This document shows, one piece after another, positions 1-64,000 of a stretch of 64,000 bases of DNA (the first letter of the stretch is position 1; each line of letters starts with the position of its first letter). The notes under the pieces are model-generated. The model had not been told where the DNA came from. It saw only the letters and a program-made list of their open reading frames with translations, and ran no database searches. Origin of the DNA: Terriglobia bacterium. GTDB lineage: Bacteria; Acidobacteriota; Terriglobia; Bryobacterales; Bryobacteraceae. The stretch lies in NCBI GenBank assembly GCA_020073145.1, contig JAIQFS010000002.1, forward strand, positions 62,001 through 126,000. Direction: 5' to 3'. The translations under genes and the position numbers were made by a program.

Positions 1-406
1 CCCACATCACCCCTAGGTTGTTCGCCAGCGCCACCAGCAGCATCGCGCACACAAACAGCGGGGTCAGGCTGTAGTATTTGCGGAATTGCCAGAGGCCGGC
101 CGCGGCGTCTTCGAACAATCCGCTCCGCTCGTCTTCCCGCACATACCCCACCGCGTAGACCGCGCACAGCAGCGCCACCGAGGCCGTCAGCAGGCACACC
201 AGCGCGCTCAGCGAATCGGCGTACAGAAATCCGCCCCACACCGACACCGGCCCTCTGGCCAGCACCGCGCTCACCACCATCAGCGCCAGCGCGAATGTCA
301 CCCCGAAGCCCGCCAGGTTGGCCGTCTCCATCGCCCGCCGCGTCCGCGCCAGCACCGACACCAGCGCCGCGACGAAGGGAACCGCGAGCAAAGCCAGCAG
401 CAGCAT
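1..406 (-). CDS. hyfF: HyfF/NuoL-type membrane antiporter-like subunit, partial at left edge
   Basis: About 135 N-terminal residues are visible, read leftward from an ATG at 406, and the gene runs off the left edge. The protein is very hydrophobic, with several predicted membrane helices and a charged loop (GYVREDERSG) typical of the first part of HyfF/NuoL/NuoM/MrpD proton-channel subunits. It starts 3 bases after the hyfE stop, so it is almost certainly co-transcribed with it. The order B-C-E-F matches hydrogenase-4-like operons, in which the catalytic large and small subunits usually follow. Those lie outside the window, so a true group 4 hydrogenase cannot be told from a hydrogenase-related complex. 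Confidence 0.8.
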   Translation of the reverse strand, partial: MLLLALLAVPFVAALVSVLARTRRAMETANLAGFGVTFALALMVVSAVLARGPVSVWGGFLYADSLSALVCLLTASVALLCAVYAVGYVREDERSGLFEDAAAGLWQFRKYYSLTPLFVCAMLLVALANNLGVMW

Positions 407-409
407 CCG

Positions 410-1090
410 TCAGCCTCTCAGCCTCCGCAGTTTGCTCACGTCCATCGATTCGAACGTCTCGCGAATCCGGTAGACCAGAATCCCCAGCACCATCACCCCC
501 ACCAGCACATCGAAGAACACCCCCAGCTCCACGATCAGCGGCATCCCGTAGGTCAGGCAGATCGCCGCCAGGAAAACCCCGTTCTCCAGGCACAGCAGCG
601 CCAGCACCTGGGTCAGGGCCTTGCGCCGGTTGACCATCATGAAGAACCCGATCAGAAACAGCGAAATCGCCACCGCCAGCGTGTTGTGCCCCAGGCTCCT
701 CGGCTCCGCCTCCGGGTGATAGAACGACGCGCCCACCAGGTACGCCACCAGCGTCAGCCCGCCCGAGATCACAATCGACACCGGCACGTTGACGATCGGT
801 TCAATCTCGTGCCGGATCTCGATGCGGTCCACCAGCCTCTCCAGCAGATAGGGCACGGCGAAGGCTTTGACGATCACCGTCATTCCGGCCGCAAAATAGA
901 TGTGCGGCGCGTGGTTGTACCAGGCAATGGCGGCCGCAATCGAGGCCAGCAGAAACGATTGCGCCGCGAACACCCGGATATTCATCACCAGCGACCGCTG
1001 CCCCACCATGGCGATCTGCAGCACCAGCACAAAGGCCGCCATCAGTGTGACCACCCGGTCGCCGAACTCGGGATTCTGTAAAAAGTCCAT
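410..1090 (-). CDS. hyfE: hydrogenase-4 component E (HyfE-like)
   Basis: This 226-residue protein has about six to seven predicted membrane helices and a charged C-terminus ending ESMDVSKLRRLRG. Its size and position between HyfC-like and HyfF-like genes fit HyfE, a small integral subunit of membrane-bound group 4 hydrogenases with an MrpC/NuoK-like part. It probably contributes to the proton path rather than to catalysis. It lies 7 bases downstream of hyfC and 3 bases before hyfF, in one minus-strand operon. The family assignment rests on hydrophobicity and synteny more than on a sharp motif. Confidence 0.84.
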   Translation of the reverse strand: MDFLQNPEFGDRVVTLMAAFVLVLQIAMVGQRSLVMNIRVFAAQSFLLASIAAAIAWYNHAPHIYFAAGMTVIVKAFAVPYLLERLVDRIEIRHEIEPIVNVPVSIVISGGLTLVAYLVGASFYHPEAEPRSLGHNTLAVAISLFLIGFFMMVNRRKALTQVLALLCLENGVFLAAICLTYGMPLIVELGVFFDVLVGVMVLGILVYRIRETFESMDVSKLRRLRG

Positions 1091-1097
1091 AAGCTGC

Positions 1098-2039
1098 TCA
1101 GAACAAAAATGTCGACGCCAGCGCCAGCGCCCCTAACGTGAACGCCACCGCCATCAGCTCGGGAACGCGGAACAGCCGCAGCTTGGCATTGGTGGTCTCC
1201 ACCAGCACCACCCCGGCGCTGAGAACCGCCAGCTTGACGGCCAGCCATCCCGCCCCAGCCGCCACCCCTCCGGCCGACCATCCCGCCGGCAGCCCGAACG
1301 GCCAGAAGACATTGATCAGCAGCGCCATCAGCAGCAGCTGCTTGATGGACGCCGCCCACTCGATCAGCGCCAGGTAGGGCCCCGAGTATTCCAGGATCAT
1401 GGCTTCGTGGATCATGGTCAGCTCCAGATGCGTGGCCGGATTGTCCACCGGAATCCGCCCGGTCTCCGCAATCAGCACCAGAAACAGCGCCGCGAAGGCC
1501 AGCACCTGCGAGGGCGCCAGAAACCGCCACTGCTCGCCGATCGCCGCCGCCACCATCTGCGACAGGTTGGTCGAGCCGGCTCCGATCGCCACTGTGAACA
1601 CCGCCAGCATCAGGGTCGGCTCCGCCAGCGCCGCAATCGTCATCTCGCGGCTGCTGCCCAGTCCCCCGAACGAGCTTCCCGCATCCAGTCCGCCCAGCGC
1701 CAGAAAAAACCGCCCGAGCCCCAGCAGGTAGACCACCGCCAGCACGCCGCCAACGAGGCCCACAGGCGTGTCCGCCGCCACCATCGGCACCATCAGCCCC
1801 GCCAGCAGCGTCGCCAGAAACACCACGTACGGCGTCGCCGAAAACAACCACGAGGCCGTGTTCGGGATCACCATGCCCTTGCGCAGCAATTTGTGGAGGT
1901 CGCGGTAGGGCTGAAGCACGCCCGGCCCGCGCCGCATTTGCAGCCGCGCCTTCGCCGTCTTGATGAAACCGCTCACCAGGGGCGCCAGCAGGAGCAGCAG
2001 GACCAGCTGCGCCATCACCTTGAACAGGGCCGCCATCAT
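1098..2039 (-). CDS. hyfC: HyfC/HycD, NuoH-like membrane subunit
   Basis: This 313-residue protein has about eight membrane helices. It resembles complex I subunit 1 (NuoH) and HycD/HyfC, the subunit that joins the hydrophilic redox arm to the membrane arm. Visible hallmarks are the early cytoplasmic loop QMRRGPGVLQPYRDLHKLLRK and the acidic segment ELTMIHEAMILEYSGP, which corresponds to the conserved glutamate-rich loop of NuoH. The start ATG overlaps the hyfB stop by 4 bases, which implies translational coupling. Confidence 0.88.
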   Translation of the reverse strand: MMAALFKVMAQLVLLLLLAPLVSGFIKTAKARLQMRRGPGVLQPYRDLHKLLRKGMVIPNTASWLFSATPYVVFLATLLAGLMVPMVAADTPVGLVGGVLAVVYLLGLGRFFLALGGLDAGSSFGGLGSSREMTIAALAEPTLMLAVFTVAIGAGSTNLSQMVAAAIGEQWRFLAPSQVLAFAALFLVLIAETGRIPVDNPATHLELTMIHEAMILEYSGPYLALIEWAASIKQLLLMALLINVFWPFGLPAGWSAGGVAAGAGWLAVKLAVLSAGVVLVETTNAKLRLFRVPELMAVAFTLGALALASTFLF

Positions 2040-4075
2040 CCGCGCACCCCCAGCAGCAGCAGGATGATCAGGGTCACGAAAATGTACGCCAGGTACGCAT
2101 GGATGCTTCCCGCCTGCACCGTCCGCAAGCGGCTCGCGATGCGCAACAGCCCATCCCGAAACGGATCGTACACGTGCTTCTCGAACGTCGGTTCAATCTC
2201 GCTCTCGAACCGGATGGCCGTCGGGTAATACGGCGACACCTCGTACTCCGCCTGAATCTCCCGCCTCGGCCGGTACAGCGCCGAGAAGATCATCCGGATC
2301 GGCTTGGAAAATCCCGTGGCCGTGTAGGCGTTCGCGGCAGTGAGCCCCGGTTGGCCGCAATCCCAGGCGGCGCCGGTCGCGCGCGCCCCGTTGCGGCCCC
2401 ACGCCAGCCATAGCAGCGCCGGCAGTACCGCAAGCGCCGCCAGCAGGCCCGCGATCCCCAGCGGAGAAACTGTTCCCGCGTGCGCCGAGCTGGCCGCGAG
2501 CGCAAATCCGTGGGCCGCCGTCAGCGCGGGACTGATCCGCACCCCCAGCGCCTGCGTCGTGATCGGATCGAACACCGGCAGAAACCAGCCCGCTCCCAGC
2601 CCCAGCGCCACGCAACCCGCCGCCAGAATGCCCATGCCGGCCAGCATCGACGGTGTCGCTTCGTGCGCGTGCGCTGCGTGCTCCGATTTCGGCAACGCCA
2701 GAAATGAGATTCCGAACGCCTTGACGAAGCACGCCGCCGCCAGCGCCGCCGTCAACGCCAGCAGCGCGCCCGTGATCGGAAACACCACCCGCGTCAGCAA
2801 AGGAGTGATTCCGAAGCCCGCCAGCAAGGCCTGATACGTCAGCCACTCGCTCACAAACCCGTTGAGCGGCGGCAGCCCCGAAATCGCCACCGCGCCAATC
2901 AGGAAAAACAGCGCCGTCACCGGCATCGGCCGGATCAGCCCGCCCATCTCCTCCATGTTGCGCGTGCCTGTCCCGTGCACCACCGAGCCCGCCCCCAGAA
3001 ACAGCAGGCATTTGAAAATCGCGTGGTTGAGCGTGTGATAGAGTCCCGCCACCAGCGCCAGCCCGGCCAGCGTGTTGTGCCCCATCGTTTGAAACACCAG
3101 CGCCGCCCCAAACCCCATCAGGATGATGCCGATGTTCTCGATGCTGTGGTACGCCAGCAGGCGTTTCAGGTCGTGCTCCATCAGCGCGTAGAGCACTCCC
3201 AGCAGCGCCGAGACCACGCCCGTCGCCAGCACCAGCATCCCCATCCACACCGGAGCCGCGCTGAAGAAATCGAAAAACACGAGCGCCATCCCGTAGATGC
3301 CGGCCTTGATCATGATGCCCGACATAATCGCCGAGATATTGCTCGGCGCCACCGGGTGTGCCGCCGGCAGCCACACGTGAATCGGAATGATTCCCGCTTT
3401 CACGCCGAATCCTGCAAAGAACAGGACGCCGATCAAGCCTTGTTCTTGCGCCGGCAACGTCGAAGCCAGCCCGTGAAAACTCGCGAAATCCAGGCTCCCG
3501 CTCGCCTGTGCCATCAGCAGGAACGCGATCAGCAGCAGCCCCGTGCCGGCGTGCGACATGATCAGAAACATCATTCCCGCGCGCCGCGTTTCTTCTTTCT
3601 CGTGTTCGAAAACCACCAGGCAGTACGCCGAGACCGCCATCACCTCCCACGCCACCAAAAAGAAAAACGCATCGCCCGCCGTGAACACCGCCATGAGGCC
3701 GAGCAGCAGAAGATTGTAGAAGAATCCCAGCGCTCCAACGTTCCTCCGCCCCTCCATCGGCCGCACATACCCGAACGAGTAAATCGAAACCGCGGCCGCC
3801 AGAATTCCCAAGGCCAGGTTGAAGTATGCCGAAAGCGGATTCAGCCGCACCGTCCACGCCAGCAGTGGCACTCCGAACGGCACCGTCCACGCCGCCGCGC
3901 CGCCCTGCGCCAGTGCCATCACCGCGGCGGTCATCTCCAGCAGCGCTCCCGCCAGCGCGCAGCCGAACGTGCCGAGACGCGCCAGCCGCGGCGTCCGGTA
4001 TCCGGCCACACCCGCCGCCGCCCCCGCCAGGTAGGCGATCAGTCCTCCGAAGAAAGCCGCGCGAACCCAGTCCAT
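2036..4075 (-). CDS. hyfB: HyfB, proton-pumping antiporter-like subunit of a hydrogenase-4-like complex
   Basis: This 679-residue protein of the NuoL/M/N-MrpA family carries the classic segment KAGIIPIHVWLPAAHPVAPS (roughly residues 225-245), whose lysine and histidine are proton-channel residues. A second conserved lysine lies in IMIKAGIYGM and another motif in LAYHSIENIGI. It is predicted to have about 14-16 membrane helices, with a long C-terminal extension reaching a last helix, as in HyfB. It sits 6 bases after the ArsR-type gene and overlaps hyfC by 4 bases. It would conserve energy by moving protons or sodium when the attached redox module turns over. Confidence 0.92.
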   Translation of the reverse strand: MDWVRAAFFGGLIAYLAGAAAGVAGYRTPRLARLGTFGCALAGALLEMTAAVMALAQGGAAAWTVPFGVPLLAWTVRLNPLSAYFNLALGILAAAVSIYSFGYVRPMEGRRNVGALGFFYNLLLLGLMAVFTAGDAFFFLVAWEVMAVSAYCLVVFEHEKEETRRAGMMFLIMSHAGTGLLLIAFLLMAQASGSLDFASFHGLASTLPAQEQGLIGVLFFAGFGVKAGIIPIHVWLPAAHPVAPSNISAIMSGIMIKAGIYGMALVFFDFFSAAPVWMGMLVLATGVVSALLGVLYALMEHDLKRLLAYHSIENIGIILMGFGAALVFQTMGHNTLAGLALVAGLYHTLNHAIFKCLLFLGAGSVVHGTGTRNMEEMGGLIRPMPVTALFFLIGAVAISGLPPLNGFVSEWLTYQALLAGFGITPLLTRVVFPITGALLALTAALAAACFVKAFGISFLALPKSEHAAHAHEATPSMLAGMGILAAGCVALGLGAGWFLPVFDPITTQALGVRISPALTAAHGFALAASSAHAGTVSPLGIAGLLAALAVLPALLWLAWGRNGARATGAAWDCGQPGLTAANAYTATGFSKPIRMIFSALYRPRREIQAEYEVSPYYPTAIRFESEIEPTFEKHVYDPFRDGLLRIASRLRTVQAGSIHAYLAYIFVTLIILLLLGVRG

Positions 4076-4081
4076 CTGCCC

Positions 4082-4420
4082 TCAGCGGCCCTGCCGCTCT
4101 CCCTCGATTTCGCCCAGCATCTGCACCGATTCGTTGAGGTGCGCCTGGAAATACTGCCGCATGAGCTCCAGCACCTTGATCAGAACCTTGTGCCGCAGCG
4201 AATAAAACACCTGGTTTCCTTCCTTGCGGCTGGTCACGATCTGCCGGCTGCGCAAGATGGACAGATGCTGCGAAACGTTGGCCTGCTCCACCCCCAGCCG
4301 CTCCTGAATGGTCCCGGCCGAGACTTCGCCTTCCCGCAAAACCTCCAGGATGGCGATGCGGGTCGGATGCGCAAGAGCTTGAAAGATGCTTGCCTTGTAC
4401 GCCCGCAGCATGTTCTGCAT
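4082..4420 (-). CDS. ArsR/SmtB-type winged-helix repressor heading the hyf operon
   Basis: The 112-residue product has the ArsR winged-helix fold: ALAHPTRIAILEVLREG, then the recognition-helix region EQANVSQHLSILRSR, then the wing KEGNQVFYSLRH. I place the start at 4420 because the conserved region begins there and a -10-like TATTCT ends 6 bases upstream; the open frame extends further but would include its own promoter. The protein has no cysteine, so the thiolate metal site ELCVCDL of ArsR/SmtB is absent (EVSAGTI here). If it senses anything, it must use other ligands or protein contacts. hyfB follows after 6 bases, so the regulator is probably autoregulated and controls the hydrogenase-like module. 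Confidence 0.88.
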   Translation of the reverse strand: MQNMLRAYKASIFQALAHPTRIAILEVLREGEVSAGTIQERLGVEQANVSQHLSILRSRQIVTSRKEGNQVFYSLRHKVLIKVLELMRQYFQAHLNESVQMLGEIEGERQGR

Positions 4421-4426
4421 GGTTAT

Positions 4427-4455
4427 AGAATATTCGATCTGACGAATATTCTCAA
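4427..4455 (-). promoter_or_regulatory. promoter with perfect inverted-repeat operator for the ArsR-hyf operon
   Basis: AGAATATTCG (4427-4436) and CGAATATTCT (4443-4452) are exact reverse complements, 10-base arms separated by 6 bases. On the minus strand the same DNA reads TTGAGA (4455-4450), a 17-base spacer, then TATTCT (4432-4427), a good sigma-70-type promoter that would start transcription at about the ATG at 4420. Operator and promoter therefore overlap almost completely, as expected for an autoregulated ArsR-family repressor. That the ArsR product binds here is inference. Confidence 0.72.
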
Positions 4456-4560
4456 GTATGATCTCGGGACCATGCCGCTTGCCGGCGGCTCGCCCTGGCG
4501 CGGTCGTTCCCTCCGGCAAAGCGGGTATACTCGACAAAGCAGTTCCCGAGGAGGCCGCTC

Positions 4561-5034
4561 ATGAAAACCAGATCTTCCCGTCGGAAGTTCCTCGGAGGCG
4601 CGGTCGCCGCTGGCGCAGCCTCCCAGGCGCTGGCCCAGCCCGCCGGCCGCGTCCGCGGCTTCGACCATGTTGCCCTGCCCATGCAGAACACCGACGCCAT
4701 GTTGGCCTTCTACCGCGGCCTCGGTTTTGATGTCGCGGAAAGCGCCGCCGCCTGCTCCGTCTATATCGGGGACAACATGATCAACTTTCACCGCCCCGCC
4801 ACCTGGCAGCGCGAGTCGTTCACCCTGCGCGCTCCCGCAGCCAAACCCCCGTGCGGTGACCTTTGCTTCGTTTGGGAGGGCACGGCCGAGTCGCTCAAGG
4901 CCATGCTCGACAAGGCCGGCCCGAAAATCATCGAGGGCCCGGTCGCGCGCCAGGGCGGCCGCCGCAAAGGCGCCTCCAGCGTCTACACCCGCGACCCCGA
5001 CGGAAATCTCCTGGAATTCATGATCTATAACTGA
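4561..5034 (+). CDS. Tat-exported VOC (glyoxalase-fold) protein
   Basis: The 157-residue protein begins with a twin-arginine signal (SRRKFLGG then a hydrophobic stretch ending ALAQP), so it is exported folded. The mature part is one vicinal-oxygen-chelate unit: an opening strand FDHVALPM supplies a His and the closing strand LLEFMIYN supplies a Glu, the usual metal ligands. The substrate cannot be told; the family covers glyoxalases, extradiol dioxygenases and resistance proteins. A GAGGAGG ribosome site precedes the ATG, and TATACT at 4526-4531 is a likely -10. It is divergent from the ArsR-hyf operon and 4 bases before the next gene. Confidence 0.86.
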   Translation: MKTRSSRRKFLGGAVAAGAASQALAQPAGRVRGFDHVALPMQNTDAMLAFYRGLGFDVAESAAACSVYIGDNMINFHRPATWQRESFTLRAPAAKPPCGDLCFVWEGTAESLKAMLDKAGPKIIEGPVARQGGRRKGASSVYTRDPDGNLLEFMIYN

Positions 5035-5038
5035 GGGT

Positions 5039-5788
5039 ATGACTAGGCAATCTCTTCTCGTTGCTCTGCTCTTGCCGGCCGCCGCCTTCAGCCAGTTGGC
5101 CGAGCCTTACAATCCGCCCCGCTCCAACTGCTGCCTCGCCGGTGCAGCCCAGACCCTCGCCGACGGATTGCAGGATTGGAACCAGCTTGGCCGCTATCAC
5201 GCCGACAATGAGACGTTGCAGGCGCAGCCTGCCGACCCGCACCGCGTCGTCTTCCTCGGCGACTCCATCACCGACATTTGGAAGCTCCCGCAGTTCTTCC
5301 CCGGCAAACCGTATGTCAATCGCGGCATCAGCGGCCAGACCACCTCCCAGATGCTCGTTCGCCTCTACCCCGACGTCTTGGACCTGAAACCGGCGGCCCT
5401 CGTCCTGCTCGCCGGCACCAACGACATCGCCCGCAACACTGGACCCGAAACCCTCACCATGATCGCCGAAGACATTCAGGCGATTGTCGAACTGGCGCAA
5501 GCCCACGGCATCAAAGTCGTCCTCTGCTCGCTGACTCCGGTGAGCGATTATACCCGCCGCAAGCAGACCGGGCAGCGCCCGCCGGCCGATATCCTCAAGC
5601 TCAACGCCTGGCTGCGCGAGTATGCCGCCAAGGGCAAGCTGGGGTTCGCCGACTACTACGCCGCCCTGGTTGACGACAAGGGCATGCTCAAAGAAGGCTT
5701 CTCGGACGATGGCCTGCACCCCAATGCCAAAGGCTTCGAGTTGCTCGCCCCCGTAGCGGAAGCCGCCATTGAGAAGGCCCTGCGGTAA
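5039..5788 (+). CDS. secreted SGNH/GDSL hydrolase
   Basis: The 249-residue protein has a Sec signal (about residues 1-18) and the SGNH blocks in order: GDSITDIW (nucleophile Ser near residue 76), GISGQTT, LAGTNDIARN (block III Asn), and DGLHPNAKG near the C-terminus holding the Asp-His pair. It resembles the lysophospholipase L1/acetylhydrolase group that deacylates lipids or sugars outside the cytoplasm. The ATG lies 4 bases after the VOC stop, with GAGGG straddling that stop, so the two genes are probably co-translated. Confidence 0.9.
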   Translation: MTRQSLLVALLLPAAAFSQLAEPYNPPRSNCCLAGAAQTLADGLQDWNQLGRYHADNETLQAQPADPHRVVFLGDSITDIWKLPQFFPGKPYVNRGISGQTTSQMLVRLYPDVLDLKPAALVLLAGTNDIARNTGPETLTMIAEDIQAIVELAQAHGIKVVLCSLTPVSDYTRRKQTGQRPPADILKLNAWLREYAAKGKLGFADYYAALVDDKGMLKEGFSDDGLHPNAKGFELLAPVAEAAIEKALR

Positions 5789-5821
5789 CGCCTCCGTGGA
5801 CGAAGGCCGAAACCCTGGCGC

Positions 5822-6295
5822 TCACGCCGCCCGCGCTACGCTCCGGTATTCCGCCTCCGACTGCGCCGGCAGCAGCACCCACAGCGTATAGATTCCGAGC
5901 GCGGTCCCGAACGGCATGTCGAGCAGATTGAAGCAACCCGCCACGATCGCCAGCATGCGCGCCCAGGGCTGCCGGTCCAGCAATCCCCAGCCGGCGATAA
6001 TGCCGACCACGCCGCTCGCCAGAAAGAGCCAGCCCACCGCCTGCAGGATTCCATGGACAAAGCCCGGAACTTCGGGCGGCAGGAACCACAGGCCGCGATC
6101 GAACATCGCGACCAGAAACAATCCCGGGATCAGACGGAATGCGGACAGCGCCAGCCAGAAGATTCCCAGCAGCCGCACATGTCCGGCAATGCGGCTCTGC
6201 CTCGGCATCAGCGGCACCGCGCCAACCCCTTTCCCGCACGACGGACAGAAACTGGCGGACTCCTGCATCTGCGTCCCGCACACGTGGCAGAACAT
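5822..6295 (-). CDS. zinc-ribbon membrane protein of unknown function
   Basis: The 157-residue product opens with a short zinc ribbon (CHVCGTQM...CPSCGKGV, two CxxC pairs), followed by four predicted membrane helices. Start 6295 is preferred because AAGGAGG sits 5 bases upstream and the ribbon begins immediately; a longer frame reaches 6424 without support. Such zinc-ribbon plus short membrane-domain proteins are widespread and mostly unassigned. It converges on the SGNH hydrolase gene. Confidence 0.8.
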   Translation of the reverse strand: MFCHVCGTQMQESASFCPSCGKGVGAVPLMPRQSRIAGHVRLLGIFWLALSAFRLIPGLFLVAMFDRGLWFLPPEVPGFVHGILQAVGWLFLASGVVGIIAGWGLLDRQPWARMLAIVAGCFNLLDMPFGTALGIYTLWVLLPAQSEAEYRSVARAA

Positions 6296-6590
6296 GGGCG
6301 CCTCCTTCTTGGTTACTCCTTCTAGCAGGACGACGGCCCCGGTGGCTTTGTTCCGTTCTTTTGGAAACCGTAGAATCGGCCTTCCGAATTCGGGAAATAC
6401 CGCCGATCTAGTGTGTCTTATCAATCACTTAGGGATGGCCCCCCGGTTGCACTAGCTGCCGCGGGTCCGTTACAGAGGTTTTAGCAAGCTTTGGTGCGTT
6501 GCCTCCTTTGGATTGGCAGCCAGCCCCGCCCCGGTTCCATATCCCGGAGTGGGGCTTTTCTTTGTCTGCTACACTGTGGTTTCTCTCCCG

Positions 6591-7628
6591 ATGACAGGAT
6601 TCTACGCCCGCTGGATCGACCGCTGGGAGCGGAAACTCGCCAGCGTCGATACCAACCGCGTCGTCCGGCCGTTTGACTGGGGCACCGACTGGCTGGCCCG
6701 CATTGGCTTTCCGCATTGTCCGGCCGACGCCAACGGCACTTCCGCCGCCTGCCTGTCCCGCTTCGTCGATCAGGCCCTCCAGGATTCCGACCGGTTCTAT
6801 TCCTATGATCCGGTTCGCGATTACAAGCTGGACCAGGACCGCCTGACCTTTTCCAGCCCCGTCTCCTCTCCTTACCCGGAGAACGATACGGTTCACGCCC
6901 GCTGGTTTCCCGCCGCCAAAGATCGCGGGCGCGCCCTGGTGGTGCTTCCCCAGTGGAATTCCGGGCCGGACGGTCATGTGGGCCTTTGCAAGCTGCTCAA
7001 TAAATTCGGCATCAGCGCCTTGCGCATGACCATGGCGTATCACGCCGAGCGCATGCCCCCGGAATTGCAGCGCGCCGATTATCACGTCTCGAGCAACGTC
7101 GGCCGCACCATCCACGCCTGCCGCCAATCCATCATCGATACCCGCGCCTGCCTCGACTGGCTCCAAAGCCAGGGCTACTCCCGCCTCGGCATCCTCGGCA
7201 CCAGCTTGGGATCTTGCGTGGCCTGCATCGCCACCGCGCACGACCCGCGCGTGCGAGCCGGCATTTTCAACCACGTCTCCATGTATTTCTCCGATGTCGT
7301 GTGGAACGGCCTCTCCACCCAGAACGTGCGCCGCGGCTTCGGCGACCACGTGACCCCGGAGGAGTTGCGGCACTACTGGTCCGTGATCAGCCCGGCCTCG
7401 TACCTCCAGCGCTTCCCCGGCCACCCCGTGCGCAGCCTGCTGGTGTGGGCCCCCTACGACACCACCTTTCTCCCCGAATACTCCCGGCAGGTCCTGGACA
7501 GTTTTCGCAAACTCCAGTTGCCGCACCGGGTTCTGACCCTCCCGTGCGCCCATTACACCACCGGCCACTTTCCCTTCAACTGGATCGACGGCCTCGGCAT
7601 GTGCCGCTTCGCGGCCCAGTACTTGTGA
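6591..7628 (+). CDS. alpha/beta hydrolase of the ABHD18 type
   Basis: The 345-residue protein has an alpha/beta-hydrolase core: strand and nucleophile elbow LGILGTSLGSCVAC (GxSxG, Ser near residue 209), a late acidic segment VWAPYDTTFLPEY, and a C-terminal His in PCAHYTTGHFP completing a plausible triad. Its length and the text around AKDRGRALVVLPQWNSG fit the ABHD18-like family, whose bacterial substrates are unknown. A longer frame opens at 6513, but 6591 is the first ATG after a -10-like TACACT (6570-6575). No strong ribosome site is seen, so translation may begin near the 5' end of the message. Confidence 0.85.
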   Translation: MTGFYARWIDRWERKLASVDTNRVVRPFDWGTDWLARIGFPHCPADANGTSAACLSRFVDQALQDSDRFYSYDPVRDYKLDQDRLTFSSPVSSPYPENDTVHARWFPAAKDRGRALVVLPQWNSGPDGHVGLCKLLNKFGISALRMTMAYHAERMPPELQRADYHVSSNVGRTIHACRQSIIDTRACLDWLQSQGYSRLGILGTSLGSCVACIATAHDPRVRAGIFNHVSMYFSDVVWNGLSTQNVRRGFGDHVTPEELRHYWSVISPASYLQRFPGHPVRSLLVWAPYDTTFLPEYSRQVLDSFRKLQLPHRVLTLPCAHYTTGHFPFNWIDGLGMCRFAAQYL

Positions 7629-7664
7629 CCCCAATTTCAGCGCTATCCCTTTAGAAGCAAGGTG

Positions 7665-7693
7665 TTGACAGGTTTTCCGCCTCGTGAGAGGAT
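7665..7693 (+). promoter_or_regulatory. promoter with consensus -35 upstream of a structured transcript
   Basis: TTGACA (7665-7670) is a perfect sigma-70 -35 box. Seventeen bases later GAGGAT (7688-7693) is a weak -10 with the conserved second A and final AT. Transcription would begin near 7700, before the repeat- and hairpin-rich stretch described next. The -10 is poor, so this call is moderate. Confidence 0.45.
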
Positions 7694-7728
7694 GAAAGTA
7701 TCACTGGGAAAGGAGGTGGTCCAGGAAG

Positions 7729-7770
7729 ATGGATAGTCATAAAAGACCGCGGGAGGTGGCCGACTGTTAA
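7729..7770 (+). CDS. possible 13-residue peptide, MDSHKRPREVADC
   Basis: An ATG at 7729 opens 13 codons ending in Cys then TAA (7768-7770). It lies behind AAAGGAGGTGGTCC (7709-7722), which can pair with about 14 bases of the 16S rRNA 3' end with one G-U wobble. The stop codon falls in the loop of hairpin A. The GGAGG core is 12 bases from the ATG, longer than ideal, though a second AGGA lies closer. I know no family for the peptide. It could be a leader peptide, a small Cys-ending product, or chance. Confidence 0.35.
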   Translation: MDSHKRPREVADC

Positions 7771-7877
7771 AGTCGAGCCTCTCATGCTGAGATCCCGTCT
7801 CCAGTATTCGGGATCGCGTTCCTGTGGACCGGCTGCCTCACGCGTCAGTTAGGCCTTCAGGTTTCTAAAGGCACCAG

Positions 7878-7910
7878 CCCCCGTGGCCCGTTTCGGACCA
7901 CGGGGGTTTT
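7878..7910 (+). terminator. intrinsic terminator ahead of rpmE
   Basis: CCCCCGTGG (7878-7886) pairs perfectly with CCACGGGGG (7898-7906) across an 11-base loop and is followed by TTTT. It ends the structured transcript 44 bases before rpmE. A -10-like TATACT (7918-7923) lies just after it, but I see no good -35 for that element, so rpmE may also depend on read-through. Confidence 0.82.
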
Positions 7911-7953
7911 CATTTGCTATACTGAGTTTCTCGAAAGGATTCCCCGTACCATC

Positions 7954-8190
7954 ATGAAGGCCGGTATTCATCCCGCGTACAACGAAATCAAGGTCATCTG
8001 CGCCTGCGGACATGTCATCCCAACGCGATCCACCCACAAAGGCGACATCCGCGTGGAAATCTGCTCCTCCTGCCACCCCTTCTTTACCGGCAAGCAGAAG
8101 TTGATCGACACCGCGGGCCGTGTGGAGAAATTCGAAAAGAAGTACAAGGTCTCCCGCGCCGCCAAGAAGACGCCGCAGCCCGTTGCCTGA
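7954..8190 (+). CDS. rpmE: 50S ribosomal protein L31, zinc-binding type
   Basis: The 78-residue product matches bacterial L31: [16 protein letters not shown] at the start, then [26 protein letters not shown]. All four zinc ligands are present (Cys16, Cys18, Cys37, Cys40), so this is the C-plus form usually replaced by a Cys-less paralogue under zinc limitation. L31 bridges the ribosomal subunits. The basic tail ([14 protein letters not shown]) is slightly longer than in E. coli. TATACT at 7918-7923 is the likely -10. Confidence 0.97.
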
Positions 8191-8210
8191 TCCATCTGCC
8201 TCCACGGTTG

Positions 8211-8252
8211 GATCGGGAAGTTTCGGCGGACTCTCCCCGAAATTCCCGGATC
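8211..8252 (+). terminator. long hairpin downstream of rpmE
   Basis: GATC-GGGAA-TTTCGG (8211-8226) is nearly the full reverse complement of CCGAAA-TTCCC-GATC (8237-8252), with a single-base bulge on each side. The stem is about 15 pairs and begins 20 bases after the rpmE stop. There is no T-run after it, so it may be an RNA 3' end stabiliser or a factor-assisted stop rather than a classic intrinsic terminator. Confidence 0.5.
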
Positions 8253-8311
8253 ACCGCCGGCCTAGTCAACAGGACCCCGGTCCCGTTTTTCGGCCGTGAT
8301 ATCTTCTTCCC

Positions 8312-8490
8312 ATGCTGGTCAAGCGCTTCGCCGTCCCGTTTCTGGCTCTGGGCTGCGGCAGCCATGGCCTAGTCCGCGCCCGAATCCATCGCAGGCCTGT
8401 GGGATGCCACGCTCCATAGGGGCGTGCTCGAAGGTCAGTATGCCGGAACGCGGCGCAGGAAAAGGGCCCTTCGCGATTCGAGCCACTCGA
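8312..8490 (+). pseudogene. internally deleted copy of the redoxin gene at 11497
   Basis: The first bases after the ATG at 8312 (AGCGCTTCGCCGT, then TTTCTGGCTCTGG and GCGGCAGCCATGGCC) match the start of the gene at 11497, including upstream TATCTTCTTCCCATG. After GTGGGATGCCAC the copy jumps to sequence equivalent to 11759-11850 (GCTCCA..., CAGTATGCCGG, GGGCCCTTCGCGATTCG). About 170 bases are missing, frames are broken, and similarity ends near 8490. The join falls at GATGCCAC, nearly repeated at both ends of the lost segment in the intact gene, which suggests short-repeat-mediated deletion. The rest, 8491-8712, shows no gene I can support. Confidence 0.82.
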
Positions 8491-8712
8491 GCCACCGTTC
8501 CGCCGTCAGCAACTGGATCAGAATCCTTCCGCCGCGTGTTCGATTCCCTTCCAGCGCGGCTCACCGTGGCGGTAGGATTAACGCCCGGCCAGGCTCTGCC
8601 CCCGAGTCTCCCACCGCACGCCGCTTGAAGACCGGGCGGGCAGGCCAGTCATCTCGGATCGCCATGCCGCCAATGGGTCAACACGCGCGACTCTGCGGGA
8701 CGGGGCGCGCCT

Positions 8713-9306
8713 TCAGAAGTGAAAAGCGATTCCCGCCAGAAACATCCAGTGGTTTCTGCCAGCGGAGCCGAGGCTGGCGCGGGTCACGAAGTCCCGGCCT
8801 TCCGCCCGCAGGCTCAACAGGCGCGTCAGGCGAAAGTCGAGCCCTCCGCCGAAATCCAGCGCGGCCGTCGTCGCCCGGTTGCTCGTCTCGCTGACCGAGC
8901 CCGGGCTGACGACCGACATCGTCGTGCCCATCGACGCGATGCCGCCCCCCAGGGCCGCATACACAGAAACGCGCGACTGCGGCGAGATCTTCAGACGCGC
9001 GCCCGGCGTGAAGAAAACGTCTTTGAAGCTCAGGTCCGAAACCCTGCCGGGAGTGACCGTCCCGCGATCTTGGCCCGTGATCACCAGCGGCAGCTCAATG
9101 TACAGATCCACCGCGCGCTGGAGCGCCTGCCACGCATAGTTGACCTCGCCGCTGGCCCCGACCGACCCGGAGATTACCGTCGTGGGCGCCGTCGTCACCT
9201 GGCCACGCGGCCCCGAGATCCCCGCCAGGATGGCCAGATCGCTATTCTGTGCGTGCGCCGCGCCCGTCGCCAGCATCAACGTCACCGAGGCCCACCAGAT
9301 CCGCAT
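8713..9306 (-). CDS. small outer-membrane beta-barrel protein
   Basis: The product (about 197 residues) has a Sec signal ending GAAHAQ, then alternating polar/hydrophobic strands with Gly-rich turns and a terminal Phe (LAGIAFHF), the usual signature of a barrel inserted by BamA. It resembles opacity/OmpW-like 8-stranded barrels in size. ATG 9306 gives a cleaner signal peptide; an in-frame ATG at 9315 is possible. Neither has a clear ribosome site, and TATCAT just upstream could be a -10 with a very short leader. No ligand can be inferred. Confidence 0.72.
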   Translation of the reverse strand: MRIWWASVTLMLATGAAHAQNSDLAILAGISGPRGQVTTAPTTVISGSVGASGEVNYAWQALQRAVDLYIELPLVITGQDRGTVTPGRVSDLSFKDVFFTPGARLKISPQSRVSVYAALGGGIASMGTTMSVVSPGSVSETSNRATTAALDFGGGLDFRLTRLLSLRAEGRDFVTRASLGSAGRNHWMFLAGIAFHF

Positions 9307-9446
9307 GAATGGCATGATACGGCGGAACCGGAGCAGCGGCCACCAATTTCCGGTGACCGGCTGAAATTTCCAGATGGGCGGCTTGCAACCGGAATGCCCC
9401 GTGCTGGCCGCTCATTCCCCCGAATCCGCCGCCCATCCGGAAACGG

Positions 9447-9475
9447 TTGTCGCCTGGCAGCACGGCCCCTATACT
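9447..9475 (+). promoter_or_regulatory. sigma-70-type promoter for the gene at 9485
   Basis: TTGTCG (9447-9452), exactly 17 bases, then TATACT (9470-9475). The expected transcription start (about 9482-9485) coincides with an in-frame GTG at 9485, which points to a leaderless message. Confidence 0.62.
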
Positions 9476-9484
9476 GGACTGGCT

Positions 9485-9955
9485 GTGTGTCCCCACCGAA
9501 AGCGCGACCTGGCGCTGCTCCTGGTTTCGTCCCAACTCCTCTGGAGCCAGGGCAATTCCTGGAACAAAATCCGCTACAGCGGCGGCACCGTACCGGCCAA
9601 GGTGAATCCGTACGACTGGAACACCACGCTCACCGTGTCGCCCGACCTCATCCGCCTGGTGTTCGCGGGCCGCACGTCGTTCGACTTGACGCCTTCGCAG
9701 ATTACGGCCTTGAGCTACGGGGAAGAGGCCCATCGCCGCGTGGCCGACATGGTGACGTTGAGCGTCGTCCTGGTCAATCCGCTGGTGCTGTTTGGAATTC
9801 TCCACCGGAGCAAGAACCATTTCGTGGGCATCGAGTTTCGCGGCGTGGACGGGAAGAACGGGGCTGTGTTGCTGGAGGCCGACAAGAACAACTACCGCGC
9901 CATCCTTCAGGCCTTGAAGACAGTGACGGGGAAACCCGTGCAAAATAGTCCATGA
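9485..9955 (+). CDS. exported or membrane protein of unknown function
   Basis: From the GTG at 9485 the 156-residue product begins with a signal-like segment (HRKRDLALLLVSSQLLWSQG), and a second hydrophobic stretch near the middle (LSVVLVNPLVLFGIL) may be a membrane helix. An upstream ATG at 9374 keeps the frame open, but the promoter at 9447-9475 lies inside that extension. The segment IGIEFRGVDGKNGAVLLEADKNNYRAILQAL looks like a PH-like fold, but that is only an impression. It overlaps the next reading frame by 4 bases. I do not recognise the family. Confidence 0.6.
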   Translation: MCPHRKRDLALLLVSSQLLWSQGNSWNKIRYSGGTVPAKVNPYDWNTTLTVSPDLIRLVFAGRTSFDLTPSQITALSYGEEAHRRVADMVTLSVVLVNPLVLFGILHRSKNHFVGIEFRGVDGKNGAVLLEADKNNYRAILQALKTVTGKPVQNSP

Positions 9956-10712
9956 CTATGGCGGGCTACGACACGCTCTACCTGCTTACCATGGCCACCA
10001 TCACCCTGAGCGCCCTGATGTTCTCGGTGCTGGCCTTGTTCTACTGGCGCGAGCGGCGGACCCGTCCCCCTTCGGTGTTCGCAGCGTTCACCGTCGTCTG
10101 CGCCGCGGCGTTCGCCCTCAACCTGCTGCTGCGGTTGGTGCCGCGGGCCCAGACGCCGCTGACCGTGGCCCTCGACCTGGCGACCGGCATGGTGCCGCCA
10201 CTGCTGCTACACCTGGTGCTGCAGGCCGGCCGGCGGTTCGTGCTGGCGGGGTTCTATGCGATCGCCGTCGCCGCCGCGGTGGCCGCCGGTCTGGACGACC
10301 TCGACCTCGTCACCGCATCGTCTCGCGATCTCCTCCCCGCCCTTCTGCTCGGCGGCGCGGGAATCCTCGGCCTGCTCTTGGGGAAGGCGGAAATCCGGCC
10401 GCTGCGCGCGTGGTATCGCGTTCTGCTCGGGCTGACTGTAGTCGCCGCCGCCAGCCTGCGGTTCTCGAAGGATCCCTGCTGATCATCGAGGTGTGCGACA
10501 ACGGCCCTGGCTTCCCGCCGGACTTCAACCTGGGCGGTTCCGCCGGCCATGGTCTTCGCAATGTCGCCGATCGCCTCACCGGGTATTATGGCGAGGAGGC
10601 CCGGTTGCGTTGGGAATCGAGCGAGGGCCGGACACGAGTGTGGCTCGAGATTCCGCGTCCCTCGGTCCCAGCGAATGGAACAGGATCGCATGCGCGTTCT
10701 GATCGCGGATGA
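9952..10712 (+). pseudogene. membrane sensor histidine kinase with its catalytic core deleted
   Basis: The 5' part (9952 to about 10455) encodes five or six membrane helices. The frame ends at a TGA at 10480, while from about 10455 another frame carries the end of a GHKL ATPase domain: LIIEVCDNGPGFPPDF and AGHGLRNVADRLTGYYG. Everything between is missing, including the phospho-accepting His region (PHFLFN in LytS-type kinases) and the N box, about 150 residues. The protein cannot autophosphorylate. The following LytTR regulator overlaps its 3' end, so this was probably a LytS-LytR type pair that lost its kinase. Confidence 0.75.
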
Positions 10713-11424
10713 CGAAGCTCCGGCGCGAGCGCGCCTCCGCCAGTTGCTCGCCTCCCACGCGGACATCGAGATCGTGGGCGAAGCCGAGACCGGAGTGCAG
10801 GCCATGGAACTCACCGGCCATCTCAGGCCGGACCTGGTGCTGCTCGACGTTCGCATGCCCGGTTGCAGTGGACTGGACGTCGCCGCCTGCCTCCCCTCCC
10901 CCCGCCCCCACATTGTCTTCTGCACAGCCTACGAGGAGCACGCCGTGGACGCCTTCGAGCTGGCCGCGGCCGATTACTTGCTGAAGCCGGTCAGCCGGGC
11001 CCGCCTCGCACAGGCGCTGTCCCGCGTGCGCTCGAGCGTGGGAACTGGCCAGGAGCGGGCGCTCAACCAAGTCACCCAAAGCCAGCCGCGCCGCGCTGGC
11101 CGATTTCTCGTCAAGAACGCGCACTCCTTTTGCGTGGTCAACGAGTCGCGCGTCCTGTCCTTCTCCTCGGAAGGTGGCTTGACCCGCCTGGTCAGCGACA
11201 CCGGCGCATATTGGATGGAGCCGACGTTGAACGAGTTGGAACAGCGGCTCGACCCATCGCGGTTTTTTCGAGTCTCGCGCGCAGCCATCATCAGTCTCAA
11301 CGCCGTAGCCGAAGTGCTCCCCCTGCCCGGCGGGTCGGGCGAAGTCCTATTGAAGAACGGCCAGCGCCTCGACGTCAGCCGCCGCCGCTTCCGCGACCTG
11401 CTCGATTCGTTGCAGCGCGGCTGA
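10690..11424 (+). CDS. LytTR-family response regulator
   Basis: The 244-residue protein has a receiver domain (ADDEAPARARLRQLL; phospho-accepting Asp in LVLLDVRMPG; Thr in FCTAYEEHA; Lys in YLLKPVSR) joined to a C-terminal LytTR DNA-binding domain (FLVKNAHSFCVVNESRVLSF...FFRVSRAAIISLNAV). I start at MRVLIADDE (10690); an ATG five codons earlier (10675) is equally possible. It overlaps the end of the broken kinase gene. All receiver residues are intact, so it may now answer to another kinase or act without phosphorylation. Confidence 0.89.
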   Translation: MRVLIADDEAPARARLRQLLASHADIEIVGEAETGVQAMELTGHLRPDLVLLDVRMPGCSGLDVAACLPSPRPHIVFCTAYEEHAVDAFELAAADYLLKPVSRARLAQALSRVRSSVGTGQERALNQVTQSQPRRAGRFLVKNAHSFCVVNESRVLSFSSEGGLTRLVSDTGAYWMEPTLNELEQRLDPSRFFRVSRAAIISLNAVAEVLPLPGGSGEVLLKNGQRLDVSRRRFRDLLDSLQRG

Positions 11425-11496
11425 ATTCCCCGCGTCTAGCCGGGCCGGTGACGGCGGGGGCCGCCATCCGAATTCCAGCCGTGCTATCTTCTTCCC

Positions 11497-12702
11497 ATGT
11501 CAGTCCAGCGCTTCGCCGTCCTGTTTCTGGCTCTGGCTGCGGCAGCCATGGCCCAATCGGCTCCGGCCTCCATCGCCGGTATGTGGGACGCCACCATCCA
11601 GATCAACGGTGTCGCCACGCCGTTTCCGCTGGAAATTACCGGCTCGGGCGCCAACGTCACCGCCTGCTTCTTCAACGGCACGGACCGCTACCCGTCAACC
11701 CAGGGCCGATTCGAAAACGGCAAGCTCACCCTGCAGTGGGATTACTACGCGGCCACGCTCGATGCCACGCTCCAAAATGGCGTCCTGGAAGGCCAGTATG
11801 CCGGCACGCGGCGTATGAAAGGGCCGTTCGCGATTCGCGCCACCCGGGCTGCTGCGGCACAGGGAGCCGAACCGGCGCCCCCCATCGATGGCCTCTGGGA
11901 AATCCCCAACAAGAGCGGCAAGGGCGAATCCGCCTGGCGCTTCATCGTGCAGCAATCCGGCGCCAAAGCCACGGCGACGATTCTGCGCGTCGATGGCGAC
12001 ACCGGCACTATCAGCGGCGCCTTCCAGCACGGCAAGTTCGTGCTCAGCCATTTCGATGGCGCCCGCGCGCATCTGATGCAAATCACTCCCGCCAGCGATG
12101 GCACCCTGGACATCCTGCAGGATGCCAACACCCAACTCACGGCCTATCGCCCGGCTGCTGCCCGGGCCAAGGGCCTTCCGGAACCCACCGATCCCGATCT
12201 GCACACCACCATGAAAGACGCCTCCCAACCGTTCCGGTTCAGCTACCCGGACTTGCGGGGGCGTACGGTATCCGATACCGATGCCCGGTTCCGCGGCAAG
12301 GTCCTGGTGGTCGAGATCACCGGGAGCTGGTGCCCCAACTGCCACGATGAAGCTCCGTATCTGGAGGAGATGTACCGGAAGTACGGCGCGCAGGGCCTGG
12401 AGATCGTGTCTCTCTCTTTCGAGGAGGCCGATCAGTTGAAGGACCCAGCCCGCCTGCGTGCCTTCGTGAAGAGGTACGGCCTGGAATTCCCGGTGCTGTT
12501 GTGCGGCGAGCCGGAGGGGGCGGAGGCCCAGCTCACCCAGCTGGTCAACTGGAATACGTGGCCCGCCACGCTGTTCATCGACCGAAAAGGGCGGGTGCGC
12601 GGCATCCATTCCGGATTCCCCAGTCCCGGCAGCGGCGATTTGTTTCGAGCAGCCGAAGACGAGTTCAACGTTCAAGTCGGACGTCTGCTGGCGGAAAAAT
12701 AA
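11497..12702 (+). CDS. exported TlpA/ResA-like thioredoxin-fold protein
   Basis: The 401-residue protein has a Sec signal ending AMAQS. An N-terminal beta-rich half includes two similar segments (IAGMWDATIQ and IDGLWEIPNK), suggesting an internal duplication. A C-terminal TlpA-like redoxin domain has the active site GSWCPNC near residue 280, then EIVSLSFEE and the late strand TLFIDRKGRVRGIHSG. It probably reduces or isomerises disulfides in the periplasm. The -10-like TATCTT ends 6 bases before the ATG and no ribosome site is visible, so the start may be leaderless. A deleted copy of its 5' region lies at 8312-8490. Confidence 0.88.
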   Translation: MSVQRFAVLFLALAAAAMAQSAPASIAGMWDATIQINGVATPFPLEITGSGANVTACFFNGTDRYPSTQGRFENGKLTLQWDYYAATLDATLQNGVLEGQYAGTRRMKGPFAIRATRAAAAQGAEPAPPIDGLWEIPNKSGKGESAWRFIVQQSGAKATATILRVDGDTGTISGAFQHGKFVLSHFDGARAHLMQITPASDGTLDILQDANTQLTAYRPAAARAKGLPEPTDPDLHTTMKDASQPFRFSYPDLRGRTVSDTDARFRGKVLVVEITGSWCPNCHDEAPYLEEMYRKYGAQGLEIVSLSFEEADQLKDPARLRAFVKRYGLEFPVLLCGEPEGAEAQLTQLVNWNTWPATLFIDRKGRVRGIHSGFPSPGSGDLFRAAEDEFNVQVGRLLAEK

Positions 12703-12758
12703 CAGGCGGGTGCCCCGCTTCGCCGCGACTGCCCGCTGCGATGCACTTGTCTACACTC

Positions 12759-14115
12759 ATGCGACTCGCAGCGGGAGACAAGCTCGGCCCTTATGAAATC
12801 ACCGGACCCATCGGCAAAGGCGGCATGGGCGAAGTCTACCGCGCCACCGATACCCGCCTTGGCCGGCCCGTCGCCATCAAGGTTTCCTCGCGCGAATTCA
12901 ACGACCGCTTCGAACGCGAAGCCCGCGCCATCTCCGCGCTCAATCATCCCAACATTTGCACGCTCTACGACATCGGTCCCAACTATCTCGTCATGGAGTT
13001 GCTCGAAGGCGAGTTGCTGTCGCGCATCATCGATCGTGGTCCGCTGCCGCTCGACAAAGCCTTGAGCTACGCCGTGCAGATTGTCGACGCGCTCGCCGCC
13101 GCGCATGCCAAAAGCATCATCCACCGCGATCTCAAGCCCGGCAACATCATCATCACCCGCAACGGCGTCAAGGTGCTCGATTTCGGTCTCGCTAAGCTAG
13201 GTTCCGAGCGTCTGCCCGCCGAATCCGCCGGCGGCGAAACCGTCACCGAGCCCATCACACGCGCCGGCGCCGTCCTCGGCACCCTCTATTACATGGCGCC
13301 TGAGCAGGTGGAAGGCAAGCCCACCGACGAGCGTTCCGACATTTTCTCCTTCGGCGTCGTGCTCTATGAGATGATCACCGGCCAGCGCCCGTTCACCGGC
13401 GATACGCAGCCCGGCGTCTTGGCTTCCATGCTCAAAGACCCGCCGCCGCCCATGAGCCAAAGCCAGCCCGCCACGCCGCGCGCGCTCGAGCGCCTCGTCC
13501 GCCGCTGCCTCGAAAAGAAGCCCGAAGACCGCTGGAATTCCGCGCTCGATCTCAAGCGCACCCTCGAGTTGATCGATCTCGACGCCCCGCCCCTACTCAC
13601 CTCCAGCGCCAGCGTCCCGATCCCCGTCCAAACGCCGCCGCGTAAGCGTTGGTCGTTCCCGGCGCTCGGCGCCTTTCTGCTGCTGCTGATCGCTGCAGCC
13701 GCCTGGGTCTTCTGGCTCAAGCCCACACCTCCCGCGCGCGCCACTCGCTTCCAGGTCACGCTCCCCGAGAACGTCCAGTTTGACGTATACGTCTCGGCTC
13801 CGCCGATGGCCACAAGCTCGTCTTCAATGCCACGGGTGAGCAGAGCGGTCTCTGGATTCACGACCTCGACACTCTGGAATGGCGCCGGCTCGCCGGCACC
13901 GACGGTGCGGTTTCCCCCTTCTGGTCGCCGGACAGCCGCTTCCTGGGATTCGCCGTTGCGAATGAACTGACGAAGATCGAGGTGGCCGGCGGGCCTCCGC
14001 AAACCCTCTGCACCGTGAGCAACGCGGTGGGAACCGGCGCCTGGAGTAAGGATGGCGTCATTCTCTTCGGCGGTCGAGGCAGCGGCGTTCTGCGTCGCGT
14101 TTCTGACCTGCCCCG
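12759..14115 (+). pseudogene. Ser/Thr protein kinase with beta-propeller domain, frameshifted and truncated
   Basis: The kinase domain is intact: GKGGMGEVYRATD, VAIKV, IIHRDLKPGNI, LDFGLAKL, YYMAPEQVEG. It is followed by a membrane helix (FPALGAFLLLLIAAAAWVFW). At about 13799 the propeller frame shifts by one base and continues in another frame (VFNATGEQSGLWIHDL, SPFWSPDSRFLGF, GTGAWSKDGVILFGG), then stops matching near 14110 where the rest should continue for several hundred residues. The uninterrupted frame gives about 403 residues ending at 13970, a kinase that could still be active but without a sensor domain. An ATG at 12741 is an alternative start. Confidence 0.82.
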
Positions 14116-14170
14116 CTTTCTCTATCAATGGAAACGAGTGCGGGCCGCGCGGCCTGGGAGTGTGCGGACT

Positions 14171-15181
14171 CTATTTTGACACCGTAAACCCGTTGAGGAA
14201 GTCCATGAAATCCTTCTCCGCCTCGGGGAATCGAGTCTTCTCGGCGTACGTCACCACCTGAACCGTGCCCTGTTCGCCGCCGTAGAAGTAGCCGCCGTAG
14301 ACCATCGGAACCGCGTCCACGTCGGCCTCGATCTTCAGGAACCGGAGGACCACCCCGTTGACCTTGCGTTGATCCCTGAAAACAATCTTGGCGTTCGGAT
14401 CGACCAACTGAGCATTGGCCAGGGCAACATCCTCCACCGAGCCCAGCGGCACAGCGATCGGCTCTGCGATGACCAGCGCATGACCGCCGCCGGATGAGCG
14501 CGAGAAGAGGAACCGCCCACCGGTGCAAGACACTTGCATCGTACCTCAACGAAATCTTGGGATTGATCTTCAAGAGCCCGGGAACAGACGAGGCCGCGCC
14601 CGGCAACGGAGGCGCGTGCTTTGCGTACGGAGGCGATTGAGACCACGCCATCGGACCGATGGGCGACCGGGGGCGATTCGACAAGGAAACCACGGCGGCT
14701 GGAGAGGCCGAAGGCGTGTTGGGACCTGACGGGGGCTGGGCCACGACCTTGGCAAAGATCGCCACGTCGGTACAGAACTGCCGGACGAACTCTTCGATCA
14801 TCCGGTTCGTCGCGCCGCCACCAAAAGTCACATCCGATCTCAGCGCGTTGCAGCCTTGATCGTCGAGGTAGGCCCCGGTGGAGAAGTGCTCCCGGTTCCA
14901 CTGATTCTGTTTCAGTAAGTCGACGCCGACCCCGAAGCAGGCGGAAAGGTGAATGCCGTTCCGGCGGTTGAGCACCGTGACACTTCGGCTGTTCAAATGA
15001 AACACGCGAACGTCATCCCGCCGGCGGACGAATTCTCCTCGAACTCAAACCCCATGCCTCGGAGCAGAGTTCGCATCCTGTCGTCCGAGATGACAGCGAA
15101 ACGTTCTTCGTTCCTTGCGGGTTGAGCGTGTCCCAGAAAAACCGTCAGGAGCAGGAGGAACAGAGAAAGGCGTGGCCTCAC
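14171..15181 (-). pseudogene. secreted YbjN-type domain protein, two frameshifts
   Basis: Reading leftward from an ATG at 15181, a signal peptide (SLFLLLLTVFLGHAQP) leads into ISDDRMRTLLRGMGFEFEENS. The frame breaks near 15000 and resumes in another (VTVLNRRNGIHLSACFGVG, TNRMIEEFVRQFCTDVAIFAKVV), the pattern of YbjN-like sensory-regulator domains. After a Pro-rich linker a second break near 14540 returns to a frame ending FPEAEKDFMDFLNGFTVSK. No single frame spans the gene. It converges on the truncated kinase with only about 60 bases between. Confidence 0.76.
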
Positions 15182-15209
15182 AGGCGGCCATCCCTGAGAC
15201 GGCGGAACA

Positions 15210-15626
15210 TTACTTCTTTTTCTGCTGCTTGGCGCGCATCTCCGCGCGTATTTTTTCGCGCTCGGCGCGGAACGTCGCGAAGGTGGCCTGCTGTTCGGGG
15301 CTGAGCATCGCGTTGATGCGGTCCACCTGCCGGTTCTGGATGCCCTGCCCTTCGGCCCTCATCTTCAGGCGCAACTGGTCGAATTCGCCCCGGGCGCCGT
15401 CCAGAATCTCGTTGAGCGTCGCCACCTGCGCGTCATCCAGCTTGGCCCGCGTGCGCAGATCATCCACATAGTGCCGGCGCATCTCCTCCGGCGTCGGCCG
15501 GGGCTGGGGCGCGCCCGCGATCACCGTCTTCATGGAATACAGGCGGTAGGAAAAACTCCCCACCAGGGCCCCGCTCACGAACACCAGGATCAGATAAAGA
15601 ACCGCGGACAATTTGGACTTGGGCAT
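15210..15626 (-). CDS. membrane-anchored Spy/CpxP-like periplasmic protein
   Basis: The 138-residue product has one N-terminal helix (AVLYLILVFVSGALVGSFSY) and a charged helical periplasmic part with LDDAQVATLNEILDGARGEFDQLR and INAMLSPEQQATFATFRAEREK. The LSPEQ-type segment and helical repeats are typical of Spy/CpxP/CnrX-like chaperone or metal-sensor proteins. It lies 10 bases downstream of the anti-sigma gene, so it is probably part of the envelope-stress circuit run by the ECF factor at 16571. Confidence 0.76.
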   Translation of the reverse strand: MPKSKLSAVLYLILVFVSGALVGSFSYRLYSMKTVIAGAPQPRPTPEEMRRHYVDDLRTRAKLDDAQVATLNEILDGARGEFDQLRLKMRAEGQGIQNRQVDRINAMLSPEQQATFATFRAEREKIRAEMRAKQQKKK

Positions 15627-15636
15627 GACTACACAC

Positions 15637-15987
15637 TCACCGGGACGCTTCGCTGAGATCCAGCCGTACCGGCGCTACGATATCGGGGGTGTCGATGCTG
15701 TTGGCGTCTGCCAGGGCTTCGACATACGTCATGGAGTAATCGGCCGCCTTGTTGTGAGGCACTGCCGTGTACACTCCCAGCAGCATGGTGGCCGCCAAGG
15801 CCGCCGTCACTAAAGCGTTGGCCATCCGCCGGAACGAGAAGGCCGAATTCTGCCGGGCTTCGATCCGCCGCCACAAGTGTGGCATGAAGTTGACATCGGG
15901 CTCCGGCGCGGGACACGCGTCACGGTACGCCTGAAACAAGGCATTCAACTGGTCGTCTTGGCTGCCACGAAGATTCATATGCTTCAA
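15637..15987 (-). CDS. putative membrane anti-sigma factor
   Basis: The 116-residue product has a cytoplasmic N-terminal helix pair (QLNALFQAYRDACPAPEPDVNFMPHLWRRIEAR), one membrane helix (ALVTAALAATMLLGVY) and a short periplasmic tail. This layout, with translation coupled to the sigma gene by a 4-base overlap, is that of anti-sigma factors that hold ECF sigmas at the membrane. The zinc-binding HxxxCxxC motif of ZAS proteins is absent, so it would belong to a non-ZAS class. Confidence 0.68.
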   Translation of the reverse strand: MKHMNLRGSQDDQLNALFQAYRDACPAPEPDVNFMPHLWRRIEARQNSAFSFRRMANALVTAALAATMLLGVYTAVPHNKAADYSMTYVEALADANSIDTPDIVAPVRLDLSEASR

Positions 15988-16571
15988 CCGGCCGTTGCCG
16001 GCTCCTTGCCTTTCGGTGACGCCCCGAAGGCCTTCAAAACCCGCTGCCGGGCCCGAAACAACCGGACCTTTAGAGCATTCTCGTTGACCTGATAGATCTT
16101 TTCAAGCTCTTTTAACGACAATCCTTCCACTTCTTTAAGCATCAACAGGATCCGATCCGCCTCGGAAACCGCCCCCAGCAGGGCGTCGACCGATTCCCGG
16201 ATCTTCTTCTGGTACTGCTCCTCATGCTCCACCTTGCCGCCGGCCACCGCATCCGCCATCAGAACCTGCTGTTCCGACAGGTCCGACATGCGGAACTCGG
16301 GGCGGCGCCGCTGCTTGCGCAGGTAATCGTACGCCGCGTTCACGGTCAGGCGATACAGCCACGGCTCAAAAACCTCCGGGGTCCGGAGCTGATCGAGGGA
16401 AAAATAGAGCCGCAGAAAAACTTCCTGCGCCACATCCTCGACATCCTCCGGACGGGCGATCACCCGGGTGATCGTGCCCAAAATCCGCTTCCGGTAGGCC
16501 AGGACGACTTCGTTAAACGCTGCATTATCACCGCCTTGCGCGCGTTTGATGAGCTCGAAATCAACCAGCAT
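15984..16571 (-). CDS. ECF-type RNA polymerase sigma factor
   Basis: The 195-residue protein has sigma region 2 (FNEVVLAYRKRILGTITRVI, DVEDVAQEVFLRLY, PWLYRLTVNAAYDYLRK) and region 4 (LLMLKEVEGLSLKELEKIYQVNENALKVRLFRARQRVLKAF), with no regions 1 or 3. It heads a three-gene minus-strand operon with an anti-sigma and a Spy-like protein, the usual arrangement for a cell-envelope stress regulon. The neighbouring divergent tld operon begins 175 bases away. Confidence 0.93.
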   Translation of the reverse strand: MLVDFELIKRAQGGDNAAFNEVVLAYRKRILGTITRVIARPEDVEDVAQEVFLRLYFSLDQLRTPEVFEPWLYRLTVNAAYDYLRKQRRRPEFRMSDLSEQQVLMADAVAGGKVEHEEQYQKKIRESVDALLGAVSEADRILLMLKEVEGLSLKELEKIYQVNENALKVRLFRARQRVLKAFGASPKGKEPATAG

Positions 16572-16745
16572 GCCGCACCCTGCGTGCCGGCATCCGTCCG
16601 CTCATTACCTCAAAACGAAAGGCGTGCCGGTCGTTGGACAGGTTACAAAGCCCTCTAAAGAAAGATAAATGGGAGCCGTTCGCTCTACGATTCCAGACGG
16701 CCGAAATGCAAAGCCGTTCCCAAACCCTCATGGTAGCCTGAAACC

Positions 16746-18176
16746 ATGGAGTTCTCCGAGTCCATCTTTGCCTCGCGGTTTCAGATTACCCGGCAGGATC
16801 TGGAACGTTACCTGGCGGAAGCCCTCTCCCAAGGGGGGGATTACGCCGATCTTTACTTTGAATACCTGCTCACCAGCTCGATCAGCCTGGATGAATCCAT
16901 GGTCAAAAGCGCCACCCAGGGCGTTTCCATGGGGGTCGGGGTCCGCGTAATTGCTGGAGAACGCACGGGTTACGCCTATAGTGACGATCTGGCGCCGGAA
17001 AAGATCCGCAAAGCGGCGCGGGTGGCGGCCTGCATCGCCAGCGAACCCGCCAAGGTAGAGAAGTTCGATTTGAATGAAGGGGCACGCCACAACCTTTATC
17101 CGGTGGTGACGGCACCCACGGAAACCGCGTTTAGCGCCCGGGTGGACCTGGTGAAGCGGGCGGACCAAGCGGCCCGGGCCTACGATCCGCGGATCTTCCA
17201 GGTGCAGGCCGTGTACGCCGATAACTTCCGGCACGTGCTGGTGGCCACCAGCGACGGGGTGCTGACGATCGACCGGCAGCCGCTGGCCCGGATGAGCGTG
17301 TTTGCTCTGGCCCGGCAGGACGGCGGCGCTCCCCAGCGCGGCCATGCCGGCGGCGGGGGGCGTGTGGAACTGGATTTCTTCTTGAAGGAAAAGACGCCGG
17401 AGCACTTCGCCAAAGAAGCCGCCCGCGAAGCAGTCGTCATGCTGGACGCCGTGGATGCCCCGGCCGGCGAGATGACGGTGGTGCTCGGTCCGGGCTGGCC
17501 GGGAATCCTGCTGCACGAAGCCGTGGGGCATGGACTCGAAGCCGACTTCAACCGTAAAGGCGTCTCGGCCTTTAGCGGCCGCATCGGCCAAAAGGTAGCG
17601 AGCGAGCTGTGTACAGTAATCGACGACGGCACGATGAACAGCCGCCGCGGCTCGCTCAACGTGGACGACGAAGGGCACGCGACGCAGCGCAACGTGCTGA
17701 TCGAGAACGGCGTGCTGCGCGGCTACCTGCAAGACAAGCTGTCGAGTTCGCTGCTGCACTCGGAATCGACCGGCAGCGGACGGCGTGAGAGCTACGCCCA
17801 CATCCCCATGCCGCGCATGACCAACACGTTCATGCTGGCGGGGGAGAGCGACCCGGAACAGATCATCCGCTCGGTGCCGAAAGGGCTCTACTGCGTGAAT
17901 TTCGGCGGCGGCCAGGTGGATATCACCAGCGGCAACTTCGTATTTTCGGCGTCGGAAAGCTACCTGATTGAAGACGGGCATCTGACCCGCCCGGTGCGCA
18001 ACGCCACCCTCATCGGCAACGGACCGGAAGCGTTGAAGTACGTCAGCATGGTGGGCAATGACCTGCGGTTGGACGAAGGCATCGGCGTTTGCGGGAAAGA
18101 AGGGCAGAGCGTGCCGGTGGGCGTCGGGATTCCGACCATCAAGATCGACCGCATGACCGTGGGAGGCACGGCTTGA
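16746..18176 (+). CDS. tldD: TldD metalloprotease subunit
   Basis: The 476-residue protein carries the TldD zinc motif LLHEAVGHGLE (HExxxH, near residues 257-261) and conserved C-terminal segments (GLYCVNFGGGQVDITSGNFVFSAS). With TldE it forms a heterodimeric protease that threads unstructured peptides into a central cavity; known partners include microcin B17 and the CcdA antitoxin, and in other bacteria RiPP precursors. Its stop overlaps the TTG start of tldE. Confidence 0.94.
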   Translation: MEFSESIFASRFQITRQDLERYLAEALSQGGDYADLYFEYLLTSSISLDESMVKSATQGVSMGVGVRVIAGERTGYAYSDDLAPEKIRKAARVAACIASEPAKVEKFDLNEGARHNLYPVVTAPTETAFSARVDLVKRADQAARAYDPRIFQVQAVYADNFRHVLVATSDGVLTIDRQPLARMSVFALARQDGGAPQRGHAGGGGRVELDFFLKEKTPEHFAKEAAREAVVMLDAVDAPAGEMTVVLGPGWPGILLHEAVGHGLEADFNRKGVSAFSGRIGQKVASELCTVIDDGTMNSRRGSLNVDDEGHATQRNVLIENGVLRGYLQDKLSSSLLHSESTGSGRRESYAHIPMPRMTNTFMLAGESDPEQIIRSVPKGLYCVNFGGGQVDITSGNFVFSASESYLIEDGHLTRPVRNATLIGNGPEALKYVSMVGNDLRLDEGIGVCGKEGQSVPVGVGIPTIKIDRMTVGGTA

Positions 18177-19525
18177 GCGAGAATCACCTGGGGGAGCTGG
18201 CGGCGGACATTGTCAAGCGCGCGCTGGCTCGCGGCGCGACCGACGCGGAGTGCACCATTTCGGAAGGCGATGAATTTTCGGCCAGCGTGCGCATGCGCGA
18301 GGTGGAGAGCCTGAAGGAGGCCGGGTCGCGCGGGGCGGGGCTGCGCATTCTGATCGGAAAACATACCGGGTCGTCGTATACGTCCGATTTATCGGCGGAG
18401 GGCATCGAGCGGCTGGTGAAACAGGCGATCGAGCTGGCCGATGTCACTACTGAAGACCCGCATGCCGGGCTTCCGGATCCGGACGAACTGGGGAAGATCT
18501 CGGGCGACCTGCGCCTCTATTCCGACGATATCGAGGGACTCGAGACGCCGCTGAAAATCGAGACCGCCAAGCGGGCGGAGGAGGCGGCGCTGACGGCCGA
18601 TCCACGCATCCAGAACTCCGAAGGCGCTTCATTCGACACCAACACCGGGCGGCACATTTTTGCGAATTCGCGAGGGTTCGCGGGGGAGTACCGCTCGAGT
18701 TCGTGCTCGCTGGCGGTGTCGCCGGTGGCGAAAGACGGCGAGTCGATGGAGCGCGACTATTGGTACACGATGGCGCGCGGGTTCGCAGGCCTGGAACCGC
18801 CGGAACAGGTGGGCCGCATCGCCGCCCAGCGCGCGCTGCGCCGCCTGAACGCGGTGAAAGTGGAAACGCAGAAAGTGCCGGTGGTCTTCGAGCCGCGCGC
18901 CGCGCGCAGCCTGCTCGACAACATTTTCGAAGCGGTGCACGGGATGTTGGTGTACCGGCACGAATCGTTCCTGGCGGGGAAGCTCGGCGAGAAGGTGGCG
19001 GCGGAGAATGTGACCGTGGTCGACGATGCCACGCTGCCGGGGCTGTTCGGCACCTCGCCGTTCGACGACGAAGGCGTGCCGTCGCGCCGCACGATCGTGA
19101 TCGAAAAGGGCGTGCTGAAAAGCTATCTGCTGAACTGCTACGCGGCGCGCAAGCTGGGGATGAAGACCACGGGCAACGCCTCGCGCGGGCTGACGGGCAA
19201 CGCGGGGATCGGGCACGGGAACTTTTTTCTGGAGAAGGGCGTCCAAACGCCGGAGCAGATCCTGGCATCCATCCGGAACGGATTCTACGTGACGGAGCTG
19301 CTGGGGTTCGGCGTGAATATTGTGACAGGCGACTATTCGCGCGGGGCGGCGGGGCTGTGGATCCGCAACGGCGAGCTGGCGTTCGCGGTGTCGGAAGTGA
19401 CCATCGCCGGGAATCTGAAAGAGATGCTGCTCCACCTGGAGACGGTGGGCAGCGATCTGGAATTCCGCGGCGCGGTGGCGGCGCCGACGCTGAAAATCGG
19501 AGAGATGACGGTTGGCGGCCGATAG
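18173..19525 (+). CDS. tldE: TldE/PmbA, partner subunit of the TldD protease
   Basis: The 450-residue protein matches PmbA/TldE: DLRLYSDDIEGL, VVFEPRAARSLLDNIFEAVHG, and the closing GAVAAPTLKIGEMTVGG. It lacks the HExxxH motif, as expected of TldE. The start is a TTG at 18173, because GGGAGG lies 6 bases upstream and its TTGA overlaps the tldD stop; a longer open frame upstream lies inside tldD. The coupling ensures equal synthesis of both subunits. Confidence 0.93.
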   Translation: MSENHLGELAADIVKRALARGATDAECTISEGDEFSASVRMREVESLKEAGSRGAGLRILIGKHTGSSYTSDLSAEGIERLVKQAIELADVTTEDPHAGLPDPDELGKISGDLRLYSDDIEGLETPLKIETAKRAEEAALTADPRIQNSEGASFDTNTGRHIFANSRGFAGEYRSSSCSLAVSPVAKDGESMERDYWYTMARGFAGLEPPEQVGRIAAQRALRRLNAVKVETQKVPVVFEPRAARSLLDNIFEAVHGMLVYRHESFLAGKLGEKVAAENVTVVDDATLPGLFGTSPFDDEGVPSRRTIVIEKGVLKSYLLNCYAARKLGMKTTGNASRGLTGNAGIGHGNFFLEKGVQTPEQILASIRNGFYVTELLGFGVNIVTGDYSRGAAGLWIRNGELAFAVSEVTIAGNLKEMLLHLETVGSDLEFRGAVAAPTLKIGEMTVGGR

Positions 19526-20009
19526 GAACAATCCGGTAGCCGCGGCCGCGCCGGAGAAGCGCGGGCCGATTCCGCCGGTGGCGATCGTGGTGGGAGTGGT
19601 GCTGCTGGCCGGCGCGGCCGGGTTCTGGGTTCTGGACCGGGCCTCCAAGCAGCCGCCCCCGCCGCCCCCGCCCCTGACCGGGGACGCCAAGGCCTACGTG
19701 CGCAATCTTAAGTTGAGCGATGTGGAGATGAAGGCGCACGCCGACTACTTCCAACACCAGGTGGTGGAGATCACGGGGATGATCGGCAATGCAGGCGACC
19801 GCGTGCTGCAGGTGGTGGAGATCAACTGCGTGTTTTACGATCCCTACGGCCAGGTGGTGCTGCGCCAGCGGGTGCCGATTGTGAGCCGCAAAGCCGGCGG
19901 TCTGGCGCCTGGCGAAACGAAGCCATTTCGTCTGCCGTTCGATACCCTGCCCGAGAGCTGGAACAACGCGATGCCGCAGATGGTGATCGCGGGGATCGAC
20001 TTTCAGTAA
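19512..20009 (+). CDS. membrane-anchored protein with FxLYD-like beta domain
   Basis: The 165-residue product starts at a TTG overlapping the end of tldE by 14 bases, with GGAGAG upstream. It has one N-terminal helix (PPVAIVVGVVLLAGAAGFWVL), a Pro-rich spacer (eight prolines), and a beta-sandwich-like domain (VVEITGMIGNAGDRVLQVVEINCVFYDPYGQVV, then LAPGETKPFRLPF). This pattern is that of DUF2393/FxLYD-type proteins common in Acidobacteriota. Coupling to tldDE suggests shared expression; no function is known to me. Confidence 0.74.
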   Translation: MAADRNNPVAAAAPEKRGPIPPVAIVVGVVLLAGAAGFWVLDRASKQPPPPPPPLTGDAKAYVRNLKLSDVEMKAHADYFQHQVVEITGMIGNAGDRVLQVVEINCVFYDPYGQVVLRQRVPIVSRKAGGLAPGETKPFRLPFDTLPESWNNAMPQMVIAGIDFQ

Positions 20010-20025
20010 GGAGTCCTTCGGTCTT

Positions 20026-20106
20026 CCGATTGGATCCAATCGGCCGAGAGGCAGCCCGCATTGCAATCCAAGGAGTTCGATGCCCAGTCCCGATTGGATC
20101 CAATCG
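20026..20106. repeat. two copies of a 16-18 bp perfect palindrome, 64 bp apart
   Basis: CCGATTGGATCCAATCGG (20026-20043) is an 18-base perfect palindrome, and CGATTGGATCCAATCG (20091-20106) repeats its central 16 bases. The centres are 64 bases apart, close to six helical turns. They lie just after the tldE operon and before the pilin remnant, in DNA with no supported gene. They could be operator sites for a dimeric regulator or a small mobile palindrome; no T-run follows either, so they are not intrinsic terminators. Confidence 0.72.
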
Positions 20107-20295
20107 AACGGGGGAACCTCCCCAACGGTTTCCTGTGGGCTGCATGAAAAAAGAGCCCTCCCTTCCCATTTCCATTATGAGCCGGGGGGTTCTAGCCCGG
20201 GTCTCCGCGGAGTGTGGTCAAATACTGCCAAACCTTTGAATGGATAGGGATTACGAGAAAAGACGAAAGCCGGTGACTGCGATCTGCGGCGAGAC

Positions 20296-20479
20296 ATGCG
20301 ATCAAACCTGAGGACGATGTGGAGCGGGGAAGACGGGCAGGACTTGATTGAACACGTTGTTGTTGGCGTTTGTGGCCCTGGTCGCCGTCGGGTTATTCAG
20401 CCAAGCCGGTGTCGCCACCGCCGGAATCTGGAAGGCCGCGAATAGCAAACTGACCGCCGCCAATCTGGCCGCCAGCTAG
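20296..20479 (+). pseudogene. Flp/Fap-type pilin gene broken by a 2-base deletion
   Basis: From an ATG at 20296 the frame reads MRSNLRTMWSGEDGQDLIE, the hallmark Flp pilin segment in which Gly-x-D/E-x-x-x-E precedes the cleavage and hydrophobic region. Codons then shift: GAACACG where GAATACACG is expected. From 20350 another frame continues TLLLAFVALVAVGLFSQAG and ends IWKAANSKLTAANLAAS with TAG at 20477-20479. Restoring two bases gives a 60-residue Flp pilin. No tad/cpa assembly genes are nearby. A sequencing error is possible. Confidence 0.72.
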
Positions 20480-20684
20480 CGGCGCGGGCCGCTGTGTGAG
20501 GCGTCCTCGGTTTGGGCAGCCGTCTCCACAGGCCTGTGCCGCTACCGGTTCCTTTACCCGAAGTCCGAACTGAGAACCCGTGCGCCCGAGAAGGGGATTT
20601 CGGGACCGCTTGTCCCCAGGATCCGAGAGGCTCCGGCCAACGACTGCTGCGCGGCGGCTTTGCTTGCCGGCCCACAGGTCTCGC

Positions 20685-22865
20685 TTACTGCACCGTAACC
20701 TTGACGGGGGCGGAGGCGCCTTGGGCGTTGGTGGCGGTCACGGAAACGGACTGGATGATGGTGGTGGCCAACGCGGTGGCGCTTGGATTGGTGATGGTGA
20801 AGGGGACCGATACCGAGAACTGGCCGCCAAACTGTTGCGAAGCCGCGCCGTTGAACCAAAGGTTCGCGGCAGAGGAGACATCGAGCACGTACGGCGCCGG
20901 GGTGCCGCCACCGGCCGGCGTGAACGAATACGTCAGCGTGCTGAGGGAATGCGGCGTCGAGTAGCCGGAGACGCTGACGGCAAAACCGAGCTGCGTCGCA
21001 TTGGTGATCTGCACCTTGAGCAGGGCCGGGGCCGAGGCCGGGACGGTGAGCACCACCGCGGGCGGCGCGGCGGGCGTCAGATCGAGGCCGGACTTGGTGG
21101 CAAAGGTCGGAGAGATGGTAATGGTGCCAGCGGTGCTGCCGCTCTGCAGCAGGATCTGGGTGCCACTGGCGGGGAACACGGCTTGCGTGGAATTGGCAGG
21201 GATGGTGAACGGAACGGTCTTTCCTCCGGTGGCAAACTGCACCGTGGCATCGGGCGTGAAGGCCGAGGAATTGAGGGTGATGGTGAGAACTCCGGTCAGC
21301 GGCAGGGGGTACGGGGCGGACAGGGTCAATCCGATGGCAGGCTGCTGGAGCGGGTTCACAGTGCCGCTGGCGCCGGTGAATTGAAAACTGGGGATCGGCG
21401 GCGGTAGGGTTCCGGCTCCGGACAGAGTGACCACCTGGGTATCGATCTGAAGGGTCGAGGTCGCAAACCCGGTGGTGGCGGGCGTAAACACCAGGGGAAC
21501 GGTGACGGTATCGCCGGGGTTCAGCGTGGCGGGCAGGGACGGCGGCGTGAGTAGACTGAACACACCTCTGGTGTCGGCCACGGCAATGCTGGCGATCGTG
21601 CCGGCCGCGGTTCCCGAGTTGGTGATGATGAAGGGGGTCTGGGAAGTCTGGCCGACCTGAGTCGGGCTGAAGATGACGGCTCCCCCGGAAGGCACCGTGA
21701 TCGGCGTGCCGGTCCCATAGGTGAATGTGAACTTGGACCCTAATCCGTTCGCGGCCAGGGTGAACTGGTCATTGGCGACGCGCAGACTGCCGGCGGCACT
21801 GCCGGTTTGCACGGGCGAAAACGTCAGGGTGAAAGTGAGGGTCTGGTTAGGGTTCAGGACCGCGGGCAGCACGGGGACATTGGATAAGGAATAGACCGCG
21901 GGAGTGGCGGCTATGGTACCGACGGCGGCGGGGGTCGGGCTGGTGTTTTGCACCTGGATGACGACGTTGGTGGTGGCTCCCAGGTTGGTGTCGGGAACGG
22001 GGACAGCCTGATTGGGGAGAAAGGGCACGTTACCGGCAGCGGTGACCACGGAGTAGGAGAAGACGGAGAGGACGCCGGAGCCGGCCAGCGTGGCGGTCAA
22101 CACGTTTCCGGCGAGTCCGAGGGACAGGGTGCCGGTATCGGAGGCCACTTGGGTGGGGGCGTAGCGAATGCCAAAGGCAACACTGGAGTTGGCGGGCACG
22201 AGAAACGGCGTCACGAACGAAACACCGACCAACTGAAACGCCGAGCCGATTAACGAGAGGGAATCGATCGAGGCCGGGGACGACGTGGCGTTGCCAACGA
22301 CCACAGTGGCGGTGGTGGCAGTGCTCAAGGCGGTAGGCGGGAATTGCAGGGTACCCCCGGCGGCGAGCGGCACGGCATTCTGGTTCGTGGGCAAGGTATA
22401 GGCGACCGTCAAGGCTGACGTGGTTCCGGTGCCCGACAGAGGCACGGACAAGGCTTGCCCCGTCATGGCGAGCGAAAGAGTCCCCAAATTGTCGCCCACC
22501 ACAGTGGGTGAGAAGCGCAACCCGAAGCTCACTGAGGCGCCGGGGGCCATGGTCAGGGGAGTGAAGAACGAAATATTGGACAACTGAAAGCCCGCCCCGG
22601 TGACTGAGAGGGCGTCAATCGAGCCAGGGGAGGAGCCGAGATTCTGGACCACGATGGTGGCGGTGACGGTGGCCTTCACAGCCGTGTTCGGGAAGGATAT
22701 TGTGGTTCCGGAATTGAGCTGCACCAAGTTCGCGTTTGCCGGCAGCGTATAGCCGGCGACCAAGTTTTGGGCCTGGGCCGGAAGCGATAAGAGAGCGACG
22801 GCGGCGGGTAGTAAGAGCCACGCGGACCGCTGAATCATGACACGCAAGAGTCGCCGTAGGATCAT
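20685..22865 (-). CDS. secreted protein of tandem HYDIN/ASPM-type Ig-like (choice-of-anchor) domains
   Basis: The 726-residue protein has a signal peptide ending LPAQAQ, then at least four immunoglobulin-like repeats of about 110-120 residues with the recurring pattern TISFP...VVQNLGSSPGSIDALSV...APGASVSFGLRFSPTVVG...LSGTG. This is the ASPM/SPD-2/HYDIN fold used in large bacterial surface proteins. The C-terminal part is less regular. Composition is very rich in Thr, Ser, Ala and Val with almost no Cys. It is likely extracellular or cell-surface. It ends 6 bases downstream of the gene at 23594, probably the same operon. Confidence 0.86.
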   Translation of the reverse strand: MILRRLLRVMIQRSAWLLLPAAVALLSLPAQAQNLVAGYTLPANANLVQLNSGTTISFPNTAVKATVTATIVVQNLGSSPGSIDALSVTGAGFQLSNISFFTPLTMAPGASVSFGLRFSPTVVGDNLGTLSLAMTGQALSVPLSGTGTTSALTVAYTLPTNQNAVPLAAGGTLQFPPTALSTATTATVVVGNATSSPASIDSLSLIGSAFQLVGVSFVTPFLVPANSSVAFGIRYAPTQVASDTGTLSLGLAGNVLTATLAGSGVLSVFSYSVVTAAGNVPFLPNQAVPVPDTNLGATTNVVIQVQNTSPTPAAVGTIAATPAVYSLSNVPVLPAVLNPNQTLTFTLTFSPVQTGSAAGSLRVANDQFTLAANGLGSKFTFTYGTGTPITVPSGGAVIFSPTQVGQTSQTPFIITNSGTAAGTIASIAVADTRGVFSLLTPPSLPATLNPGDTVTVPLVFTPATTGFATSTLQIDTQVVTLSGAGTLPPPIPSFQFTGASGTVNPLQQPAIGLTLSAPYPLPLTGVLTITLNSSAFTPDATVQFATGGKTVPFTIPANSTQAVFPASGTQILLQSGSTAGTITISPTFATKSGLDLTPAAPPAVVLTVPASAPALLKVQITNATQLGFAVSVSGYSTPHSLSTLTYSFTPAGGGTPAPYVLDVSSAANLWFNGAASQQFGGQFSVSVPFTITNPSATALATTIIQSVSVTATNAQGASAPVKVTVQ

Positions 22866-22871
22866 GGCGGT

Positions 22872-23594
22872 TTAAGGAGCTCCGAAAGTAGGAGTGCCCG
22901 GGATCAGAGTGACGGAGGGACCGGAGGAACCCCCGCGCCGGGCCACCAAAAAACCGATGGTCGCGCCTGCACCAGCCAAGACGGCAACCTTCCACCAGGC
23001 GAACTTCAGCAAGCCTGATTTGGGTTCGGAGGACGCGGCGTGGAGAGCGTTGGTCTGCCTGATGACGATGTGCCCGACGCGATTGGCGCTGGTGGCGGAG
23101 ACCTTGATGTTGTAGCGGCCGGTTTCCCGATTCGGCATAAAGGTGACGGTAGCCTGCCCCTGGAGGTTGGTCTTGGCCGTGGCGGTGAAATTCTGGCCGG
23201 CAAAGGCCCCCCCGGGGCCAATGGCGGGAAGTTCGAACACGACGTCGGCGCCCTCCACCGGCTGGCCGTTGGCATCGCGGACTTCCACCACCGGAGACGA
23301 GGTGACACGATCGCGGATGTCGTTGGAAGAGTCCTGACCTACCAGCACGAGAATTCTCAGCGATTCGACAGGCAAGGGGGCGGGGTTCGGAGTTTGAGCC
23401 GGCGCAGCCGGGTTCAAGGTTACTGGCTGTTGAGTTGCCGGCTGGGGGACTGCCGGCTGCTGGGCGCGGGCCTGGGGAGGCAGAGCGAGCAACGAAGCCA
23501 AGGCGATGGCCACTGCGCTTTGGAACCCCCAAGCGCGGCGTGCTAGCACGCTCGACACCTCTGCCACGGCCGAGACACCATACGCCTTAAGCAT
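22872..23594 (-). CDS. secreted protein with Big/invasin-like domain and C-terminal membrane helix
   Basis: The 240-residue product has a signal peptide ending ARAQQP, a Pro/Gln-rich stretch, and a beta-sandwich domain (VVEVRDANGQPVEGADVVFELP...GQATVTFMPNRETGRYNIKVSA) like bacterial Ig-like group 1 or invasin domains. A C-terminal helix (WWKVAVLAGAGATIGFLVARR) is followed by a short Gly/Pro tail. It probably displays the domain outside the membrane and may pair with the Ig-repeat protein encoded 6 bases downstream. ATG 23594 is chosen; a TTG at 23618 lies next to a -10-like TATAAC and could be used instead. Confidence 0.74.
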   Translation of the reverse strand: MLKAYGVSAVAEVSSVLARRAWGFQSAVAIALASLLALPPQARAQQPAVPQPATQQPVTLNPAAPAQTPNPAPLPVESLRILVLVGQDSSNDIRDRVTSSPVVEVRDANGQPVEGADVVFELPAIGPGGAFAGQNFTATAKTNLQGQATVTFMPNRETGRYNIKVSATSANRVGHIVIRQTNALHAASSEPKSGLLKFAWWKVAVLAGAGATIGFLVARRGGSSGPSVTLIPGTPTFGAP

Positions 23595-23635
23595 ATCGTT
23601 TCGGAGTCGAAATTCCAATAGAAAGCAGGTTATAG

Positions 23636-23650
23636 GTCGTTAGTAACGAC
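23636..23650. promoter_or_regulatory. 15-bp inverted repeat upstream of the gene at 23594
   Basis: GTCGTTA and TAACGAC flank a single G (23636-23650). It lies directly upstream of TATAAC (minus strand, 23632-23627), a plausible -10 for the gene ending at 22872, so it would cover the spacer/-35 region and could be an operator. Confidence 0.4.
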
Positions 23651-23684
23651 GTAATTCAGGTAATTATTCAACCCGCGGCCCGCA

Positions 23685-24743
23685 TCAATAGTAAGCCAGG
23701 GTCTCGATTCCCGTGCCGGCGACGAAACTGGAGACGACGCGGCCTTTTTCCAGATCGATTACGGAAATGGAGCCATCGCCGTGGTTGGAGATGAGCGCGG
23801 TCTTACCGTCGGGAGCGAAGCCGTACCCCATGGGGTCCTTGCCGACCTTGAGCACGGTTTGCGGTCCATGCAGATCCACGGCACTGAGGATGTTGATGAG
23901 CGACTCGGTGGAATTCATGGCCAGCACTTTGGAACCGTCCGGCGAGTAGCGCACTTTGTAGAGACCGCGGGCGTTGTCCTTGAGAGGAATCTTGTCGACG
24001 ACGGAATCGGTAGCAGTGGCGATGACCCACATGACGGGCTCCGCGTAGTCGGCGACCAACACGCGCTGGCCGTCGGGGGAAGCGCCGATGCCCTGAGTGC
24101 CGTTGGGCATGGAGATGCGTCCGACCAACTTGCGCAGCTTGAGGTCGATCACGCTCACAAACGCGCGGTCGTTCTTGAGGGTGACGTAGGCCTTGCTGCC
24201 GTCGGGCAGCACCGCGAGCCAGTGGCCGGTGCCGTCGGTATCGATGGCGGCCTCGATGGCGCGCTTCTTGGGATCGATCACGAGCAGTTTGCGACTGAGA
24301 TCGCAGGTGACGTAGAGGGTCCCGGCGTTATCGACCTGGATGCCGTGCGGGGCCTGGTAGGGGGCGACATCGATGGTCGCGGTCACCTGGCGGGAAGCGA
24401 GATCGATGATGGCGATGGTGTGGCCGGGGTGCGGGTTGTTGCCATAAATGCCGTCGCCGTAGACGGGGACGTAGACCGTTTTGTGATCGGGAGAGATCGC
24501 GAGATCATGCGGGGCGTTCCCAATCTCGAGGCTGGAGATTTCTTTGAAAGAGGCCGGATCGAAGAAACGCACGTGCGCGCCGCGCTTATCGATCAGCACC
24601 AGCCCGGCGGCTCCAGTGGGATTGTTGGGGTCGGCGAGGCTCGCGGCCGCCACCACGCCGGCCCAGGACAGCAGGAGAGCGAGGGCGATGAAGGGGCGTA
24701 GTCGCCGCGGAAGAAGCGCGTTCGGGAAAGCCAGGCTTTGCAT
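23685..24743 (-). CDS. secreted YVTN-type beta-propeller protein
   Basis: The roughly 352-residue product has a Sec signal (LLPRRLRPFIALALLLSWAG) and seven or so propeller blades with the recurring pattern IDL..R.V..I.V...P.GIAVSPDG..VYV (for example NAPHDLAISPDHKTVYVPVYG and GTQGIGASPDGQRVLVADYA). Such 40-residue YVTN repeats form surface or periplasmic propellers, usually of unknown ligand. ATG 24743 is preferred over GTG 24749 because AAGGA lies 7 bases before it; TATAAT (minus strand 24769-24764) is the -10. Confidence 0.86.
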   Translation of the reverse strand: MQSLAFPNALLPRRLRPFIALALLLSWAGVVAAASLADPNNPTGAAGLVLIDKRGAHVRFFDPASFKEISSLEIGNAPHDLAISPDHKTVYVPVYGDGIYGNNPHPGHTIAIIDLASRQVTATIDVAPYQAPHGIQVDNAGTLYVTCDLSRKLLVIDPKKRAIEAAIDTDGTGHWLAVLPDGSKAYVTLKNDRAFVSVIDLKLRKLVGRISMPNGTQGIGASPDGQRVLVADYAEPVMWVIATATDSVVDKIPLKDNARGLYKVRYSPDGSKVLAMNSTESLINILSAVDLHGPQTVLKVGKDPMGYGFAPDGKTALISNHGDGSISVIDLEKGRVVSSFVAGTGIETLAYY

Positions 24744-24808
24744 GATCACGTCCTTGGTAGGCGATTATATCGAAATCTTTCGGAGTAAGGTGGGTAAGGA
24801 GGCGCGGC

Positions 24809-25639
24809 GTGCCGGGAAAAAACGTGGGAGTGATTCATCCGGGGGAAATGGGCGCGGTGGTGGCGACGACCCTTCGAAACAGCGGGCACTCGGTCTACTT
24901 CGCCTCGGAAGGACGGAGCCCGGAAACGCTGCGGCGCGCGGCCGAGGCAGGGGTGACGGATGCGGGCACAGTGGCGCGAATGTGCGAACTCTGCACGGCG
25001 ATCGTGAGCGTCTGCCCGCCGGAGTTTGCCGAGCCTTTGGCGAAGGAAGTGGCGAGCCATTCGTTCCGGGGGCTGTACCTGGACGCCAACGCGATTTCTC
25101 CGGCGCGTGCGCGGAGGATGGCGGGTCTAATGACGAAGCAAGGCGCGACGTTCCTGGACGGATGCATCATCGGGATGCCGGCGCGGGCGCGCGGGCAGAC
25201 GTGGCTCTACGCATCCGGGGAGAACGCGGCGGCCGCCGGAGATCTATTTTCCGGAGGACCGCTGGAGTTTGAAATGCTGGGCTCGGAGGTGGGACAGGCT
25301 TCGGCGCTGAAGATGTGTTTCGCGGCGCACAGCAAGGGTATGACGGCGCTGCTAGCGGCGGTGATGGGAGCGGCGGAAGGGCTAGGTGTGCGGCAGGCGC
25401 TGGAGCGGCAATGGCGGCGCAATGGCCCGAATCCAGAGCGGGCGGCGGCACAGATCCGGCAGGCGGCGCCGAAGGCGTGGCGGTTTGTGGGAGAGATGAA
25501 GGAGATCGCCAAGACGTTTGAGTCGGCCAGCCTGCCGGGGGGATTTCCAAGGGCAGCGGAGGAGATCTATGGGAGGATGGCGGGATTCAAAGGAGGGGAG
25601 CCGGCGGTGGGGGCCATTCTGGCGAAGCTAAGAGGCTGA
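24809..25639 (+). CDS. NAD(P)-binding 6-phosphogluconate dehydrogenase-like protein (DUF1932 type)
   Basis: The 276-residue protein has an N-terminal Rossmann fold (VGVIHPGEMGAVVATTLRNSGHSV, GxHxGxMG variant), a middle motif LYLDANAISPARA, and a C-terminal helical domain (ALKMCFAAHSKGMTALLAAVMGAAEGLG) of the DUF1932 class. The family includes beta-hydroxyacid dehydrogenases; the substrate here is unknown. The GTG start has AAGGAGG 6 bases upstream. A strong terminator follows at once. Confidence 0.86.
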   Translation: MPGKNVGVIHPGEMGAVVATTLRNSGHSVYFASEGRSPETLRRAAEAGVTDAGTVARMCELCTAIVSVCPPEFAEPLAKEVASHSFRGLYLDANAISPARARRMAGLMTKQGATFLDGCIIGMPARARGQTWLYASGENAAAAGDLFSGGPLEFEMLGSEVGQASALKMCFAAHSKGMTALLAAVMGAAEGLGVRQALERQWRRNGPNPERAAAQIRQAAPKAWRFVGEMKEIAKTFESASLPGGFPRAAEEIYGRMAGFKGGEPAVGAILAKLRG

Positions 25640-25670
25640 CCCGCGGCGCCGGAGCGCCGCGGGTCGGTTT
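25638..25670 (+). terminator. intrinsic terminator
   Basis: GACCCGCGGCGC (25638-25649) pairs perfectly with GCGCCGCGGGTC (25654-25665) around a CGGA tetraloop and is followed by GGTTTTGGTTT. It overlaps the stop of the dehydrogenase gene and separates it from the convergent TonB-receptor gene. Confidence 0.88.
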
Positions 25671-25674
25671 TGGT

Positions 25675-28600
25675 TTAGAAACTATACTTCAATGCGAGCT
25701 GGATCAATCGGGGGTTGCCGACGGTGCTATTGATTACACCGAATAGCGTGGCGTTATTACGAGCCGTGGTGGGATTTCCAAAGACCGGGTGGTTAGCGAT
25801 GTTGAAGAACTCGGCCCTGAATTGCACTTTCTGCCGTTCCGTGACGGGGATGTTCTTCAAGATCGAGACATCGAAGTTGACTTGATCGGGTCCCCGAAGA
25901 ATTCCTTGACCGGAGTTGCCGAACGCGGTTGCTCCATCCGGCCCGATGGCGACGGGATTGGTGAAGGCGCTCTTATTGATGAAACCGAGGCCACCACTGG
26001 CTCCGCCGAGCCGGGATTCCACTCCACCCGAAGTCGGGATCGAGGAATAGGTCACGCCCGACGCCAGTTGCGCGGTGGCACTTCCGCCTTCTGCGCCACC
26101 CGGGTTGGCGCCGCCATAGTAAGCGGTGCCGGCCGCAGTGTCGGTAAAGGTAAGCGGCGTTCCGGTCTGGGCGATGGTATTGCCCGAGACAGTCCATCCG
26201 CTGATGACTTTGTTTAAACTGCCCTGGCTGCTCTTGAAGGGCAGGTCATAGCTATAGTTAAGAACGATTCGGTGCGGGCGGGAGAAGTAAGCGGGCGCGT
26301 ATTGCGTGCCGATCCGGCTGGCATCGTTGACGTTGGTTTGCCCATCTCCGCTGAGGTTCGTTAGGTCCTTGCTCCACGTGTAGGCCACCTGCGTAGTGAA
26401 CCCGTGCGAGAACTGCTTGCGCACAGTCGCCTGCAGGCTGTTGTAGTTGTAGATCGCGTCGTAGGCGGTGGCTTGCAGACCAATGGCCTGGTAGCCCAGG
26501 TAGGGTACGCGGTAGACGGCGTTGGCCACGGTGTTGGTGGTCTGGCCGTTGATGGGGTTGCTGGGGCTGGCCAACTGGGCCAGGTTGATGTTGTGGTTGT
26601 AGTTGGCTTGATTGATACCGCTCGATCCGACGAAAGCCACCTCCAGCACCCATCGAGGAGCGAACTGGTATTGGATCCCAAGGTTATACTGACGGGTCAG
26701 GGGCGTGTGAATGTTCTCGTAGAACGGAGTATTCAGCGAAGAGCTTTTTCCAGTGGCTGGATCGAACCAGCGGGGAATGAAGCCCAAGGGAGTGGACGGG
26801 AAGGGATTGGCCAAGCTGTAAGGCAGAGCAGCTCCGCCGGCGTAGTCCAGAGTTAAAGCATAAGGCACGCCTTGTTCCACCGCGTGCACGAATTTGCTGC
26901 TCCCAACGCGGTCATAAAAGATGCCAAAGCCGCCGCGAACGACGAGCTTTCCGTCGGCGACCGGCTGCCATGCAAATCCGATCCGCGGTCCGAAGTTGTC
27001 CTTAGGGATGCCGTTCTTGCTGGGGAAATTGGTACCCAGCGTTGTGACGCCGGTAGGTGGCGCGGGATAGTGGCTCGCAAAGTTACCCGGCACCACATAG
27101 CCAACCAAACCCGGCCCGGTGGCCGTCGGCCCAGTCGGCAGGTTCGTCACGCCCTGCATGAGACTCGGCCAGACGTTCGTTAGATTGCCGAAATGGTCGC
27201 CGAACGCGCCGTCATACTCCCATCGCAAGCCGAGATTCAAAGTCAGCCGATTGCTGACCTTCCAATCGTCCTGGACATACCAGCTCTGATTGCGCTCGCG
27301 GTAGCCGTGAATAATGCCGTTGGGCCCGCTGCGGACGCAGAAGAGACATTGGAGAAAGGTGCCAAAGAGCGGATCGTTCATGGTTCCTGGCCCAAAGCCA
27401 CCCGGCAGTCCAACCAAATAATCGTTAAACCCGGGAGAAATCAGAAAACCTCGGAGAAGGGACGCAAACGAGAGATTCCATTGATCGAATTCGAATTCGT
27501 AGCCTGCCCGGAGGGTGTGTTTGCCGTGCGACCAGGAGATTCCATCGCCAAACTGCATCTGGGTGGCCGGCCCATAGAAGGGCGATAGCGTCCCTCCGAG
27601 ACTGAACGCGCCCACAATGATTGTGGCCGGCGGCTGGGTTTCCTCCGGCACGATTCCCGTGATGCCCACCTGCTGATTGGTGTACGGCGTCGTATCGTGC
27701 CCGTTGGCGATGTTGCGCTCCACAGCAGCGTGGACTTCATTCACCAGCGAATTGGTGACCAGCGTGGTGAGCTTGGCACGAGAAATGGTGTTGGCGTAGT
27801 AGGTGGAAGCGGGAGTGCCGGGAATGTTGCTGATGCTGAAAGGCGTAGTCTGGGGGTCTTCGGAGAAGAAATAACGCATGGCCAGCGAGTTCTTGCTGTT
27901 GATCAGCCAGTCCCCGTTGCCCAGGTACTGATCGCCGATGTAGATGGACGGAATACTGTAATTCGCCTGCTGGAAACCCCCGTTGGTCGAACCGGGAACG
28001 TAATAGGCGCCGCTGGGCAGCTTAACCTGCAGGATTTTGAGAGCTACGGGATTGATGTTCGAACCATCGCAGGCGACCTGCGTTGCCGAGCCAATGATCC
28101 CGAAGCCGGTCATATAGGCCGCGTTTCCAGGATGATTGGCGGGACACATGGCAGCGCCCAAGGCGGCCTGGAAGCCCGGCGCCGACCGGTCTCCGGCGGG
28201 AATTGGGGGCAACACCGGGCTGGCGCTTCCTCCCTGGTATCCGTTGCGCTGCCTGGTCCCCTGATAGCTGCCAAAGAAGAAAAGCTTATCCTTCTTGATG
28301 GCGCCGCCGGCCGTCCCGCCGAACTGGTTCTGCTTCAGGACCTGTTTTTGAGTCTGGCTGGCGGGGTTGTCGCGGTTATAGAAAAAACTGTTGGCGTTCA
28401 ACTTCTCGTTGCGAAAGAATTCAAAGAGAGACCCGTGAATCGTATTGGTGCCAGACCTCGTGACGATATTGACGTTGGCCCCCGGGTTGCGGCCGTAGCT
28501 GGCGTCAAAGGTGGAGGTCTGAACCTTGAATTCCTGAATCGCGTCCGGATTGGGGATCGGGACACCGACATAGATGCCGGAGTCGGCGTTATTTCCGGCG

Positions 28601-29223
28601 CCAAAGGCGTTGACGATCGTCGCGCCGTCCATCTGGATATTGTTCTGGTCCAATCCGCCGCCGTTGACGGCGACATCAGCCGTTGCCTTCCCCAGGTTGG
28701 TGGCATTGCCGATGCTGCCAGCCGCGCCGGCTTCGAGGCCCATGAGAGCAGTGAAATTTCGAGTTGCCAGCGGCTGGTTACTGATGGTGGCGCCGTCGAC
28801 GACTCTTCCCAGGGTGGAATCGGCCGTCTGCAGCGCGGCCGCTTCGGCCTGCACTTCGATTGCCTCGGCCTGCTGGCCGACTTCCAACGAGCGGTCGAGA
28901 ACCGGGGTTTCGGTGACGTTGACCTTCACCGATGCAATTTCGGCGACCTTGAATCCGGTGGCCGAAAACTTCACGCGGTAGGTGCCGGGCGTCAGCAGAC
29001 TGAACCGGTAGGCGCCGTCCGCACCGGTGGTGGTACTCCGCACCTGTCCCGTCTCGGTATTCGTGACCGTTACGGCGACATTGGGAACCACGGCGTTGCT
29101 AGGATCGGTAACCGTTCCCGTGAGCGCGCCCGTTCCGGCCGACTGGGCCAGCAAGGACGGAACCGACAGGGTGAATAATACAGCAGCAACTACACTCAGG
29201 CGCAACAACTGATTGGATTTCAC
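25675..29223 (-). CDS. Oar-like TonB-dependent outer-membrane receptor
   Basis: The 1182-residue protein has a signal peptide (LRLSVVAAVLFTLSVPSLLAQS), an N-terminal carboxypeptidase-regulatory Ig-like domain (ALTGTVTDPSNAVVPNVAVTVTN...YRFSLLTPGTYRVKFSATGF), a plug domain (VDGATISNQPLATRNF, IQMDGATIVNAFG, SYGRNPGANVNIVTRSGTN), a long beta-barrel, and a terminal Phe (LIQLALKYSF). These giant Oar-type receptors are numerous in Acidobacteriota and thought to import glycans or peptides; the substrate is unknown. The GTG start has GGGGAGGGAG just upstream. It stands alone on the minus strand. The 29224-29573 stretch upstream holds no gene. Confidence 0.95.
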   Translation of the reverse strand: MKSNQLLRLSVVAAVLFTLSVPSLLAQSAGTGALTGTVTDPSNAVVPNVAVTVTNTETGQVRSTTTGADGAYRFSLLTPGTYRVKFSATGFKVAEIASVKVNVTETPVLDRSLEVGQQAEAIEVQAEAAALQTADSTLGRVVDGATISNQPLATRNFTALMGLEAGAAGSIGNATNLGKATADVAVNGGGLDQNNIQMDGATIVNAFGAGNNADSGIYVGVPIPNPDAIQEFKVQTSTFDASYGRNPGANVNIVTRSGTNTIHGSLFEFFRNEKLNANSFFYNRDNPASQTQKQVLKQNQFGGTAGGAIKKDKLFFFGSYQGTRQRNGYQGGSASPVLPPIPAGDRSAPGFQAALGAAMCPANHPGNAAYMTGFGIIGSATQVACDGSNINPVALKILQVKLPSGAYYVPGSTNGGFQQANYSIPSIYIGDQYLGNGDWLINSKNSLAMRYFFSEDPQTTPFSISNIPGTPASTYYANTISRAKLTTLVTNSLVNEVHAAVERNIANGHDTTPYTNQQVGITGIVPEETQPPATIIVGAFSLGGTLSPFYGPATQMQFGDGISWSHGKHTLRAGYEFEFDQWNLSFASLLRGFLISPGFNDYLVGLPGGFGPGTMNDPLFGTFLQCLFCVRSGPNGIIHGYRERNQSWYVQDDWKVSNRLTLNLGLRWEYDGAFGDHFGNLTNVWPSLMQGVTNLPTGPTATGPGLVGYVVPGNFASHYPAPPTGVTTLGTNFPSKNGIPKDNFGPRIGFAWQPVADGKLVVRGGFGIFYDRVGSSKFVHAVEQGVPYALTLDYAGGAALPYSLANPFPSTPLGFIPRWFDPATGKSSSLNTPFYENIHTPLTRQYNLGIQYQFAPRWVLEVAFVGSSGINQANYNHNINLAQLASPSNPINGQTTNTVANAVYRVPYLGYQAIGLQATAYDAIYNYNSLQATVRKQFSHGFTTQVAYTWSKDLTNLSGDGQTNVNDASRIGTQYAPAYFSRPHRIVLNYSYDLPFKSSQGSLNKVISGWTVSGNTIAQTGTPLTFTDTAAGTAYYGGANPGGAEGGSATAQLASGVTYSSIPTSGGVESRLGGASGGLGFINKSAFTNPVAIGPDGATAFGNSGQGILRGPDQVNFDVSILKNIPVTERQKVQFRAEFFNIANHPVFGNPTTARNNATLFGVINSTVGNPRLIQLALKYSF

Positions 29224-29573
29224 AACTCCCTCCCCGTAAGACTCAATTCGCTGCTCTGGGAACCTCGCAGTTCAGGAATGTGTATTTTTCAACCCGTACA
29301 CTTCCAGCGACGGCGCCCCTGCAGGTGCATCACGGGGATTCTATATCAGTCTTGCTTTTCAGGAAATCAAAACGGCGTCAAATTTTGGGAGACGCGCTCC
29401 GCCCGAAGAACGGGCCGCCGAATCGAGCGATGCCGATGGGGCGAATGGTCGAATTTCACAACATACGAGGCCGCTTTCGGAACGTTTCAGGTCTGACATT
29501 ACCAAGCCCAGGCCGAATCTTGGCCTCTTTTTAGGCGGGATCAATCCGCTTGGGTGAAACCCTGTGGCTTTCG

Positions 29574-29582
29574 TGATATACT
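29574..29582 (+). promoter_or_regulatory. extended -10 promoter element for the winged-helix/TPR gene
   Basis: TGATATACT (29574-29582) is an extended -10 (TGn plus TATACT) 46 bases before the ATG at 29629. No good -35 at 17 bases is seen. GGGGGGAGGGA lies just before the ATG as a strong ribosome site. Confidence 0.5.
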
Positions 29583-29628
29583 CCGCTGACCAGGAGTCAA
29601 AAGAGAGTCAAATCTGGGGGGAGGGACT

Positions 29629-30882
29629 ATGGCTTCGATTGTCCCTGTAGAACATCTCGCTTTTGGACCGTTTTGCCTCGACTTGACGAATACCCGGTTG
29701 TTGCGGGACGGCGTCCCCGTGGAATTGCGGTTGCAGGCGTTTTACGCCCTTCAGGTGCTGCTGCAAAACGCGGGGCGGCCCGTGGATTACGAGCAGATGA
29801 TCCGCGAGGCTTGGGATGGAGTTCTGGTATCCCGGCACACTGTGGCGGTGACCGTGGGGGAGGTCAAGAAGGCGCTGCGGGAGTATGGCGCCTGGATCAG
29901 TTGCCGCCCCGGGCTGGGTTACCGGCTGGATGCGCCTCAATCCGAGGCTCTGATCCGCAAAGGCTGGCATTTCCTGAGCCACCGGACGCGCGAAGGGCTG
30001 GACCGCGCGGTCGGCTGCTTCGAGCAGGCCGCCCGGGAAGATCAAGCGGACTTCCGGGCATTCGAAGGTCTGTCACGGGCCTATCTCACGATGGGGACAA
30101 GCGGAATGCGGGCGCCGCGAGAGATCTACCCCGCCTTTCTCGGAGCGCATCGCCGGGCGGTCGCGTTGGCGGGTCTGACGCCGGAACTGCGGTCGGATTG
30201 CGGTTATGCGCTGCACATGTTCGAGCGGAAGTTGGCGGCGGCTGAGACCGAACTGCTCCAGACGCGGCGGGAACAGCCCTCGCTGGCCAACAACTATGTG
30301 CGTTTAACCATGCTGTACACGGCGTTCGGGCGGTTGGATGAAGCGCTCGAGGCGCTGGATGAAGCGTACGCCGCCGACGCGCTCTTGCCAATCCTGCCAG
30401 CCACGGAAATCTCCGTACGCTTCTGCCGGCGGGAATTCGACCGGGCTGTCGAATGCGGCAAGAAGGCGGTCGAACTCCATCCCTACGTGCAGTGGGCTCG
30501 GGTCTTCTACGCACAGGCCCTGGAGCACTCGGGGCGGTGCGAAGAGGCGCTGGTGCAGTACCGCCATGCCTGCGTGATCTGCCCGAACCTTCCCTGGCTG
30601 CGGGCGCTGGAGGCCGCGTGCCTGGCCCGGAGCGGGCGGCGCCGCGAGGCCCAAGAGGTGCTCGGGGAGCTGGAACGAGTCCGCGCGACCGAATACGTCG
30701 ACGCCTACTACATGGCCCTTCTCCGGGACGCCTTGGGAAACCGCGACGAGGCTTTCGACGAACTGGACCGCGCCTTCGAAGAAGGGTCGGCCGCGCTGTC
30801 CATTCTGGACGTGGATCCTAAGATGGATTCGCTCCGCGGAGATCCGCGCTTCCCACGGTTGTCCCAACGCTGCTCGTCGTAG
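29629..30882 (+). CDS. winged-helix DNA-binding protein with TPR repeats
   Basis: The 417-residue protein starts with an OmpR/PhoB-type winged helix (FGPFCLDLTNTRLLRDGVPVELRLQAFYALQVLLQNAGRPVDYEQM...VSRHTVAVTVGEVKKALREYG...SCRPGLGYRL, residues about 10-100). The rest is alpha-helical with TPR-like repeats (AFGRLDEALEALDEAYAADALLP, HSGRCEEALVQYRHACVICP, ALGNRDEAFDELDRAFEEG). There is no receiver domain and no membrane helix, unlike CadC. It probably acts as a cytoplasmic transcription factor in which the TPR part recognises a ligand or partner. It could regulate the neighbouring TonB receptor or the bicupin-hpaB cluster; this is inference. Confidence 0.87.
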   Translation: MASIVPVEHLAFGPFCLDLTNTRLLRDGVPVELRLQAFYALQVLLQNAGRPVDYEQMIREAWDGVLVSRHTVAVTVGEVKKALREYGAWISCRPGLGYRLDAPQSEALIRKGWHFLSHRTREGLDRAVGCFEQAAREDQADFRAFEGLSRAYLTMGTSGMRAPREIYPAFLGAHRRAVALAGLTPELRSDCGYALHMFERKLAAAETELLQTRREQPSLANNYVRLTMLYTAFGRLDEALEALDEAYAADALLPILPATEISVRFCRREFDRAVECGKKAVELHPYVQWARVFYAQALEHSGRCEEALVQYRHACVICPNLPWLRALEAACLARSGRRREAQEVLGELERVRATEYVDAYYMALLRDALGNRDEAFDELDRAFEEGSAALSILDVDPKMDSLRGDPRFPRLSQRCSS

Positions 30883-30986
30883 GTTCGGGGAACGGCGGGA
30901 GTGTGTTCAGCCATTTGCACTACGGAAATCCCTGATTGCGCAGCCGTACCGTAAAATAGGCAGGCGGGATGGAACGGAGGGCTGCG

Positions 30987-31829
30987 ATGCACCACGTTGG
31001 CAAGATCGACGAAGCGACGGCACGGACGCCGAGACTCTACGAAGGCCGCAGCACGGGCTTCCGGCGCGCCACGTACGTGGATCATGGGATGGGCTCGGTG
31101 CACATGGGCGTAGGGATCTGCTATCTGGCGCCCGGCGGCACGATCCAGGCGCACGTGCACTCGTTCGAAGAAAGCTTTTACGTTCTGGAAGGGGCCGTCA
31201 CCGCGGAGATCGGCGCAGAGAAGCGGGCGCTGAACCCGGGCGATTTCGGTTTGATCCGGACGGGGCTGCAACACGGCTGGCGCAATGCGAGCGACCGGCC
31301 GGCGCGGTGGCTGGAGATGCAGGCGCCGCAGCCACGCCCCGTGGAATACGGGCGCGACACGTTTTTCGTGAACGCGGCGGCTTCGCTGGCGAGCCCGACG
31401 GCGGGCGAGTCATCAACGGCGCTTCTGGGCCACTTCGACGAATCCCAGTTGCCGCGTCCGGGCGGGGCGTCCCAGATGGAAGGCTTCAATCCCACCACGG
31501 GGGTGGCGATCCAGATGTTTGTCGATCGCTCGTTCGGGGCCATCCATCAATCGCTGTTTCTGATTCAATACATGCCCGGGGCCAAGATCGACACGCACGA
31601 TCACACGTTTGAAGAATCGTATCTGATCGTGGGAGGACGGGTGCGCGCGACGGCGGACGGGAAGACGTACGATTTAGGGCCGGGCGACGTGATCTGGACG
31701 AGCGTGGGGTGCATCCACAGTTTTGCCAATGAGAGTGCGGAGCCGGTACGGTGGATTGAGACCCAGGCGCCGCTGCCGCCAGCCAAGGAAGTGTTCCGGT
31801 TCGAGCGCGACTGGGCGCGGCTGGGATGA
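30987..31829 (+). CDS. bicupin protein
   Basis: The 280-residue product holds two cupin domains. The first has IQAHVHSFEESFYVLEGAV (two His and a Glu) with LQHGW, the second KIDTHDHTFEESYLIVGG with GCIHSF, so both keep plausible metal ligands. The layout resembles ureidoglycine aminohydrolase and other bicupins acting on small aromatic or nitrogenous compounds. ATG 30987 is chosen because GGAGG lies 6 bases upstream; a longer frame from 30969 exists. It precedes hpaB by 133 bases and may handle the same substrate. Confidence 0.86.
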   Translation: MHHVGKIDEATARTPRLYEGRSTGFRRATYVDHGMGSVHMGVGICYLAPGGTIQAHVHSFEESFYVLEGAVTAEIGAEKRALNPGDFGLIRTGLQHGWRNASDRPARWLEMQAPQPRPVEYGRDTFFVNAAASLASPTAGESSTALLGHFDESQLPRPGGASQMEGFNPTTGVAIQMFVDRSFGAIHQSLFLIQYMPGAKIDTHDHTFEESYLIVGGRVRATADGKTYDLGPGDVIWTSVGCIHSFANESAEPVRWIETQAPLPPAKEVFRFERDWARLG

Positions 31830-31962
31830 GGCGCGCTCGCGGGCGCGGAGTCACGATCTTGTTCACGCAGGCTGGATTTCTGCAAGCCGCGCGGGGACTC
31901 GTTCCGGTACGGTGAAAGGTGCGCATACCGTCACGGCATGAAATGACGGGGAGGATAGCCAG

Positions 31963-33543
31963 TTGAGCAACGAGACCAGCCAGCCGAGGCCAGCGACCGC
32001 CGCACGAACCCGTCCGTTGACCGGACAGGAATACATGGAGAGTCTGCGAGACGGGCGCGAAATCTGGATCTACGGCGAGCGCGTGAAAGACGTGACCACG
32101 CATCCGGCCTTCCGCAACACGGTGCGGATGCTGGCCCGCTTGTACGATGCCCTGCACGATGAGCGCAAGAGCGTGCTCTGCGCCGAAACCGACACCGGCA
32201 GCGGCGGCTACACGCAGAAATTTTTCAAGGCGCCGCGCAATGCGGAAGAGCTGGTGGGCGCGCGCGACGCGATCGCCGAATGGGCGCGGGTGACGTACGG
32301 ATGGATGGGCCGGAGCCCCGACTACAAAGCGGCCTTTCTGGCCACATTGGGCGCCAATTCCGATTACTACAAGCCGTTCGACGAGAACGCGCGGCGCTGG
32401 TATAAGAAGGTGCAGGAAGAGGTCACCTTTGTCAATCACGCCATCGTCAATCCGCCGGTGGACCGCAACAAGCAACTGGAGGAAGTGCGCGACGTCTACA
32501 TGCACGTGGAGAAGGAGACGGACGGCGGCCTGATCGTGAGCGGCGCCAAGGTGGTAGCCACCACGTCGACCCTGACGCATTACAACTTCATCGCCAACAA
32601 TGGGGCGCTGCCCATCAAGACCAAGGATTTCGCGTTCGTGTGCATTGTGCCCACCGACGCGCCCGGCATGAAGCTGTTCTGCCGCCCTTCGTATGAAATG
32701 CAGGCGGCGGCCACGGGGAGCCCGTTCGACTATCCGCTCTCCAGCCGGCTGGACGAAAACGACTCGATCATCGTGTTCGACAAGGTGTTCGTGCCGTGGG
32801 AGAACGTGTTCGCGTACGGCGACATCGACAAGGTCAATAACTTCTTCCCGCGCTCCGGTTTTCTGCCGCGCTTCATGTTCCACGGCTGCGTGCGGCTGGC
32901 GGTCAAGCTCGATTTCATCGCGGGACTGCTGCTGAAGGGAGTGGACGCCACCGGCTCCAAGGATTTCCGCGGCGTGCAGGCGCAGGTGGGCGAAGTACTG
33001 GCGTGGCGCAACATGTTCTGGGGCCTCACCGACGCCATGGCGCGCACCACCACTCCCTGGACGCCGGGCTATGTGCTGCCCAACCTGGACTACGGCCTGG
33101 CGTACCGTGTGGCTTCGAATTTCGTGTATCCCCGGCTGAAGGAGATCGTGGAAAATGTCCTGGCCAGCGCGCTGATCTACCTGCCTTCGCACGCGAGCGA
33201 TTTCAAAGTGCCGGAGATCCGCAAGTACCTGGATCAGTATGTGCGCGGCTCCAACGGATACAGCGCCGTCGACCGGGTGAAGCTCATGAAGCTGATGTGG
33301 GACGCCATGGGCACGGAGTTTGGCGGACGTCATGAGTTGTACGAGCGCAACTACTTCGGCAATCATGAAAGCATCCGGTTCGAGACCCTGATGGTGGCGG
33401 ATGCCATGGGGCAATCCGCCAAATACAAGGGATTCGCCGAGCAGTGCATGGCAGAATACGATCTGGATGGCTGGACGGTTCCGGATCTGATCAACCCGGA
33501 TGACGTGAGCGTGGTCATGAAGAAGGCCGGCCGCCAGCCTTAG
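31963..33543 (+). CDS. hpaB: HpaB-type FADH2-dependent 4-hydroxyphenylacetate 3-monooxygenase-like oxygenase
   Basis: The 526-residue protein fits the HpaB/PvcC flavin monooxygenase family, with the acyl-CoA-dehydrogenase-like fold seen in [37 protein letters not shown], and [12 protein letters not shown]. These enzymes use FADH2 from a partner reductase to ortho-hydroxylate phenols. The TTG start has GGGGAGGA 7 bases before it. hpaC follows after 8 bases, as in classic two-component systems. The exact phenolic substrate cannot be read; PvcC/HpaB homologues act on 4-hydroxyphenylacetate, pyoverdine precursors and chlorophenols. Confidence 0.92.
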
Positions 33544-33551
33544 GAGGCGCA

Positions 33552-34106
33552 GTGTCCGGTTCCTCATTCGACCCGCGGCAATTCCGCAACGCGCTGGGGC
33601 GGTTTGCCAGCGGCGTCACCGTGGTCACCACGCGTTACGAAGACCGTCCGCACGGCATGACGGCGAACGCGTTCGTATCGGTCTCGCTCGATCCGCCGCT
33701 GGTGCTGGTCTCGCTCGACAACCGCTCGAACATGCACCGGCTGCTGCCGGCCACGCTCCGGTACGGCGTCAGCGTGCTCGCGGAGCACCAGGAGAAGTTG
33801 AGCAACCATTTCGCCGGGCGGACCGTGGAGGGTTTGCATCTTCGCTTCGTCGAGCGGCAGGGCGTTCCGTTGTTGGAGGGCGCGGTGGCCTACTTCGTGG
33901 TGCAAGTGATCGACGCGCATCCCGCCGGCGATCACACCCTCTACATCGGCCGGGTGGAGCACTTCGAATCGAATGACGAACGCCCGCTGCTGTTCTACTC
34001 GGGCCAGTATCAGCATCTGCGTCCGGACCGGGCGAAGCCGACGGCGTGGCCGCAGGACGAATTCTCGCTGTTCTCGATTGGGAGCCTGGATCCGCCGATC
34101 ACGTAG
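33552..34106 (+). CDS. hpaC: flavin reductase, partner of the HpaB-like monooxygenase
   Basis: The 184-residue protein has the flavin-reductase fold: FRNALGRFASGVTVVTT, GMTANAFVSVSLDPPLVLVSLD and GLHLRF...PLLEGAVAYFVVQV. It would supply FADH2 to the oxygenase encoded just upstream. The GTG start has TAGGAGG overlapping the hpaB stop, so the pair is one operon. Confidence 0.89.
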   Translation: MSGSSFDPRQFRNALGRFASGVTVVTTRYEDRPHGMTANAFVSVSLDPPLVLVSLDNRSNMHRLLPATLRYGVSVLAEHQEKLSNHFAGRTVEGLHLRFVERQGVPLLEGAVAYFVVQVIDAHPAGDHTLYIGRVEHFESNDERPLLFYSGQYQHLRPDRAKPTAWPQDEFSLFSIGSLDPPIT

Positions 34107-34148
34107 TGGTGGAGCCGCCCGGACAGGCGATCCCCCGCGGCCACCGGA

Positions 34149-34835
34149 CTAATGGGTGGCTTGATAGTACCGGCAATCGGACGTCACCGGGCACACTTCG
34201 CAGCGCGGCCGGGAGCGCTTGCAGAGTTCCTGGCCGTGGCGCTGCAGCAGCAGATAGGCGCGCAAGCGGGCATCGCAATCCTCCGGCAGGGCTTCGCCGA
34301 GGGCCTCCTGGGCAGAGCGATAATCCGCCGCATAGCTCTTGTGCGCCTCGCCCCATCCGAGCCGCAGAGGAACGTGCACGCAGTTGGACGGCACGGCCGC
34401 GAGCGGCGCCGTCCGGGTGAAGAGCAGGATCTTCTCCGCGCCCGGATCCCCGATCGTGGGGAACCCCTTGAGCGCCTTCTTTGCGTCGGACCAAGGTCCG
34501 CGGAGCGCCGCCGCCAGATCGCCGGCGTACTTCCGCTGGACGCGTGCCGCGATCTCCTTCAGCCGCGTGGCGCGCAACTCCGGCACGATCCCGCCGAGTC
34601 GCAGGATGGCTGTGAGCTCCTTGTCGGAGGCCGCTAGAATCTGGTCAGGACGGATGCCGACCCGCTTCTGGAGCGCCTCAAACCCCTTCGCGCACGTGGA
34701 GTCGTTGGCCGGATAGCCGCAATTGGCATAAATCACCATGGCATACGGATCCAGCGGCGTAACGGGCTTCAGCTTGCCATAGTGTTTTTCCAAACGGTCC
34801 AGGATGCGGGCGACGGGCGGCGCGGATCCGCTCAT
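34149..34835 (-). CDS. HhH-GPD base-excision superfamily protein lacking the usual catalytic residues
   Basis: The 228-residue protein has the endonuclease III fold and a C-terminal 4Fe-4S signature C-x6-C-x2-C-x5-C (Cys205, 212, 215, 221). Where EndoIII has LPGVGRKTA with catalytic Lys120, this protein has FPTIGDPGA (Pro in place of Lys). Where EndoIII has AVDTH with Asp138, it has AVPSN. Without both residues it is unlikely to be a normal glycosylase/lyase. It may bind DNA non-catalytically or use other residues. Its gene overlaps the DUF72 gene by 4 bases. Confidence 0.87.
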   Translation of the reverse strand: MSGSAPPVARILDRLEKHYGKLKPVTPLDPYAMVIYANCGYPANDSTCAKGFEALQKRVGIRPDQILAASDKELTAILRLGGIVPELRATRLKEIAARVQRKYAGDLAAALRGPWSDAKKALKGFPTIGDPGAEKILLFTRTAPLAAVPSNCVHVPLRLGWGEAHKSYAADYRSAQEALGEALPEDCDARLRAYLLLQRHGQELCKRSRPRCEVCPVTSDCRYYQATH

Positions 34836-35542
34836 GAGACCTTCCGCAGAAGCCGCTCAGCGTGCAGCGCCCCTTCCGGTGATTCCTCGTGTTTGAACAT
34901 CAGGTACAAGTCCCGGCCCGAGGCCAGCAGTTCCTTCGAGCGCGCGGCAAACGCGTCGACGTCGTCTTCAGTGTAGTCGGGTTTGCGCAGCCGGTAATAG
35001 ACGAAGTCGGCCGTGATGACCTCCGGCACTTCCAGTTTTTCCGATTCGGCCACGCACAGCGACACATTGCGCTGCCGTAGCGCGGCGTAGACTTCTTCCA
35101 CCAGCCAGGAGGTGTGGCGGAACTCGAAAGCGTAGCGAATGCCTTGGGGCAACAGGTCCAGATAGGCGCTCAGCAGGGCGATGTCGCACTTCATCTGGGG
35201 CGGCAACTGGAACAGGATCGGCCCCAAGTGGCGCGAGGTGCGCAGCGGGTCGATGGCTTTCAAGAAAATCTCGGTCGCCTGCTCCGCGTTCTTCAGCCGC
35301 AGAATGTGAGTAATCCGCATATTGGCTTTCACGGCGAAGACAAACCCGGGGCCGGTCTGGCCCACCCAGCTCTCCAACGTGGAGGCCGAGGGCAGGCGTC
35401 GAAAGGTGTAGTTGATTTCCACGCAGTTCAAGCGTTCGGCATAGTGCTTGAGAAACCGCTTGGAGGGGAGCTTGGCGGGATAGAAGCCGGGCTTCCAGGC
35501 CGCATAGGCAAAGCCGGAAGTTCCGGCATAGAGGGTCGCCAT
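34832..35542 (-). CDS. DUF72 family protein (YecE-like)
   Basis: The 236-residue protein matches DUF72: YAGTSGFAYAAWKPGFYP at the start, then CVEINYTFRRLP, FVFAVKANMRITH, LGPILFQLPP, YAFEFRHTSW and YYRLRKPDY. The fold is a TIM barrel of unknown reaction, often found with DNA-repair-like genes. It is translationally coupled (4-base overlap) to the atypical HhH-GPD gene, so the two are likely to act together. It is divergent from glcE with only 18 bases between starts. Confidence 0.9.
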   Translation of the reverse strand: MATLYAGTSGFAYAAWKPGFYPAKLPSKRFLKHYAERLNCVEINYTFRRLPSASTLESWVGQTGPGFVFAVKANMRITHILRLKNAEQATEIFLKAIDPLRTSRHLGPILFQLPPQMKCDIALLSAYLDLLPQGIRYAFEFRHTSWLVEEVYAALRQRNVSLCVAESEKLEVPEVITADFVYYRLRKPDYTEDDVDAFAARSKELLASGRDLYLMFKHEESPEGALHAERLLRKVS

Positions 35543-35560
35543 GGCCTATTATTATAAGGA

Positions 35561-36709
35561 GTGCTCGCCCCCAAGACTCCGCCGGAACTGGCGGAGGCGC
35601 TACAGCAGGCCGCCGCGGGCGGCCGCACGATCACGCTTTCCGGCAACTCGACCAAACGGCGCATGGCTGGGCCCATCGAGGCGGCCGACGTGTGCGTGTC
35701 GACCACGGCGTTGAATCGCGTCCTGGAATACGAGCCGCGGGACTTGACCATCAGCGTGGAAGCCGGCCTGCCCTGGCGCGAGTTGACGCGCGTGCTGGCC
35801 GCCAACCGGCAAATGGTGCCGCTCGATCCACCCTTTGCCGAAACCGCCACGGTGGGCGGGGTGATTTCTTCCAATGCGAGCGGGCCGCGGCGGCGGCTCT
35901 ACGGCTCGGCGCGCGACCTGGTGATTGGCATGAAGTTCGCCACGCTGGAAGGCAAGGTGGCGCAGTCGGGCGGCATGGTGGTCAAGAATGTGGCCGGCCT
36001 GGACATGGCCAAGCTGCTGATCGGCTCCTTCGGCACGCTGGCCGCGCTGGCGGTAGTGAACTTCAAACTGATTCCCGCCCCTGAGCGGGAACGCAGCTTT
36101 CTGCTGGCGTTCGACGAACTGCCTGCGGCCATCGCGGCGCGAGACCGCATTCTGCGCGGCGCGTTGCAGCCCTCAGCCATCGACTTGCTCAATCCTCCAG
36201 CCGCGGCCGCGATTGGCAGCCCTGCCTGGACGCTCGCCGTTCGGGCCGGCGGCAACGCTGCCGCCATGGATCGCTACGAGCGCGAACTGGCCGATCTAGC
36301 CAACGGCGTGGCCCTGGACGACGCCCGCCAGCAGACCCTGTGGCGTCATATCGAAGAGCTGACGCCGCGGCACCTGGAGAAACACGCCGAGGGCGCCGTG
36401 GTGCGCGCGTCCTGCACCCTGAAGGGCGTGGGCGAAACGATGGGATCCTTCCAGGGACCGGCCCTGGCGCGCGCCGGCTCGGGCGTCTGCTACGGCTACT
36501 TCGAACGATCCGAAGCCGCGGCGGCGTGGCTCTCGAAGGCAGCACCCAAGGGATCGAAGGCGGTGATCGAGTTCGCTCCCGAAGCGCGCAAGGCCTCGCT
36601 CGAGCTGTGGCCCGCGCCCGGGCGCGATTTAGAGATAATGAAACGAATCAAGAACCTGTTCGATCCAGCGAACCTTCTCAACCGTGGCCGGCTCTATCGT
36701 CTCATCTAA
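35561..36709 (+). CDS. glcE: glycolate oxidase FAD-binding subunit GlcE
   Basis: The 382-residue protein has an FAD_binding_4 (PCMH) core: ITLSGNSTKRRMAGP, RDLTISVEAGLPWRELTRVL, GGVISSNASGPRRRLYGSARDLVIGMKFAT, GGMVVKNVAGLDMAKLLIGSFGTLA. It is shorter than GlcD, as GlcE should be. With GlcD and GlcF it oxidises glycolate to glyoxylate at the membrane; glcD is not in this window. The GTG start lies 8 bases after a TATTAT -10-like box, and AAGGA directly abuts it, so translation may be leaderless. Confidence 0.88.
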   Translation: MLAPKTPPELAEALQQAAAGGRTITLSGNSTKRRMAGPIEAADVCVSTTALNRVLEYEPRDLTISVEAGLPWRELTRVLAANRQMVPLDPPFAETATVGGVISSNASGPRRRLYGSARDLVIGMKFATLEGKVAQSGGMVVKNVAGLDMAKLLIGSFGTLAALAVVNFKLIPAPERERSFLLAFDELPAAIAARDRILRGALQPSAIDLLNPPAAAAIGSPAWTLAVRAGGNAAAMDRYERELADLANGVALDDARQQTLWRHIEELTPRHLEKHAEGAVVRASCTLKGVGETMGSFQGPALARAGSGVCYGYFERSEAAAAWLSKAAPKGSKAVIEFAPEARKASLELWPAPGRDLEIMKRIKNLFDPANLLNRGRLYRLI

Positions 36710-37988
36710 TCAAATCGCCTTCGGACCCCAGCAGGTCGATCTGGACCGGTGCGTCCATTGCGGCCTCTGCCTGAACGCCTGTCCCACGTACCGGGAGTTG
36801 GGGCTGGAGATGGATTCGCCGCGCGGCCGCATCTACCAGATGGTGCAGGTAGCGGGCGGCGCGCCCATCACCCAGTCGTATCAGGAGCACATCAGCCTGT
36901 GCCTGGCCTGCCGGGGCTGCGAAACGGCGTGCCCCTCGGGAGTCGAGTACGGCCGGTTGGTGGAAGCCGCCCGCGCCGAGATCGAAGCCCGCGTGCGGCG
37001 CGGGTTCTTCTCGCGCCTGGTACGCGGTTTCGTGTTTCACAAGTTGTTGCCCTCGCGCGGCGCACTCACGGTGGCGGGCACCCTGCTCTATCTGTACGAA
37101 GCCTGCGGCTTGAAGGCGCTGGTGCGTGGTTTGAGCTTCTTCAAACTGCTGGGCGGCCTGGGAAATCTCGCGCGGCTGGCCCCGTCGGCCGAACCGCCGT
37201 TCTTCTTCAGCCAGATCGGCCGCACCTTTCCTCCCCAAGATAAGAAACGCCGCTACCGGGTGGCGTTCCTGGCCGGCTGCGTGGCCAATATCTCCTTCGC
37301 GCGGCTCAATGAGGCGACGGTTCGCGTGCTTCAGAAAAACGGCTGCGAAGTGGTGGTGCCCGACCACCAGAACTGCTGCGGCGCGCTGCACGTGCACGCC
37401 GGGCTGCGCGAGGAGGCGCGTTCGCTGGCCCGTCAGAACATCGACGCCGTGCTGGGAGGCAGGTACGACGCCATCATCACGAACGCCGCCGGCTGCGGCT
37501 CGACGCTCAAGGAATACGACGAACTGCTGCATGACGACCCGGCCTACGCCGCCAAGGCCCGGCAGTTCTCGTCGCAGATGCGCGATGTCACCGAGTTTCT
37601 GGCCTCGATCGAGTTGAACCCGGCGCTAGGCGCCATCCCAGCCATCGTGACCTACCAGGATTCGTGCCACCTGGCACACGGTCAGAAGGTGCGCAGCGCG
37701 CCGCGGCAATTGCTGGCGCGTATTCCGCAGTTACAGTTCCAGGAAATGCCATTTTCCGATATTTGCTGCGGCAGCGCCGGCATCTACAACGTGGTGCAGA
37801 ACGCGATGTCGATGCAGATTCTCAGCCACAAAATGGAAAACGTGAACCTCACCGGCGCCTCACTGATTGCGACCGCCAACCCGGGCTGCATGCTGCAACT
37901 CCAAGCCGGCGTCCGCCAGCACGGCACCGGCCAGCGGGTCATGCATGTGGTCGAGCTGCTGGATCTGGCCTACCGGAATGCGAAGTAG
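36684..37988 (+). CDS. glcF: glycolate oxidase iron-sulfur subunit GlcF
   Basis: The 434-residue protein has two 4Fe-4S ferredoxin motifs (CVHCGLCLNACP near 23-34 and CLACRGCETACP near 73-84) and two CCG domains (NCCGALHVHAGL; ICCGSAGIYN) typical of GlcF/heterodisulfide-reductase-like electron carriers. It passes electrons from GlcD/GlcE to the quinone pool. It overlaps glcE by 26 bases. Confidence 0.93.
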   Translation: MAGSIVSSNQIAFGPQQVDLDRCVHCGLCLNACPTYRELGLEMDSPRGRIYQMVQVAGGAPITQSYQEHISLCLACRGCETACPSGVEYGRLVEAARAEIEARVRRGFFSRLVRGFVFHKLLPSRGALTVAGTLLYLYEACGLKALVRGLSFFKLLGGLGNLARLAPSAEPPFFFSQIGRTFPPQDKKRRYRVAFLAGCVANISFARLNEATVRVLQKNGCEVVVPDHQNCCGALHVHAGLREEARSLARQNIDAVLGGRYDAIITNAAGCGSTLKEYDELLHDDPAYAAKARQFSSQMRDVTEFLASIELNPALGAIPAIVTYQDSCHLAHGQKVRSAPRQLLARIPQLQFQEMPFSDICCGSAGIYNVVQNAMSMQILSHKMENVNLTGASLIATANPGCMLQLQAGVRQHGTGQRVMHVVELLDLAYRNAK

Positions 37989-37995
37989 ATCGCTT

Positions 37996-38532
37996 CTACC
38001 GGAACAGGCGGTTCACGTAATACGCGCCCAGGCCAACCTGATTGGTAGTGTTCGCGCGCCATGGCGATGTAGTGGTGCACATCGAAATAGCCTCTGAGTG
38101 GTCCCCCTTTTCGTCCAGCCAGATGAGCGGGCCCTTGACCACGAAGAATACCTTCATCGGGTCCTTGTGTTCGTAGGCCACCAGGGTGTGCGCTTCGCCC
38201 GACGTTTCCTAGATGAAGTCACCGGCGGTAGCCGTCCAGTCGTGCTCCAGATAGCCCCACTTGGCAGAGATGGTGTAGGCGAACACTTCGTGCGGGTGAT
38301 CGTGCCGGTTGACCAGGCCGGCGTGCTTGGCCATCGGGATGTCGCGCCAGCGATTCTGGCTCGGCGAGATCCACAGCGGGCGGGAAAAGACCATTTCGTT
38401 GAACGGGACGTACAGCCGCTCGTCATCGGTGGGAGCGCTGTGGGTGTAGACCTCGGGGAGCGCATCGCGCTGGAAACTTTCTGGATGGGCTTGCAGATCC
38501 TTCCAAAACTCGGTGACTGCTTTCTCGGGCAT
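37996..38532 (-). pseudogene. cupin dioxygenase-like gene with in-frame stop and two frameshifts
   Basis: From an ATG at 38532 the frame reads MPEKAVTEFWKDLQAHPESFQR, then LVNRHDHPHEVFAYTISAKWGYLEHDW, a cupin with the metal-binding RHDHPHE. The residue pattern is like 2,4'-dihydroxyacetophenone dioxygenase-type cupins. A TAG (38209-38211) interrupts after TATAGDFI; the same frame resumes ETSGEAHTLVAYEHKDPMKVFF. Two compensating indels then garble a stretch in which another frame reads GGYFDVHHYIAMARE-like sequence, before the original frame ends YYVNRLFR near 37996. Confidence 0.8.
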
Positions 38533-38615
38533 GGCAACCAAGTATCACGGTTGGAGGGCGGAAGGAGGTTGTCGTGAGCAACCCTTGGCTCTTGAGGAAG
38601 TTTCGGGGCCCGCTC

Positions 38616-39527
38616 TCAGCGCGCGACCGGCTTGGCGGCGGCCTTGGCGGCGGCGCCGGGATGCTTCAACTCGCCCTCGAGCACCGGCTTTAACGCCGCC
38701 AGCGTAATCGGCCCGTTGTAGCGTTGGCCGTCCAGGAACAACGTGGGCGTGGAATCGACACCGATGTGCTCGCCGTCGGCGATGTCGCGGTCCACCGCCC
38801 GTTTGGTGTCGGCCGAGTCGAGATCCGCGACGAAGCGCTTCATGTCCAGCCCGGCGTGCTCCGCCAGCGCCAGCACGCCTTTGCGGGAAAGACGGCCCTG
38901 CTGCGCGAAGAGGCCATCGTACATTTGCCAGAACTTGCCCTGATTCTTGGCGGCGAGGGACGCCGCCGCGGCCAGCGGGGCTTGCGCGTGGCTGTCCAAC
39001 GGAAACTGTTTGAAGATCAGCTTCACCTGCGCGGGGTACGCCTTCAAGACCGATTCCAGTTGAGGCGTTGCGGTGATACAGAACGGACATTGAAAATCGG
39101 AGAATTCCACCAGCGTGATGCGCGCGCTGGCCGGTCCGCGGACCGGAGCGCCCGTTACCGGAATCGGGACCGCGCTCTCGAGCAACTGGTTGTGTTCCGC
39201 GGGGCCCTTGCCGGCATCGGAAGCTTTAGCGGCAGCGACGGCTTGCGCCGGTGTCTTGCCATGCCGGATGGCGTCGACGATGACGGACGCCATGCCTTTG
39301 CTGTACGAACAGCTCGGGTCCTTCATGCGGCATTCCGCCAGTTTCATGCCGCAGCCGCACGAACAGCCCTCCTGTCGCAACAGCTTGAGCACGGTCGCGG
39401 TTTGCGCCGGGGTGAGTCCGGAAAGTTCGACGCTGGGCAAGGACGTGGCCGTGGTCCAGTCCTGTGCCAGCAGCAATACGGCGCCGACGATACACAACCC
39501 CGCCAGTTTCTGCGCGCGGATCGTCAC
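38616..39527 (-). CDS. exported DsbA-like thiol oxidoreductase with an extra Cys-rich N-terminal module
   Basis: The 303-residue protein has a signal or anchor helix (LAGLCIVGAVLLLAQ), then a Cys-rich segment (GCSCGCGMKLAECRMKDPSC) followed by a helix, then a DsbA-fold domain with active site FQCPFC and cis-Pro region VDSTPTLFLDGQRYNG. The C-terminus is Ala/Lys rich. The GTG at 39527 is chosen because AGGAGGGG lies just before it. The Cys-rich module recalls CcmH-type LRCxxC hairpins and may be a second redox centre. The upstream region 39528-39774 has no gene; it holds an inverted repeat GATAAC/GTTATC (39644-39663). Confidence 0.88.
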   Translation of the reverse strand: MTIRAQKLAGLCIVGAVLLLAQDWTTATSLPSVELSGLTPAQTATVLKLLRQEGCSCGCGMKLAECRMKDPSCSYSKGMASVIVDAIRHGKTPAQAVAAAKASDAGKGPAEHNQLLESAVPIPVTGAPVRGPASARITLVEFSDFQCPFCITATPQLESVLKAYPAQVKLIFKQFPLDSHAQAPLAAAASLAAKNQGKFWQMYDGLFAQQGRLSRKGVLALAEHAGLDMKRFVADLDSADTKRAVDRDIADGEHIGVDSTPTLFLDGQRYNGPITLAALKPVLEGELKHPGAAAKAAAKPVAR

Positions 39528-39774
39528 GGGTCCCCTCCTGATGGTCACCGCCGATAGAGAGCGATAACGTCCTTGATTATACCGCCGCAACCCAGAACCA
39601 GCCGGGCACGGGCGGGTCGTGAGCCTCCTGGAGGGCAACTGAAGATAACGGCTGGCTGTTATCTGAAGCGAATCTTGCTTCGGTGAATTCACCACGCTAC
39701 CTTCACCTGCAGTCTGGAAGCGCCCACCGGAAGATCCGGTAAAAATGCGGTCGCTCCGGCTGGAGAGTGTCCTC

Positions 39775-39987
39775 ATGAACCGTCCTTCGCCTGCTGCCAG
39801 CGCCCTCCGCGCCTTCAACCGTTATCGCGAGGTCATCGCCCGCCGCGGCTCCGCGCGCGTTCGTACGGGAGAGTGTCCGGTGTGCCTGGGACAACACGAG
39901 GAGGAGATTCACATCGCCACCATCCGGGTCCACCGGTGGTTTCGCGCCGAAGTGACACGCAGTTTCGCCCGGCGCCCGGCAGCCTGA
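39775..39987 (+). CDS. small hypothetical protein with one CxxC
   Basis: The 70-residue product includes TGECPVCLGQHEEEIHIATIRVHRWFR, one CxxC pair and several His that could hold a metal but do not match a standard zinc finger. The rest is Arg/Ala rich. GGAGAG lies 8 bases before the ATG. I do not recognise a family. It could be a chance frame, but the CxxC/His pattern is not typical of noise. Confidence 0.5.
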   Translation: MNRPSPAASALRAFNRYREVIARRGSARVRTGECPVCLGQHEEEIHIATIRVHRWFRAEVTRSFARRPAA

Positions 39988-40132
39988 GCCGCGGGGCCGG
40001 GGTTCCCGGAGTGACGGTCCGTATTGCGGACCGCTGCAGCCCTCTCTGCCATCTCTGCGTTTGGCCTCCCCCCACGGATTTTCCCCGGGGCCCACTCTTC
40101 TCAAATTTCGCCCTCTCCGGACGATACGGAAC

Positions 40133-41086
40133 ATGGAGGGCGTCCTCGCAAGCCGCAACCCGAGTTCTATGATTGCTCTGGCCGGAATCGTCCTGGTATT
40201 TGCCGCGGTGTTCGGCGGCTACATGGTCGAAAACGGTAACCCCTACGTGCTGCTGCAGCCGGCCGAACTGCTGATCGTGGGCGGCGCGGCGTTGGGGATT
40301 GTGCTGGTGGCCAATCCGCCGGCGCTCATCGGCAAGATGCTGCGCGGGGCGCTGACAGCGTTTCGTCCGGCGGTGCACACCCGCGCGTCGTACCTCCGCA
40401 GTCTGCGGATGTTGTACGAAGTCTTCACCTTTGCCCAGCGCGCCGGCATCATGTCTCTCGAAACGGACGTCGAGGAGCCGCACAACAGCCGCATCTTCTC
40501 CAACTACCCGGAGATGCTCAAAGACCGCGAGGCCCTCCATTTCTTGTGCGATTCGCTTCGCATGCTGGTCATAGGAGTAACCACTCCCCACGAACTCGAC
40601 CATCTGATGGACCTGGATATTGAGGTGCAGCGCCGCGGCCGGATGGAACCGGTGAACGCGCTGAGCTCCGTGGCCGACGCGCTTCCCGGCCTGGGTATCG
40701 TGGCCGCCGTACTGGGAGTAGTGATCACCATGGAAGCCATCGGCGGATCGCCCGAGACCGTCGGCCAGAAAGTGGCTGCGGCTCTGGTCGGCACGTTCCT
40801 GGGCATTCTGCTGTGCTATGGCGTGGTCGGCCCGATCGCCTCGCGCCTGGAAAACGTATGCACGGCAAAGACTCACTGCCTGGAAGTCTTCCGCACGGCC
40901 ACTGTGGCGTTTGCGCGCGGATCGTCCCCCATCCTGGCCGTGGAATACGGGCGCCGCTCCATCCCCACCGATGTGCGGCCGGGCTTCGGCGAGATGGAGA
41001 CCACCATCCGGCGCGAGGCCAAGATCCCGTCGGTCGCTCCGCCACCGGGCCAGGAGGCGCATGCTCCGGAAACTACCGTCGCCTGA
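40133..41086 (+). CDS. motA: MotA-type proton-channel stator protein
   Basis: The 317-residue protein has the MotA layout: two N-terminal helices (MIALAGIVLVFAAVFGGYMVENG; PAELLIVGGAALGIVLVANPP), a cytoplasmic loop, and two more helices (VADALPGLGIVAAVLGVVITMEA; VGTFLGILLCYGVVGPIAS) with the PGLGIVA motif. With MotB it converts ion flow into torque. ATG 40133 is used; ATG 40169 gives a start closer to classic MotA. It overlaps motB by 26 bases. No other flagellar genes are in the window, so the stator could also serve gliding or another motor. Confidence 0.88.
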   Translation: MEGVLASRNPSSMIALAGIVLVFAAVFGGYMVENGNPYVLLQPAELLIVGGAALGIVLVANPPALIGKMLRGALTAFRPAVHTRASYLRSLRMLYEVFTFAQRAGIMSLETDVEEPHNSRIFSNYPEMLKDREALHFLCDSLRMLVIGVTTPHELDHLMDLDIEVQRRGRMEPVNALSSVADALPGLGIVAAVLGVVITMEAIGGSPETVGQKVAAALVGTFLGILLCYGVVGPIASRLENVCTAKTHCLEVFRTATVAFARGSSPILAVEYGRRSIPTDVRPGFGEMETTIRREAKIPSVAPPPGQEAHAPETTVA

Positions 41087-41828
41087 ACCCCCGGTTCCGG
41101 CCGCCCCACCCACGCGTCGGGGCGGGCCGGAAAAGCACCGCGGCGGCGCCTGGAAGGTCGCGTACGCCGACTTCGTCACCGCCCTCATGGCTCTGTTCAT
41201 CGTGCTCTGGATGATGAACAGCGGCGCTAAGGTCAAGCAATCGGTCTCCGGCTATTTCAAGGATCCCAAGGGGTATACCCGGAAGCTCGGAGCCGGCGCC
41301 GGCAGCTCCGGGGAAGGACTGCCGGTGGACCGCAAGAATGTTCGCGGCATTCAGGACCAGATCGAAACCGTTCTGCGCAAGATGCCTGAGTTCCAGCGGC
41401 TGCGCAACAACATCCTGTTCACGGTCACCGGGGAAGGCCTGCGTATTGATTTGCTCGAGAACGAGCAAGGCATGTTTTTCGTGACGGGCAATCCCACGCC
41501 GACGCCGTCGGGCGAACACCTCTTGGAGGTTCTGGCGGAAGAACTGGGCAAGATGCCCAACATGTTGGTGATCGAAGGCCACACCGACGCGCGTCCGTTC
41601 CGCAACTCGACGCCCTCCAGCCGGTATAGCAATTGGGAACTGTCGGCCGACCGCGCCAACGCGGCCCGCCGCATCCTGCACACCTACGGGGTGCGGCCGG
41701 AACAGGTGGTGGAGACCCGTGGCTTCGCCGCCCAACACCTGCTCGACCCCAAGGTGCCGGACAATCCACGCAATCGCAGGGTTTCGGTGGTGGTGCGATT
41801 TCAGAATGGCGAAGGGCCCCCACCATAG
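41061..41828 (+). CDS. motB: MotB-type stator protein with OmpA peptidoglycan-binding domain
   Basis: The 255-residue protein has one helix with the ion-binding Asp context YADFVTALMALFIVLWMM, then a plug/linker, and an OmpA-like domain (MLVIEGHTDARPFRNS...NWELSADRANAARRILHTYGV...NRRVSVVVRF). AGGAGG lies 3 bases before the ATG. The Asp of VAYADFVTALM is in the position of E. coli MotB Asp32, so ion coupling should be intact. Confidence 0.9.
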   Translation: MLRKLPSPEPPVPAAPPTRRGGPEKHRGGAWKVAYADFVTALMALFIVLWMMNSGAKVKQSVSGYFKDPKGYTRKLGAGAGSSGEGLPVDRKNVRGIQDQIETVLRKMPEFQRLRNNILFTVTGEGLRIDLLENEQGMFFVTGNPTPTPSGEHLLEVLAEELGKMPNMLVIEGHTDARPFRNSTPSSRYSNWELSADRANAARRILHTYGVRPEQVVETRGFAAQHLLDPKVPDNPRNRRVSVVVRFQNGEGPPP

Positions 41829-41849
41829 CGCGGATCCTAGCGCTGAGCT

Positions 41850-42038
41850 TCCAGCCGCGAACGCATCCGCGTCCAGTAGGCCCTCAAACGGGAGTACGCC
41901 CGAAGGGGCGTCACGCTGACTCTGGCCGACGCCGTCATTGCGGCGGTGGCCATCGAGGGACAGCTCACGTTATTGACCGACCATGTCAGAGACTTTCCCA
42001 TGAAGGAACTCTCCCTCCATCCGCTGAGTCGAGCGTAG
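41850..42038 (+). pseudogene. VapC-type PIN-domain toxin remnant
   Basis: The frame reads RERIRVQ, TAG (41877-41879), ALKREYARRGVTLTLADAVIAAVAIEGQLTLLTDHVRDFPMKEL, then LHPLSRA and TAG at 42036-42038. The segment LTLADAVIAAVAIEGQLTLLTDHVRDFP is the C-terminal half of a VapC PIN domain, including the acidic Asp of the active site. The N-terminal half is gone, and no antitoxin is present. It lies between motB and the minus-strand LytTR gene. Confidence 0.68.
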
Positions 42039-42076
42039 AGGGTTGACGAACCGGCCCGCTGGGGCCGACTGCCGGC

Positions 42077-42865
42077 TTACAGCTTGAACAGTTCCCGCAA
42101 CCGCCGCGTCTGCACCCGGCTGACCGGGATCTCGGTGTGCTTCTTGTCGTCCATGCGGAGCTGGTAGCTCGACTTGAACCACGGCACCACTTCCTTGATC
42201 CGGTTGATGTTCACCAGGTACGACCGGTGGACGCGCCAGAACATCTCACGGTCCAGGCTGGTCTGGAGGTCCTCGATGGTGCGGTAGTTGGACTGGCCTT
42301 CCAGGTTGGTAGCCACCAGGGTGATCAGGCCGCTGTCGATGGTGGCATAGATCACGTCGTTGGCGTCCACGATGAAATTCCGGTTATTGGCCCGCACCAG
42401 CAATTTGCTGCGCGGGGCTCCGGCGGGTTTCGGCGCGCCGCCGTTGGCAACCGGCGCCTCGGGGGTCTTCTTGTCCTGAATCATGCGGCGGGCGCGCTCA
42501 ATGGTCGCTCCCAGCCGGACCTTGTCCACCGGTTTCAGCAGGTAGTCTAACGCCTCCAGCCGAAACGCCTCCACCGCATACTGGTCATAGGCCGTTACAA
42601 ATGTGAAGAAAGGAAGGTCTTCGACGCCCTTTTCGCGCAAGCGGCGAACCACTCCCATGCCGTCCAGTCCAGGCATGTGAACATCGAGGAAGGCCAGATC
42701 CGGTTCCAGCTTTTGGATCAGGTCGGCTGCTTCCAGACCGTTCGAGCCCGTCGCCACGACCTCGACTTCCGGGAAGTCCTTCAGCAGGTAGGAGAGCTCG
42801 TCGCAGGCCAGTTGCTCGTCATCGACCACAATCGCCGTCAGAGTGGTGGCCGCACGATCTCTCAT
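42077..42865 (-). CDS. LytTR-family response regulator (AlgR/YehT-like)
   Basis: The 262-residue protein has an N-terminal receiver (VVDDEQLACDELSYLL; Asp in LAFLDVHMPGLDG; TFVTAYDQYA; YLLKPVDK) and a C-terminal LytTR domain (KLLVRANNRNFIVDANDVIYATIDSGL...MFWRVHRSYLVNINRIKEVVPW). All receiver residues are present. No histidine kinase adjoins it. It is divergent from inositol-3-phosphate synthase. Confidence 0.92.
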   Translation of the reverse strand: MRDRAATTLTAIVVDDEQLACDELSYLLKDFPEVEVVATGSNGLEAADLIQKLEPDLAFLDVHMPGLDGMGVVRRLREKGVEDLPFFTFVTAYDQYAVEAFRLEALDYLLKPVDKVRLGATIERARRMIQDKKTPEAPVANGGAPKPAGAPRSKLLVRANNRNFIVDANDVIYATIDSGLITLVATNLEGQSNYRTIEDLQTSLDREMFWRVHRSYLVNINRIKEVVPWFKSSYQLRMDDKKHTEIPVSRVQTRRLRELFKL

Positions 42866-42911
42866 GGAGTTGGTATTATAGCATTATCGTTCACATGGAG
42901 AAACGCTAATT

Positions 42912-44231
42912 TTGCCGCAGACAGACAACGTCCGAATTGCGCCCGCCGATGGCAAGTTGGGTGTGCTGATCCCTGGCATGGGAGCGGTTACCACTACATT
43001 TATCGCGGGCCTGGAGGCCATCAAGCGCGGCTTAGGCAAGCCGATCGGTTCCCTCACCCAGTTGGGAACCATCCGTCTGGGAAAACGGACGGATGGCCGC
43101 AGCCCCGCCATCCAGGATTTCGTCCCCCTGGCCCGGATGGAAGACATTGTCGTGGGCGGGTGGGACATCTTCGAAGACAACCCCTACGAGGCCGCGGTCA
43201 AAGCCGGCGTTCTGGAGATGTCGCTGCTCGAACAACTCAAGGAGCCCCTGTCGGCGATCAAACCGATGCCCGCGGTGTTCGACCAGCAGTTCGTCAAGCG
43301 CCTGAACGGCCCCAACATCAAGCCCAAGGGCTCCAAGATGGACCATGCCGAAATGGTCATGGACGATATCCGGCGGTTCAAAGAGAAGACCGGCGTCTCG
43401 CGCATGACCATGATCTGGTGCGCCTCCACCGAGGTTTTCCATCAAGCGGCCCCGGTGCACGCCACCCTGAAAGACTTCGAATGCGGTCTGCAAAAGAACG
43501 ATCCTGAGATTTCGCCCAGTCAGATCTACGCTTACGCCGCCCTGAAATCCGGCGTTCCGTACGCCAACGGGGCGCCCCACATGACCACCGATATGCCGGC
43601 GTTGTTGGAACTGGCGCGGGAGCGGAACCTGCCGGTGTCCGGTAAGGATTTCAAAAGCGGCCAGACCTTCATGAAGACTCTGATCGCTCCGGGGCTGAAA
43701 TCGCGCCTGCTGGGGTTGAGCGGCTGGTTTTCGACGAATATTCTCGGGAACCGCGATGGCGAAGTGCTGGACGACCCGGGTTCTTTCAAATCCAAGGAAG
43801 TGAGCAAGTCCTCCGCGCTGGAGTACATCCTGCAAGGCAAGCTCTATCCGGATTTGTACCGGGACTTCTATCACAAAGTGCGCATCGAGTACTACCCGCC
43901 GCGCGGCGATGCCAAAGAAGGCTGGGACAACATCGACATTTTCGGGTGGCTGGGCTACCCCATGCAGATCAAGATTAATTTCCTGTGCCGCGATTCCATC
44001 CTGGCGGCGCCCCTGGTCCTGGACATCGTTCTGTTCATGGACCTGGCCCAGCGAGCCGGGATGCGGGGCATCCAGGAGTGGCTGTCTTTCTATTTCAAGG
44101 CGCCGATGCACGCGCCAGAGCTTTACCCCGAACACGACATCTTCATCCAGCTCATGAAACTCAAGAACACGCTGCGGTGGATGCGCGGGGAAAACCTCAT
44201 CACGCATTTGGGCCTGGAATATTACGACTAA
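42912..44231 (+). CDS. ino1: inositol-3-phosphate synthase
   Basis: The 439-residue protein is of the myo-inositol-1-phosphate synthase family: VLIPGMGAVTTTFIAGLEAI (NAD-binding GxGxxT variant), WDIFEDNPYEAA, SGKDFKSGQTFMKTLIAPGLK, WFSTNILGNRDGEVLDDPGSFKSKE. It converts glucose 6-phosphate to inositol 3-phosphate. The start is a TTG at 42912, with a weak GGAG 11 bases before it. The NAD epimerase follows after 78 bases; together they may feed inositol- or sugar-containing lipids. Confidence 0.92.
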   Translation: MPQTDNVRIAPADGKLGVLIPGMGAVTTTFIAGLEAIKRGLGKPIGSLTQLGTIRLGKRTDGRSPAIQDFVPLARMEDIVVGGWDIFEDNPYEAAVKAGVLEMSLLEQLKEPLSAIKPMPAVFDQQFVKRLNGPNIKPKGSKMDHAEMVMDDIRRFKEKTGVSRMTMIWCASTEVFHQAAPVHATLKDFECGLQKNDPEISPSQIYAYAALKSGVPYANGAPHMTTDMPALLELARERNLPVSGKDFKSGQTFMKTLIAPGLKSRLLGLSGWFSTNILGNRDGEVLDDPGSFKSKEVSKSSALEYILQGKLYPDLYRDFYHKVRIEYYPPRGDAKEGWDNIDIFGWLGYPMQIKINFLCRDSILAAPLVLDIVLFMDLAQRAGMRGIQEWLSFYFKAPMHAPELYPEHDIFIQLMKLKNTLRWMRGENLITHLGLEYYD

Positions 44232-44309
44232 TCGCAGTATCTTTTGAAAGATGCCCGGCCGCGGGGAAGCGTTCCGCCGCGCCGGTGCGTCTGAGTCTCT
44301 AGGAGAAGT

Positions 44310-45311
44310 ATGAGAGTACTGGTCATCGGGGGCACGTTGTTCATCGGGCGGCCCCTGGTGGAAGAGTTGGTAAAAGCCGGCCACGACGTGGCGATCCTGC
44401 ATCGCAAGCCGAAGCACGATCTGGGCCGCCGCGTCGAGAACCTGGTGGGGGACCGGAATGACGCCGAATCGGTCGCTCGCGCCTTAGCCGGCCGCCGTTT
44501 CGACGTGGTGTACGACAACGTCTACGATTGGGAGCGCGGAACCAGTGCCGCACAGGTCGAGGCCACGGTGCGCATTTGTAGCGGCGATTGGCTGAGCCGC
44601 TACATTTTCATGTCCAGCGTGGCCGCTTACGGCGACGGATTGAACCACAAGGAAAGCGACCCGCTGGCGCCGGACTATCACGCCAGCCCGTATGTCCGCC
44701 AGAAAGCGGGCACCGAACGCCTGCTGTTCCGGATGCACTCGCAGAGCGGCCTGCCCGTGGTCACGTTCCGGCCGCCGTTCATTTACGGAGCCGGCAACCC
44801 CTATTACCGCGAGCAGTTTTTCTGGGACCGGCTGCGCGCCGGACGCCCCGTCGTAATCCCCGGCGATGGGCACCGCCTCATGCAGTTCGTGTACGTGAAC
44901 GACCTGGTGCAAGCCTTGTTGCGCGCCATGGACGAGCCCAGGGCGGTGGGCGAAGCCTTCAATATCGGCGACTCCAAACCCGTGACCCAGGCCGAATTCG
45001 TGGAGAAGTTGGCCAAGGTGGTGGGCATCGAGCCGACCCTGGCCCGCGTCCCGCGCGACCTCATCGCCCAAGCCGGCGGCAGCGTCATGGAAGAGCCGTT
45101 CTATTTCGGCGAGTATTTCGATGTTCCGCCAATCACCGAAAACATCGGCAAGGTGTCGCGCGTCCTCAAAGTCAAGATGACGCCGCTCGAAGCCGGGCTG
45201 AAAGAGACTTTCAAGTGGTACACGCGCAACCACAAGCCGCGCACATCGAGCTTCGAGTTCGACGATAAACTGCTGGCCTTGGCCAAGACGGGCAGCCCGG
45301 CGAGCGTGTAA
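44310..45311 (+). CDS. NAD-dependent epimerase/dehydratase (extended SDR)
   Basis: The 333-residue protein has VLVIGGTLFIGRPLVEELVKAGHDV (Gly-rich NAD site), a central SSVAAYGDGLNHKESDP and PYVRQKAGTERLL (YxxxK shifted to Y-V-R-Q-K), and RPPFIYGAGNPYY. The substrate is unknown, probably a nucleotide sugar. AGGAGA precedes the ATG. Bases 44478-44538 and 45230-45311 have near-identical copies in the remnant at 48779-48924. Confidence 0.88.
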   Translation: MRVLVIGGTLFIGRPLVEELVKAGHDVAILHRKPKHDLGRRVENLVGDRNDAESVARALAGRRFDVVYDNVYDWERGTSAAQVEATVRICSGDWLSRYIFMSSVAAYGDGLNHKESDPLAPDYHASPYVRQKAGTERLLFRMHSQSGLPVVTFRPPFIYGAGNPYYREQFFWDRLRAGRPVVIPGDGHRLMQFVYVNDLVQALLRAMDEPRAVGEAFNIGDSKPVTQAEFVEKLAKVVGIEPTLARVPRDLIAQAGGSVMEEPFYFGEYFDVPPITENIGKVSRVLKVKMTPLEAGLKETFKWYTRNHKPRTSSFEFDDKLLALAKTGSPASV

Positions 45312-45518
45312 GCCGAAAACGCACAGGCCCCCTTAATTAGCAGGCAGCTGAAAGGGCCTTCAAGTGACCCCCGCCGTGGGCGCGGATTTTAGTCTGCGAG
45401 GCCTTCATTTGGCAGCCTGTTAAGCAGAACGTCGCAAGTACTTACGCTCAGCTCTCGCGCCGGCTCGGTCATGAAGAGATCATCCCCCGGCGGACACGGC
45501 GAGGCAAACACATTCCTG

Positions 45519-45566
45519 TTGACTACCAACAGAAAGTACGGGTATACTTCTTTTGGCTACCAACAG
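45519..45566 (+). promoter_or_regulatory. promoter and direct-repeat operator of the PadR-permease operon
   Basis: TTGACT (45519-45524), 18 bases, TATACT (45543-45548) form a good promoter 24 bases before the padR ATG. CTACCAACAG occurs twice (45523-45532 and 45557-45566), 34 bases apart, flanking the -10. The repeats are a plausible PadR operator; binding is inference. The preceding 45312-45518 holds no gene I can support. Confidence 0.66.
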
Positions 45567-45571
45567 GTCTT

Positions 45572-45916
45572 ATGAGCAAAGACAAACCGGACGTTTTGCA
45601 CGGCTCCCTCGCCTTGATGGTGTTGCGCATCCTGGAGACCATGGGCCCGCTCCACGGATGGGGCATCGCGCGGCGCATCGAGCAGATGAGCGACAACGTG
45701 CTCGCCCTGAATCAAGGCACGCTCTATCCCGCGCTGCTGCGCCTGGAGCAGATGGGATGGATTTCCACCAAGTGGGGGGAATCGGAGAATAACCGCAAGG
45801 CGAAGTTCTACTCGATTACCCGCGCGGGCAGGAAGCAGTTGTTGAATGAGGCCGCCAACTGGGAGCGCATGTCGGCCATCCTGGCCCGCTTCGTAAAACC
45901 CGGGGAGGTCTCATGA
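45572..45916 (+). CDS. PadR-family transcription regulator
   Basis: The 114-residue protein is a short (PadR-s1) regulator: [61 protein letters not shown], then a dimerisation helix. In Acidobacteriota such genes are paired with ADOP permeases as here (ATGA overlap, 4 bases), suggesting it represses the pair until a drug or envelope signal is sensed. Confidence 0.93.
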
Positions 45917-48666
45917 CCGCGCTACGCGTGCTGTTGTCGCGTTTCGTAAACCTGTTCCGCCGCGGCCGGATGGAAGCGGATCTGGACCGCGAGCTGCAAT
46001 TCCACCTGCAGATGGAAATCGAGCGCCACGTCCAAGCCGGGATGAGTCCCCAAGATGCGCGCCGCATTGCCCTGAAGCGTTTCGGAGGCATGGCGCAAAC
46101 CAAGGAGTCCTATCGCGCCACCGGTGGGTTGCCTTTCCTCGAGACCCTCCTGCAGGATATCCGTTACGCCGCGCGCTCGCTTCGCAGGCAGCCGGGGTTT
46201 ACGGCGGTCGCCGTGCTCACGCTGGCAGTGGGCATCGGGGCGAACACGGCCATCTACACGGTAGTGGACGCTACGCTGCTGCGCAGCCTGCCCTATCGGG
46301 ATCCGGACCGGCTGATGCGGGTCTCGCTGGTAGTCTATGCTCAGCCCGGCACGCAATTGACGGGCAATGACGACAGCGTCTGGTCGTATCCGAAGTACGA
46401 AGCGTTCCGCAAAATGCAGCACTCTTTCGAGGACACCGCGTTATACAGAACCACTGCATTCGACCTCGCGCCGGCGGACCCGCCGGAGCATCTGCTGGGC
46501 GAGCGGGTCAGCGCCAGCTATTTTCCGCTGCTCGGCGTTCAGGCGGAACTGGGGCGTACCTTCCGGCCCGAAGAAGACGTGACCATCGGCAAGGATTTCG
46601 TCGCCCTGCTCAGCCACAGCCTCTGGGTGAGCCACTACGGCGGGGACCGCGGCATTCTGGGTAAAACCATTTCGCTTGGGCAGAGAAGCTATACCGTGGT
46701 GGGGGTGCTGCCTGACGGGTTTCAAGGCCTCGGCGGACCCGCCGATGTGTGGGTTCCGGTCCATTCCGATCTCCCGCAGCAACTGAACCAGCCCTTCCTG
46801 CACTCGTTCCAGCAGGTCGCGCGGCTTCGGCCGGGCGTCAGCGCGGAACAGGCCAAGGCCGAAGTGGCAACCCTTGGGCCGCACATCGCGGACGGGTTCC
46901 CCGGTCCCGCGTTCCTGAAGAACGGCGGCGCGAAGGCGCGCACTTTCGGCGAAGCGCGCTTGGACGGTTCGATTCGCAAGGCCGTGCTGGTGCTCTTCGG
47001 CGCCGTCACCTGCGTGCTCCTGATCGCAACCGCCAATCTGGCGAATTTGCTGCTGGCGCGCGCCAGCACACGGCGGCGCGAAGTCGCCATCCGACTGGCC
47101 GTGGGCGCAACTGGATCTCGGATTGTCCGCCATCTTTTGACGGAGAGCCTGCTGCTCGCAGGAATGGGAGCCGCCGCGGGCCTTGTGCTGGCGTATGCCG
47201 GCCTATTCGCGCTCAATCGGATCAATCCGGCCAACGGGCACATTTTCGCCATCAACCAGATGCCCGGACTTACCGTGCTCGGGCTCAGCTCGATCCACCT
47301 CGATGCCCGGGCTCTGCTGTTTACGTTGGGAGTCGCGCTGGCCGCGGGGATTCTGTTCGGCCTGGCGCCCGCCTTCGAAGGGGCCCGCGCCGATGTCGCG
47401 GACAGCCTCAAGCGCGGCGCGGTGCGGCCTGCGAGTGCCGGGTTGTTGACCGGCAAGAGCGTGCTGGTGGTGGCGGAAGTGGCGTTGGCGATGGTGCTGC
47501 TGACGGGCGCCGGCCTCATGATGAAGGGCTTTGTTCGCCTGGTGGCCGCGCGCACCGGAGTGAACCCGGACCAGGTTCTCACCGTGCAGATCGATGGGCC
47601 GGTCCGCAGGCGGGCGCCGGAACAAGGGCCTTCCTCCGCTAACGGCGGTCTGCCCCGGGATTTCGGAGTGCCGGCGTCCCTCTTCTTCGATCAACTGGAG
47701 CAGCGGGTGAGCACCCTGCCGGGGGTGGTCGCGGCGGGTTCCGGCGACTGCCATGCCTTGGCGGGCCGCTGCTCCTCAACCACCATGCGCTTCCCAGATA
47801 GACCGGCTGTGGTGGTCCCGGATCAACCCCCGATCGACGTGCACTGGGCTTCTCCCGGCTATTTTCGCACTATGCAGATTCCCCTGGTTCGCGGCCGCTG
47901 GTTCGCCGAATCGGACAGCCGGGACGCGCCCCGAGTTGCGGTGATCAGCGAAGAAGCCGCGCGGCGCTACTGGCCGGGTGAGGATCCGATCGGCAAGCCC
48001 ATGGGCCTGGGCATGTCGGGTTGGGATCGCGCGGAGGTGATCGGCGTGGTCGGCGATGTGCGCTATGGCCAGGTGGATGAGCCGATGCAGCCCGCCGCGT
48101 ACGTCTCCCATCTGCAGCAACCGCAGACTCGCCTGCTGCTGTTTGTGCGCACAGCGTCGAACCCGCTGTCGTTGGTGGATGCCGTGCGGCGCGAGGTTCG
48201 CGCGCTCGACAGAAACGCCACCCTCTATGACATCAAGACCATGAATGAGCGGATTGCGGACGCTACGTCACGAACCCGCTTCAGTGCGATTCTTCTGGCA
48301 GTCTTCGCGGCGATCGCGTTGGCGCTGGCGGGCATTGGAATCTACGGCGTGATGTCTTACATGGTCCGCCAGCGCACGCGTGAGATCGGAATCCGCATGG
48401 CGCTGGGCGCCCGGGGCGAAGACGTGCGAAGCATGGTAGTCCGGCGGGCGGTGGCTCTGACCGCGATCGGCATCGCTATCGGCCTCGTCGGCGCCTTCGC
48501 CGCCACGCGCGTGCTCGGCAACTTGCTGTACGAGGTGAAGCCGGGCGACCCCGCAACCTATCTGTTAGTCTCCACGCTTCTCGGGGCTCTGGCGCTGTTG
48601 GCTGGCTATCTGCCCGCGCGGCGGGCCACCCAGGTCGACCCATGCGTAGTTTTGCGAGCGGAGTGA
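45913..48666 (+). CDS. ADOP-type ABC transporter permease (MacB/FtsX duplicated)
   Basis: The 917-residue protein has an N-terminal cytoplasmic region ([40 protein letters not shown]), then two FtsX/MacB-PCD units: a first helix near [33 protein letters not shown], periplasmic domain, ALARAS-type helices, and a second such set ending in [16 protein letters not shown]. It is the acidobacterial orphan permease type with no ATPase gene beside it. It likely moves peptides, lipoproteins or drugs using an ATPase encoded elsewhere. Bases of its 5' end are duplicated in the next remnant. Confidence 0.94.
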
Positions 48667-48674
48667 TGATGCAT

Positions 48675-48924
48675 ATGCGCGTGCTTCTCTTTCGGTTGGT
48701 GAATTTGTTCCGCCGGCCGGATGGAAAACGAGATGGGGCAGGTTGCAATTCCATCTGCAAATGGAAATCGAGCGCCATCGCGCCTTAGCCGGCCGCCGTT
48801 TCGACGTGGTATACGACAACGTCTACGATTGGGAGCGCGCATCCACAAGCCGCGCACATCGAGCTTCGAGTTCGACGATAAGCTGCTGGCGCTCGCTAAG
48901 ACGGGCAGCCCCGCGAGCGTGTGA
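48675..48924 (+). pseudogene. chimeric remnant of permease and epimerase genes
   Basis: Bases 48675-48777 resemble 45922-46030 of the permease gene (GCGTGCT, TTTCGT/TTGGTGAA, TTCCATCTGCAAATGGAAATCGAGCGCCA), with deletions. Bases 48779-48839 match 44478-44538 of the epimerase with one difference. Bases 48843-48924 match 45230-45311 of the same gene to its stop region. The middle of the epimerase is missing, so three parts of nearby genes are stitched together. The permease and epimerase pieces join in frame; the third piece is out of frame. Confidence 0.86.
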
Positions 48925-48940
48925 CCGGTCCGGCTGGAAT

Positions 48941-50683
48941 CTACTTCCCCAGACTGTCCTTCGCCTCTTGGTTCGTGGGATCGATCTCCAGCACCCGGCG
49001 GAACTGTTCCATGGCCTCATCCCGCTTTCCTAGACGCAACAGGGCTTCCGCCAGCCGCGTCCGCGGCAGGGGATCGCTGGGGAGCGCCTCCGCCACCTGC
49101 CGGTAATTGGTGACGGCGTCCTCCAGTTGCCCGGCCTTAGCCAGGGCATTCGCCAAGTTGAATCGCGCGCTCGCGTAATCCGGCTGCATCTGGAGCGCCT
49201 CGCGAAACTGCTGAACCGCTTCGGCTGAGCGGCCGGTGGTCTCCAGGGAAGTGCCCAGCATGTTTCGCGCATCGGCCCGGTTGGGCATCGTGCGCACGGC
49301 CGCGCGCAGCATTCCCACCGCCTCCTGCGCGTTCAGCCGGGAGAGCATTACCGCTCCGAGATTGAAGTTTGCCTCGAAATTGTCGGGATCTTTCTCCAGC
49401 CGGTGCCGCAGGAAGGCCTCCTGCAATTCGCGCCGCCGGTCGCCGGCGCCGCGCGGCAACACCTGCAGCCACAGGTGGCCCATTTCGTCGGTGGCCTGAT
49501 TCCCGCCGCGGACGCGGCGCGGCGGATGGCTCGGGTTCCGGATGTTGGCGGCGGAATTGTCGTAGTGGTAGCGCATCGAGATGGTTGTCCCCTTGGGGAG
49601 AAACACCGGCTCGCGATATTCAAACACCGCCTGCCAGTTCGGATCCCAATCGGGAATGCGAATCAACCACCGGCGGCTGCCATCGGGCAGCGTGGCGTAC
49701 GCCTCCAGTAGCTTGCCGAGGGAATGGGCGTGCGGATAGACCGCCAGGGCATCCACATCCATCGGTAGACGAAAATCGTCGGAAATCATGAAATTCGAGG
49801 CCCCGGGCGGAATATCAAGCGCCCGATCATTTTCCAGCTGGAGCAGCAATGGAAACTGGGTCTGCCGTTGGTCGGTGAAGTATAGCGCCAGGGAAGGCCG
49901 CGCCTGTTCCGCTTTGCCGGTGGGATGGAAGTGTGTATTGAGCACCAGTTCGTCGCCCGGATCGAGCCGCCACGCCCGGCCCTTCGGTTCGGCGCGCGCC
50001 GGGCTGCCTGGTTTCCAGAACAGGAAGTGGCCGTCCGGATCAAACGGACTGCGCATCACGGTAAGGTCCATCCCCGGAAACCCCTGGCCCGGCGCGATCT
50101 CCCGCAGGTGCGCCGAACCCGTGCGATCGATCAGCAGGTTGGCGTGATGCACCAGCCGCCGGTCCCCGGGCAGAATCTCGAGGGCCCGCACATATTGTCT
50201 CGACTGGACCTTCGGCTTGAAGATGAAGTTCCAGTACAGGTCCGGCCCGGAGTCCGGCACGCGAAACGCGGCGGGCGCTTCCAATACAAGATCGGGAGGG
50301 CCTAGCCCGGAACCCTCGGGGAAAGCGGGCGGCGCCGGAGCCTCCGCGGCCGCGCCCTCAGGCGCGCCCTGGCTGACCCATTCGGCGATGGTGCGGATCT
50401 CGTCCGTCGACAGGCGGCGGTCGTCCTGGAAGTCGCCATACCCGGCCTCCGGAAGCCAGGGCGGCATGAAGCCGCTGCGCGTCACCGCGGCGATCTGCGG
50501 CGCGCGCTTTTTGATGTCGGCGTAACTCAGCAGCGGAAAGGGCCCTGCTTCTCCCGGCCGGTGACACACGGCGCACTTCCGGTACACGATGGGCGCGATG
50601 TCGTGGTTGAACGTGACGGGTGGCCCGGCGGCGCTCGCCATTAAGGCCAGGAGGAAGCCGTACGGGATCGCCGACCGGATCAC
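48941..50683 (-). CDS. haem-binding, copper-monooxygenase-like, TPR-repeat secreted protein
   Basis: From the GTG at 50683 the 580-residue product begins with a signal peptide (AIPYGFLLALMASAAG), then a c-type haem motif (KCAVCHRPG) with a Met-containing loop. A middle beta domain has copper-type His (LVHHANLL, LNTHFHPTG, MRYHYDNS) as in type II copper ascorbate-dependent monooxygenases, and the C-terminal 170 residues are TPRs (FNLGAVMLSRLNAQEAVGMLRAAV..., FNLANALAKAGQLEDAVTNYR). The minus-strand -10-like TAATAC lies just before the GTG, so it may be leaderless. A longer frame reaches 50800. Confidence 0.86.
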   Translation of the reverse strand: MIRSAIPYGFLLALMASAAGPPVTFNHDIAPIVYRKCAVCHRPGEAGPFPLLSYADIKKRAPQIAAVTRSGFMPPWLPEAGYGDFQDDRRLSTDEIRTIAEWVSQGAPEGAAAEAPAPPAFPEGSGLGPPDLVLEAPAAFRVPDSGPDLYWNFIFKPKVQSRQYVRALEILPGDRRLVHHANLLIDRTGSAHLREIAPGQGFPGMDLTVMRSPFDPDGHFLFWKPGSPARAEPKGRAWRLDPGDELVLNTHFHPTGKAEQARPSLALYFTDQRQTQFPLLLQLENDRALDIPPGASNFMISDDFRLPMDVDALAVYPHAHSLGKLLEAYATLPDGSRRWLIRIPDWDPNWQAVFEYREPVFLPKGTTISMRYHYDNSAANIRNPSHPPRRVRGGNQATDEMGHLWLQVLPRGAGDRRRELQEAFLRHRLEKDPDNFEANFNLGAVMLSRLNAQEAVGMLRAAVRTMPNRADARNMLGTSLETTGRSAEAVQQFREALQMQPDYASARFNLANALAKAGQLEDAVTNYRQVAEALPSDPLPRTRLAEALLRLGKRDEAMEQFRRVLEIDPTNQEAKDSLGK

Positions 50684-50870
50684 ACTAGTATTATCCGCGC
50701 CTTCGGGGGGCGTGAGGGGAGTTCGGTCGCCTGATTCAATAGCCGAGTGCTCTGAGTTCCGAACGCGATCTTGCGTCTCCGGTCTTCGAGCCGCCGTCAC
50801 TGCGCCCGGACAATCGGCCTTCGCAATGCAAATGCAGTAGGATTGAGAGGCAGCTCATTCGACAATCAGC

Positions 50871-53459
50871 ATGGACTCCAAGCGCTTGGGCCCTTACCAG
50901 ATCGTGGCCCCGCTCGGCGCGGGCGGCATGGGCGAGGTCTATCGCGCCATCGACACTCGCCTGGATCGAACGGTCGCCATCAAGGTGCTGCCTGCTGCTC
51001 TATCATCGGACCAAGTGGCGTTGGATCGGTTCACGCGGGAGGCGCGCGCGGTCTCAGCCCTCAACCATCCAAACATTTGCACGCTTCATGACATCGGCGA
51101 GGAATCGGGCCGGCCTTACCTGGTTCTTGAATTCCTGGAGGGGCAGACCTTGCAGCAGCGGCTGCACGACGGCACTCTATCCCTGGGCGAAATCATCGAA
51201 GCCGCAATCCAGATCAGCCACGCGCTCGATGCCGCGCATCGCAAGGGAATCGTCCACCGTGATCTCAAGCCCGCCAACCTGTTTCGGACCAGCGACGGCC
51301 GGATCAAGATACTGGATTTCGGGATCGCCAAACACGTGGGGTCTCTCCCCGCACTACCAGAAGAGAGCGCCACTCTTACGGAGCTGACCCGTGCCGGAGC
51401 GTTCGCCGGCACCCTCGTCTACGCGTCCCCGGAGCAGATCCGCGGTGGGGCTTTGGACGGCCGCTCCGATCTGTTCTCGCTCGGTCTGGTTCTATACGAG
51501 ATCCTCACGGGGCGCCTTCCGTATCCTGGGGCGTCCATGGGAAAGTTACTGGAGCAGGGGGATCCGCCTCCGCTCGATCCGCCCTCGAAAATTCGCCGAG
51601 GAGTACCCCGCGGGTTGGATGCGATCAGCGTTCGGCTGCTCGAAAGGGATCCCGCCAAGCGCTTTCAGACTGCGGCGGAACTGGGCGGCGCGTTGGCGCG
51701 TCTGCGGCGTCCTGCTCGTTTTGGAATTCGCGCGGCTTTCGCCGCCGCCGCGATTCTGGTGGCGGCGGCCGGTCTGTGGTGGTTTGCCGGCCGTGGCGCT
51801 ACAAATACGATTCGCAAAGTCGAATATACACGGCTTACCAGTTTCCCCGATTCTGTTCATTCCGCCGCGCTGTCGAGAGACGGGAAGTCACTGGCGTTCG
51901 TAAGGGGCCCGATCACCTTTCTGGGAGGCACCAGCCAGGTCTATGTGAAGGTCCTGCCGGACGGCCAGCCGATTGCCCTGACTCAGGATGATGAAATCAA
52001 GATGGCGCCCGTGTTCTCGCCCGAAGGCTCGCGGATCATATACACCACGGACCGCTGGTCTTCGTACAGCATCCCGGTTGCCGGCGGGAAGCCTGAGTTG
52101 TTCATGGAAAATGCCGCCGGATTGCGGTGGATCTCACCCGGCCGCGTGCTCTTTTCCGAGATCATGAGCGGCGGCTTCCATATGGGCCTGGTCACCAGCA
52201 CGGAGAGCCGCGCAGACGCCCGCGAAGTGTACTTTCCAAAGTCGCGGGAGGGGATGGTCCACTTTTCCGCGATTTCACCGGATGGCAGGTCGGTCGTGGC
52301 GGTGGAGATGCTCAGTGCCGTCTGGCAGCCCTGCCGGATGCTGCCGTTTGACGGGTCCTCCGCCGGCCGGCAGGTAGGCCCGCCCGGCGCGCTGTGCACG
52401 GCCGCCACGTGGTCGCCGGACAACCAATGGATGTACTTCTCCGCCGAGGTCAACGGGGAATCGCATCTCTGGCGCCAGCGCTTCCCCAGCGGCGTTCCCG
52501 AGCAGATGACCTCCGGCCTCAATGAGGAATGGGGCGTCACCGCGGACCCCGACGGGCGGTCATTGATCACCTCCGTTGGCGGGCGGCAGAGCACGGTCTG
52601 GTATCACGACGAGACCGGAGACCGGCCGCTTTCCGTGGAAGGGTTCGCCTACCGCCCGCTGGTTTCTCCCGATGGAAGCAGGGTGTTCTACCTGATTAAA
52701 CGTGGGGCGAAAGGCGCCTCGTGGATCGGGGAACTGTGGTCAGTCGAACTGGCTTCCGGCCGGAACGAACGCGTGCTTTCGGACTTCCTGGTACAGAGCT
52801 ATTCCGTCTCTCGGGATGGGAAATCGATCGTCTTCGACACGTTCGATGCGTCGGGACATTCGAGAATCTGGACTGCGACCCTCGATCGAAGCCGGTCCCC
52901 TCGCAAGCTGAGCCCCGATGGGGATCTGGAGGAGCAGCGGCCGTTCTTTGGAAAAACCGGCGACATCTATTTTTCGCAATTGCAGAATGGCCGGTTTCTC
53001 TACCGGATGAAGTCCGACGGCTCGGCCCGTCAGAAGCTCAGCCTGGACATGGATGCCTACTTGGCGAATATTTCCCCTGACGAAAAGTGGGCGGTGCTTT
53101 GGCAGGGAGACAAGGGTTCGCTCCTGTATCCGCTGGCCGGTGGCGCGCCGCAATCGCTTTGCGACTGTGGCGCCGGCCCGATCTTTCAGGACTCTCCCCG
53201 AATCAGTTGGACCGGAGATGGCAAGTGGCTCTTCGTCAACGGGGGCGGATCGATGGTGGGTCTCGGCACCACCGTCGTTCCATGGAATGGCGCACCGCCG
53301 TTGCCCCCGGTCCCGGTGCCAACGGCCGCCCGGTTGCGCCCACTTCCGGGCGCCAAACACATTCGGGAAATCAGCATCGCACCCGGTCCGGTCGTGGAGC
53401 GCTACGCGTTCGCCCGCGTTTCCGAGCAAAGCAACCTGTACCGGGTCCGTCTTCCCTAA
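50871..53459 (+). CDS. membrane Ser/Thr protein kinase with periplasmic beta-propeller
   Basis: The 862-residue protein has a complete Hanks kinase: LGAGGMGEVYRAID, VAIKVL, VHRDLKPANL, LDFGIAKH, YASPEQIRGG. One membrane helix (AAFAAAAILVAAAGLWWFAG) follows, then a long WD40/PD40-like propeller (FSPEGSRIIYT, ISPDGRSVVAVE, VSPDGSRVFYL). This is the acidobacterial kinase-sensor design: an extracellular propeller coupled to an intracellular kinase. It is the intact relative of the broken kinase at 12759. The polytopic membrane gene starts one base inside its stop region (TAATG). Confidence 0.94.
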   Translation: MDSKRLGPYQIVAPLGAGGMGEVYRAIDTRLDRTVAIKVLPAALSSDQVALDRFTREARAVSALNHPNICTLHDIGEESGRPYLVLEFLEGQTLQQRLHDGTLSLGEIIEAAIQISHALDAAHRKGIVHRDLKPANLFRTSDGRIKILDFGIAKHVGSLPALPEESATLTELTRAGAFAGTLVYASPEQIRGGALDGRSDLFSLGLVLYEILTGRLPYPGASMGKLLEQGDPPPLDPPSKIRRGVPRGLDAISVRLLERDPAKRFQTAAELGGALARLRRPARFGIRAAFAAAAILVAAAGLWWFAGRGATNTIRKVEYTRLTSFPDSVHSAALSRDGKSLAFVRGPITFLGGTSQVYVKVLPDGQPIALTQDDEIKMAPVFSPEGSRIIYTTDRWSSYSIPVAGGKPELFMENAAGLRWISPGRVLFSEIMSGGFHMGLVTSTESRADAREVYFPKSREGMVHFSAISPDGRSVVAVEMLSAVWQPCRMLPFDGSSAGRQVGPPGALCTAATWSPDNQWMYFSAEVNGESHLWRQRFPSGVPEQMTSGLNEEWGVTADPDGRSLITSVGGRQSTVWYHDETGDRPLSVEGFAYRPLVSPDGSRVFYLIKRGAKGASWIGELWSVELASGRNERVLSDFLVQSYSVSRDGKSIVFDTFDASGHSRIWTATLDRSRSPRKLSPDGDLEEQRPFFGKTGDIYFSQLQNGRFLYRMKSDGSARQKLSLDMDAYLANISPDEKWAVLWQGDKGSLLYPLAGGAPQSLCDCGAGPIFQDSPRISWTGDGKWLFVNGGGSMVGLGTTVVPWNGAPPLPPVPVPTAARLRPLPGAKHIREISIAPGPVVERYAFARVSEQSNLYRVRLP

Positions 53460-54721
53460 TGCGCCATCTCCGAACCGTCGTTGGCTCGCTGCCTCTGATT
53501 CTTCTCGTGGCTCTCGGCTTGCGCCTGGGCTTCGCCTGGCAGTACCAGCACCAGTTCTCGCGGCAGGCACTCAGCGTCATTCCATTCTTGTTCGAGTCCG
53601 GCAACATCGCTCATTCCGTCGCCACCGGCAATGGCTTCAGTTCGCCGTTTCGGGTCGATACCGGGCCCACCGCCTGGACCACACCCGTCTATCCCCTGCT
53701 GCTGGCCGGCATCATGCGGCTGTTCGGCTCTTACACGTTCCCCTCCTATGTGGCGGCCGTGCTTCTGAATATCCTGTTTTCGACGCTCGCCTGCGTGCCG
53801 CTTTTCCTCGCCGGCAAACGGGTCGGTGGCGTGGCCGTGGCCGCGATCGCCACCTGGCTGTGGGCCGTTTTTCCCAATGCGATCCTGCTCACCTATCAGA
53901 GCCTCTGGGAAACCTCGCTCTCGGCTCTGCTGGGAGCCACTCTTCTGTGGGCCACGCTCCGGGTCGCGGAATCGCGGCGTCCCGGCGCCTGGTGCGGGTA
54001 CGGCCTGCTCTGGGGCCTGACCTTGATGTGTAATGCGACCCTGCTTTCCTTGCTTCCTCTGTTGCTCGGCTGGGCGGTGTATCGTTCCCAGCCGCGTGCC
54101 TGGCGCAACGCCCTGCTGGCCCTCGGCGCGGCCTTCCTGTGTTGCGTGCCGTGGACCGTCCGCAACTATGTGGTATTTCACAACATCGTCCCCTTGCGGT
54201 CCATTCTGGGCCTGCAGTTATGGGTGGGTAACAACCCCCAAGCGAAGGTCATCTGGCTCGGCGACCAGCACCCGATTCACGACTCGACCGAACGCGACCA
54301 CTACATCGCCCTGGGAGAAATCGCCTATATGCAAGAAAAGGAGCACGATGCGCTCCGCTATATGGTGACGCATCCAGGCCGGGAGGCGGGGCTGATCGCC
54401 GGCCGGTTCGTGTCCCTGTGGGCGGGAGGCAGCGCGGCCCCGATCCACGACTTCTGGAATAACCGATCGGCCTGGTTCCGCTATGTCCTGCTGTTCAACC
54501 TGGGAGTGGCCTGCGGAGCCTTGTGGGGTATGGTCCGACTCGGCAGGGCGCACAGCGTCCATCTATTTCCGGTGGCAATCTACCCCCTGGTATTCCCTTG
54601 GGCCTATTACCTGACCCTGTCGCTGCCCCGATACCGTCACCCAGTGGATCCCATTCTGATGCTGCTGACCGCCATAGCGGTCGCCGGAGTCCACACCTGT
54701 GCGCCCCGCGCACGGGATTGA
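53459..54721 (+). CDS. polytopic membrane glycosyltransferase, GT39/ArnT-like
   Basis: The 420-residue product has about ten to twelve membrane helices. The first large periplasmic loop carries FRVDTGPTAWTTPVYPLLLAG, like the lipid-linked-sugar transferases of the PMT/ArnT group, whose acidic residue in this loop is catalytic. The ATG overlaps the kinase stop (TAATG), so the two are translated together. It probably transfers a sugar from a polyprenyl phosphate; this is inference. Confidence 0.82.
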   Translation: MRHLRTVVGSLPLILLVALGLRLGFAWQYQHQFSRQALSVIPFLFESGNIAHSVATGNGFSSPFRVDTGPTAWTTPVYPLLLAGIMRLFGSYTFPSYVAAVLLNILFSTLACVPLFLAGKRVGGVAVAAIATWLWAVFPNAILLTYQSLWETSLSALLGATLLWATLRVAESRRPGAWCGYGLLWGLTLMCNATLLSLLPLLLGWAVYRSQPRAWRNALLALGAAFLCCVPWTVRNYVVFHNIVPLRSILGLQLWVGNNPQAKVIWLGDQHPIHDSTERDHYIALGEIAYMQEKEHDALRYMVTHPGREAGLIAGRFVSLWAGGSAAPIHDFWNNRSAWFRYVLLFNLGVACGALWGMVRLGRAHSVHLFPVAIYPLVFPWAYYLTLSLPRYRHPVDPILMLLTAIAVAGVHTCAPRARD

Positions 54722-54804
54722 CGCCTCAATTTCAAGGATTTACAATGGAGGGCGTCCGTACAGAGCATAATTAAGCCAGGGCCCTCCTGGAAGCGGTGAG
54801 CCGT

Positions 54805-56481
54805 ATGAGAGTCGCACGCCTTTCGATTGGTTCGGGTGTTCCCCTTGTCGTTTTACTAGGTGTGGTCCTGCTGCCTGCAGCAGACCAGAAGCCTGCCACT
54901 CCCACGACCCGTGAGACCGTAGCCAAGCCCCTCTCCGAAAAGGAGAAAAAGAAAAAAGAGGAAAAGCTCCGGAAAGAACTGGAAACTCCGTACCGGAAGT
55001 GGCTGAACGAGGACGTGGCTTACATCATTACCGATGAGGAGCGCGCCGCCTGGAAACGCCTGAATACCGACGATGAACGCGAGCAGTTCATCGAACAGTT
55101 CTGGCTGCGCCGCGATCCGACTCCGGACACCGTCGAGAACGAGTTCAAGGAAGAACACTACCGCCGCATCGCGTATGCCAACGAGCGTTTCGCGTCGGGG
55201 ATTCCGGGATGGAAGACCGACCGCGGGCGGATCTATATCACCTTTGGCCCGCCCGACGAAAGGGACGAGCACCCCACCGGCGGAACGTACCAGCGGCCTC
55301 CGGAAGAGGGCGGCGGCGAAACCACTACATTCCCCTTCGAGGATTGGCGCTACCGGTACATCGATGGCATCGGCAACGACATCATGGTCGAGTTTGTCGA
55401 TCCCACCATGACGGGTGAGTATCACATGACCATGGACCCATCCGAAAAAGACGCCTTGTCGCGGGTGCCGGGCGCCGGCCTCAGCTTAATGGAACAGATG
55501 GGTCTGTCCGACAAGAGCCAGCGCTTTAACAACACCGACGGCACTTTACTGCCCGCGCCCATGGGCGGCCCGACCTCGCGGACCAACCAGTTTGACCGGC
55601 TCGATCAGTTCGTTAAGCTGCAGAAACCCCCGGAGGTCAAGTTCAAGGACCTGGAAGCCGTGGTCAATTCCCGCATCAGCTACAACATCCTGCCGATGGA
55701 AGTGCGGGCCTACTACTTCCCGCTCACCGAAGCCTCGGTGCTCACCGGCGTGACCATTCAGTTCAACAATCGAGATCTGAATTTTCAGTCGAAGGATGGC
55801 GTGCAGAAGGCCGTTGTGAACATCCTGGGGCACATCACGACCATGACCCGGCGCGTGGTCAACACATTTGAAGATACCGTCACGGTGGACAGTCCACCGG
55901 ATATGCTACAGGCCTATAGTCAGCGGAAGTCGATCTATCAGAAAACGATCCCTTTGCCCCCGGGAACCTACCGGCTGAACGTGGTGGCCAAGGACCTGGT
56001 CAGCGGCAATCTGAACAATTACGAAGTGGCGCTGAATGTGCCGCGGATCGAAGCCGACAAACTCGCCTCCAGTACGATGATCCTGGCCGATCTGATTGAG
56101 AAGGTCCCCACGCGCAGCATCGGAACCGGCCAGTTTGTCATCGGCGATTCTAAGGTCCGGCCCCGCCTCGATGCCGTTTTCAAACGGGACGAAAAACTGT
56201 GGTTCTTTGTGACCGCCTACAATTTCGAGTCGAGCCAGGCCACCCGCAAGCCGAGCGGGCAAGTGCAGTATGAGCTGATGAAAACCGGCTCCACCGACAA
56301 GATTTACGACTTCACCGAGGACGTGAACCAGATCCCGGGCGCTTCGACCAGTCAGGTGACCATCGAAAAAGCCCTGCCCCTCAAAGATCTGGCCCCCGGC
56401 AAGTACACGCTCCAATTGAGAATTACCGATCAGAACCGTAATCAGGTGCTGACACCTTCGGCCCAGTTTACGGTAAATTAA
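54805..56481 (+). CDS. GWxTD domain-containing secreted protein
   Basis: The 558-residue product has a signal (VPLVVLLGVVLLPAADQK), a long Lys/Glu coiled segment (EKEKKKKEEKLRKELETP), then the GWxTD region (DVAYIITDEERAAWKRLNTDDEREQFIEQFWLRRDPTPDT...IPGWKTDRGRIYITFGPPDE), and a beta-rich C-terminal part. The domain is typical of Acidobacteriota and neighbours; its role is unknown. ATG 54805 is used; a GTG at 54796 is an alternative. TTTACAAT (about 54738-54745) is a possible -10. Confidence 0.89.
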   Translation: MRVARLSIGSGVPLVVLLGVVLLPAADQKPATPTTRETVAKPLSEKEKKKKEEKLRKELETPYRKWLNEDVAYIITDEERAAWKRLNTDDEREQFIEQFWLRRDPTPDTVENEFKEEHYRRIAYANERFASGIPGWKTDRGRIYITFGPPDERDEHPTGGTYQRPPEEGGGETTTFPFEDWRYRYIDGIGNDIMVEFVDPTMTGEYHMTMDPSEKDALSRVPGAGLSLMEQMGLSDKSQRFNNTDGTLLPAPMGGPTSRTNQFDRLDQFVKLQKPPEVKFKDLEAVVNSRISYNILPMEVRAYYFPLTEASVLTGVTIQFNNRDLNFQSKDGVQKAVVNILGHITTMTRRVVNTFEDTVTVDSPPDMLQAYSQRKSIYQKTIPLPPGTYRLNVVAKDLVSGNLNNYEVALNVPRIEADKLASSTMILADLIEKVPTRSIGTGQFVIGDSKVRPRLDAVFKRDEKLWFFVTAYNFESSQATRKPSGQVQYELMKTGSTDKIYDFTEDVNQIPGASTSQVTIEKALPLKDLAPGKYTLQLRITDQNRNQVLTPSAQFTVN

Positions 56482-56521
56482 AGTCAGCAGGGCCCTCCCT
56501 GCCAGCGAGCGATTGGCGTCG

Positions 56522-58327
56522 ATGTTGAGAAGCAAGACGCACAGACCGGTAGTTGCCCTGATGGCGGGGTTGGTATGCCTCGCCGTTGCGCCCATTCCCT
56601 CCACGGCCGCTGAGCCCGTGCAGCTCTCGGGCGCGATCACAGGTCTGGTGATCAATTCCGCAGGATCGCCGCAAATGGGCGCGGCAGTCATCTTATATAA
56701 CCGGCAAGATCGCGCGTACCAAAAAGCGATCACCGATGAGCGCGGCGAATTTAAGTTCCTCGGCCTGCTCCCCGACATCTATTCTCTTCGCGTGACCCTG
56801 GCCAACTTTGTCCCTGCGATGAAACGAAACATCCAGGTGCAACCCGGGATGCGCAGCGCGCTCGCCGTGAATCTGAATTCTCTGTTCAGTTCCATTCAGT
56901 TCGCCTATCCGCCGGTGCCGACTGGATCCTTCATGACGGAGGATTGGAAGTGGATTCTGCGCACGGCATCGGCGACGCGCCCGGTTCTTCGTTTTACCGG
57001 TGATGCGCTGGCCCAGCCCCGCGAACCGGCTCCGCGCGGCGCCGTCTTCTCGGACACGCGCGGCGTGCTGCAATTGTCGGCTGGTGACGGTCCGCTGGTG
57101 ACCGGCATCGGCAGCGAAGCGGACCTCGGCACGGCCTTCGCCCTCGCCACTTCGTTGTTCGGAAACAACCTGCTGCAAGTCAGCGGCAACTTGGGGTATG
57201 GCTCCCAGACCGGCGTCCCGGTGGCGGCCTTCCGCACCAGCTACAGCCGCGACCGGACCGGCGGCGGCCCCGTCGTCTCCGTGACCGTCCGCCAGTTGTT
57301 CCTGCCGGATCGTTTTAGCGACGGCGCATCCGGCGCGGCTCTTCCCATGCTGCGGTCGGTGGCCGCGAGCTTTGACGATCGCACCGAGATTTCCGAGAAC
57401 CTCTCGTTGCAGTATGGCTTCACGCTCGACTCGCTTTCTTTCGTGGGGCACCTCAACTCCTTCAGCCCGTACGCCCGCTTGGTTTATTCGCTGGGCAACC
57501 ATGGAGACCAGGGAGAATTAGCCTTCGCCTTCACCTCCGGCAACGCCCGGCCCGATCTGGCCGGCGGCGGGCCGCAGAATTCCGAACTGCAGCACAGTCT
57601 CAGCACTCTCGGCTTGTTCCCCCGCCTCTCGCTGGTGGGCGGCCAGCCCAGGATGCAGCGCGGCGACGAATACGAGTTGAGCTATTCGCGCACCGTGGGC
57701 TCGCGCGTTTATCAGCTCTCGGCATACCGCGAGGCGGTCACCAATGCCGCGCTCTCTCTGATCGCGCCGGATGCTCTGTTCGGCGGCGATCTGCTGCCCG
57801 ACCTGTTTGGCGGAGATGCGATTTTCAACGCCGGCAACTATCAGACTACCGGCTACGACGCTGCCGTTACGCAGAATCTGGGCGACCGGGTCAGCGCCAC
57901 TGTCATGTGGGGCACGATGGGCACCCTGACCGCCGACCGGCGGGAAATTGCGAATGGCAGCCCCGATGAGTTGCGTTCGATGATCCGCCCCGGGCGCCGG
58001 CAGGCAGCGACGGCCCGCATCCAGGCAACCGCGCCGTGGACCGGAACCCACATGATCGCCAGCTATCAATGGGTCGGCGACCCGCGCGCCCTGATGCCCG
58101 GGCGGTTGTATTCCACGCAGTCCGTACGCCCGCTGCCGGGGTTCAATCTGTACGTGCGGCAGCCGATTCCCGGTTTGTCCATGTTACCCTGGCGCGTCGA
58201 AGCGACCGCCGATCTGCGCAATCTGCTGGCTCAAGGCTACGTGCCGCTGACTGCGGCCAACGGCCAGCCGGTGGTGCTGGTGGAAATGCCCCGCAGCTTC
58301 CGCGGCGGCCTCAGTTTCATCTTCTAG
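56522..58327 (+). CDS. outer-membrane protein with N-terminal carboxypeptidase-regulatory domain
   Basis: The 601-residue protein has a signal peptide (VVALMAGLVCLAVAPIPSTAAEP), a CarboxypepD_reg-like domain (LSGAITGLVINSAGSPQMGAAVILYNRQ...GEFKFLGLLPDIYSLRVTLANFVPAMKRNIQV, about residues 30-110), and a barrel-like rest with alternating strands ending SFRGGLSFIF (terminal Phe). There is no TonB plug, so it is not a full Oar receptor. It stands 40 bases after the GWxTD gene and may be in its operon. ATG 56522 is used over TTG 56513. Confidence 0.77.
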   Translation: MLRSKTHRPVVALMAGLVCLAVAPIPSTAAEPVQLSGAITGLVINSAGSPQMGAAVILYNRQDRAYQKAITDERGEFKFLGLLPDIYSLRVTLANFVPAMKRNIQVQPGMRSALAVNLNSLFSSIQFAYPPVPTGSFMTEDWKWILRTASATRPVLRFTGDALAQPREPAPRGAVFSDTRGVLQLSAGDGPLVTGIGSEADLGTAFALATSLFGNNLLQVSGNLGYGSQTGVPVAAFRTSYSRDRTGGGPVVSVTVRQLFLPDRFSDGASGAALPMLRSVAASFDDRTEISENLSLQYGFTLDSLSFVGHLNSFSPYARLVYSLGNHGDQGELAFAFTSGNARPDLAGGGPQNSELQHSLSTLGLFPRLSLVGGQPRMQRGDEYELSYSRTVGSRVYQLSAYREAVTNAALSLIAPDALFGGDLLPDLFGGDAIFNAGNYQTTGYDAAVTQNLGDRVSATVMWGTMGTLTADRREIANGSPDELRSMIRPGRRQAATARIQATAPWTGTHMIASYQWVGDPRALMPGRLYSTQSVRPLPGFNLYVRQPIPGLSMLPWRVEATADLRNLLAQGYVPLTAANGQPVVLVEMPRSFRGGLSFIF

Positions 58328-58366
58328 ATTCCTCCCTTCGACGGCAGGCAGTGCGGACCCAATGGG

Positions 58367-58372
58367 TATAAT
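58367..58372 (+). promoter_or_regulatory. consensus -10 box TATAAT for the methyltransferase gene
   Basis: TATAAT (58367-58372) ends 7 bases before the ATG at 58380, where transcription should begin. A longer frame would start inside this box, so the start at 58380 is preferred and the message is probably leaderless. No clear -35 is seen. Confidence 0.58.
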
Positions 58373-58379
58373 GGAGCCA

Positions 58380-59075
58380 ATGACCGCGGCAGGTGTCACG
58401 ACCACTTCACCGTATCAGTTCAAGCCCCGGCCCTACAGCAGCCACGTCCTGCTGCTGAAAGAGTTTCCCAGCCGCGGGGAAGGACGCCGGGTGCTGGACG
58501 TGGGGTGCGCGGAGGGATATCTGGCCGAGATTCTGGCGGCGCGCGGCTTTTCCGTCACGGGCGTCGATCTTCCAGGCACTCCTCATCCGGACTCCATTGA
58601 GTTCGCCGGCGCCAATTTGGACTCGGGTCTTCCCGCCTTCCAAGAATCCTTCGAGTTCATCCTCTGCGCCGACGTGCTGGAGCATGTGCGCGACCCGCTC
58701 CTGTTGCTGCGACAGTGCCATCAGCTCCTAACCCCCGGCGGCGCGCTCATCGCATCGCTGCCCAATAGCGGCCATGCCTATTTCCGCGCGAACGTGATGC
58801 TCGGCCGCTTTCCCCGGCATGACCGAGGCCTCTTCGATCGCACCCACCTCCATTTCTATATGTGGGAGGGGTGGGCCAGTCTGCTGGCCGATGCGGGTTT
58901 TCGCATGGAAGCCTTGCGCGTGTCGGGAGTGCCCATGGGATTGGCGCTGCCCCAATGGGAGGGCTCGGCGGGCGTGGCGGCGTTGGAGTGGCTGACCTTT
59001 CAATTGGCGCGGACCTGGAAGAGCCTTTTCGCTTATCAGTTCATCGTCCGAGCCCGCGCGGAGCGTGTCGAATGA
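58380..59075 (+). CDS. SAM-dependent methyltransferase, UbiE/Methyltransf_23-like
   Basis: The 231-residue protein has class I motif I (RVLDVGCAEGYLAEILAARG), motif II (VTGVDLPGT), post I FEFILCADVLEHVRDPLLLLRQCHQLLTPGGALIASLPNSGH, and an aromatic-rich tail. It resembles methyltransferases found in glycan clusters. The next gene overlaps its stop by 4 bases. Confidence 0.89.
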   Translation: MTAAGVTTTSPYQFKPRPYSSHVLLLKEFPSRGEGRRVLDVGCAEGYLAEILAARGFSVTGVDLPGTPHPDSIEFAGANLDSGLPAFQESFEFILCADVLEHVRDPLLLLRQCHQLLTPGGALIASLPNSGHAYFRANVMLGRFPRHDRGLFDRTHLHFYMWEGWASLLADAGFRMEALRVSGVPMGLALPQWEGSAGVAALEWLTFQLARTWKSLFAYQFIVRARAERVE

Positions 59076-59869
59076 CCTTGCCGAAACCGAAAGTTGTCGT
59101 CGTGATGCCCGCCTACAACGCGGCCAAGACTCTGCATATGACCTATGCCGACCTGCCGCGCGACATGGTGGACCTGGTGATCCTGGTGGATGACGGCAGC
59201 TCCGACGAAACCGCCAAGATCGCCCGTGAGCTCGGCCTCGAGCTGTTCGTCCACAATCGCAACTACGGCTACGGCGCCAACCAGAAGACGTGCTACCGCG
59301 AGGCCCTCCGCGCGGGAGCCGACATTGTCGTGATGGTCCATCCCGACTATCAGTACGACCCCCGGCTCTTGCCCGAGATCATTCAGCCTCTGCAGGAAGG
59401 CTTGGCCGACGTCGTGCTGGGCTCGCGTCTGATGGGCCTTCACCCCATGCAACAGGGCATGCCGTGGTGGAAATATTACGCCAACCGCTTTCTCACCATG
59501 CTGGAGAACACGGCCTTCGGGCTCCGGCTTTCCGAATACCACACCGGCTATCGCGCCTTCCGCCGCGAAGTGCTGGAGTCCGTGAATCTCGAGATGAATT
59601 CCGACAAGTTCATCTTCGATCAGGAAATATTGGCCCAGATCGTCAGCCTCAATTTGCGCGTCGCCGAAGTGCCCGTGCCGACGCGGTATTTTGCCCAGGC
59701 CTCATCGGCGAGTTTCGTGGCGAGCACCCGCTACGGCTTGTCCATTCTGTGGGTGCTGGCGCGATACCTGGTGCATCGCAGCGGTCTGCTCCGCCAGCGG
59801 CAGTTCGAAAGCCTGGAGCGCCGCTACCAGAGTGCCGCCAAGGTCAAGGCGGCCGGCAAACTCACTTGA
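59072..59869 (+). CDS. GT2 family glycosyltransferase, dolichol-phosphate-mannose-synthase-like
   Basis: The 265-residue protein has the GT-A fold: VVVVMPAYNAAKTL, LVDDGSSDETAKIA, GYGANQKTCYREALRAGADIVVMVHPDYQYDPRLL (DxD-like HPD), and a late amphipathic region (RYGLSILWVLARYLVHRSGLL). It likely makes polyprenyl-phosphate sugars that the neighbouring polytopic proteins use. It is coupled to the methyltransferase (4-base overlap) and to the next gene (TTGA overlap). Confidence 0.93.
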   Translation: MTLPKPKVVVVMPAYNAAKTLHMTYADLPRDMVDLVILVDDGSSDETAKIARELGLELFVHNRNYGYGANQKTCYREALRAGADIVVMVHPDYQYDPRLLPEIIQPLQEGLADVVLGSRLMGLHPMQQGMPWWKYYANRFLTMLENTAFGLRLSEYHTGYRAFRREVLESVNLEMNSDKFIFDQEILAQIVSLNLRVAEVPVPTRYFAQASSASFVASTRYGLSILWVLARYLVHRSGLLRQRQFESLERRYQSAAKVKAAGKLT

Positions 59870-61869
59870 AGGCTCGGTGGAAACCTCCGCCCTGGGCGGA
59901 GATTCTGCTCGACTCCCTTCTCATTTTCTTTCTCACGGCCGTACTGATCCACCCCCTCTTTCGAGCCGGATATTTCGAAAACTGGAGATCGATCGAGAGT
60001 ACCTTCATTTCCGATGCGCGGTTCCTGATGGAACACTGGCCGCATCCGCAATGGCAACCGCTCTGGTACACCGGCACTCGATTTGACTACATCTATCCGC
60101 CCGCCCTGCGCTATGGGACGGCCCTGCTGGCGAAGGCGTTCGGATGCTTGCCGGTGGAGGCCTACCACCTCTACACCGCGCTTTTCTACTGTCTCGGCAT
60201 TTCGGGCGTGTATCTGCTTGTGTCCGTGGCAACCCGCTCGCGCGTCGCCGCGTGGCTGGCGGCCGCCGCGTCCGCGCTGGGCTCGCCGTCCTTTCTCATG
60301 TTGAAGATCTACCGGCTGGATTCGTTCCGGCATGTGCCCCAGCGGTTGCACGTGCTGGTGCAATACGGCGAGGGCCCGCACATGACGGCCCTGGCGCTGA
60401 TTCCCATCGCACTGGCCTTTACCTGGCTGGCGATGCAGTCCCACCGCCCGGCTCTGCTGGCTCTGGCCGCGATCGTCTCGGCAGCAGTCGTCTCGAATAA
60501 CTTTTACGGCGCCACCGCGCTGGCGTTGTTCTACTCGATCCTGGTGTGGAGCTTCTGGATCACCCGCCGGGAGCGCCGCATCCTGTGGACTGCCCTGGCC
60601 CTTCCGCTGCTGGCCTACGGAGTGACGGCCGTCTGGCTGGTGCCTTCGTACGTGACGATGACCGCGCGGAACCTGCAGTATGTGGCCGCGCGGGGCAACC
60701 CCTTGTCCACCGCGATCGCCCTTGCCGTGGCGGCTGCCTTCGCCTGGATCACGGCCAGGCTGGCCGGGGGAAAGCCCGCACGCACCTGGGCGGTGTTCAC
60801 CGCGGGATGCACGCTCTTCTTCCTCCTCAACGTGGCGGGCAATTATTTCTTCCACTTTCTGGTGACCGGCGATCCGTTGCGGTGGGTGCCCGAGCTCGAT
60901 TTGGCCTGCGTCCTGGGGGCTGCTACGGTGCTGCGGTGGTTGTGGAATCGCCCCGGCCGCGTTGGCCGTGCGGCCGCCGTGGTGGTTGTCCTCGCAGCCT
61001 GCTACTCCACCAAGGGATATGTGCGCCATGCGTGGCAAATCCTTCCGCCCGCGGCCGATCCCCAGAGCCGCGTCGAATTCCAAATCCCGGAGTGGCTGTG
61101 GCAGAACCGTCCCGATGCCCGCACCGTCACCTCCGGCTCGGTGCGCTTCTGGTTCGACGCCTGGCACGACCTGGCGCAAGTGGGCGGCGGCTCCGAACAG
61201 GGCCTCATTAACGGCCTCACCCAAAACGCCGGATGGGAACTCAACCTCGGCGCTCAACCCGAGCCTTCCATTTTGTGGATGCAGTGCCTGGGGGTGGACA
61301 CAGTTTACGTCGCCGGCCAGCGCTCGCAGGATGTTTACAAGGATACGCAGTATCCCCGGAAGTACGCGGGCGTGCTACCGGTCATCTACGACGACGGGCG
61401 CGGCGACACCATCTATCAAGTGCCCCGCCGGTACCGGGCGCGGGCGCGCGTGGTCGAGACCCGCCGCCTGGACGCGCTCCGCACCCCGCAAGGCAATCTC
61501 GATCTGGAGGCCTTGCGCGCCTACGCCAACACCATCGAGAGAGGACCCGATGCGCCCCCAGTCCTGACCCGCCTCAGCACTGACGCGATGGAGGTCCGGG
61601 CCCGCATCGAGCCGGGGCAATCGCTCGTGGTGCAGGAAACCTACGACCCGGCTTGGCAGGCATGGGCGGGAAATCAATCGCTCTCCGTCCGCAAGGACGC
61701 CATGGGTTTCCTGGCTGTCGACCCACCTCCCGGGGAGAACCTGATCCGCCTTCAGTTCGTCACGCCTCTCGAGAACCGCGTTGGGGCGCTGGTGACCCTG
61801 TTGACCCTGATGCTGCTGCTCGTCCTCTTCGCAAGATCCGTCCGCGGACCCCGGCGTTCGATGGGTTGA
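59866..61869 (+). CDS. polytopic membrane protein with periplasmic C-terminal domain, YfhO-like
   Basis: The 667-residue product has about ten N-terminal helices with the loop YTGTRFDYIYPPALRYGTALLAKA and then a large soluble C-terminal domain, ending in one last helix (GALVTLLTLMLLLVLFARS). The layout recalls YfhO/PMT-related membrane glycosyltransferases. The start is a TTG at 59866 whose TTGA overlaps the GT2 stop. It probably receives the polyprenyl sugar made by the GT2 enzyme; this is inference. Confidence 0.84.
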   Translation: MKARWKPPPWAEILLDSLLIFFLTAVLIHPLFRAGYFENWRSIESTFISDARFLMEHWPHPQWQPLWYTGTRFDYIYPPALRYGTALLAKAFGCLPVEAYHLYTALFYCLGISGVYLLVSVATRSRVAAWLAAAASALGSPSFLMLKIYRLDSFRHVPQRLHVLVQYGEGPHMTALALIPIALAFTWLAMQSHRPALLALAAIVSAAVVSNNFYGATALALFYSILVWSFWITRRERRILWTALALPLLAYGVTAVWLVPSYVTMTARNLQYVAARGNPLSTAIALAVAAAFAWITARLAGGKPARTWAVFTAGCTLFFLLNVAGNYFFHFLVTGDPLRWVPELDLACVLGAATVLRWLWNRPGRVGRAAAVVVVLAACYSTKGYVRHAWQILPPAADPQSRVEFQIPEWLWQNRPDARTVTSGSVRFWFDAWHDLAQVGGGSEQGLINGLTQNAGWELNLGAQPEPSILWMQCLGVDTVYVAGQRSQDVYKDTQYPRKYAGVLPVIYDDGRGDTIYQVPRRYRARARVVETRRLDALRTPQGNLDLEALRAYANTIERGPDAPPVLTRLSTDAMEVRARIEPGQSLVVQETYDPAWQAWAGNQSLSVRKDAMGFLAVDPPPGENLIRLQFVTPLENRVGALVTLLTLMLLLVLFARSVRGPRRSMG

Positions 61870-61886
61870 CGCCCGAGAGCGGGCTC

Positions 61887-62081
61887 CTACCAGTCTGTTT
61901 CGAACTCCCGATGGCAAGTCCAACACCGGTATTTCCCCTCGACGGGGCGCGAAATCTTGTCGTGGAGGAACCGGCAGCGCTGCTGGGCCACTGTTTGGAG
62001 CAGGGTGCTCAGGAACTCTCCGACTGGCATCCACGCGGCACGCGGCTTGTCGAGGCACACTTCGGCTAAACCCGTTCTCAT
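61887..62081 (-). CDS. small Cys/His protein of unknown function
   Basis: The 64-residue product has QQRCRFLHD and KYRCWTCHREFETDW, a possible single zinc site (Cys, His, CxxCH). The haem motif CxxCH is present, but no signal peptide is seen. GGAGG lies about 9 bases before the ATG. It converges on the long membrane-protein gene. Not a family I recognise. Confidence 0.55.
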   Translation of the reverse strand: MRTGLAEVCLDKPRAAWMPVGEFLSTLLQTVAQQRCRFLHDKISRPVEGKYRCWTCHREFETDW

Positions 62082-62389
62082 ACGCTAAATCCTCCAGAAA
62101 AAAGACTCAGGAGCCGGAAACCAGCCAACGTTTCCGCCCTACCCTATCGAAGATTATTGCCTGGATATATATCGAATGACAGTACTGCGGGTACCGAAGT
62201 CCCGGGTTGCGGAAGCCAAGTTCCCCAATTCATGGGGAAAAAACTTCGGAGTACTCCCCAGCGGGAATCGCGCGGGCGCTCCCGTCCTCCTGGATCTCCC
62301 CGATTCCGTTTGGGGACGGCTGGGCCGCTGTAATTCCGGTACTTATACAGAAGGCCCGGTTGGGAGTACGGTTCGGGGAGGGGGAAGTG
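62082..62389. other. intergenic region without a supported gene
   Basis: This 300-base stretch holds GGAGG for the minus-strand gene at 62081, a small hairpin TTCCCC/GGGGAA (about 62221-62240), and TATACA (about 62344) that may be the -10 of the next gene. Several frames are open, but their composition and lack of a ribosome site do not support a gene. Confidence 0.6.
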
Positions 62390-62638
62390 ATGTCGCCAGT
62401 TCTGTTGCGCCTGACCAAGATTCTGGCCTTCGTGGCGTTGTTCGCCTTTCTGGATCGGGCTCTGGATGCCACTCACTTCCGGGCGTCACTCCTCAACGCG
62501 TTTGTGGATTCGCTCTCGATGTCCCTCGGCATTGCCAGCAAGTATATCGACTGGACGCTCGTCACCCTGGCCGCCGCCGGAATGCTGGCGACTCTCACGA
62601 CCCTGTTTCGCGCTCTAACCAGTGGCCTGCGCCGCTAG
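62390..62638 (+). CDS. small protein with two membrane segments
   Basis: The 82-residue product has hydrophobic segments (TKILAFVALFAFLDRAL and WTLVTLAAAGMLATLTTLF). GGGGAGGGGGAAG ends just before the ATG at 62390, deciding the start; longer upstream extensions lack support. No family recognised. Confidence 0.62.
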   Translation: MSPVLLRLTKILAFVALFAFLDRALDATHFRASLLNAFVDSLSMSLGIASKYIDWTLVTLAAAGMLATLTTLFRALTSGLRR

Positions 62639-62779
62639 CCCGCCTACCTCTCAACCACCGCCTCGTCCGCTGAAGACACCAACCGTATCCGGTCTGCCCA
62701 CTCGAGCCTTGCCGAAAACCGCGAGGCACGCGATAATTGGAGGTGCAGATCTTCTTTCAGAAAGATCGCGGAGGATGCA

Positions 62780-63007
62780 GTGACTGAGCATGGTAAGGAA
62801 ACGGCCAGGGCGGCGGCCGTAGCAGGCGTAGGCGCAGGTGTCGGAGGAGCCGGCGGCGCCTCGGCCGGAGTGCTGGAGTTGGCGGCTTTAGGAAGCGCGA
62901 CCCCCTTGTCGGCGGGCGCTGTGATCGCGGGCGGAGCCCTTGCGGGCGCCGCACTTTTCCTCGCGGGATATGGCGCATACCGCCTTCTGACCAAGCCCAA
63001 AAAGTAA
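62780..63007 (+). CDS. small Gly/Ala-rich membrane protein
   Basis: The 75-residue product is rich in Gly and Ala with GxxxG-like patterns (GVGAGVGGAGGASAGVLELAALG) and one or two membrane-spanning segments (VIAGGALAGAALFLAGYGAY). The GTG start has GGAGGA just before it. Such glycine-zipper proteins can be bacteriocin-like or outer-membrane components; nothing here decides. It sits 109 bases before tRNA-Val. Confidence 0.58.
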   Translation: MTEHGKETARAAAVAGVGAGVGGAGGASAGVLELAALGSATPLSAGAVIAGGALAGAALFLAGYGAYRLLTKPKK

Positions 63008-63116
63008 GTTTCCCGCCCCGCAGGAACCATCCGATTGACCCTGCCACTGGAGTTTCGCGGTGTTGGTGTGTGGAAACGGCCCGCAGGCGTGGAGATGATA
63101 CACTGAACGTGACCAT

Positions 63117-63193
63117 GGGCGGTTAGCTCAGCTGGTTAGAGCGCCTGCCTTACAAGCAGGAGGTCCGCGGTTCGAGCCCGCGACCGCCCACCA
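63117..63193 (+). tRNA. tRNA-Val, anticodon TAC
   Basis: The cloverleaf is complete: acceptor GGGCGGT pairs with ACCGCCC, D arm GCTC/GAGC, anticodon arm CCTGC/GCAGG around CTTACAA (TAC, 63151-63153), T arm CGCGG/CCGCG with TTCGAGC, discriminator A and an encoded CCA (63191-63193). It reads valine GTA codons and, by wobble, other GTN codons. Confidence 0.97.
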
Positions 63194-63206
63194 TGAAATC
63201 CATAAT

Positions 63207-63365
63207 TTACGAGGGCTTTTTCGGGGCTGCTGCGCTGGTTTGGTCCTGACCGTTGGGGATTCCTGTGGGACCCGGTTCAGCGGGCACAGAATTGGGCTTC
63301 ATTCTAAACGCTTCCACGGCCTGACGTTTCGCATTCATTCTGATGTGGCTGTAGCGTTCCATCAT
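63207..63365 (-). pseudogene. C-terminal remnant of a tyrosine recombinase next to tRNA-Val
   Basis: Reading leftward from 63365, the frame is MMERYSHIRMNAKRQAVEAF, then a Pro-rich tail ending KKPS and TAA (63207-63209). ERYSHIRMxAKRxAVE is the end of the catalytic domain in phage-type integrases, the Tyr being the nucleophile. Upstream the frame soon meets a stop. The remnant begins 14 bases after the tRNA CCA end, the usual site for integration, so it is probably left by a lost element. The rest, 63366-63489, shows no gene. Confidence 0.64.
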
Positions 63366-63489
63366 TGCGCGTGACAGTGGGCTACCTCACTCCGTCTCAC
63401 AAGTTCTACCACCCTCGATCCAGCTACCATGCGCACTGCAAGTTGAAGTCGACGCTATCGCTCCCTGTGCGGAGTGGCGCATCCAATCC

Positions 63490-64000
63490 TTACTTCTTAG
63501 AGGCTTCAAGCATCGTGGAGATCACAACATCCGACAGGCCAGCCTTCTTCAACTCGATCAGACCGTTCACATCTAGGCTGTAGGCCGCAGGTGAGGCCTT
63601 GATCGTTGTCAGGATGATATCGTCGCTGAGGCCGGCGGTTTTCAGGGCAATAATCTCTCGATTAGTGAGCATGGGCGCGCTTGCTCTCGGCGTTCCGGTC
63701 CGCACAGCCTGCACCGCCCCTCCGGGATGTTGCGTCGCGGTGTACTTGGCGGCGTCGAGCCTTATCTCTCCGTCCGTGTATGCCGTGATCTCAGTTCCCT
63801 TCGGAATCGTGGTGTCCTTACCGTGCATGAAAAGAAAGAAGGGCGCGACAGGCCACGCGACAATCGCGGTAGCGACCATCCCGCCCACCATACCTCCTGT
63901 GTGACCGCCGCCGCTGGTTTCCTTGACGGCGCGCAATGCCACTTTGTCACCGTTCACCAGCCGCACGTAATCAATTTCCATGTCGAGTTTTCCGCCGCGC
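63490..64000 (-). CDS. hypothetical protein with short helical repeats, 5' end beyond right edge
   Basis: The frame is open through the right edge, with upstream codons reading RGGKLD before MEIDYVRLVNGDKVALRAVKETSGGG. A membrane helix (MVATAIVAWPVAPFFLFMHG) is followed by a beta segment, then two copies of a short helical repeat (NREIIALKTAGLSDDIILTTIKAS and VNGLIELKKAGLSDVVISTMLEAS). The same repeat closes several acidobacterial proteins of unknown function. The start cannot be given. Confidence 0.72.
   Translation of the reverse strand, partial: RGGKLDMEIDYVRLVNGDKVALRAVKETSGGGHTGGMVGGMVATAIVAWPVAPFFLFMHGKDTTIPKGTEITAYTDGEIRLDAAKYTATQHPGGAVQAVRTGTPRASAPMLTNREIIALKTAGLSDDIILTTIKASPAAYSLDVNGLIELKKAGLSDVVISTMLEASKK

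Follow-up and report, generated by a model that had tools for sequence, protein, structure and literature searches.

What does the short transcription unit upstream of rpmE, the gene for ribosomal protein L31, do in the 64-kb stretch of acidobacterial DNA analysed here (the window)? The initial annotation described positions 7665-7910 as a self-contained transcription unit with a consensus −35 element, a junction of hairpins, a 13-codon open reading frame (ORF) and a terminator, and suggested either a peptide-sensing leader for L31 or a free small RNA. We examined the unit and its relatives for promoter, terminator, neighbouring genes, pairing with 16S rRNA, coding potential and secondary structure. 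The features are listed in Table 1.

Table 1. Features of the RNA gene and its surroundings; positions are those of the window.
Feature	Position	Strand	Details and basis
Promoter	7665..7693	+	−35 TTGACA 7665-7670, 17-nt spacer, −10-like GAGGAT 7688-7693
Predicted transcription start	~7698-7700	+	
Candidate pseudoknot, 5′ strand	7703..7707	+	partner loop 7801-7805
Extended Shine-Dalgarno (SD) block	7707..7724	+	can pair 18/18 (two G.U) with the 16S rRNA 3′ tail CUGGAUCACCUCCUUUCU
Mini-ORF	7729..7770	+	MDSHKRPREVADC; stop TAA 7768-7770; conservation of frame and stop
Helix P1, 5′ strand	7748..7760	+	inside the ORF; covariation
GAGGUG (codons E-V)	7753..7758	+	first base 15 nt from the stop; second SD-like element, putative pairing with 16S rRNA
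Hairpin P2	7761..7775	+	stop codon in loop; moderate support
Hairpin P3	7791..7815	+	stem 7791-7797/7809-7815; also in the minimum-energy fold
Helix P1, 3′ strand	7832..7844	+	alternative partner is the SD site (7713-7717 with 7835-7839)
Intrinsic terminator	7876..7910	+	stem 7876-7890/7894-7908; folding and counts in relatives
Extended −10 TGCTATACT	7915..7923	+	just past the terminator, outside the RNA gene; probable rpmE promoter
rpmE (L31)	7954..8190	+	neighbour; probably a separate transcription unit

The interval proved to be a real and conserved RNA gene. A DNA search found the RNA in 32 of 61 relatives, with the window's own genome counted. A covariance model (R1), built from 31 sequences and partly from genomes that were later searched, gave matches in 143 of 150 genomes sampled from the order, and 141 of these had just one match. 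The annotated −35 element is present, and its TTGAC was kept in all 56 distinct relatives, always 34-37 nt upstream of the RNA block. The intrinsic terminator was likewise borne out by folding and by comparison. A crude detector saw it in 42 of the 56 relatives, as against 8 control stretches taken 500 nt further on (only at loci long enough), and most of the 14 relatives missed by the detector have a terminator by eye. The predicted transcript (7698-7912) has a folding energy of −91.2 kcal/mol (z = −3.3), and none of 200 shuffles was as stable.

Its location suggests that the RNA might be a leader of rpmE, i.e. an attenuator in which translation of the 13-codon peptide would decide passage through the terminator into rpmE. 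The start of rpmE lay at most 420 nt downstream on the same strand in 37 of the 55 distinct order-level loci (a set that leaves out L023 and L078), and an ORF, alternative folds and a terminator are the usual ingredients of an attenuator. However, an extended −10 element (TGnTAnnnT) occurred at most 75 nt before rpmE in 33 of these 37 rpmE-adjacent loci, compared with 6.6% of shuffles, so that rpmE is probably transcribed from its own promoter. The terminator, too, is sequence evidence against co-transcription with rpmE. Moreover, different genes follow the RNA at other loci. The downstream gene is one that we take, from its N-terminus, to be tsaD in L011, L013 and L016, all in genomes from two further families of the order, and at 13 of the 55 loci no downstream gene was supported by the caller, which made one false '-' call (L038, where rpmE is present). 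Among 133 loci of other groups, a supported downstream ORF was called in 90, and in 57 of these the nearest one was antisense, a count that shadow ORFs in GC-rich DNA may inflate. No antiterminator is visible, as helix P1 and its alternative pairing are both clear of the terminator stem. Nor was there an Rfam match at cut-off; known L31 leader families lie before rpmE, and none of them matched the window RNA at its cut-off. We consider an rpmE leader very unlikely, and with it the peptide-sensing leader of the initial annotation. Its other suggestion, a free small RNA, gains support from the varied downstream genes and the probable promoter of rpmE.

The initial account of the unit missed a complement of the 16S rRNA 3′ end at 7707-7724. 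The duplex of this block with the 16S tail was calculated at −33.7 kcal/mol. A scan of both strands of the window, computed only for stretches with an SD-like tetramer, gave −23.0 kcal/mol for the runner-up. An exact copy of the searched tail was absent from the window's own assembly and from those of its four genus-mates, and the tail of the window's own 16S rRNA was for that reason deduced from relatives. Their matches included 16S 3′ ends at 12 places, of which 10 contained CTGGATCACCTCCTTTCT, one differed at the end and one was cut by the contig. The 14-mer AAGGAGGTGRTCCA has a single occurrence in the 6.3-Mb genome. Comparison shows the 5′ end of the RNA to be capable of pairing along the entire 3′ tail of 16S rRNA. 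A sequence-only model built across phyla (R2) matched, in a complete Streptomyces genome, the RNA itself and six further places over model positions 5-28; the one inspected among the six, L265, is antisense to a 16S 3′ end.

A complementarity that reaches from the base of helix 45, as we take its position to be, to the 3′ end would also suit an antisense chaperone or decoy for the 16S 3′ end. Such an RNA would act in maturation or quality control of the 30S subunit, and the ORF would only clear it from the ribosome. This function would not require the fixed spacing between GAGGUG and the stop codon that is described below, and we judge it rather unlikely. Constraint from intramolecular pairing may also act on the 5′ block. 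In other groups, GGUCC in the block was associated with a GGAY partner (Fisher p = 0.01), yet 12 of 16 GAUCC cases were mismatched; a second possible intramolecular partner pairs CACTG with CAGTG.

The 13-codon ORF is present as annotated, with its stop within a hairpin loop, and the suspicion that it matters was right. Both frame and stop were kept in 56 of 56 distinct order-level sequences, a count that leaves out L023. The distance from ATG to GAG was a multiple of three in every one of them, though its length varied from 21 to 42 nt, and the stop came exactly 15 nt after the first base of the invariant GAGGUG in every one. The stops were TAA in 26, TGA in 24 and TAG in 6 sequences; TGG, expected 2.6 times if the two bases vary independently, did not occur. 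The initial annotation had stressed that the ORF ends in Cys, which is true of the window but is not conserved, as Ser, Phe, Arg, Gly and Pro also occur. The underlying 58 order-level loci were those at hand and lean to high scorers; L023 (diverged) and L041 (a truncated duplicate) were left out of this set and of alignment A1. L023 (G013:C165), in which the RNA has diverged, has an insertion ahead of GAGGTG and does not contain the standard ORF, so that one order-level relative among those inspected breaks the rule.

The ORF was also recovered when sequence was barely specified. A pattern scan over GTDB genomes in which only AAGGAGGTGRTCC and GAGGTGGC were fixed gave at least 120 loci, with about 7 chance matches expected by our own arithmetic. 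Among the matches listed, 111 of 114 distinct loci had the ORF, defined as a start codon at most 15 nt after the block, a frame open through GAG and a stop 3-6 codons on, compared with 1 and 1 in the other two frames; the stop was at the fifth codon in 109 of these 114. The exceptions were L113 (other frame), L127 (inside a coding sequence) and L158 (without a usual start). The first usable start of the 111 ORFs, which fall within L109-L228 among the matches listed, was UUG in 44, AUG in 42, GUG in 15 and CUG in 10, and a very strong SD could permit weak start codons. Near the N-termini, Ser-His or His-Ser was seen by eye repeatedly in many groups (MDSHKR, MYSHRT, MSSYHS, VSHC). At L113 (5824-5890, a Planctomycetota MAG), the 16S-complement block and GAGGTGGC are accompanied by an ORF in another frame, MADGCKRDRRWRST, with its stop just past GAGGTGGC; here the position of the stop may be more important than the residues.

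With the spacing left free, all 38 distinct ORFs that were found had GAGGUG exactly 15 nt upstream of the stop, although the finder demanded E-V near the end. It missed five of 65 loci, three of which (L089, L299, L308) carry the RNA by eye, while L085 and L107 look like chance matches. The predicted duplex of GAGGUG with the 16S tail averages −12 kcal/mol. Codon choice points in the same direction as the frame. At 100 loci outside the window's order, codon −2 was Thr in 81, with all four third bases in use (entropies 0.71, 0.71 and 1.94 bits), and codon −5 was Ser via TCN in 19 and via AGY in 15. Comparison shows the short ORF to be under coding selection.

These results bear on two further explanations. 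An ordinary non-coding sRNA that acts by base pairing, with the ORF as a by-product of RNA structure, would agree with the strong structure and with the typing by Rfam of the related family RF02471 as an sRNA ('Actinobacteria sRNA'). It is contradicted by the frame tests (56/56 and 111/114) and by codon usage, which makes it highly improbable. Alternatively, the peptide itself could be the product, a micropeptide serving as a signal or protein binder. The signs of selection on amino acids at the codon level, with Thr of free third base and Ser from two codon families, speak for such a peptide. However, its N-terminal half is variable both in length (21-42 nt from ATG to GAG) and in sequence, its strictest residues, E-V, are equally strict as RNA (GAG GTG in 38/38), and an export signal was not seen by eye in the ORFs. 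A micropeptide is in our view unlikely.

The end of the ORF is also part of a helix. Covariation was counted over 56 distinct sequences in an alignment (A3) fitted to the R1 structure, which contains P1, so that the counts lean towards that structure: in P1 (7748-7760/7832-7844), 91% of cells were paired and 5 of its 13 pairs had changed on both sides; the figures were 67% and 3 of 5 for P2 and 89% and 6 of 7 for P3. Compensatory changes in relatives, which the initial annotation had set as a test, were found in P1 and P3, and the hairpin at 7791-7815 (P3) is confirmed. The whole structure had 100 cells with changes on both sides, compared with 28 in shuffles (0/500 reached this number), and six slid versions were far worse. 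Outside the order, GGUGGCnnn at the ORF end had a best downstream partner scoring 7.5 of 9 or better in 62 of 101 loci, as against 352 of 3030 mononucleotide shuffles. This partner mostly ends in CACC or UACC directly before a GC-rich stretch, and the variable part of P1 changes together on both strands (UGC/GCA, UAC/GUA, UGU/ACA, CAG/CUG, UGG/CCA). Comparison shows that the last codons of the ORF covary with the 3′ strand.

The 10-bp helix that had been placed at the base of the junction (7718-7727 with 7819-7830) does occur in the minimum-energy fold of the window, but it is without covariation support and was rejected as a conserved core. Its upper six pairs were kept in 312 of 348 cells with no change on both sides, and pair 7719/7829 was broken in 18 of 58 loci. 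Its lower four pairs were kept in 113 of 232 cells, and pair 7727/7819 was A-U in 21, G-C in 7 and mismatched in 22. This helix may belong to an alternative state. The candidate pseudoknot (7703-7707/7801-7805) has four almost invariant pairs in the 58 loci, and its pair 7707/7801 was A-U in 39, G-C in 10 and unpaired in 9 of the 58. The minimum-energy fold of the window pairs the 7703-7707 strand with 7845-7849, not with the pseudoknot loop.

Folding points to two competing states. The minimum-energy fold of the window (−91.2 kcal/mol) is without P1, and enforcing P1 gave −86.3 kcal/mol, i.e. a cost of 4.9 kcal/mol. In the former, the SD core (7713-7717) is paired with 7835-7839, the middle of the P1 3′ strand. 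Among the core sequences of the 56 relatives, P1 was part of the minimum-energy fold (scored as present with at least 8 P1 pairs) in 30; in 17 the 3′ strand covered the SD instead, and 9 had neither. The SD (GGAGGUGG) and the ORF end (GAGGUGGC) are near copies, and hence one 3′ strand can cover either. Two competing partners of the 3′ strand suggest a switch, in which covering of the SD, seen in folding only, would be the alternative to P1.

Is this RNA known elsewhere? At curated Rfam cut-offs, no family was found for the window RNA, the sole match in the window being a tRNA elsewhere, or among the loci of 10 relatives. The remark that the unit fits none of the common bacterial RNAs is correct at these cut-offs, but the RNA has a distant relative in RF02471 (Ms_IGR-5). 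The window scored 19.9 bits against this family (E 0.014 in 381 nt), where the gathering cut-off is 45. Similar scores arise at unrelated sites in the same genomes (in G001, 23.5 bits elsewhere versus 20.3 for the RNA), and 19.9 bits alone hence proves nothing. Intermediates bridge this distance: a homologue in G037 scored 29.2 bits, the acidobacterial loci L096 and L086 scored 43.8 and 44.8, and an acidobacterial MAG (L115) and a Zixibacteria MAG (L150) exceeded the cut-off with 47.7 and 55.9. Ten of 12 further loci passed the cut-off with 63-176 bits, and two Acidimicrobiia loci failed.

The two RNAs also agree in their parts. Ms_IGR-5 has the same order of parts, an ACAC-type 5′ end, the AAGGAGGUGGUCC block, a short ORF ending E-V-A-x-x-stop, and an ORF end that forms a helix with a strand near the terminator. 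Its Rfam consensus can be read as UUG AUU GAU UUA UGG ACA UGU GAG GUG GCU GCC CGC UAG. In the window, the 5′ block and the ORF-end GAGGUGGC are in register, and covariation indicates that the end of the ORF forms the helix with a strand upstream of the terminator, although the minimum-energy fold prefers another partner. Conversely, the P1 3′ strand of the window RNA lies earlier, an extra hairpin precedes the terminator and the start is AUG. Via the intermediates, the window RNA can be linked to Ms_IGR-5 and looks like its distant relative in Acidobacteriota.

For Ms_IGR-5, published lists give validation by RNA-seq in S. lividans (PMC8079986) and an sRNA unit in S. avermitilis (PMC8780764); it is among the mycobacterial sRNAs with significant ribosomal reads in two mycobacteria (PMC4974804), and IGR-5 overlaps an sRNA detected in M. 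smegmatis (PMC10454040). The passages concerned in these four papers describe neither an ORF nor a function for it. A paper on peptides coded by sRNAs (PMC5521070) considered only AUG starts, and the terms 'mycobacteri' and 'Caulobacter' do not occur in it. None of the literature matches listed, all from open-access papers, describes such an RNA.

A further family shows a partial likeness. In CC2171 (RF01867, a Caulobacter sRNA), the consensus opens with GAAAGGAGGUGAUCCAG, which is perfectly complementary to the 16S tail and runs directly into GUG. In contrast to the window RNA, it is without GAGGUGGC at the ORF end, and the window scored 10.9 bits against it, below the gathering cut-off of 75; the likeness stops short of showing common descent. 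CC2171-like loci on alphaproteobacterial plasmids (L322, L323 and L324, ~601-700; three of six records) start with a full or nearly full 16S-tail complement and carry unannotated ORFs of 24-26 codons that begin V-S-H-C, and then GC-rich inverted repeats. They are possibly a parallel class of mini-mRNAs.

R2 was used to survey the distribution of the RNA. It found the window at E 1e-11 in its own genome, the window being one of its 55 sequences and the model, like R1, being built partly from genomes later searched. Under strict filters, full-length matches were obtained in 76 of 294 Acidobacteriota genomes, including 30/30 of family f8 (same class) and 3/3 of the window's family, and in 85 of 198 genomes in the phylum of a Mycobacterium. 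Two other phyla, each sampled with 198 genomes, had few: 3 in that of a 'Deltaproteobacteria' MAG and 6 in that of a 'Nitrospirae' MAG. Partial matches, judged by model position, were left out of these counts: G181 in Acidobacteriota, where G164 (locus L107) appears to be a chance match; short 16S-like matches in 21 genomes, and G842 (2-40), in the Mycobacterium phylum; five 16S-like matches and G515 (7-38) in the 'Deltaproteobacteria' phylum; and G1021 (3-44) in the 'Nitrospirae' phylum. The pattern matches listed (titles for 80 of at least 120) include MAGs of Zixibacteria, Nitrospirae, Nitrospinae and Spirochaetia, and also of Krumholzibacteriia, Sumerlaeota and Planctomycetota. Contamination of MAGs could lie behind single cases of this spread. 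A phage origin was rejected: five pattern matches were in viral contigs, all of them inside long reading frames.

Taken as a whole, the sequence evidence is best explained by a free-standing RNA gene, distantly related to Ms_IGR-5, that is not purely non-coding but a mini-mRNA capturing and retaining ribosomes, and we rate the chances of this explanation as even. Its 5′ block would capture 30S subunits very tightly, and the ribosome would translate some 11-20 codons. When the stop codon occupies the A site, GAGGUG would lie 6 nt before the P-site codon. This is ordinary SD spacing, such that the 16S tail could re-pair and the terminating ribosome would be held; we infer this retention at the stop codon from the geometry alone. 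A ribosome on the ORF would free the P1 3′ strand, which would then cover the SD and keep the next ribosome out. Upon departure of the ribosome, P1 would re-form and the SD would open. The RNA would act in trans, as a device that parks or counts one ribosome at a time and either tunes the pool of free 30S or reports translation capacity, and it would not control the neighbouring gene. In the programmed frameshift site of RF2 (prfB), an internal SD-like sequence also acts on the ribosome at a stop codon. The window RNA shares the SD-like element at the stop, whereas a frameshift is neither needed nor seen and the spacing differs; the likeness is an analogy only.

What is new here is the mini-mRNA reading, and the spread over several phyla, of an RNA related to a known family. 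The ORF of an RNA filed as an actinobacterial sRNA is conserved, and the RNA extends to Acidobacteriota and, in patches, to other phyla. We put forward only tentatively, and as more doubtful than the mini-mRNA itself, that a hitherto unrecognised class of free-standing mini-mRNAs (the window RNA, Ms_IGR-5 and perhaps CC2171) is common to several phyla and serves to bind, meter or park ribosomes. If so, the 5′ end would mirror the whole 16S tail, the length of the ORF would just suffice to place a second SD at the stop, and the strand covering either SD would set the number of ribosomes held and the length of their stay. The ribosome reading could be tested in Streptomyces or Mycobacterium smegmatis, where papers report its expression. 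The parts of the RNA point at the ribosome itself, and the RNA would, if this reading is true, give direct access to the way in which bacteria sense or buffer their free ribosomes.
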